Shown piece by piece: positions 1-21,339 of a stretch of 21,339 nucleotides of DNA. The position numbers and the translations under genes are program-made. The stretch covers positions 1 to 21,339 of the IMG/VR virus record IMGVR_UViG_3300032294_002550; one strand, written 5' to 3'. Every line of letters starts with the position of its first letter. Within the stretch, counting starts at the first letter, position 1. This DNA is from a virus. The notes below the pieces were generated by a model that saw only the letters and a program-made list of their open reading frames with translations, was not told the origin of the DNA and did not search any database.

Positions 1-42
1 CCTAATCATTTCATCTAAATCATCTACAGTATAACCTAGCAT
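1..42 (-). CDS. Phage protein of unknown function, N-terminal fragment
   Basis: Only the first 14 codons lie in the window; they read MLGYTVDDLDEMIR and then leave the left edge. A GGAGG ribosome binding site sits 7 nt upstream of the ATG, inside the end of the preceding gene, and the two genes overlap by 7 bp (36-42). This compact packing and the shared leftward direction make it the third gene of the operon starting at 391. The start resembles a short acidic protein I associate with actinophages, but no function can be given. Confidence 0.6.
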   Translation of the reverse strand, partial: MLGYTVDDLDEMIR

Positions 43-182
43 TCTATTGCCTCCATATATTTAATCATAGTATTAAGTGTTATATGAATGTGACAATCAC
101 AATCATCTGATGTATCTCTATCGTCAAAATGGATTAAGTTGTCATCATAGATATAATCAATTAGTTCTTGGGTGGTAATCAT
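36..182 (-). CDS. Small acidic hypothetical phage protein
   Basis: A 48-residue ORF starting MITTQELIDYIYDD. It is Asp/Glu-rich with a CDCHIH cluster near residues 28-33 that could bind a metal, though two Cys and two His so close together are weak evidence. Its ATG overlaps the TGA of the upstream gene by 4 bp (ATGA, 179-182), a translational-coupling arrangement repeated through this arm. It is the middle gene of a three-gene operon with the genes at 179-391 and 1-42. I do not recognise a family. Confidence 0.65.
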   Translation of the reverse strand: MITTQELIDYIYDDNLIHFDDRDTSDDCDCHIHITLNTMIKYMEAIEC

Positions 183-391
183 AGTAGAAATTCATCTCCT
201 TCAATATACCCGTAGTATTCGTTATATGATTGTTTTAAGTTATCAGGAGCAAATTGCATGAACTTATATTCAGCATATGCTTCCCCTTCTTCTAAATTAG
301 CATTGTTCCATTGCTCAAATAGATGTTGCTCAATATCTACTTGAATTGCTCCAAGAATATGTTCTCCAACTGTATCTGTAAATGCTTCCAT
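179..391 (-). CDS. Small hypothetical phage protein
   Basis: Seventy residues starting MEAFTDTVGEHILGAI. It is soluble and acidic, rich in Glu, Tyr and Asn, with no membrane segment or Cys motif. The start is set by the leader AACGAAAGGAATAAAATG, which carries this phage's recurrent AACGAAAGG motif and an extended SD. It is the first gene of a leftward operon driven by the TGTCAG-type promoter at 415-436. Function unknown. Confidence 0.75.
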   Translation of the reverse strand: MEAFTDTVGEHILGAIQVDIEQHLFEQWNNANLEEGEAYAEYKFMQFAPDNLKQSYNEYYGYIEGDEFLL

Positions 392-414
392 TTTATTCCT
401 TTCGTTATGTGATT

Positions 415-436
415 ATTATATATTAGGGGACTGACA
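415..436 (-). promoter_or_regulatory. TGTCAG-N10-TATAAT promoter (copy 1)
   Basis: On the minus strand TGTCAG (436-431) is followed by 10 nt and TATAAT (420-415). The same geometry recurs about a dozen times upstream of left-arm genes. It lies 24 nt upstream of the ATG at 391. Confidence 0.7.
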
Positions 437-454
437 AATGGAATAGATTTCCTA

Positions 455-470
455 TGTGATACCGCCCACA
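455..470. promoter_or_regulatory. CRP-like palindrome, one mismatch
   Basis: TGTGA-TACCGC-CCACA is one base from TGTGA-N6-TCACA. Its centre is 45 bp upstream of the centre of the -10 at 415-420. A TTTCAGG box follows at 491-497, as in the other cassettes. Confidence 0.5.
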
Positions 471-561
471 TTTTTATAAAAGCTCTAAAATTTCAGGCAA
501 TTTTCTATTGACTTCTTAAAGAGAATAATATACCCTCAATTCTTTTGTGGGCAAAAAGAAA

Positions 562-586
562 GTCCCCCAGATCTTACCTGGGGGAC
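562..586 (-). terminator. Intrinsic terminator of the 695-2893 operon
   Basis: A perfect 9-bp stem, GTCCCCCAG / CTGGGGGAC, with a 7-nt loop. Read leftward it is followed by CTTTCTTTTTG, a U-rich tail. It lies downstream of the stop codon at 695 and fits as the end of that leftward transcript. Confidence 0.8.
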
Positions 587-694
587 CATATATTAGGGCT
601 GCTAAGAGTAACCAACGAAAGTAACAATCTCTGCCTTACTTAGCTCCTGGCCATACGACTAGATAGAAGCACCCTAAAATACTATTATATCATA

Positions 695-1060
695 TTAGTC
701 AACTGAGACTAATGTGTATTTATTTACAAACTCAGCAATGCCGAACTTTGCTACGACTGTAGTAAGGTCCTCTTCAAAAAGAGTTACGGTTTGCGCTTCC
801 CAATTTACAATTGGTACCTTATGTTCATTGTCATCTAATCGATTAATGCTAAAGCCCCAGCCAGTTGTTGAGGTCCATTCATCTCCAATTAGATTTGATG
901 TAGCAATGCGTGTTGCATAGGATGAGTCGCCCCACCTTGGCTCTGCTGCAGAAAGCGCTGCTGCTAAATTGCCAAGCATGTTGTGGCCTGCCCAGTGCCC
1001 ATACAAAAACAATGTGTCACCGTTGTTTTGTCTAAATCCAAAATTTGCTCTGTCTCCCAT
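695..1060 (-). CDS. Conserved hypothetical phage protein (MGDRANFGFR type)
   Basis: A 121-residue soluble protein starting MGDRANFGFRQNNGDTLFLY, followed by GHWAGHNM and several Trp residues (WGDSSYATR, TGWGFSI). I recognise this as a conserved protein of actinophage accessory arms, without a known function. Its ATG overlaps the TAA of the upstream gene (TAATG at 1058-1062), so it is coupled to the DUF7455-like gene. It is the last gene before the terminator at 562-586. The length matches my recollection of the family, and nothing is broken. Confidence 0.8.
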   Translation of the reverse strand: MGDRANFGFRQNNGDTLFLYGHWAGHNMLGNLAAALSAAEPRWGDSSYATRIATSNLIGDEWTSTTGWGFSINRLDDNEHKVPIVNWEAQTVTLFEEDLTTVVAKFGIAEFVNKYTLVSVD

Positions 1061-1266
1061 TATAGTTCCGCCTCTTCTAATGTAGGTACTTCTTCGGTTT
1101 TGTTTAATTCTATCATCTCATATGCAACTTTGTCTAGGGCTCCCTCAAACTTATTCTTGTGATGACCACAGAAATAAAGTTCGCCTTCAACTAGTTTAAT
1201 TAACCACATAGCTTGTGCTGTATTACATTTATCGCAAGCAATCCATCTAGTTAGGTCTTCTGTCAC
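1060..1266 (-). CDS. DUF7455-like small zinc-binding protein
   Basis: Sixty-eight residues. WIACDKCNTAQAMW near residues 8-21 followed by GELYFCGHHKNKF near 28-40 gives a CxxC...CxHH signature, matching the DUF7455 family of small actinobacterial and actinophage proteins; zinc binding is inferred from the four ligands. Start is GTG, overlapping the upstream TGA (GTGA, 1263-1266). It is part of the operon 2893 to 695. The molecular role of the family is unknown to me. Confidence 0.8.
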   Translation of the reverse strand: MTEDLTRWIACDKCNTAQAMWLIKLVEGELYFCGHHKNKFEGALDKVAYEMIELNKTEEVPTLEEAEL

Positions 1267-1409
1267 AGGTCATTGCCTTCAATCATATCTGCTAATTGAT
1301 TAAGTAACCAAGAATCGATATCGGTGATATCAATCTCACGCAACTTCTCCATTAGTTCTTCACGAGCAAACTTGTACCCGTCTGTGAATCCTTCTTTGTA
1401 GTCTGACAC
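1263..1409 (-). CDS. Small hypothetical phage protein, GTG start
   Basis: A 48-residue protein beginning (M)SDYKEGFTDGYKFAREE, predicted helical and acidic, with a short amphipathic segment REIDITDIDSWLLNQLADMI. The GTG start lies one nt after the upstream TAA and is preceded by AAGGAG at a good distance; the stop overlaps the next GTG (GTGA). Similar DYxxGFxDGYxFAREEL microproteins are familiar from actinophages. Strong coupling signals on both sides support it as real. Function unknown. Confidence 0.75.
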   Translation of the reverse strand: MSDYKEGFTDGYKFAREELMEKLREIDITDIDSWLLNQLADMIEGNDL

Positions 1410-1410
1410 T

Positions 1411-1626
1411 TTAACTCCTTATATATCCCGTTGGTTCGAATTCAGAAACATACACTTCTTCAAGATTATATTTTTCTCTAAGATGTGTTACTTTCTCAAT
1501 ACTACCAGTTCCAATGTTGAATGTCAACGGCTCTTCGTTGGCTTCAGGATCTAATCCAAGTATCTCGGCCTCCCAGGTGGCCCGTGCATAGGCCACCTTG
1601 TTTGGTGCGGTGAGTTCAAAGTACAT
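1411..1626 (-). CDS. Small hypothetical phage protein
   Basis: Seventy-one residues starting MYFELTAPNKVAYARATWEA; soluble, with no Cys and no membrane segment. The ATG shares its A with the upstream TAA (TAATG, 1624-1628), so it is translationally coupled to the gene at 1626. The stop is 1 nt from the GTG of the next gene, whose AAGGAG lies inside this coding region. Function unknown. Confidence 0.75.
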   Translation of the reverse strand: MYFELTAPNKVAYARATWEAEILGLDPEANEEPLTFNIGTGSIEKVTHLREKYNLEEVYVSEFEPTGYIRS

Positions 1627-2042
1627 TAGTCCACCTCTACTGAATCGATAGATGATGACATATATGTAATTGGTTCATCATATGATACTGTGTCAAAGTC
1701 TGTATCATGAATCGCATTAATAGCAGACTCCTCGTCACGGGCATTAACTGTAACTGAATATTGAACTGTTACAGTCAACTCAAATTCATTTGTTAGTTCG
1801 AAACCGCAGATGCTTGCAATCTCTTCTGCCTGATACTCTGTAATAGAATCATCATCCAGGCCTTCTAATGTAAAGATCTTCATGTCATCACGTAACTTAT
1901 TTAATGTTGATGCAGTTGCATAGTCACGCTGAGTTACACGCTGAATCTGCTCTTCTAACTGTGCAATGCGTGCTTTGTTTTCTACTAATTGTGACTCGAG
2001 AAATTCTCGTGTCATGTAGTAGTTGTCTGTTGTTGTTTCCAT
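1626..2042 (-). CDS. Downstream product from internal start, hypothetical protein
   Basis: Starting at the internal ATG (2040-2042) gives 138 residues beginning METTTDNYYMTREFLESQ. Residues 13-45 look like an amphipathic coiled coil (LVENKARIAQLEEQIQRV); the C-terminal third is acidic and beta-rich. This ATG is preceded by AACGAAAGAGGAAAAA and by a complete TGTCAG-N10-TACACT promoter, the same set-up as at bona fide gene starts in this arm. I therefore think this is the main gene and the longer frame a read-through. Function unknown. Confidence 0.7.
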   Translation of the reverse strand: METTTDNYYMTREFLESQLVENKARIAQLEEQIQRVTQRDYATASTLNKLRDDMKIFTLEGLDDDSITEYQAEEIASICGFELTNEFELTVTVQYSVTVNARDEESAINAIHDTDFDTVSYDEPITYMSSSIDSVEVD

Positions 2043-2243
2043 TTTTTCCTCTTTCGTTTGGTTAGTTGTTGGTAGTGTAGCATGCTCCACTGACAATAAT
2101 GTGGTTTTACGGCCACAAGGACATGTGAGCTCTGTCACACCAGATGGGAATCCAAAGCCATCTGATGATGTTAGTTCGATTAAAGAATCACATTCATTTG
2201 GGTCACAAACAAATGTATATTTAGATGAGATTAAATCTGTCAT
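1626..2243 (-). CDS. Zinc-ribbon protein fused in frame to a second small protein
   Basis: A 205-residue open frame with two unlike parts. Residues 1-57 are a small zinc-ribbon-like protein (CDPNEC near 13-18, CPCGRK near 41-46). Residues 58-67 (PTTNQTKEEK) are exactly the translation of the phage's untranslated leader, and residues 68-205 start METTTDNYYM, continue with a coiled-coil-like helix and end in an acidic domain. A TGTCAG-type promoter (2074-2095) and an AACGAAAGAGG leader sit inside the frame. The first part overlaps the upstream gene by ATGA. The fused protein, separate proteins, or both may be made. Confidence 0.65.
   Translation of the reverse strand: MTDLISSKYTFVCDPNECDSLIELTSSDGFGFPSGVTELTCPCGRKTTLLSVEHATLPTTNQTKEEKMETTTDNYYMTREFLESQLVENKARIAQLEEQIQRVTQRDYATASTLNKLRDDMKIFTLEGLDDDSITEYQAEEIASICGFELTNEFELTVTVQYSVTVNARDEESAINAIHDTDFDTVSYDEPITYMSSSIDSVEVD
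2074..2095 (-). promoter_or_regulatory. TGTCAG-N10-TACACT promoter inside a coding frame (copy 2)
   Basis: TGTCAG (2095-2090), 10 nt, then TACACT (2079-2074), 31 nt upstream of the ATG at 2042. It lies within the 3' end of the zinc-ribbon coding sequence. Confidence 0.65.
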
Positions 2244-2893
2244 GATTCATACCCACACTTCTGGCATATCTCTACACCCTTCTCATCATCATACATTAAA
2301 CAATCAGTCTCATCACATTCACGGCATAGATTCTCAAATTGTGATTCTGAAATCTTTTCTCCACGGAGGAACTCACATTCCCCACCCCAGCCAGTCTCTT
2401 CCTCATATGATAAAGTAAATAGAAGGTCAGGATATTGTGCAGACAACTTAGAAACGGCAGGCATAGGTGCAGACCAAGCGGTATTAAAGTTATAATGAAC
2501 TACATGGTTATCACCATTAGGAGTCTCCTCCATATTAGTATCAGGATAAGTATCAGTTACAGATACGGCTACATCCCATTTGGTTCCCCATTCACGAACA
2601 TTAAATGAATACCAGTCATTTGTCTTAAACTGCATTTGCTCTTGAAGTGAGAGGGAATAATCAGGCTGAGACATATATACTTCCTCAGTTACTCCAGCAT
2701 CCTTATAGTTATAAATATTATGAAATGCAAAGACAGGCTCCGCATATAAAGTATTCTTCTTCATGAATGTATTCTTGCTTACATCCCATGAATCATGCAT
2801 TTGAGTAAATGGCTTATTTAATTGAGCCATCATTTTCTTAACAGATTCAGGATTGCCTTCTACAGTTAATCCATTAAATACCCAGTTTGGCAT
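2240..2893 (-). CDS. Api92-like protein with C-terminal zinc ribbon
   Basis: A 217-residue protein starting MPNWVFNGLTVEGNPESVKK, the N-terminal signature of Api92-like (DUF1281-type) phage proteins with a ferredoxin-like fold. The C-terminus carries CRECDETDC and CQKCGYES, a four-Cys ribbon that looks like an added domain. A longer frame runs upstream to 3028, but the AACGAAAGG leader directly before this ATG and the promoter at 2924-2945 fix the start here. The stop overlaps the next ATG (ATGA). The family's role is not established; it occurs in phages and mobile elements. Confidence 0.8.
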   Translation of the reverse strand: MPNWVFNGLTVEGNPESVKKMMAQLNKPFTQMHDSWDVSKNTFMKKNTLYAEPVFAFHNIYNYKDAGVTEEVYMSQPDYSLSLQEQMQFKTNDWYSFNVREWGTKWDVAVSVTDTYPDTNMEETPNGDNHVVHYNFNTAWSAPMPAVSKLSAQYPDLLFTLSYEEETGWGGECEFLRGEKISESQFENLCRECDETDCLMYDDEKGVEICQKCGYES

Positions 2894-2923
2894 TTGATAT
2901 CCTTTCGTTGGTGATATGGCATT

Positions 2924-2945
2924 ATTATAGAGGTAGCCACTGACA
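2924..2945 (-). promoter_or_regulatory. TGTCAG-N10-TATAAT promoter with TTGACA upstream (copy 3)
   Basis: TGTCAG (2945-2940), 10 nt, TATAAT (2929-2924). A TTGACA lies 18 nt upstream of the -10, so this copy is also a canonical sigma70-type promoter and places the TGTCAG element in its spacer. It drives the Api92-like gene. Confidence 0.75.
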
Positions 2946-3036
2946 AATGTCAATAGATTCCAGCGATTTTTTATATTAGTCCGTAACAGGTTTGGGCCGC
3001 CTTCAGATATGTGGGCAAAGATCTGCAATTGTCAAG

Positions 3037-3110
3037 TGTGCCATGTAGGACTTGAACCTACGACGACCAAATTATGAGTTTGGGGCTCTAACCAACTGAG
3101 CTAATGGCAC
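3037..3110 (-). tRNA. tRNA-Met or tRNA-Ile2 (anticodon CAT)
   Basis: A complete 74-nt cloverleaf: 7-bp acceptor stem GTGCCAT/ATGGCAC, D stem GCTC/GAGC, anticodon stem CCAAA/TTTGG with loop CTCATAA (anticodon CAT), T arm GTAGG-TTCAAGT-CCTAC, discriminator A. CCA is not encoded. The acceptor stem does not have the initiator-type 1-72 mismatch, so it is an elongator Met tRNA or an Ile tRNA needing lysidine. It lies inside the leftward unit between the DUF932 and Api92-like genes. Confidence 0.95.
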
Positions 3111-3116
3111 TAAGTG

Positions 3117-3137
3117 GAGCAGTTTTAAATCTTGCTC
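3117..3137 (-). other. Hairpin upstream of tRNA, GAGCA/TGCTC type
   Basis: Read leftward, CCTGAGCA...AAAACTGCTC forms a 5-bp stem between the DUF932 stop codon and the tRNA. Nearly the same element recurs at 4684-4704 between two other genes, suggesting a shared RNA-processing or stabilising hairpin rather than a terminator. Confidence 0.5.
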
Positions 3138-3151
3138 AGGATTTTTATTTA

Positions 3152-4156
3152 TTAAAACGCAGAAACTAATTTCTTAATTTTATTTTTTTCTGCGGTTAGA
3201 ACTGGGTCAAATCCTGATGCACCCGCAATAAGTGATTCAGAATTGCCACGAGATGTGCGATAGTAATCTAGGCGTTCAGTAAGCGCATTAAATGCACCCC
3301 ACTTTGTTCCCTTGATTGTGGCATTGGTTGGTGAGTTATGATACAAATCATCAAGCAAAACGACTTTGTTTTCCCACTTCTTCAATGCGCCCTTAGAATC
3401 CTTTTCAGGCTTTGGGTAGATTGTTTGAATCAACTTTGAGAATTCTGCATCAGTAATTGATTGATTGAACATTGCTTGTGCTTCTTTTTCAAATTCATCA
3501 AAGTATCCAAGAGCAAGACCGAGAGTTTCACGGGCAACTTGAATGCGACCTTCAACAGATTGCGTGTGGCGAATCTTGAATGATTGCTTTGCATTACGCA
3601 TTGCAAGATTCAATGTGTTTTGGCAGACTACACGAACAGGTGTAACAGCAGCCTGAACAGCAACAGACCCGTCGTGAGATGTCCAAACAATTAAATAAAG
3701 TTTGGTGGCATCGTTTGCGCCTTGTGGGTCAAGCACCATTGTGCGGGGAATGTCCACAGTTCCGAAAACAACTTTGCCACTCTTTAGAGAACCAGCAGAC
3801 TCCCAAAAACAATTTGGATCTGCATCATGAATTGCATCAGCAAATGCGAACAATTCTTCATTCTGCACGGGCTTGTAACGCTTTCCAACAGTTGCGAGAA
3901 CATCAGTTCCGCCGTTGAATGGATTATCACGCAATACAAGAGATGCGGTAGAAACATCATTCCATGATTCTGGAATGTGCTCAGTGATTGGAGATAGACG
4001 AACATTCCAATTAGACAACTTTGCTTCATCAAGCATTGTTTGTGTTGTAACTTCTTCATCTTGATTAAAGATGCGATTTGCTAATCCATGCCATGCTGGT
4101 TTTCCACGCAAAGCAAAAGCAACTTCGCCATTTTCAGTTTCTAGATTATGAGCCAT
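3152..4156 (-). CDS. DUF932 family protein (phage/plasmid-like, TIGR03299 type)
   Basis: 334 residues, the usual size for this family. The start MAHNLETENGEVAFALRGKP followed by AWHGLANRI is the classic N-terminus of DUF932 proteins, which are common on phages and plasmids and whose biochemical role is not established. Later landmarks are AVTPVRVVCQNTLNLA near residues 172-187 and a C-terminal half rich in charged helices. The ATG follows a variant leader (AACCGAAAGGAAATAA). It is the only gene between its promoter (4189-4210) and the tRNA, and has the most complete regulatory cassette: promoter, CRP palindrome and DnaA-box pair. Confidence 0.9.
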   Translation of the reverse strand: MAHNLETENGEVAFALRGKPAWHGLANRIFNQDEEVTTQTMLDEAKLSNWNVRLSPITEHIPESWNDVSTASLVLRDNPFNGGTDVLATVGKRYKPVQNEELFAFADAIHDADPNCFWESAGSLKSGKVVFGTVDIPRTMVLDPQGANDATKLYLIVWTSHDGSVAVQAAVTPVRVVCQNTLNLAMRNAKQSFKIRHTQSVEGRIQVARETLGLALGYFDEFEKEAQAMFNQSITDAEFSKLIQTIYPKPEKDSKGALKKWENKVVLLDDLYHNSPTNATIKGTKWGAFNALTERLDYYRTSRGNSESLIAGASGFDPVLTAEKNKIKKLVSAF

Positions 4157-4188
4157 AATTTATTTCCTTTCGGTTGGTTGATAAACTG

Positions 4189-4210
4189 AGTATAACATAG
4201 TGGACTGACA
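4189..4210 (-). promoter_or_regulatory. TGTCAG-N10-TATACT promoter (copy 4)
   Basis: TGTCAG (4210-4205), 10 nt, TATACT (4194-4189). A TTGTTA is placed 17 nt upstream of the -10. It drives the DUF932 gene. Confidence 0.75.
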
Positions 4211-4247
4211 TTAACAAGATTAGACAATCATTTGTCGACAATTAAAA

Positions 4248-4263
4248 TGTGATGAATCTCACA
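4248..4263. promoter_or_regulatory. CRP/GlxR-type operator
   Basis: Exact TGTGA-TGAATC-TCACA, matching the consensus of CRP-family regulators, including actinobacterial CRP/GlxR. Its centre is 64 bp from the centre of the -10 of the DUF932 promoter. A TTTCAGGG box follows at 4266-4273. Confidence 0.65.
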
Positions 4264-4276
4264 AATTTCAGGGAGT

Positions 4277-4306
4277 TGTGGATAACTCTCGTAAGCCTGT
4301 GGATAA
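4277..4306 (-). promoter_or_regulatory. Pair of DnaA boxes
   Basis: Two exact DnaA-box consensus sequences (TTATCCACA on the minus strand) at 4277-4285 and 4298-4306, 21 bp start to start, about two helical turns. Orientation is opposite to the pairs at 7409 and 8042. Confidence 0.65.
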
Positions 4307-4346
4307 CCGCCCACATATTTGGGGGCAGCTTTGAAGTTGGGAAGAT

Positions 4347-4381
4347 GGGGCGGGACACAAAAGGCATTAAGATCCCGCCCC
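4347..4381 (-). terminator. Strong GC hairpin after the 4387-5142 unit
   Basis: Perfect 9-bp stem GGGGCGGGA / TCCCGCCCC with a 17-nt loop, directly after the TAA at 4387. There is no U-tract on the leftward RNA (CATCTTCCCAAC), so it may need a factor or act as a 3' stabiliser. Confidence 0.5.
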
Positions 4382-4386
4382 AAGCT

Positions 4387-4647
4387 TTATGCTAAGTGTA
4401 ATTCCTTAGCAGTATTAGATAGTTTAGATTTAACAGATGTAATTATTTCCATTGGTAGAAACATTGCAGTTGTCTTCTTCTTTTTAATTGTATCGAATAC
4501 AAATGCTTTTACATTACCATCAAAGCGTGTTATGTTGCTATAAACTAATTCAGTTAAATAGTCTTTGTCTACGCCTTGCTCTGAATAGATTGTTAAATCG
4601 TTTTGCTTGTTTTCATCATAGATTTCTATTCTGAAACGATTAGCCAT
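4387..4647 (-). CDS. Conserved hypothetical phage protein
   Basis: 86 residues starting MANRFRIEIYDENKQND, with a Lys cluster (TIKKKKTTA) and FLPMEIITSVKSKL. It is soluble and alpha/beta in appearance. I recall similar phage proteins but no assigned function. The ATG follows AACAAAGGTAATAAA, a variant of the usual leader; there is no TGTCAG promoter between it and the upstream gene, so it is probably cotranscribed with 4720-5142 and separated from it by the RNA hairpins at 4670-4704. Confidence 0.8.
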   Translation of the reverse strand: MANRFRIEIYDENKQNDLTIYSEQGVDKDYLTELVYSNITRFDGNVKAFVFDTIKKKKTTAMFLPMEIITSVKSKLSNTAKELHLA

Positions 4648-4669
4648 TTTATTACCTTTGTTAGTAGGG

Positions 4670-4704
4670 ACACCCGAAGGTGTGAGCAGTTTGGCGACAT
4701 GCTC
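4670..4704 (-). other. Tandem RNA hairpins in intercistronic gap
   Basis: Leftward RNA contains GAGCA...TGCTC (4704-4684) and then ACACC-UUCG-GGUGU (4683-4670), the latter with a C(UUCG)G tetraloop, which is exceptionally stable. They sit just ahead of the ribosome binding site of the gene at 4387-4647. A cleavage or stability role is plausible. Confidence 0.55.
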
Positions 4705-4719
4705 AGGTCGTTAGATTAT

Positions 4720-5142
4720 TTAGAGATAACGAGCAACCGCATTGTAAGTGCTGGTATTAACTGTTTCCTCATCTGTCATCTTGAGAATACGAATTGCATT
4801 TTCGATTTCTTGCTTTTGCTCTAGGTATGTGTGACGACCCATCTGCTCAAAGTCACGCTCAGGCTCTGCTGGCAGGTCTGATTGTGTAACTGTCAAATCA
4901 AAGTCAATGTTGAGAGTGTTATTCCAAGCACGATAGTTGGTACGGAAGTTTTCTGCCTTCTTGATGTTAGAAACGGCATAGGCAGTAATTTCCTTCTGCC
5001 ACTTTTCCATAGCCTTCTTGTACTTTGCTTCGTTTGTTTCTTGATTAGCATAGTTGGCGTTAAGTTCTACTAACTTTGCCTCAAGTGCCTTGATTACCTT
5101 TGGTGTTGCGATTTTTACTGAGATTGCTTTTCCTCTAGCCAT
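4720..5142 (-). CDS. Conserved hypothetical phage protein, helical
   Basis: 140 residues starting MARGKAISVKIATPKVIKAL. The first 60 residues are Lys/Ala/Glu-rich amphipathic helix (LEAKLVELNANYANQ, EAKYKKAMEKWQKEI), followed by an acidic PAEPERDFEQMGRHTYLEQ stretch and another helix. It resembles a coiled-coil phage protein of unknown function. The ATG follows AACGAAAGAGGAAACAA, the phage leader motif, with a TGTCAG promoter at 5179-5200. The start codon is not in doubt. Confidence 0.8.
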   Translation of the reverse strand: MARGKAISVKIATPKVIKALEAKLVELNANYANQETNEAKYKKAMEKWQKEITAYAVSNIKKAENFRTNYRAWNNTLNIDFDLTVTQSDLPAEPERDFEQMGRHTYLEQKQEIENAIRILKMTDEETVNTSTYNAVARYL

Positions 5143-5178
5143 TTGTTTCCTCTTTCGTTAGTTGGTTTGGTTAATTGT

Positions 5179-5216
5179 ATTATAGCGGAGGGGTCTGACA
5201 TTTCTGCGACCCCTCC
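5179..5216 (-). promoter_or_regulatory. TGTCAG-N10-TATAAT promoter (copy 5) inside a hairpin
   Basis: TGTCAG (5200-5195), 10 nt, TATAAT (5184-5179). The element is embedded in a perfect 9-bp inverted repeat, GGAGGGGTC (5187-5195) / GACCCCTCC (5208-5216), so the same DNA could end the transcript of the gene at 5223-5399 and start the next. Confidence 0.7.
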
Positions 5217-5222
5217 ACTTCC

Positions 5223-5399
5223 TTATACTAGGGCTTCGTTGCTAACTGTTGTCCAACGAGTTTCCTTTGTTGGCATTTCCAGTAGCACACGCACCGAGCC
5301 AGATGCGTTAGGAATAATCTCCTTGATTACTCCAGTTTTCTTTGACTTAAGAGTGGTGAATAAATCGCCAACCTTGTAAGTGTATCCATTTACTGTCAT
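5223..5399 (-). CDS. Small beta-rich hypothetical phage protein
   Basis: A 58-residue protein starting MTVNGYTYKVGDLFTTLKSK and ending TKETRWTTVSNEALV. The pattern (VGDLFTT...GVIKEIIP...VRVLLEM...RWTTVSNE) resembles an SH3/KOW-like small barrel; this is a visual judgement. It has its own promoter (5426-5447) and a leader AACAGAAAGGAAGCAAAATG with a good SD. It is monocistronic, ending just before the hairpin at 5187-5216. Confidence 0.8.
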   Translation of the reverse strand: MTVNGYTYKVGDLFTTLKSKKTGVIKEIIPNASGSVRVLLEMPTKETRWTTVSNEALV

Positions 5400-5425
5400 T
5401 TTGCTTCCTTTCTGTTTAGGGTGTT

Positions 5426-5447
5426 ATTGTAGCATTAGGGTCTGACA
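5426..5447 (-). promoter_or_regulatory. TGTCAG-N10-TACAAT promoter (copy 6)
   Basis: TGTCAG (5447-5442), 10 nt, TACAAT (5431-5426). TTGATA lies 18 nt upstream of the -10. Confidence 0.7.
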
Positions 5448-5465
5448 TTTATCAAGCCCCTAGGG

Positions 5466-5481
5466 TGTGATAAGCATCACA
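5466..5481. promoter_or_regulatory. CRP/GlxR-type operator overlapping a stop codon
   Basis: Exact TGTGA-TAAGCA-TCACA. Centre is 45 bp from the centre of the -10 at 5426-5431. The right half-site contains the TGA stop codon of the gene at 5477-5617. Confidence 0.6.
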
Positions 5482-5617
5482 AGTATTCTGTTAGGTCGCC
5501 GTCCATAATTTCGTTCAGCTCCAAGCCTTCTGAGTCTGCGATAGCCTCCCATAGATCCATTTCATTAAAGTCTCCGTCTGGGTGTCTTTCAGATAAAATA
5601 GAATAAAGATTGTCCAT
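5477..5617 (-). CDS. Small acidic hypothetical phage protein
   Basis: 46 residues, very acidic, starting MDNLYSILSERHPDGDFNEM and ending MDGDLTEYL. It begins at an ATG sharing its A with the upstream TAA (TAATG), with AGAGGAGGAA as SD. It is the last of three coupled genes (6092, 5886, 5617). Its stop lies in the CRP palindrome of the next cassette. Function unknown. Confidence 0.75.
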   Translation of the reverse strand: MDNLYSILSERHPDGDFNEMDLWEAIADSEGLELNEIMDGDLTEYL

Positions 5618-5886
5618 TAGTATTCCTCCTCTGGTAGCCAAGCATTTAAGTGGTGTGCATCAACAATTGCGGATGCGGGTGCGGTAACCTGGCCACGCCA
5701 TAACACGCCTTCAGGTAAAGCAATTTCACGATTGTAGTCCTCATCATAGAAAGCATCAATTGCTTCTATGCAAGGCTCCACCATAGAAAGTGGAACGGGT
5801 GGATAGTGATTACCTTGCAAGTGATAACCAATAGCAACCTCTAAATCTAGTTCATTAGATAAATCTAACGCTGTTGTGTATCCCAT
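5617..5886 (-). CDS. Conserved hypothetical phage protein (MGYTTALDLSNEL type)
   Basis: 89 residues starting MGYTTALDLSNELDLEVAIG, with ALPEGVLWRGQVTAPASAIV in the middle and HHLNAWLPEEEY at the end. I recognise the type from actinophages but know no function. An upstream in-frame start exists (to 5913), but AAAGGTGG lies 8 nt before the ATG at 5886, and that ATG forms a TAATG overlap with the upstream stop, which fits the coupling pattern of this arm. Confidence 0.8.
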   Translation of the reverse strand: MGYTTALDLSNELDLEVAIGYHLQGNHYPPVPLSMVEPCIEAIDAFYDEDYNREIALPEGVLWRGQVTAPASAIVDAHHLNAWLPEEEY

Positions 5887-6092
5887 TAGTTTGCCACCTT
5901 TACGATAGCCCAAGAGCCCCCTTCGTTAATTGTTTCTAGTACTGGATAAATTGCAGGTAGCACCATAGACTTTAATGCGCCTTCTAGCATAGCAATTTGT
6001 GCGTCCTTATCAAGAGCCAATAGACGGGCACCTGTTGGGTTAGTTTCATCAACCTCTGTTACGAAGTTTAGAGAGTGTGCGATTGATACCAT
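5886..6092 (-). CDS. Small hypothetical phage protein
   Basis: 68 residues starting MVSIAHSLNFVTEVDETNPT, then a helical KDAQIAMLEGALKSMVLPAI and EGGSWAIVKVAN. It is the first gene of a three-gene operon, preceded by the AAACGAAAGGTAAAACAATG leader and the TGTCAG promoter at 6123-6144. No recognised domain. Confidence 0.8.
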   Translation of the reverse strand: MVSIAHSLNFVTEVDETNPTGARLLALDKDAQIAMLEGALKSMVLPAIYPVLETINEGGSWAIVKVAN

Positions 6093-6122
6093 TGTTTTAC
6101 CTTTCGTTTGTTTGATAATGGA

Positions 6123-6144
6123 ATTGTAGCATGGTCCACTGACA
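6123..6144 (-). promoter_or_regulatory. TGTCAG-N10-TACAAT promoter (copy 7)
   Basis: TGTCAG (6144-6139), 10 nt, TACAAT (6128-6123), upstream of the 6092 operon. Confidence 0.7.
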
Positions 6145-6182
6145 AAAATTCCAACACGCCCAATGTTTATCTAATTTATTTA

Positions 6183-6198
6183 TGTGATAAACCTCACA
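6183..6198. promoter_or_regulatory. CRP/GlxR-type operator
   Basis: Exact TGTGA-TAAACC-TCACA, centre 65 bp from the centre of the -10 at 6123-6128. TTTCAGGGG follows at 6201-6209. The DnaA-box segment of the cassette is degenerate here. Confidence 0.65.
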
Positions 6199-6240
6199 AA
6201 TTTCAGGGGTGTTTCGTAACTTGACGTAACAGGCTTTGTG

Positions 6241-6258
6241 CCCCCACGCATTTGGGGG
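6241..6258 (-). other. C5/G5 hairpin of the intergenic cassette
   Basis: CCCCCA-CGCATT-TGGGGG, an inverted repeat also found at 7440-7457, 8073-8090 and in weaker form at 4310-4323. An 18-bp block GGGGGCAGCTTTGAAGTT is identical at 4321 and 6254. No U-tract follows, so it is not a canonical intrinsic terminator. Confidence 0.55.
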
Positions 6259-6274
6259 CAGCTTTGAAGTTTTG

Positions 6275-6367
6275 TCAACTCTTCCAGACTCTATACGCAA
6301 CATATAGCGGAGAGGCCATTACAAAAATAATTCCAATTGAAATTACTGCAGCAATAAAATCAATCAT
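6275..6367 (-). CDS. Small single-pass membrane protein
   Basis: A 30-residue ORF starting MIDFIAAVISIGIIFVMA and ending YVAYRVWKS: one hydrophobic segment (residues 3-24) with a basic tail, suggesting an inner-membrane microprotein with the C-terminus inside. The SD is poor (AAAGAATTCTGATC), so this call rests on composition and position between the 6469 gene and the cassette. Similar microproteins in this arm (8346-8459) support it. Confidence 0.45.
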   Translation of the reverse strand: MIDFIAAVISIGIIFVMASPLYVAYRVWKS

Positions 6368-6425
6368 GATCAGAATTCTTTTTGTGTTTTATTTTGCGTG
6401 TGTATTTTTTTTTGTTGCGAACAGG

Positions 6426-6449
6426 TTGCGCCGCATTACTGCGGCGCAA
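6426..6449 (-). terminator. GC-rich hairpin after gene 6469-6660
   Basis: Perfect 9-bp stem TTGCGCCGC / GCGGCGCAA with a 6-nt loop, 19 nt past the TAA at 6469-6471. The leftward RNA then has CCUGUUCGCAAC and an A-tract, not a U-tract, so termination is not assured. Confidence 0.45.
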
Positions 6450-6468
6450 TTCCTGAATGCGTCTAACT

Positions 6469-6660
6469 TTATCTCGAAGTGAATTTTGGAACATTGTATC
6501 CACTCGCTTCGTGAAAACGTGTTACATCAAATCGGTCGTTATCTTTTGCGAACATTTCCGCAAAATCATTTACCATTTTAGAAAAAACAGCGGGATGAGT
6601 TTTATCGCTAACATACTTTAGAATTTCTGCGGTTGCGACATAGTCTTTACGGGTCATCAT
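6469..6660 (-). CDS. Conserved small hypothetical phage protein
   Basis: 63 residues starting MMTRKDYVATAEILKYVSDK, with FSKMVNDFAEMFAKDN and HEASGYNVPKFTSR at the end. I recognise this KDYVAxAEI...GYNVPKFTSR type as widespread in phages of diverse hosts; function unknown. The first ATG overlaps the upstream TGA (ATGA, 6657-6660), with AAAGG about 10 nt before; the second ATG is a possible alternative. It ends an operon from the promoter at 7047. Confidence 0.8.
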   Translation of the reverse strand: MMTRKDYVATAEILKYVSDKTHPAVFSKMVNDFAEMFAKDNDRFDVTRFHEASGYNVPKFTSR

Positions 6661-6860
6661 TTAATTGTTACCTTTCCCATGCGGTCAATTACTTTTGTGT
6701 ACATCTTGCCTGTTGGCATTGATAGGTTAATCGTTGAGTATTCGTTAGCAAATCCTACATCAGTAAATTTAGCAAATGCGGTAAATGCTTCCAGTGCATC
6801 ATCATAGTCATTACTCCAGCGAACAGAGTTTCCGTCATAGGATAAAGTAATCTTATACAT
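6657..6860 (-). CDS. Small hypothetical phage protein
   Basis: 67 residues starting MYKITLSYDGNSVRWSND; beta-rich, with a central helix DALEAFTAFAKFTDV and a basic C-terminus. A TTG five codons earlier is in frame, but this ATG follows the upstream TAA by 1 nt and has GGGGA as SD, so I start here. It is the middle gene of the 7014-6469 operon. Function unknown. Confidence 0.75.
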   Translation of the reverse strand: MYKITLSYDGNSVRWSNDYDDALEAFTAFAKFTDVGFANEYSTINLSMPTGKMYTKVIDRMGKVTIK

Positions 6861-6861
6861 C

Positions 6862-7014
6862 TTAGTAGTCCCCAATCTCGTTAGTTACGCAATCGCATGG
6901 CTCGACATCATAGGAGTTTTCATCTCCCCAAAAAATTGCCCCAAATCCTAAGCAATCATCACACACAATGACGGAGATAGTTCCCTCGTCAATTACATCT
7001 AAGAAGTTTCCCAT
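6862..7014 (-). CDS. Small four-Cys hypothetical phage protein
   Basis: 50 residues starting MGNFLDVIDEGTISVIV, with CDDC at 18-21 and CDC at 40-42, a likely zinc site. It is acidic. The leader AAACGAAAGGAAAACTATAAATG carries the standard motif and SD, and the promoter is at 7047-7068. It is the first gene of a three-gene operon. The Cys pattern is all that points to function; it may be a zinc-stabilised adaptor. Confidence 0.75.
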   Translation of the reverse strand: MGNFLDVIDEGTISVIVCDDCLGFGAIFWGDENSYDVEPCDCVTNEIGDY

Positions 7015-7046
7015 TTATAGTTTTCCTTTCGTTTGTTTGTTTTGTA

Positions 7047-7068
7047 ATTATAGCGGAAGGGTCTGACA
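7047..7068 (-). promoter_or_regulatory. TGTCAG-N10-TATAAT promoter (copy 8) with inverted copy
   Basis: TGTCAG (7068-7063), 10 nt, TATAAT (7052-7047). GTCTGAC (7061-7067) and GTCAGAC (7074-7080) form a 7-bp inverted repeat around the element, overlapping the stop codon of the next gene. Confidence 0.7.
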
Positions 7069-7070
7069 AA

Positions 7071-7280
7071 TTAGTCAGACACCTTCACGGCAACAGTAGC
7101 CCAAAAATCATTTATGCCACGGGTTGGGCTGACCTGAATTGCGTAAGCCTCAAAGCCTTCGCCATACCAAATGCCGTCACGCTTTTCGGCATGAACGATA
7201 GTTCCCTCATCATGGCGAGAGCGTGAGCGATAGTGTTTTCCTACTAGTAGGGCGGGGATAGATAGAGTTAGTGCTGACAT
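7071..7280 (-). CDS. Small basic beta-rich hypothetical phage protein
   Basis: 69 residues starting MSALTLSIPALLVGKHYRSR, with SRSRHDEGTIVHAEKRDGIW and a beta-rich end (FWATVAVKVSD). The layout suggests a small barrel that could bind nucleic acid; this is a guess. The start follows AAACGAAAGGTGACACC, and the promoter is at 7311-7332. It is a single-gene unit whose stop lies 3 nt from the next promoter. Confidence 0.8.
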   Translation of the reverse strand: MSALTLSIPALLVGKHYRSRSRHDEGTIVHAEKRDGIWYGEGFEAYAIQVSPTRGINDFWATVAVKVSD

Positions 7281-7310
7281 GGTGTCACCTTTCGTTTAGT
7301 TATGTATGGA

Positions 7311-7332
7311 ATTATACACGAACGGACTGACA
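7311..7332 (-). promoter_or_regulatory. TGTCAG-N10-TATAAT promoter (copy 9)
   Basis: TGTCAG (7332-7327), 10 nt, TATAAT (7316-7311). A small palindrome TTACTAGCCAGTAA lies just upstream at 7341-7354 and resembles the one in the lysin promoter (14731-14744). Confidence 0.7.
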
Positions 7333-7380
7333 TAAACTAATTACTAGCCAGTAATTTCACAATGTGAGACGCTCAAGTCA

Positions 7381-7396
7381 TGTGATAAATCTCACA
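7381..7396. promoter_or_regulatory. CRP/GlxR-type operator
   Basis: Exact TGTGA-TAAATC-TCACA, centre 75 bp from the centre of the -10 at 7311-7316; TTTCAGGGG follows at 7400-7408. Confidence 0.65.
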
Positions 7397-7408
7397 AATT
7401 TTCAGGGG

Positions 7409-7438
7409 TTATCCACAGATCTTCTTAAGTTATACACA
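7409..7438 (+). promoter_or_regulatory. Pair of DnaA boxes
   Basis: TTATCCACA (7409-7417) and TTATACACA (7430-7438), same strand, 21 bp start to start. Confidence 0.65.
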
Positions 7439-7439
7439 G

Positions 7440-7480
7440 CCCCCACATCTTTGGGGGCAGCTGCCGACTTTGTCAAGTCG
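7440..7480 (-). other. Two hairpins after the 7496 operon
   Basis: CCCCCA-CATCTT-TGGGGG (7440-7457) and CGACTT-TGTC-AAGTCG (7465-7480), followed by GACACGCCG (7480-7488), which recurs at 8113 and 8880. They lie just past the stop at 7496 and probably form the 3' end of that transcript, though without a U-tract. Confidence 0.5.
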
Positions 7481-7495
7481 ACACGCCGCCTTTAT

Positions 7496-7642
7496 TTAAT
7501 TTTCTTGCAGAGTTTCTAAAATAATTTGCACATCTTTTTCGTTAAGCAAAACTTGAGATGCACCCCAAAGATAAGCAAGCCAATTATCGCCATGCTTTTC
7601 TTTTGCAATAGATGCGACATCTTTTAACAGATCTGTATTCAT
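7496..7642 (-). CDS. Small hypothetical phage protein
   Basis: 48 residues starting MNTDLLKDVASIAKEKHGDN, then WLAYLWGASQVLLNEKDV; helical and soluble. Its ATG shares an A with the upstream TAA (TAATG, 7640-7644), and AAGGGGGTAAAGTA supplies the SD. It is the last of three coupled genes from the cassette at 7950-8090. Function unknown. Confidence 0.7.
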   Translation of the reverse strand: MNTDLLKDVASIAKEKHGDNWLAYLWGASQVLLNEKDVQIILETLQEN

Positions 7643-7806
7643 TACTTTACCCCCTTGTATAAAAAATTCCACGCCTCACGGCATAACACAATGCTTTGAC
7701 AATTGTCGCAGCAGATAACACCATGCTGATTTAATTCTAAATCATACATATCGATTGTGGTAGTTACTGCACCACATACAGAGTTTACAGATACAAAAGT
7801 GCTCAT
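7642..7806 (-). CDS. Small Cys-rich hypothetical phage protein
   Basis: 54 residues starting MSTFVSVNSVCGAVTTTI, with CCDNCQSIVLC near residues 35-45, giving a CxxC pair plus further Cys that could bind zinc. A longer in-frame version exists upstream, but this ATG overlaps the upstream TGA (ATGA, 7803-7806) and has GGAAGGA before it. It is the second of three coupled genes. Confidence 0.7.
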   Translation of the reverse strand: MSTFVSVNSVCGAVTTTIDMYDLELNQHGVICCDNCQSIVLCREAWNFLYKGVK

Positions 7807-7949
7807 ATGTAAAGTCCTTCCGTTGAGCGGTCTAATTCCCAATACATTTTCTCCTCTTGCCACTCAAAGAAATGAGTATCGCATAGAGTAGATGGTGAAA
7901 CAGAATAAAACTTTATTCCGTTAGCGTTAGCATAGCATGTTGCACACAT
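7803..7949 (-). CDS. Small zinc-finger-like hypothetical phage protein
   Basis: 48 residues starting MCATCYANANGIKFYSVSPS, with CATC at 2-5 and CDTH at 23-26, a CxxC...CxxH pattern typical of small zinc fingers. The start is chosen because AACGAAAGGAAAACTT precedes it; an upstream in-frame ATG would run through the leader. It is the first gene of the 7949-7496 operon. The leader forms a hairpin (7958-7976) that may mask the SD. Confidence 0.7.
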   Translation of the reverse strand: MCATCYANANGIKFYSVSPSTLCDTHFFEWQEEKMYWELDRSTEGLYI

Positions 7950-7957
7950 AAGTTTTC

Positions 7958-7976
7958 CTTTCGTTGATAACGAAAG
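7958..7976 (-). promoter_or_regulatory. Leader hairpin made of two inverted AACGAAAG motifs
   Basis: CTTTCGTT-GAT-AACGAAAG is a perfect 8-bp stem with a 3-nt loop. On the leftward RNA the GAAAG of the SD is in the stem. The promoter here is degenerate (TGTGGG 7996-7991, TAGGCT 7980-7975). Confidence 0.55.
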
Positions 7977-8013
7977 CCTATCACACATGACCCACAAATC
8001 CTAATCTATTTGA

Positions 8014-8029
8014 TGTGATGTTGCTCACA
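8014..8029. promoter_or_regulatory. CRP/GlxR-type operator
   Basis: Exact TGTGA-TGTTGC-TCACA. TTTCAGGG follows at 8033-8040. Its centre is 44 bp from the centre of the degenerate -10 at 7975-7980. Confidence 0.65.
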
Positions 8030-8041
8030 AAATTTCAGGGT

Positions 8042-8071
8042 TTTTCCACAGGCCTTCTTAACTTATCCACA
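8042..8071 (+). promoter_or_regulatory. Pair of DnaA boxes
   Basis: TTTTCCACA (8042-8050) and TTATCCACA (8063-8071), same strand, 21 bp start to start, 12 bp after the CRP palindrome. Confidence 0.65.
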
Positions 8072-8072
8072 G

Positions 8073-8090
8073 CCCCCTCTCCTTTGGGGG
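8073..8090 (-). other. C5/G5 hairpin of the intergenic cassette
   Basis: CCCCC-TCTCCTTT-GGGGG, followed to the right by TTGTCAAG (8104-8111) and GACACGCCG (8113-8121), in the same order as at 7440-7488. Confidence 0.5.
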
Positions 8091-8136
8091 CCAGCTTAAC
8101 TATTGTCAAGCCGACACGCCGCTAGGCTAGTGTGAT

Positions 8137-8349
8137 TTACATCTCTTCATCATCTAGCATGCCACACTCACGCATGTAGTCCTCATGCTCTATAACACCA
8201 ATGTTAAAGGCGATAGGGTCGCAACACTCCAAGATCTCGGCGGGGGTAAAGGTAGAGTAACCAATCTTTACCTCTGGATAAATCTCATTAAGTAAATCCA
8301 TAAAGCTTTCTTTTATAGTTAGGTCTCTTTCAAATTGTGTCATACTCAA
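8137..8349 (-). CDS. Small acidic hypothetical phage protein
   Basis: 70 residues (68 from the ATG at 8343), continuing MTQFERDLTIKESFMDLLNE and FTPAEILECCDPIAFNIGVI, ending in an acidic tail. Two starts compete: TTG at 8349, with AAGGAG 8 nt upstream and a TTGA overlap with the previous stop, and ATG at 8343, which is 14 nt from the SD. I prefer TTG, but the ATG is close. It is the last gene of the 8814-8137 operon. Function unknown. Confidence 0.75.
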   Translation of the reverse strand: MSMTQFERDLTIKESFMDLLNEIYPEVKIGYSTFTPAEILECCDPIAFNIGVIEHEDYMRECGMLDDEEM

Positions 8350-8459
8350 TTAAATAACTCCTTCATCTCGCTAATAAAGTCATGCCACACAATGCGTGCC
8401 ATGTATAGGGCGGGGATAGCAATAGATAGTTGCACTAGTGTAGTTAGTAGTCTGTTCAT
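8346..8459 (-). CDS. Small single-pass membrane protein
   Basis: 37 residues starting MNRLLTTLVQLSIAIPALYM, then ARIVWHDFISEMKELFN: one hydrophobic segment at residues 4-24 with a charged C-terminal tail. Its ATG shares an A with the upstream TAA (TAATG), and its TGA overlaps the next TTG start. These couplings on both sides make it credible despite its size. Function unknown; a membrane microprotein. Confidence 0.65.
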   Translation of the reverse strand: MNRLLTTLVQLSIAIPALYMARIVWHDFISEMKELFN

Positions 8460-8644
8460 TACTTATCTCCAAACATGTTAAAGACCTCATCTATTTGTTC
8501 ATCTGTTAGATGGTCAATCTGTATAGCCTTAACAAATCCGAACACATCTTCTTCTTCTGCCATTAGTTGCTCATACATTTCTTCTTCTGCTAGGTGTGCG
8601 TATTGGTCTTGCACATCTGCTTGGATAGTATCCCATTTAGTCAT
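8459..8644 (-). CDS. Small acidic hypothetical phage protein
   Basis: 61 residues starting MTKWDTIQADVQDQYAHLAE, strongly acidic (EEEMYEQLMAEEEDVFGF), helical, ending DEVFNMFGDK. TAATG overlaps at both ends tie it to the genes at 8644-8814 and 8346-8459. It has no Cys and no membrane segment. An acidic DNA-mimic role would be pure speculation. Confidence 0.75.
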   Translation of the reverse strand: MTKWDTIQADVQDQYAHLAEEEMYEQLMAEEEDVFGFVKAIQIDHLTDEQIDEVFNMFGDK

Positions 8645-8814
8645 TAGTTAGCCCCTACCTTGATGTCCATTACATTAGCGGTAAATTTCTTACCCTTGCC
8701 TAGTTCGCTGTCATTTAGTGAGTTGATTAGATGGTCAATAGCCTTGACCTCATGTGCAACATTGTTTACAGAGATTAGTTTAGAGCCTTGCCAAATTGAG
8801 TAAGTGATAGTCAT
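8644..8814 (-). CDS. Small hypothetical phage protein
   Basis: 56 residues starting MTITYSIWQGSKLISVNNVA, with a central helix HEVKAIDHLINSLNDSE and a beta-rich end. It is the first gene of a four-gene operon, with the leader AACGAAAGAAGAACTTAAATG and the promoter at 8849-8870. It resembles other small alpha/beta phage proteins; no function. Confidence 0.75.
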   Translation of the reverse strand: MTITYSIWQGSKLISVNNVAHEVKAIDHLINSLNDSELGKGKKFTANVMDIKVGAN

Positions 8815-8848
8815 TTAAGTTCTTCTTTCGTTAGTAGTTATAGTAGGA

Positions 8849-8870
8849 ATTGTAGCGGATAGGTCTGACA
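8849..8870 (-). promoter_or_regulatory. TGTCAG-N10-TACAAT promoter (copy 11)
   Basis: TGTCAG (8870-8865), 10 nt, TACAAT (8854-8849). To the right an ACACGC/GCGTGT inverted repeat (8881-8901) spans the stop codon of the next gene. Confidence 0.7.
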
Positions 8871-8888
8871 AATTGGGGAGACACGCCG

Positions 8889-9026
8889 TTAGTTAGCGTG
8901 TGATTTAGAACACCATGTCTGGTGGATTGCTAAGTATCTGCACTCTGAGCAGATAGCGTCTCCTAGTCTTGCTAGTAGTTGCTCTCTAGTTTCTAGAGAG
9001 TTTCTGTTTTCATGTATTGAGTTCAT
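8889..9026 (-). CDS. Small Cys-containing hypothetical phage protein
   Basis: 45 residues starting MNSIHENRNSLETREQLLAR, with CSEC at 26-29 and a later CSKSH, a possible C3H zinc site. The SD is excellent (AAAGAAAGGAGTTCAAATG). It is the first leftward gene next to the divergence region and has its own promoter (9056-9077) and CRP site. Function unknown. Confidence 0.75.
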   Translation of the reverse strand: MNSIHENRNSLETREQLLARLGDAICSECRYLAIHQTWCSKSHAN

Positions 9027-9055
9027 TTGAACTCCTTTCTTTATCTTATGTCTTA

Positions 9056-9077
9056 AGACTATACTAGGGCACTGACA
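9056..9077 (-). promoter_or_regulatory. TGTCAG promoter (copy 12), variant spacing
   Basis: TGTCAG (9077-9072) with TATAGT at 9063-9058 (8-nt gap) or TAGTCT at 9061-9056 (10-nt gap). It drives the gene at 8889-9026. Confidence 0.6.
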
Positions 9078-9098
9078 AATTCAAATCCAAAATGGGTT

Positions 9099-9188
9099 CA
9101 ATTCGGACATTTCTAAAAAAAGGTATGTGATAAGGGTCACAAATAAGCCTATTATGGTCGCACTATCGGACAATTCGGACATTCTAAA
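9099..9188. repeat. TCGGACA repeats in the divergence region
   Basis: CAATTCGGACATTTCTAAA at 9099-9117 is nearly repeated at 9171-9188, and a third TCGGACA lies at 9166. They flank the CRP site and could be binding sites for a phage regulator or replication protein. Confidence 0.5.
9126..9141. promoter_or_regulatory. CRP/GlxR-type operator
   Basis: Exact TGTGA-TAAGGG-TCACA, centre 73 bp from the centre of the -10 at 9058-9063. There is no DnaA pair here. Confidence 0.65.
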
Positions 9189-9244
9189 TAGTGTGTATCA
9201 TACAAGAAAAAAATATATTAACATTTTTAAAAATCTGAAAAAGC

Positions 9245-9274
9245 TTGACCTACAAAAATGTCTCATGTTACAAT
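9245..9274 (+). promoter_or_regulatory. Rightward sigma70-like promoter
   Basis: TTGACC, 18-nt spacer, TACAAT. No gene starts within 240 nt, so it would make a long leader or a non-coding RNA. Confidence 0.5.
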
Positions 9275-9374
9275 TGGAAAGGTTTCGGGGGTTACACTAA
9301 GACTCAATATGCCAAGTTAGATACTTGGGAATATGATCTAGTAACTTCTCCTACTTTCCAAAAAGTTAAAATTT

Positions 9375-9389
9375 GGGGGGTAGGGGGGG
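9375..9389 (+). other. G6-TA-G7 tract
   Basis: Two G-runs separated by TA in an otherwise AT-rich region; with short loops within the runs they could form a G-quadruplex. Confidence 0.5.
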
Positions 9390-9492
9390 TTTGCTAAAAT
9401 CTAATTTCCAAGTTGAAAGTTATAAAGATTAAAACAAAAGACAAATACAAAAAATAAAATTATATTAACATTATAGTATACCAATATTGCAG

Positions 9493-9515
9493 TTGACTAG
9501 AATATAGGGTATACT
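9493..9515 (+). promoter_or_regulatory. Rightward promoter, probably leaderless
   Basis: TTGACTA (9493-9499), 10 nt, TATACT (9510-9515): the same geometry as the left-arm promoters. The ATG at 9522 is 6 nt past the -10, so the transcript should begin at or next to the start codon. Confidence 0.6.
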
Positions 9516-9521
9516 AAGAAT

Positions 9522-9635
9522 ATGAAATGTAACTTTTGCAATAACGACAAGTATATTGAAAGATTAAACTCTAGAGGTGTACTTGAGTCGTATTGCACAG
9601 AATGCATTAAAAAGTTAATTAAAGGCGGGAAATGA
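9522..9635 (+). CDS. Small zinc-ribbon protein
   Basis: 37 residues starting MKCNFCNNDKYIERLNSRGV. CNFC at 3-6 and CTEC at 25-28 make a clear four-Cys zinc ribbon with about 18 residues between. It has no SD, and the -10 box is 6 nt upstream, so translation is probably leaderless, a common mode in actinobacteria. It is the first rightward gene and overlaps the next by ATGA. A DNA-binding or adaptor role is possible. Confidence 0.7.
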   Translation: MKCNFCNNDKYIERLNSRGVLESYCTECIKKLIKGGK

Positions 9636-9712
9636 AAATAATTGTTATAGCAGGTCTTGTAGCTATCCTAGTATATATATGCGGAATAATTCTGCAGTTC
9701 AATATAAACTAG
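9632..9712 (+). CDS. Small single-pass membrane protein
   Basis: 26 residues starting MKIIVIAGLVAILVYICGII: a single hydrophobic segment with a short polar end. The ATG overlaps the upstream TGA (ATGA), with AAGGCGGG as SD. Its TAG (9710-9712) overlaps the first base of the following tRNA, so tRNA processing would cut the mRNA at the stop codon. Function unknown. Confidence 0.6.
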   Translation: MKIIVIAGLVAILVYICGIILQFNIN

Positions 9713-9786
9713 GGGGTATAGCTTAATCTGGTTAAAGCAATTGTCTTATATACAATCGAGTTTGGGTTCAAATCCCAATATCCCTA
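9712..9786 (+). tRNA. tRNA-Ile (anticodon TAT)
   Basis: A 75-nt cloverleaf: acceptor GGGGGTA/TATCCCT (two G-U pairs), D arm GCTT/AAGC, anticodon stem ATTGT/ACAAT with loop CTTATAT, T arm TTGGG-TTCAAAT-CCCAA, discriminator A, no encoded CCA. Anticodon UAU reads AUA. Bacteria usually read AUA with a lysidine-modified CAU tRNA, so this is unusual. Confidence 0.9.
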
Positions 9787-9790
9787 CTTT

Positions 9791-9863
9791 GTCCCTATAG
9801 CTCAGTTGGTAGAGCAAAAGACTTTTAATCTTTGGGTCCTTGGTTCAAGTCCAAGTGGGGACA
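9791..9863 (+). tRNA. tRNA-Lys (anticodon TTT)
   Basis: A 73-nt cloverleaf: acceptor GTCCCTA/TGGGGAC, D arm GCTC/GAGC, anticodon stem AAAGA/TCTTT with loop CTTTTAA, T arm CTTGG-TTCAAGT-CCAAG, discriminator A. It is four nt after the Ile tRNA, so the two are surely cotranscribed. Confidence 0.95.
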
Positions 9864-9899
9864 CATAATATATTCTAGTTGACTAAGATATGGAGTAAC

Positions 9900-10049
9900 A
9901 TGAAAAATAAAATAGGAACAAGTATACTATTGCTGGCAACAGCAATCGCTTCTGGATATGCTTTATATGAATTGTTAAAAAAAGCGGGACTAGGAGATTC
10001 TTTCGACTTCGATCTATTTGAAGATATAGATAAAGATGATCAACTCTAG
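9900..10049 (+). CDS. Small membrane-anchored hypothetical protein
   Basis: 49 residues starting MKNKIGTSILLLATAIASGY: a hydrophobic segment at 6-23, then KKAGLGDS and a very acidic tail (DFDLFEDIDKDD). The SD GGAG lies 4 nt before the ATG. A TTGACTA repeat of the 9493 promoter element occurs at 9879, but its -10 would overlap the ATG. It overlaps the next gene by 14 bp. Function unknown. Confidence 0.65.
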   Translation: MKNKIGTSILLLATAIASGYALYELLKKAGLGDSFDFDLFEDIDKDDQL

Positions 10050-10323
10050 CCTTGTTCACGATATAGCTAAATCCTTTAAACAAAGACGACATAGAGAATG
10101 TAACTATTATATGGCAGATACTTTACTTGCCTCCGCCGCCCTAGAATGGGCCGTAGAACGGCTAGAAGGCTATTTAGGCAAATGTTTGAACACATCTTAT
10201 GGGTATTGTGACACATGGTACTTAGAAAGTCATTCTCAGTGTAAGATCTTAATGGATATTCTGTACGAATTTACACAAGATGAAAAATATAATAAGACAT
10301 GGGGCAAAAGAGTAATTCAATAA
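10036..10323 (+). CDS. Hypothetical phage protein
   Basis: 95 residues starting MINSSLVHDIAKSFKQRRHR. The N-terminus is basic, followed by helical DTLLASAALEWAVERLEGYL and a C-terminal part with Cys at 50, 58 and 69 and many aromatic residues. It overlaps the previous gene by 14 bp in another frame and lacks a strong SD (AAAGATG), so a start at the internal MADTLL is a possible alternative. I do not recognise a family. Confidence 0.7.
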   Translation: MINSSLVHDIAKSFKQRRHRECNYYMADTLLASAALEWAVERLEGYLGKCLNTSYGYCDTWYLESHSQCKILMDILYEFTQDEKYNKTWGKRVIQ

Positions 10324-10361
10324 TTGGTTCTTCTACCGCCGACGCACTTTTTTCGCACTAT

Positions 10362-10391
10362 TTAACACTATAAAATAATTTAATGTATAAT
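10362..10391 (+). promoter_or_regulatory. Sigma70-like promoter for gene 10418
   Basis: TTAACA, 18-nt spacer, TATAAT, 26 nt before the ATG at 10418. The only gap in this part of the arm. Confidence 0.6.
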
Positions 10392-10417
10392 GAACGTCTA
10401 CCCTGAAAAGAGATAAA

Positions 10418-11479
10418 ATGGAAAACACCGAAGACAGAGTTGCAATGAATAAGAGAAATGTAAAGCCTAGAAATCTTTCTCATATTCACATTACAAAAGA
10501 TTCCGATAGAGACATGCTTCCATTTTCTTCTAAAAATATAAACTGGGGCGAATATGCAAGAGAGATTGCAAAAGTCAGGGTTGTCCCAAGCTACGAGCTA
10601 GGTTCTTCTGGTGACTATGAAAGTACATTTAATAAAAAGTATTACTTCGCAGGTAGAGAATCAGAATTTTATGAAGAAGATGAAGACATCACCTATGTAA
10701 TGAATAACTTTGGTCATCGTTCAGATGATTTTAAAAAAGAACATGACGGAAAGCACTTACTCTTTGCAGGATGCTCAGAGACATTTGGCTTTGGATCTAA
10801 CATAGAGCATAATTGGTCTAAACTTGTTTACAATAAAATTTCAGAAGAAGAAAAAGTTTCTGGGTTTTATAGATTGTCTTTTCCAGGTGGAAGCTGGCAG
10901 ATAATATTAAACAATGTTGTTGGGTATATAGAAAAGTTTGGTGCGCCAGATTCACTTTATATTCTTATGCCAAATCTTGAGAGACATGCAACATTTAATC
11001 CTAATGGATGTTACTACGAAGACAAATCCTATCCAGATACCGTTATGATTTTAACTCAACCAGAATTAAAAGAAAGAGACTGGTCCTGGTTTAATAATAA
11101 TCCAATTTTAACAGAAGAACAATTTTTTTCAAACTTAGCAAACTTTGGATTTGCTATGAGAATGTTTGAGCTTCTATGCAGGGACCTAAAAATTGATTTA
11201 AAGTGGAGCTGCTGGTCTCATTACTCAGACGAATTTATTCAGACTATACCGCATTTAAATAAATATATATCTATGTTTGATTTAGATGCCTTAGAGTATG
11301 CAAGACAAAACCCAAACCCTCATTTTAATTCAAATAGAAGCGATCATGTTAATTTGTATGTTCAAGAGCATTGGGCAAATACATTTATGGGATATAGTCA
11401 TGACTCAAGCAATTTATCTACCGAAGAGATTGAGTTCTTAAAAAAAGATCTAGGTGGTAAAGGCGACTATATTTACTAG
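10418..11479 (+). CDS. SGNH-hydrolase-like protein
   Basis: 353 residues. LLFAGCSETFGFGSN at 114-128 looks like SGNH block I with Ser120 as nucleophile (GCSET in place of GDSxT); FPGGSW at 155-160 could hold the oxyanion Gly, MPNLERH near 184-190 the Asn block, and RSDHVN near 307-312 the late Asp/His. A preceding NNFGHRSDDF is common in phage members. If active, it would cleave esters, for example O-acetyl groups on a surface glycan. SD AAAAGAGATAAA. The stop shares CTAG with the convergent oxygenase gene. Confidence 0.6.
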   Translation: MENTEDRVAMNKRNVKPRNLSHIHITKDSDRDMLPFSSKNINWGEYAREIAKVRVVPSYELGSSGDYESTFNKKYYFAGRESEFYEEDEDITYVMNNFGHRSDDFKKEHDGKHLLFAGCSETFGFGSNIEHNWSKLVYNKISEEEKVSGFYRLSFPGGSWQIILNNVVGYIEKFGAPDSLYILMPNLERHATFNPNGCYYEDKSYPDTVMILTQPELKERDWSWFNNNPILTEEQFFSNLANFGFAMRMFELLCRDLKIDLKWSCWSHYSDEFIQTIPHLNKYISMFDLDALEYARQNPNPHFNSNRSDHVNLYVQEHWANTFMGYSHDSSNLSTEEIEFLKKDLGGKGDYIY

Positions 11480-12135
11480 TCGTTTAAATTTGCCAATTCT
11501 TCAAAGTATTTTTTTCTATAATCTCTTCCCCAAAAAAAAGAAACTAGATTATATCTTTCTCCAGAAATAACTTCATTTACTTTATGGAATGCATCCATGT
11601 CTCCCTTAAAGAATATAAATGTTCCTGGCTTAGGCTTTAATTTTAAGTCATATTGAGGAAACTCAATTTCTCCTCCTTCGTATTCATTATTTAAATACAA
11701 GAGTGAAGAGTAGTCTGATTCAAACCCTATTTTTTCCATAACTTTAGGATTAGTTCCATATGGGTTAAACTCTCTCCCGCTATTTTCATAGTTATCATAG
11801 TGTTCGTTTAGAGCCGCTCCCTCTACCATTTTACTAAAAAAGAATGTTCTCATATCTAAGTCTTTTTTATATTGCTCAGACATGACTCTAGACATACTCC
11901 AGGAAATATTTGTTATTAGATCAGAACATATGTTTTTATACGGATCTATTTGATAAGGTGGAAAAGCGTTACCTGGACGAACATCCCATGCGTGATCTAT
12001 GCTTGTTGATGGTCCCCCATAAATTCCCTTATTAGGTGTTTCATTAAATGAATTAGAGTATGATCTAATTAAAAATTTGCAAGTGTCATTAGATATAAAA
12101 TTTTCAATAATATTTATAGTTCCAACAGTTTTCAT
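11476..12135 (-). CDS. 2-oxoglutarate/Fe(II)-dependent oxygenase, prolyl hydroxylase-like
   Basis: 219 residues, the usual size of a stand-alone P4H-like domain. Iron ligands His112 and Asp114 (EHYDNYE) and His184 (DAFHKV), plus Arg194 (SGERYNLVSF) for 2-oxoglutarate, are all in place; SSLLYLNNEYEGGEIEFPQY before the distal His is typical of the fold. It would hydroxylate a protein, sugar or base; the substrate cannot be told. The ATG follows the upstream TAA directly. It is the last gene of a leftward unit and lies among glycosyltransferase and adhesin genes. Confidence 0.85.
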   Translation of the reverse strand: MKTVGTINIIENFISNDTCKFLIRSYSNSFNETPNKGIYGGPSTSIDHAWDVRPGNAFPPYQIDPYKNICSDLITNISWSMSRVMSEQYKKDLDMRTFFFSKMVEGAALNEHYDNYENSGREFNPYGTNPKVMEKIGFESDYSSLLYLNNEYEGGEIEFPQYDLKLKPKPGTFIFFKGDMDAFHKVNEVISGERYNLVSFFWGRDYRKKYFEELANLND

Positions 12136-12282
12136 TTATTTTTTCTTTCTGTTTTTATTAAAAAAATTTTTAAATAAATTTTCTAGTTTGCATTCTATGC
12201 ATTTACATGAAGACATCGCCTGCTTTTCTTCAATTTGAAAATAAGGGCTTTTCATCACTTGGTGAAAATGATATCGTGGCAT
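12136..12282 (-). CDS. Small basic Cys-containing hypothetical protein
   Basis: 48 residues starting MPRYHFHQVMKSPYFQIEEK, with CKCIEC at 30-35 and a Lys/Asn/Phe-rich basic tail. A longer frame runs back through the terminator, but the ATG at 12282 sits 6 nt after a TATAAT, so a leaderless start is likely. It precedes the oxygenase gene with no gap. It may bind nucleic acid through the basic tail; this is inference. Confidence 0.6.
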   Translation of the reverse strand: MPRYHFHQVMKSPYFQIEEKQAMSSCKCIECKLENLFKNFFNKNRKKK

Positions 12283-12288
12283 AGTATA

Positions 12289-12294
12289 ATTATA
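12289..12294 (-). promoter_or_regulatory. -10 element of a leaderless promoter
   Basis: TATAAT 6 nt before the ATG at 12282, the same distance as at 9510/9522. No clear -35; the upstream DNA is the terminator hairpin. Confidence 0.5.
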
Positions 12295-12312
12295 CCACTT
12301 TAAATAATTAAA

Positions 12313-12346
12313 AAACCCCAATTGGAGGCGGATCCAATTGGGGTTT
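12313..12346 (-). terminator. Intrinsic terminator of the 12395-14685 operon
   Basis: Perfect 13-bp stem AAACCCCAATTGG / CCAATTGGGGTTT with an 8-nt loop, then TTTTTTAATTATTT on the leftward RNA. Two weaker hairpins lie between it and the stop at 12395 (GTATTAG/CTAATAC at 12363-12390, CCAC/GTGG at 12348-12359). Confidence 0.9.
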
Positions 12347-12394
12347 ACCACTTACGTGGCATGTATTAGGAGATTAAACTCAACTAATACAAGA

Positions 12395-12589
12395 TTATAC
12401 TTTTTCTACAATAACTTCTTTTTCAACAAGCAAGTCGTATACGTTTGAAAGTAAATATGTTAAAACCGATGTATTTGATTCAACCTGTTTTTCTATATCC
12501 ATTAAATCTACTCCACTTTGAACGCCAAGAGCTCTTGTATCATTATTCATTTTTTCCACCATAAGCATTACTGTTCTTATTTTATCCAT
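12395..12589 (-). CDS. Small hypothetical phage protein
   Basis: 64 residues starting MDKIRTVMLMVEKMNNDTRA, helical with amphipathic repeats (VESNTSVLTYLLSNVYDLLV). A start five codons earlier is in frame, but GAGGAGGAAAGTA precedes this ATG. It overlaps the end of the upstream gene by 8 bp. It may be a coiled-coil partner of that protein, whose sequence is also helical (YIMLHRIYDILTIIAN); function unknown. Confidence 0.75.
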   Translation of the reverse strand: MDKIRTVMLMVEKMNNDTRALGVQSGVDLMDIEKQVESNTSVLTYLLSNVYDLLVEKEVIVEKV

Positions 12590-12788
12590 TACTTTCCTCC
12601 TCATTAGTATATGCTGGTGCTGGTCCCAGCAAAAATCCTTCTTTGTGATATTCTACCATTTTATTTATTTCATCGCCACCAACCACACTATTAGCAATAA
12701 TAGTCAATATGTCGTATATTCTATGAAGCATTATGTAGTTAACCATAGGTAGGTTCTCTTCTATAGACTCCTGTGTTTCATTTTCCAT
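12582..12788 (-). CDS. Small hypothetical phage protein
   Basis: 68 residues starting MENETQESIEENLPMVNYIM, with helix LHRIYDILTIIANSVVGG and a polar C-terminus ending EEESNG. SD AGGAGATAAT. It is 12 nt from the stop of the GT61 gene and overlaps the next gene by 8 bp. Unrecognised. Confidence 0.75.
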   Translation of the reverse strand: MENETQESIEENLPMVNYIMLHRIYDILTIIANSVVGGDEINKMVEYHKEGFLLGPAPAYTNEEESNG

Positions 12789-12800
12789 ATTATCTCCTAT

Positions 12801-13919
12801 CTAGTTAAAAAAGCTTTTTAAAAATACACTTTTAGATTTATCTATTGACTCTATTATATCTGAAAAATTTGATTTTGAATAGATGTTTTTTACGTCTATT
12901 TCATATTTTGCATATAAAAAATCATACATGTGAAAATTTTGTAATTCATCAGTATGTATTGATAAAATTTGCGTTCCGCTATTGCAAAAAATTGTATTAA
13001 GTAATCCACTTCCAGCAAGGCTTATTATTTTTTCAGAAGAGGTTGTTATTGATATTTGATCTTCTATGCTATAATCTTCTAGGGATACTGATTCGTAACC
13101 AAACTTTTTAAAATAATTTTCAAGTGCATCATACCCATCAATAGACCTATCTGAGTATATACGTGGATTTCTAGATATATATATTTTTTTATTTGCTTCT
13201 ATACTTTTTATATGTTTAGCATAATGAAGTTTTAATATATTAAATCTATTTAAGTCCCAGATTAAAGCCGCACCAGATATCATTGGATAAAAAGGAACTA
13301 AGCCATCAATGTTAAGAGAAACATCATGGTTAAAGTCAATTTGAGGAATGTGTCTCGTATACCCTTCATCACTGTCAGCTGTAAAAAACAAAGAATACGT
13401 AAAGTCAGAGCTAAAATCTTGATTTTTTTCTGCAATAACACACTCAAATTTAATATTATTTGAATTAAAAAAATTTTTTAAGTATTTAAAGTTTAAAGAT
13501 TCTTTATAGCCATCATTATTTTCCATACCTAAAAATATTTTTTTATCTGATAAGGCTTCAGCATTTGTAGCAATTAAAACAACTTTAAAATCAGGATCAT
13601 TTTTAGATATTGTTATTAAAGTTGGAAAAATTTCTATTAAATCGTGAAAGTACCTTTTAATAAATGGAATAAATAAAACATTTCCACTGTAATGATTTTT
13701 AGATTTTTTATTAAATTCGCTAATGTATGGAGTTAGAAGCCAAGATCTGTATGGATTATTGCTTTCTGAGTGCAGCCTAATAAAGGGATTCTTGGATTTT
13801 AAAATAACAGCAGCTTCGCCACATTCGTAAGCAGATACAAAATTATTATGACTTAAAATATTTTTTATGATGTTTTCTTTTTTCACAAGATCTACATTTT
13901 TAATTTTTTTAATTATCAT
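12801..13919 (-). CDS. GT61 (DUF563) family glycosyltransferase
   Basis: 372 residues. The C-terminal half carries the DUF563/GT61 signature in order: KKIYISRNPRIYSDRS near 244-259, YESVSLEDYSIEDQISI near 275-291 and ISLAGSGLLNTIFCNSG near 299-315. The family transfers sugars onto glycans or proteins with a nucleotide-sugar donor; donor and acceptor are unknown. It is cytosolic, with a basic N-terminus but no clear signal peptide. The start is the ATG at 13919; a TTG at 13937 is a weaker option. The gene is visibly more AT-rich than its neighbours, hinting at separate acquisition. Confidence 0.85.
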   Translation of the reverse strand: MIIKKIKNVDLVKKENIIKNILSHNNFVSAYECGEAAVILKSKNPFIRLHSESNNPYRSWLLTPYISEFNKKSKNHYSGNVLFIPFIKRYFHDLIEIFPTLITISKNDPDFKVVLIATNAEALSDKKIFLGMENNDGYKESLNFKYLKNFFNSNNIKFECVIAEKNQDFSSDFTYSLFFTADSDEGYTRHIPQIDFNHDVSLNIDGLVPFYPMISGAALIWDLNRFNILKLHYAKHIKSIEANKKIYISRNPRIYSDRSIDGYDALENYFKKFGYESVSLEDYSIEDQISITTSSEKIISLAGSGLLNTIFCNSGTQILSIHTDELQNFHMYDFLYAKYEIDVKNIYSKSNFSDIIESIDKSKSVFLKSFFN

Positions 13920-14124
13920 TATTATTAACTTTTTCAACTATATTGTTATATAAATAGATCCCAATATTTTTTTTATAGGAACAAGAAATACAATATAAAA
14001 AAATTTTTTCATCTTCATATTGATTACAGAAAAGAAGACCTTGATCTAGTGGGCATTCCAATCTAGGTACAAGGCCTTCTTCAGAAAGTGCTATGTATTT
14101 AGATACATATTGTATCTTATGCAT
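13909..14124 (-). CDS. Small zinc-ribbon-like hypothetical phage protein
   Basis: 71 residues starting MHKIQYVSKYIALSEEGLVP, then RLECPLDQGLLFCNQ and FLYCISCSYKKN, with four Cys (24, 33, 45, 48) that can form a zinc site. The SD TAGGAGAAA precedes the ATG, and the gene overlaps the start of the GT61 gene by 11 bp. The lysin ends 6 nt upstream, so it sits between lysin and glycosyltransferase in one operon. Function unknown. Confidence 0.75.
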   Translation of the reverse strand: MHKIQYVSKYIALSEEGLVPRLECPLDQGLLFCNQYEDEKIFLYCISCSYKKNIGIYLYNNIVEKVNNNDN

Positions 14125-14130
14125 TTTCTC

Positions 14131-14685
14131 CTACTTCTGTGTAGTTGGGAATTTTAAGTAAAACTCCTTTGCTCTTGGGGTTAGTCCCTTCCAAGCCGAC
14201 CAATTTAAACCGCCATTAGTCATGTAATACGTTATCTCTGCATTTATTACTGGATCAAATAATAGTACATTTGATCTCAGGTCAAATTTTTCTTTACGAG
14301 CAACACCAAGGTTTCCCAACATGTTGATCTGAAAAATTCCATAGGAACTGTCTCCAGTATTCCTGTTGCCATTATATGCTAGTGGGCGTCCATTGGACTC
14401 CGTCTTTGCAATGGCCCAAGCCGTTCTAAGGGCTTTTCCTTCAAAACCTACTGCTGCCAGTAGTTCTTTCAATTGATAGTCTGAAAGCTTTTCCGAAGGC
14501 TTGTAAACAGTATTGCTGTACTTTTCTAAGGTTTCTTTCTTAAGTTGTACTTCTGTCTTTGGTATTTCTATCTTCAAAGCTTGAGCGGGTACCACAGTAT
14601 TGTTTGTAAATAGAAATAATGTTATCATTACTATTACAGTCGTACTATGAGCAAAATCGCTCAGCTTTTGTTTTATATTCTCCAT
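14131..14685 (-). CDS. Secreted lytic transglycosylase-like lysin
   Basis: 184 residues. A signal peptide or anchor (MENIKQKL, then hydrophobic TVIVMITLFLFTNNTVV, AQA cleavage near 36) precedes a lysozyme-like SLT domain: WAIAKTESNGRP with catalytic Glu96, then SSYGIFQINMLGNLG, the SYGIFQIN motif of goose-type/SLT enzymes. It would cut the glycan strands of peptidoglycan. Two ATGs lie at 14691 and 14685; GGAGG is 2 nt from the first but 8 nt from the second, so I use the second. Export by the host Sec route means it may not need the holin for release. Confidence 0.85.
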   Translation of the reverse strand: MENIKQKLSDFAHSTTVIVMITLFLFTNNTVVPAQALKIEIPKTEVQLKKETLEKYSNTVYKPSEKLSDYQLKELLAAVGFEGKALRTAWAIAKTESNGRPLAYNGNRNTGDSSYGIFQINMLGNLGVARKEKFDLRSNVLLFDPVINAEITYYMTNGGLNWSAWKGLTPRAKEFYLKFPTTQK

Positions 14686-14720
14686 TGGCATTTCCTCCTT
14701 TAGAGAGATAACGAACTATA

Positions 14721-14750
14721 ATAATAACATCTACTAGCAAGTAGTGTCAA
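14721..14750 (-). promoter_or_regulatory. Sigma70-like promoter of the lysin operon with operator
   Basis: TTGACA (14750-14745), 18 nt, TATTAT (14726-14721). The spacer contains the palindrome CTACT-AGCA-AGTAG (14731-14744), a likely operator, similar to 7341-7354. Confidence 0.65.
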
Positions 14751-14772
14751 GCCAGTCAACTAGGAAGGTTTT

Positions 14773-15777
14773 ATGCAAATATCGTTTTCAACGCCAACTA
14801 TTAATATGAAAAATAATAATGGCTATGGCTATGCTGGATTAAACATAGTTGAATCTTTAAATAGTTTAGGACATGAAGTTCCTTTTCAAAGCCCAAAAGC
14901 CCCAGTACAGTTAAATTTTTCTCAGCCAGATCATTTTAAAATGCATAGAAATCAATATCAAATATCTTATACTCCATGGGAGTCTACTGTAATTCCGTCT
15001 ATATGGAAACCAAATTTAGAACTTGTAGATGAAATATGGACAACATCAGACTGGTGTGCAAATGTATTTGAATCAAATGGGTATTCGGATATTAAAGTTT
15101 TTGCACATGGAGTTTCATCTGCATGGTTTCCAAAAAGAAGAAATGGTGATGGAGTAATTAAATTTTTACATATTGGAGAACCAGCACCAAGAAAAGCAGG
15201 ACAAATGGTTCTAGATGTATTTTTATCTTTATTTGCAGATAACCCAAATTATTCATTAACCATAAAGGCTTATGGCGTTAATACCACTAGAGTTTACAAT
15301 AACTATATAGATAAGAACATCATTGGGTTACCGCAAAATATATATCAAAATGTTAATGTTATAACAGAGAATCTCGATGAAGAAGATTTAGTAAAGTTAT
15401 ATCATGATCATGATGTTTTAGTTTATCCAAGTTATGGAGAAGGGTTTGGCTTTATACCACTTCAAGCTTTAGCTACTGGAATGCCAACGATATGCACAGC
15501 TGCTTGGGCGCACTACAAAAAATATCTTGGCCCATTAAAATTAAAATCTCAACTTATAGACTCACCCTGGCAGTTCCCCCATGAAGGCAAAGTTTTTGAG
15601 CCAAACCGTCAACATCTGGTGGAGCTTATGAGAGAAGTTTCAATTAACTTTAATGCATACTCTGGATATTATTATTCTCAGGCAACCAAAATTCATGAAG
15701 AGTATAACTGGATTCAGTTAACTAATAATGCATTTTCAGATATATTTAAAAAGTTTTCTAATCCCTTCCCTCAGTAA
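14773..15777 (+). CDS. GT4-type glycosyltransferase
   Basis: 334 residues. The C-terminal Rossmann half contains YPSYGEGFGFIPLQALATG at 218-236, the donor-site motif of GT4 enzymes; the usual EX7E has Gln231 as its second acid position. FLHIGEPAPRKAGQMVL near 131-147 is the typical start of that half. The N-terminal half (STPTINMKNNNGYGYAGLNI) is the acceptor domain. A retaining GT-B transferase using a nucleotide sugar; target unknown. SD AGGAAGG. It diverges from the lysin gene with 87 bp between. Confidence 0.85.
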   Translation: MQISFSTPTINMKNNNGYGYAGLNIVESLNSLGHEVPFQSPKAPVQLNFSQPDHFKMHRNQYQISYTPWESTVIPSIWKPNLELVDEIWTTSDWCANVFESNGYSDIKVFAHGVSSAWFPKRRNGDGVIKFLHIGEPAPRKAGQMVLDVFLSLFADNPNYSLTIKAYGVNTTRVYNNYIDKNIIGLPQNIYQNVNVITENLDEEDLVKLYHDHDVLVYPSYGEGFGFIPLQALATGMPTICTAAWAHYKKYLGPLKLKSQLIDSPWQFPHEGKVFEPNRQHLVELMREVSINFNAYSGYYYSQATKIHEEYNWIQLTNNAFSDIFKKFSNPFPQ

Positions 15778-15847
15778 ATAAAGTTTGATACACTTAGGGA
15801 CTAATTAAAATTTAACAACCGCAAGGCGGAGAAAAGGTGACTCATAA

Positions 15848-17779
15848 ATGTCAAGAACTATTGAAAACCCATATGAAAACTTCATTGCATTATCTCGTTA
15901 TGCAAGATGGCTAAAAGAAGAAAATCGTCGTGAAACATGGGGCGAGACAGTAGATAGATATTTTGACTTTATGTTAAATCATTTATCAAAAATGAATTAT
16001 GTTCCAGAAGACAAACTAGTCAACGAATTAAAGCAAGCAGTATATGATAGAAATGTTATGCCTTCTATGAGATCTGTAATGACTGCAGGTGCCGCTCTAG
16101 ATCGTGACCATGTTGCAGGTTATAATTGCTCGTTTGTTCCAGTGGATAACCCAAGATCTTTTGATGAAACAATGTACATTTTAATGTGTGGAACAGGGGT
16201 AGGGTTTTCTGTTGAATACAAATATGTCAATAAACTTCCGTCAGTTCCAGAAAAATTAGAAAAGTCAACTACAGTTATTATAGTAGAAGATTCAAAGCAA
16301 GGCTGGGCAAAAGCATATCGTGAATTACTAGCACTCCTATGGTCAGGTCAGATTCCAGCAATTGATGTAAGCAAACTTCGTCCAGCTGGTGCAAGGCTTA
16401 TGACTATGGGCGGAAGATCATCTGGACCTCAGCCTTTGATAAATCTTTTTGATTTTACTATTGCAAAGTTTAAGTCTGCAGCAGGCCGTCAATTTAAGCC
16501 AATAGAGGCTCATGACATAATGTGTAAGATTGGCGAGATAGTCGTTGTCGGTGGAGTGCGTAGATCTGCAATGATATCTCTTTCAAACATTAATGACATT
16601 GAGATGGCTCAAGCAAAATCAGGAAACTGGTGGGAAAACAATTCTCAACGTGCACTTTCAAACAACTCTGTTGCATATTCTCGCAAACCAGAGATGGAGC
16701 AATTTATTGCAGAATGGAAGTCTTTATATGATTCAAAATCTGGAGAGCGTGGAATTTACAACGTCGCAGCGGCTCAAAAGCAAGCTGCTAAATTTGGTCG
16801 CAGAGATCCAGAAGTACACTATGGCACAAATCCATGTTCAGAAATTATTTTACGTCCTTATCAGTTTTGTAATCTTTCAGAAGTCGTATTACGTGAAAAA
16901 GATACAAAGAAAGATATTGAAAGAAAAGTAGAGCTAGCAACAGTACTTGGAACATGGCAATCAACTCTTACAGATTTTAAATATCTACGTAAAATATGGA
17001 AAGATAATACAGAAGAGGAAAGATTATTAGGAGTTTCCTTAACTGGACAATTCGGACATAAGTTTATGTCTGGAAAACAAGATCTAGTTTCACTAGAAGC
17101 TTTCTTAATGTCATTAAGAGAAAAAGCAAGAGAAACAAACAAAGACATTGCTGCAAAAATTGGTATACCAGAGTCCGCAGCAATTACTTGTGTAAAGCCT
17201 TCAGGTACTGTTTCTCAGCTAGTTGGCGTTTCTTCAGGAATGCATGCCTGGCATTCAGATTATTATATTCGTACAGTTCGTGGCGATAAAAAAGATCCGC
17301 TCTCAACTTTTTTAAAAGAGGTTGGGATTCCAGTTGAAGATGATGTTATGAAGCCAAACGATACACATGTATTTTCATTTCCAGTTAAAGCCCCAGAAGG
17401 CGCTATTACAAGAAATGATTTAACTGCGATAGAGCACCTAAATACATGGCTTGTATACCAGCGTGCCTGGTGTGAGCATAAACCATCAATTACAGTTTCA
17501 GTAAAAGAAGAAGAATGGATGGAAGTCGGCGCTTGGGTATATAAGCATTTTGATGAAGTATCTGGAATCTCATTCTTGCCTCATTCAGATCATTCGTATA
17601 AACAAGCCCCATATCAAGAAGTAACTAAAGAGCAATACCTGGACCTTGTTTCCAAGATGCCTAAAAATATTCGATGGGAAGATTTATCTTTTTATGAAAC
17701 AGAAGACGGCACAAGCGGAACCCAAACCCTAGCATGCACATCTGATGGCAATTGTGAGATTGTAGATATATCAGCATAG
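15848..17779 (+). CDS. nrdJ: Adenosylcobalamin-dependent (class II) ribonucleotide reductase
   Basis: 643 residues, compact compared with the Lactobacillus enzyme (739). It reduces ribonucleotides to deoxyribonucleotides using a B12-derived radical. Visible landmarks: Cys94 (AGYNCSFVP) and Cys341 (QFCNLSEV) as the redox pair; NPCSEI at 328-333 with Cys330 as radical site, Asn328 and Glu332; KPSGTVSQLVG in the barrel; C-terminal Cys630 and Cys636 (ACTSDGNC) as the relay pair. SD GAAAAGGTG. A CCGC-AAG-GCGG hairpin is in the 70-nt leader; no cobalamin riboswitch is visible. It lets the phage make dNTPs without oxygen or a small subunit. Confidence 0.95.
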   Translation: MSRTIENPYENFIALSRYARWLKEENRRETWGETVDRYFDFMLNHLSKMNYVPEDKLVNELKQAVYDRNVMPSMRSVMTAGAALDRDHVAGYNCSFVPVDNPRSFDETMYILMCGTGVGFSVEYKYVNKLPSVPEKLEKSTTVIIVEDSKQGWAKAYRELLALLWSGQIPAIDVSKLRPAGARLMTMGGRSSGPQPLINLFDFTIAKFKSAAGRQFKPIEAHDIMCKIGEIVVVGGVRRSAMISLSNINDIEMAQAKSGNWWENNSQRALSNNSVAYSRKPEMEQFIAEWKSLYDSKSGERGIYNVAAAQKQAAKFGRRDPEVHYGTNPCSEIILRPYQFCNLSEVVLREKDTKKDIERKVELATVLGTWQSTLTDFKYLRKIWKDNTEEERLLGVSLTGQFGHKFMSGKQDLVSLEAFLMSLREKARETNKDIAAKIGIPESAAITCVKPSGTVSQLVGVSSGMHAWHSDYYIRTVRGDKKDPLSTFLKEVGIPVEDDVMKPNDTHVFSFPVKAPEGAITRNDLTAIEHLNTWLVYQRAWCEHKPSITVSVKEEEWMEVGAWVYKHFDEVSGISFLPHSDHSYKQAPYQEVTKEQYLDLVSKMPKNIRWEDLSFYETEDGTSGTQTLACTSDGNCEIVDISA

Positions 17780-17795
17780 TGGTAGAATAATAAGA

Positions 17796-17829
17796 TTGGG
17801 GAAACCCAAAATTCTGGGCACACCGCCCA
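17796..17829 (+). other. Two hairpins between nrdJ and holin
   Basis: TTGGG-GAAA-CCCAA (17796-17809, GNRA loop) and TGGGC-ACACC-GCCCA (17815-17829). They precede the holin SD and may set its expression or stabilise mRNA ends. No U-tract. Confidence 0.5.
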
Positions 17830-17845
17830 AAATGGAGATGATAAA

Positions 17846-18085
17846 ATGAGTAAATTCGATAAAGCGGATTTAAACAAAGACGGAAAGGTAACAATGACAG
17901 AACAATTATTAGCAGCTTTAGGAACATACGCAAGAGCATTCCTATCTGCAGCAATTGCATTATATATGACTGGAAACACAAATCCAAGAGATCTTCTCAT
18001 GGGTGGAATTGCAGCGGTAGCTCCAGTTATCCTAAAGGCATTAAGCCCAAGCAACCAAGAATTTGGTTTTAAAAGCCCAAAGTAA
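17846..18085 (+). CDS. Holin-like membrane protein with an EF-hand loop
   Basis: 79 residues. Residues 8-19 (DLNKDGKVTMTE) match a full EF-hand/dockerin calcium loop (D, N, D at 1, 3, 5; Gly at 6; Glu at 12). Two hydrophobic segments follow: TYARAFLSAAIALYMTG near 27-43 and LLMGGIAAVAPVILKAL near 50-66, then a polar tail. Two short helices with Gly/Ala content recall the r1t-type holin family. It would form lesions in the inner membrane. SD TGGAGATGATAAA. The position after nrdJ and away from the lysin is unusual but fits the right arm. Confidence 0.75.
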   Translation: MSKFDKADLNKDGKVTMTEQLLAALGTYARAFLSAAIALYMTGNTNPRDLLMGGIAAVAPVILKALSPSNQEFGFKSPK

Positions 18086-18089
18086 ATAG

Positions 18090-18131
18090 TTGATTAGAAA
18101 TGCTCCTGTGCTAAAATTGGTACAGGAGTAT
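18090..18131 (+). promoter_or_regulatory. Promoter-in-hairpin between holin and tail genes
   Basis: TTGATT, 16 nt, TAAAAT (18090-18117) overlaps a 10-bp stem (one G-T pair) ATGCTCCTGT / ACAGGAGTAT (18100-18131), which on RNA could end the nrdJ-holin transcript. Confidence 0.5.
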
Positions 18132-18154
18132 TCCTATTTAGGAGACTATGGCAA

Positions 18155-18505
18155 ATGGCAGTATCAAAAAACTTTGAAGTAGATCAAAATGCTACATTCA
18201 TTTTTGAAGTTCAATACACTTTGGAAGATGAAGTAACGCCTATTGATATTACTGGTGCATCCGCAAAGATGCAGGTTCGTGACACCCAAGGTGGTTCTAA
18301 GTTAGCTTTTACGCTAACTTCACCAACAGGCGGAATTACAATAGATGGCCCAGATGGAACATTAACTGTAAAGATGACACCAACCCAAACAAACAAACTG
18401 TTCTATCCAAAATCTTCTTATGACATTATGATAATTGATTCTAATGGGAATAAAATAAAACTCCTTGAGGGTTTTATGACACTCAGTAGATCGGTTACCA
18501 TCTGA
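18155..18505 (+). CDS. Phage virion-associated protein, baseplate-like beta domain
   Basis: 116 residues starting MAVSKNFEVDQNATFIFEVQ. The order TPIDITGASAKMQVRDTQGG, ITIDGPDGTLTVKM and SYDIMIIDSNGNKIKLLEG recalls the beta-sandwich at the N-terminus of BppU-type baseplate proteins. I infer a link between tail tip and fibre. SD AGGAG lies 10 nt upstream. Its TGA overlaps the next ATG (TGATG). It is the first gene of the tail-fibre cluster. Confidence 0.65.
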   Translation: MAVSKNFEVDQNATFIFEVQYTLEDEVTPIDITGASAKMQVRDTQGGSKLAFTLTSPTGGITIDGPDGTLTVKMTPTQTNKLFYPKSSYDIMIIDSNGNKIKLLEGFMTLSRSVTI

Positions 18506-18960
18506 TGGCTGAAAAAGTAATAGTAAAAGAAACCAAAAACAAAGTAATAATTTCAACTCCTGGTCCACAAGGGCCAAGAGGTAGAACTATTTTAAGTGGC
18601 ACTGGTGCTCCTGCTAGCAATCTAGGGCTGCAAGGTGATTTTTATTACAACACATCAACAACAGATTTTTATGGACCAAAAGCATCAGACACTACTTGGT
18701 CTGGAGCAACAATAATAAAATTTATTCAAGAGGGTGCTGACTATGCCTATACAACAGGCTGGGAACTCACTCAAGTTCAAAATGATACTATTAATAACTT
18801 TTATTATGTAAATATAACACACAACTTAGGATTCTATCCAAATGCTACAATTAAAGACAGCGCAGGAGATCTAGTAGAAACTGGAATAGACTATATTAAT
18901 ACAAATACAATAAAGCTGACAATGGCTCAACCATTTTCAGGGACAGCATACCTGTCATAA
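18505..18960 (+). CDS. Tail-fibre protein with short collagen-like segment
   Basis: 151 residues starting MAEKVIVKETKNKVIISTPG; the GPQGPRG at 20-26 is a short collagen-like segment, followed by LGLQGDFYYNTSTTDFYGPK, a module also present in the two following genes (G-D/Q-xxFNT...). The C-terminal part (NITHNLGFYPNATIKD...GIDYINTNTIKLTM) resembles the C-terminal domain of tail fibres. Collagen-like repeats in phage fibres trimerise and can be hydroxylated. Function: fibre or adhesin, inferred. Confidence 0.7.
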   Translation: MAEKVIVKETKNKVIISTPGPQGPRGRTILSGTGAPASNLGLQGDFYYNTSTTDFYGPKASDTTWSGATIIKFIQEGADYAYTTGWELTQVQNDTINNFYYVNITHNLGFYPNATIKDSAGDLVETGIDYINTNTIKLTMAQPFSGTAYLS

Positions 18961-18974
18961 AAGGAGAATAAAAA

Positions 18975-19907
18975 ATGGCAAGAAAATTTTTAGTTAGTTT
19001 AGACCTCAATAAAAATGAGTTACTAAATGCTAGATTACAAAACCTGGCCTCCGACCCATCTTCACCAGTGGCAGGTCAGATTTACTTCAATACTCAAGAA
19101 AATGTAACAAAGTTTTACGATGGCTCTCAGTGGATTTCAGGAGGCTCAACTAAGTTTGGTATTGAGTCTGCAAGACCATCTGCTTCAAAAGCAGGAACAC
19201 TTTTTGCAGCAACAGATACAAGTACTTTATTCTTAGACAATGGAACCTCATGGATTCAAATATCTGTTAATCCACAAGATTTAGCAGATGCACTACAAGA
19301 AGCAAAAGATTATACTGACACTCGTGAAATTGCAATTACATCTGCTTACGAGTCATATGCAGATCAGGCTGAAGTAGACGCTAAGGCATATACAGATCTT
19401 CGTGAAACCGCAATTACAACTGCTTATCAATCTTACACAGATTCAGCAATCAACAACTTGGTTGATGGAGCTCCAGGATTATTAAATACATTAAACGAAA
19501 TTGCAGCAGCAATTAATGATGATGCAAACTATTTTACAACAATAACAAATTCAATAAATACTAAGCAAGATGCATTAACTGCAGGCAATGGTATTGCAAT
19601 TGACGGAAGCGAAAATATAACAGTAAAGCTTGGTTCAGGACTATCATTTGATGTATCTGGAAATATTGTTCCGTCTAGTGGATATGGTGTAAGAAAGTAT
19701 GCAACTTCTGTTGGAGACGCAACTGCAACATCATTTCAGATTAACCACGTCTTTGGTACAAAAGACGTTACCGTTCAGGTATTTCAAAATGCCGCAGATT
19801 ATGGACAGGTTGAGGTAGATGTAGAGCATACAAATATTGATTATGTAACTGTTAAGTTTGCCGCAGCACCATCTCTAAATGAGTTTAGAGTAGTAGTTAT
19901 AGGCTAA
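18975..19907 (+). CDS. Tail-fibre protein
   Basis: 310 residues. N-terminal module [20 protein letters not shown] followed by DGSQWI; two copies of YTDxRExAITxAYxSYxD near residues 112 and 138 (26-residue period, coiled-coil shaft); then [18 protein letters not shown], a stretch common in tail fibres, and a C-terminal beta domain ([20 protein letters not shown]). It is likely a trimeric adhesin or its shaft. SD AAGGAGAATAAAAA. It is the second of four fibre genes. Confidence 0.8.
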
Positions 19908-19908
19908 C

Positions 19909-20280
19909 ATGTCTAGAAAATTTAAGTCTTTACTTAATTTATTAACACTCCCTTCCGACCCAATTGGGTCGGAAGGCGACGTGTTTTTTAATACAACAGA
20001 TAAAGCCTTAAAAATTCACAACGGAAACACCTGGGTTACTATTTCACAAAACACAGATCCAGTCCCATTCTACATGCATACTCACACATACGATGGAGAT
20101 GTTCATACAATTGATTTAAAAAACCCAGTTTTATTTACAAATATTAATAATGAAGAGCCAGCAACAGTTTTAGAAGAACTTCCAATAGTTGATTCCATTG
20201 AAGGTGGAACCCCATCCTCATTGCAAGATGAAACACCAACCCTATTTGAGTTAAGTTTGTTTGATGGCGGTGCACCATAA
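19909..20280 (+). CDS. Short tail-fibre-like protein
   Basis: 123 residues starting MSRKFKSLLNLLTLPSDPIG. SEGDVFFNTTDKALKIHNGN followed by TW is the same module as in the 310-residue fibre, so the two are paralogous. MHTHTYDGDVHTIDL follows, with clustered His that may bind a metal. The acidic C-terminus is disordered. The start is 2 nt after the previous TAA with no clear SD, so translation is probably coupled. A 26-bp palindrome lies inside the gene. Confidence 0.75.
   Translation: MSRKFKSLLNLLTLPSDPIGSEGDVFFNTTDKALKIHNGNTWVTISQNTDPVPFYMHTHTYDGDVHTIDLKNPVLFTNINNEEPATVLEELPIVDSIEGGTPSSLQDETPTLFELSLFDGGAP
19951..19976. repeat. 26-bp perfect palindrome within a fibre gene
   Basis: CCTTCCGACCCAA paired with TTGGGTCGGAAGG, 42 bp after the ATG, with a T6 run at 19984-19989. 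Its GC-rich stem in an AT-rich gene and the T-run resemble a transcription attenuator. Confidence 0.65.
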
Positions 20281-20291
20281 ATAAAATACGC

Positions 20292-20297
20292 TATAAT
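20292..20297 (+). promoter_or_regulatory. Possible -10 element upstream of gene 20330
   Basis: TATAAT 32 nt before the ATG; no convincing -35. The SD (GGAGG) sits in a TGCC-TGGA-GGCA hairpin (20315-20326). Confidence 0.35.
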
Positions 20298-20329
20298 TAG
20301 ATAATAAGCAACACTGCCTGGAGGCACAA

Positions 20330-20893
20330 ATGGCAACAGATTTTCCAGTAGACTTAGATATATTAATAAATCCAACTTCTACAAACAAGCTATCAGCACC
20401 ATCTCATTCACAGCAACACGCAGATGCAAATGATGCAATTGAGGCTTTGCAAGCAAAGGTTGGAATCGATGGGTCTACAGATCCAGATTCATTAGACTAC
20501 AAGATTGCAACAGTAGAAGAACAGATTGCAAACTTAGGTTCAAGCGGGGCAACAACTGTAGAGCTCCTCGGCCTAGAAGGAAACAATGATGTTTCTGCAA
20601 CAGTTTGTGAGATAGAAAATGCTACAGTTCTAGATACATTCCAAGCAAATACTTGGGCAACTGTAAAGTATACTTTGCAAGTAACAAGAGGTTCAGATAT
20701 GTATGCTACCGACATACTTGTTTTAAATGATGGAATCAACATTAACGTATCAGAATCAAACATTATTTCTAACACAGATAACAATCTATTTACTTATACT
20801 TTTGAATTAAATTCAGGTATAATTAGGTTAAAGATAACCCCTGTAAGTACTGCTGTTACAGCAAGATACTACAGAACAGCAGTTAAAAAATAA
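20330..20893 (+). CDS. Tail-associated virion protein
   Basis: 187 residues starting MATDFPVDLDILINPTSTNK, then HSQQHADANDAIEALQAKVG and GSTDPDSLDYKIATVEEQIA: a polar N-terminus and a short coiled coil, then a beta-rich C-terminal domain (LEGNNDVSATVCEIENA..., TLQVTRGSDMYATDILVLND...). The HSQQHADxNDAIEALQ pattern is common in phage tail or decoration proteins. I infer a fibre or receptor-binding component. SD GGAGG at 7 nt. Confidence 0.7.
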   Translation: MATDFPVDLDILINPTSTNKLSAPSHSQQHADANDAIEALQAKVGIDGSTDPDSLDYKIATVEEQIANLGSSGATTVELLGLEGNNDVSATVCEIENATVLDTFQANTWATVKYTLQVTRGSDMYATDILVLNDGININVSESNIISNTDNNLFTYTFELNSGIIRLKITPVSTAVTARYYRTAVKK

Positions 20894-20914
20894 GCAGTAA
20901 AAGGAGTCATATAG

Positions 20915-21339
20915 ATGGCAACAGTAAATAAGAACTTTAGAATTAAACATGGACTCATTGTTGAAGGTGCTACAGGTACTATCAATGGTCAAAATATACT
21001 TACAGAAACAGGCGGAGATTCTTATATTCTCAACCTTGTTGGTGGAGCAGCTCTTGTAAAATCAGTAGAGGCTACACAGCTTGAAGTAAGCGGTGCTGGA
21101 AAGCTATCTATAAAGTCTGGTGTATTTGACCCAGCAGGCTCAGCCGCATCAGCTCAAGCAGCAGCAGAAGCAACTGCATCAGCAGATGCAACTTCAAAGG
21201 CTAATGCAGCTCAAGCAGCAGCAGAGGCAACTGCAGCAGCAGATGCAACTTCAAAGGCTAACGCAGCTCAATCAGCAGCAGCAGAAGATGCAACTTCAAA
21301 GGCCAACGCAGCTCAAGCAGCAGCAGAGGCAACTGCATC
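20915..21339 (+). CDS. Ala-rich repetitive tail fibre, 5' part
   Basis: 141 codons to the window edge, starting MATVNKNFRIKHGLIVEGAT and continuing GDSYILNLVGGAALVKSVEA, a fibre-type N-terminal domain. From residue 78 on, a low-complexity shaft of Ala-rich repeats (ADATSKANAAQAAAEATA) forms a likely trimeric coiled coil. SD AAAAGGAG at 8 nt. It continues past the window, so the tip domain is not seen. Confidence 0.8.
   Translation, partial: MATVNKNFRIKHGLIVEGATGTINGQNILTETGGDSYILNLVGGAALVKSVEATQLEVSGAGKLSIKSGVFDPAGSAASAQAAAEATASADATSKANAAQAAAEATAAADATSKANAAQSAAAEDATSKANAAQAAAEATA
21146..21339 (+). repeat. Tandem 57-bp repeat encoding the fibre shaft
   Basis: GATGCAACTTCAAAGG recurs at 21185, 21242 and 21287: periods of 57 and 45 bp (19 and 15 residues), so one unit has lost 12 bp. 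Identity between units is high. The array extends past the window. Confidence 0.8.

Follow-up and report, generated by a model that had tools for sequence, protein, structure and literature searches.

Genetic organization of the locus

The window, that is the whole stretch of 21,339 nucleotides of viral DNA analysed here, carries a gene for a 79-amino-acid protein predicted to cross the membrane twice, with a loop of the EF-hand type ahead of its first helix. The gene is preceded by a Shine-Dalgarno-like GGAG (17834-17837) and by a short leader with two hairpins, and it lies between a ribonucleotide reductase (RNR) gene and a gene whose product matches both phrog_1084, of unknown function (E=1.2e-22), and phrog_3304, annotated as L-shaped tail fiber protein assembly (E=1.3e-4). 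A lysozyme/transglycosylase-like gene is found further upstream on the other strand (Table 1). A scan of the window at Rfam gathering level returned nothing but three tRNA genes, at 3037-3110 (-), 9712-9786 (+) and 9791-9863 (+).

Table 1. Features of the 79-amino-acid protein gene and its surroundings in the window.
Feature	Positions	Strand	Basis
Lysozyme/transglycosylase-like protein with N-terminal hydrophobic segment	14131..14691	-	PF18896 (SLT_3), E=4.7e-14
Ribonucleotide reductase (RNR), directly upstream	15848..17779	+	phrog_367, E=2.8e-189
TGGTAGAAT, candidate promoter element right after the RNR stop	17780..17788	+	Conserved in a 40-sequence leader alignment
Leader hairpin 1, TTGGGGAAACCCAA	17796..17809	+	Strong stem in 92/120 leaders vs 32% of single-base shuffles (overlapping search windows)
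Leader hairpin 2, TGGGCACACCGCCCA, immediately ahead of the ribosome site	17815..17829	+	Strong stem in 119/120 leaders vs 21% of single-base shuffles (overlapping search windows)
Two-helix membrane protein of 79 aa (P0001), holin-type candidate	17846..18085	+	ORF, hydropathy, AlphaFold2, relatives
EF-hand-type (calcium-binding-type) loop DLNKDGKVTMTE, aa 8-19	17867..17902	+	Pfam EF-hand_5 below cut-off; purifying selection at the ligand positions
Shine-Dalgarno-like GGAAAGG before the internal ATG	17882..17888	+	Duplex energy -5.4
Internal ATG in the same frame (Met17, at loop position 10), candidate second start	17894..17896	+	Start codon in 145/145 variants
Helix 1, hydrophobic part, aa 29-42, with invariant Arg30	17930..17971	+	Hydropathy; AlphaFold2 helix 17-41
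Helix 2, aa 49-66	17990..18043	+	Hydropathy; AlphaFold2 helix 47-66
Tail-fibre-assembly-like gene, directly downstream	18155..18505	+	phrog_1084, phrog_3304

The original prediction had described a holin-like protein with two membrane helices, and the helices are fairly well supported by hydropathy and AlphaFold2, helix 1 being peculiar in that it contains an invariant arginine, Arg30, because of which its purely hydrophobic stretch is short. The AlphaFold2 model of the protein, computed from 47 sequences (mean pLDDT 70.5, pTM 0.46), places the helices with moderate confidence and the loop region with low confidence (pLDDT 50-58). Residues R30, G43, T45, P47, A56, P60, V61 and G74 are invariant in an alignment of 50 rows, and a conserved G-x-T-x-P turn joins both helices. 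Averaged over 145 variants, the net charge is +1.2 for the N-terminus, -0.4 for the turn and +2.0 for the C-terminus, a pattern that would most likely fit a topology with both ends in the cytoplasm. By hydropathy and AlphaFold2, the protein combines the small size and the two membrane helices expected of a holin.

Relatives of the two-helix protein

Each search of viral contigs found more than 500 related stretches, with 80 loci listed per search; the variant and locus counts given throughout are minimum numbers, biased towards the queries. Two of the searches used core-only queries to keep the loop from biasing the sampling. The 455 loci collected include 447 with a recognisable core, representing 204 distinct nucleotide variants, loci of one contig being merged only if their nucleotides were identical. 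The eight loci dropped for want of the anchor pattern (L156, L416, L424-L428 and L432) are all loop-free.

PHROGs gave no match for the window protein, and no holin family was matched in PHROGs and NCBIfam searches with 50 members or in Pfam searches with 11 proteins; the matches obtained in these three collections were EF-hand or dockerin models together with weak, unrelated ones. Annotated phage records contain a single relative at E<1, WJZ48444.1 of phage DSL-LC01 (43% identity, E=1e-11), which keeps both helices but has no loop, its annotated start lying after the place of the loop. PMC10611076 describes DSL-LC01 as a lake phage assembled from a metagenome, its host being predicted among the Actinomycetia, and a lake or freshwater origin is stated for this named record only. 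The single relative from bacterial and archaeal genomes comes from a pond MAG, on a contig assigned to an alphaproteobacterial bin. Isolates infecting 'Ca. Nanopelagicales' do exist, with genomes of about 39 kb according to PMC10202952. The two-helix proteins probably constitute a family of lysis genes that has not been described before and is common among uncultured phages.

An EF-hand-type loop under purifying selection

The claim of an EF-hand on the protein holds for its loop and for the ligands within it, since residues 8-19 form a 12-residue loop with ligand residues at positions 1, 3, 5 and 12 and a glycine at position 6. The loop matches Pfam EF-hand_5 with E=5e-4 and 19.9 bits, which is below the gathering cut-off of 25.9, and Dockerin_1 with E=0.019, also below cut-off. 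The strict pattern D.[DNS].[DNS]G.[VIL]...E has a single occurrence in the whole window read in six frames and appeared in 5 of 200,000 sequences obtained by shuffling the residues of the protein. Beyond the loop the designation has to be narrowed. No entering helix precedes the loop, which follows only seven residues, AlphaFold2 beginning helix 1 at residue 17 and giving low confidence before it. The PROSITE EF-hand pattern expects a hydrophobic residue at position 13, where the window protein has Gln and others have Glu or Lys, and the window loop does not match the 13-residue form of that pattern. The protein is a loop with an exit helix, not a full EF-hand. Dockerin type I and EF-hand half motifs share with it the same 12-residue loop chemistry and the exit helix, but the window protein has a single loop, no repeat, and an exit helix that runs into a membrane helix.

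Since the loop has neither an entering helix nor a hydrophobic residue 13, its affinity for Ca2+ may be low. A lone loop of probably low affinity would suit the millimolar Ca2+ found outside cells, and the loop could accordingly be pictured outside the membrane, always loaded with Ca2+ and serving as a structural or lipid-bridging anchor; the charge pattern, however, favours both ends inside, and we hold this arrangement to be highly improbable.

The loop is present in 145 of the 204 distinct variants, in the form of 19 loop types, and absent from 59, its presence being scored with a regular expression in which Gly6 and ligand-type residues are mandatory. In 144 unique loop-bearing sequences, positions 1, 3, 5, 6 and 12 show 2 amino-acid versus about 61 synonymous changes while the other seven positions show 23 versus 58 (Fisher p = 4e-5), in a set that was chosen by the very pattern demanding Gly6 and ligand-type residues. 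For this reason the changes were recounted over 146 sequences including two degraded loops, on a tree derived from the core only and with Gly6 left out; positions 1, 3, 5 and 12 then show 6 amino-acid versus 58 synonymous changes and the other seven 33 versus 67 (p = 6e-4, this test and the former both treating parsimony changes as independent). The two ligand changes of the 144-sequence set, N3D and D5N, both occur in one loop type, DLDKNGKVTEME. Conservation of the loop among homologues, the check that the original prediction had suggested, is borne out in the loop-bearing lineage, where the ligand positions are under purifying selection, and this constraint looks like what selection for metal coordination would produce.

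Loss of the loop in relatives

Whole lineages without the loop are common, as shown by the 59 loop-free variants among 204, a count that includes L357 although a contig end cuts it inside the loop. In addition, within the loop-bearing lineage the loop was found deleted in L444 and L447, degraded in L421 and L350, where positions 3 and 5 are Lys and Asn, and replaced by a different N-terminus in the L211 group, with the helices kept every time. In the L444, L447, L350 and L211 sequences, the segment directly upstream shows the C-terminus of RNR. On a core-only tree of 46 columns, in which more than half of the forks are open and bootstrap is not settled, the four loop-lost rows occupy four places among the loop-bearing rows and require 4 changes, also on starred branches; the loop label needs 6 changes when all loop-free rows are counted. 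L350 and a loop-bearing relative have identical cores, yet the degraded loop of L350 is similar to the one in L421; a single origin, followed by exchange, may therefore account for both degraded loops.

These losses bear directly on the proposal that calcium entering upon membrane damage triggers or times pore opening. Taken as a trigger, a cytoplasmic loop would stay empty until damage admits Ca2+, and binding would then open or nucleate the pore. The conserved loop ligands and a charge distribution suggesting a cytoplasmic N-terminus agree with such a sequence of events, but the loop has been deleted, degraded or replaced while the helices were kept, and loop-free lineages sit in lysis cassettes, so that we rate a calcium trigger as quite unlikely. 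Homologues devoid of the ligands, in entire lineages as well as in the individual cases above, retain the helices, which is the finding that the original prediction itself had named as its refutation. An obligate role of calcium as trigger is thereby excluded for the pore family, and the prediction fails to that extent. Calcium as a tuner of lysis survives the loop losses, and timing by calcium entry is possible in the loop-bearing phages. Kept intact in one lineage and dispensable in relatives, the loop has the look of an accessory for regulation and not of a part of the pore.

Gene neighbourhood and lytic enzymes

Gene neighbourhoods were counted at 168 loci including the window, 114 of them loop-bearing and 54 loop-free. 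RNR is directly upstream in all 114 loop-bearing loci, and a gene of the lysozyme-like cluster lies 2.1-3.2 kb upstream on the other strand in 104 of them. A different setting is seen at the loop-free loci, 44 of which have a CHAP or a VanY cluster beside the gene, none having both. In 32 of the 54 a CHAP-cluster gene terminates 3-40 nt beyond the frame's first Met, and a VanY-cluster gene is located downstream in 12, overlapping by 16 nt in ten; lysins are represented in these counts by single-linkage clusters, of which one cassette member per cluster was checked in Pfam. At nine loop-free loci neither of the two lysin clusters is within reach; five of these loci are the L211 group, which occupies the RNR slot. 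The endolysin annotated in DSL-LC01 is encoded 1.4 kb downstream of the homologue, and the CHAP match of DSL-LC01 in Pfam is below cut-off.

No lysin directly adjoins the gene in the loop-bearing phages. Searches of 20 records (19 loop-bearing) detected SLT_3 in 18 and CHAP in 9, in 7 of them as a separate gene of about 200 aa. The CHAP domains of G003, G015 and G017 lie inside giant open frames of about 3,700-3,800 aa, which are probably virion proteins. In the six loop-bearing phages examined for it, the separate CHAP gene is found elsewhere than the gene of the 79-aa protein, and in one of the six (L461), whose CHAP genes were examined with about 1.5 kb of surroundings, a plausible two-helix membrane protein is encoded next to it. 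A 91-aa frame with hydrophobic stretches near the CHAP gene of L459, on the other strand, was taken as spurious.

Loop-free homologues in lysis cassettes are adjoined by other small membrane proteins (clusters 16 and 27), and a cluster-16 relative stands beside the CHAP gene in one of the 20 records searched (19 loop-bearing). Given these other membrane proteins in loop-free cassettes and the one relative beside a CHAP gene, the 79-aa protein may not be the holin itself. It could be another membrane protein of the lysis cassette, for instance an antiholin, an anchor or an accessory protein, with the holin encoded elsewhere, as the position of clusters 16 and 27 and the distance of the CHAP lysin in the six loop-bearing phages would allow. 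Against this, the two-helix family itself recurs in CHAP cassettes, in VanY cassettes and in the RNR slot, and the rival protein appeared in only that one record, cluster 16 alone having been surveyed; a holin elsewhere is in our judgement rather unlikely. At L181:6083-6472 and L461:699-1151 an undescribed small membrane protein lies beside CHAP endolysins, the L181 member being without a Pfam match; proteins of this type are candidates for a rival or a partner holin.

Further context is provided by Streptomyces phages. Among the matches listed (15 of 1191 records), the window RNR is about 66% identical to the RNR of 130-kb Streptomyces phages. Two such phages of the Boydwoodruffvirinae, Yaboi and LilMartin, encode in this order a transglycosylase-type protein, a glycosyltransferase, RNR and an Amidase_2+LysM endolysin, and positions 14131-17779 of the window present the same order with the 79-aa protein in the slot of the endolysin. 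The first gene of this series is annotated as hypothetical in LilMartin and matches SLT, and is annotated as transglycosylase in Yaboi, where it matches no Pfam model. Relatives of the window glycosyltransferase occur in 138 records, and 127 of these are Streptomyces phages. The relatives of the window transglycosylase-type gene belong to 22 records, namely 17 Prochlorococcus phages and 5 Streptomyces scabiei phages, and none was found in Yaboi or LilMartin, which are recorded from hosts of other species; for this gene the order is shared by function, not by demonstrated homology.

The term holin-like is strengthened by the lytic enzymes beside loop-free homologues and by the endolysin that takes this slot in the two Streptomyces phages; for the loop-bearing phages, with no lysin directly adjoining, the association with a lysin is by this shared slot only. 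A holin-type role for the protein fits the gene context.

A structured leader and a candidate internal start

The segment between the RNR stop and the gene begins with TGGTAGAAT, a candidate promoter element of the extended -10-like type. The stems of the two hairpins that follow it vary among 120 distinct leaders, with 68 different best stems for hairpin 2 and 64 for hairpin 1. RNAalifold recovered 3 pairs, all in hairpin 2 and each altered at both of its bases in at least one sequence, this low number apparently arising because differences in loop length shift hairpin 1 in the alignment. In the window and 12 other loci, a covariance model of the leader, which with its 3 base pairs acts mostly as a sequence profile, located the leader nowhere but before the gene of the 79-aa protein, save for a weak second match in L205 (E=0.86). 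The leaders of L199, L444 and L447 match the profile weakly (E 0.28-0.74), and that of DSL-LC01 does not match it.

All 145 loop-bearing variants contain an in-frame start codon within the loop, close to the place at which most loop-free homologues start. This codon is an ATG at position 10 in 140, a GTG (Val) at position 10 in one and an ATG at position 11 in four, and it precedes the invariant arginine by 13 residues (141 variants) or 12 (4 variants). A Met placed 12 or 13 residues before the invariant arginine is likewise present in 48 of the 59 loop-free variants, among them L357 and the two degraded loops, both of which retain the internal ATG. The Shine-Dalgarno-like sites preceding the internal start reach -4 kcal/mol or lower in 145 of 145 cases versus 17% of 2727 control internal ATGs. 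Their strength nevertheless failed as support for the internal start, since synonymous shuffles give an equal mean (-5.44, versus -5.46 for the natural sites); because the shuffles score alike, the internal codons are not tuned beyond what the DGKV residues entail. The first start has the stronger site, with a mean of -8.19 versus -5.46. The codons of G6 and K7 go together, as GGA-AAG or GGG-AAA, in 128 of the 133 variants considered (the other 12 of the 145 have different or incomplete codons), a linkage that comprises only 4 supported independent pairs with a median p of 0.125.

The same data could be read as showing that the loop codons are kept for the sake of translation, DGKV being a Shine-Dalgarno-like stretch, Met10 of the loop the real or main start, and the tail a means of setting charge or length. 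The universal start codon, the energies of the internal sites and the G6/K7 linkage speak for it. Such an explanation leaves the conservation of Asp1, Asn3, Asp5 and Glu12 through many synonymous changes unaccounted for, and it has to contend with the stronger site of the upstream start, the equal energy of synonymous shuffles and the 4 independent pairs behind the linkage, for which reasons we find it improbable. The retained in-loop start codon suggests instead a dual-start gene that would also make a loop-free form in addition to the full-length protein; that this dual start works in practice has, in our estimate, about one chance in three.

A proposed metal-tuned lysis protein

Taking these observations together, we lean, by a little more than an even chance, towards a two-helix holin-type lysis protein whose accessory tail binds metal and adjusts the time of lysis, possibly with the loop-bearing form as a regulated partner of a loop-free form. 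The two short membrane helices would permeabilise the membrane so that lytic enzymes can act. The EF-hand-type loop ahead of helix 1, which is found in one large lineage, would be the accessory tail; a divalent ion, most likely Ca2+, would bind this loop and order it where helix 1 begins. As EF loops have a tendency to pair, binding would also change the association of neighbouring molecules. In doing so the loop would adjust when lysis occurs instead of forming part of the pore. Initiation at the in-loop start would yield the loop-free form, and the loop-bearing form would act as an antiholin or brake, as in dual-start holins. A fully specified version, in which the Ca2+-bound loop of the long form is a tunable brake, the in-loop start produces the loop-free holin, the two-hairpin leader sets their ratio and loss of the loop switches regulation off, appears unlikely.

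The closest functional model is the S protein of phage 21. According to PMC13056207 and PMC9671378, phage 21 S has two helices with both ends inside and a longer antiholin form made from a second start. This pinholin (class II, dual start) is comparable to the window protein in its small size, its two helices, the location of both ends inside, which is putative here, and the N-terminal extension of the product of the shorter start. They differ in that the extension is 16 aa long and carries a metal-type loop in the window protein versus 3 residues in phage 21 S, and in that the dual start is a candidate in the former. Two-TMD holin-like proteins from mycobacteriophages and Gordonia phages (such as LysF1a, D29 gp11 and Ms6 gp4) also belong to actinophage lysis cassettes and have two helices, with an N-in/C-in topology reported in these sources, and LysF1a is similar in size to the 79-aa protein. 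The word calcium is absent from the main text of both papers.

Among the matches listed in literature searches combining holin with EF-hand, calcium-binding or phage lysis, no calcium-binding holin was found. One study screened structural proteins for EF-hands and its authors report finding none; another paper mentions a phage protein with a predicted EF-hand and gives no further detail. The control of lysis timing is a long-standing question, and the role of calcium in it is directly testable here because matched natural proteins with and without the loop are available, several of them in the same gene slot. A holin-type protein bearing such a loop points to an undescribed lysis-gene family of uncultured phages.

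Two weak resemblances of the family to other proteins were also recorded. Over the G-x-T-x-P turn its profile is similar (E=1.4e-4) to residues 331-369 of a PTS sugar transporter (PDB 5iws/6bvg), and TIGR02003 is weakly matched by 17 of 50 members; both likenesses could be convergence.
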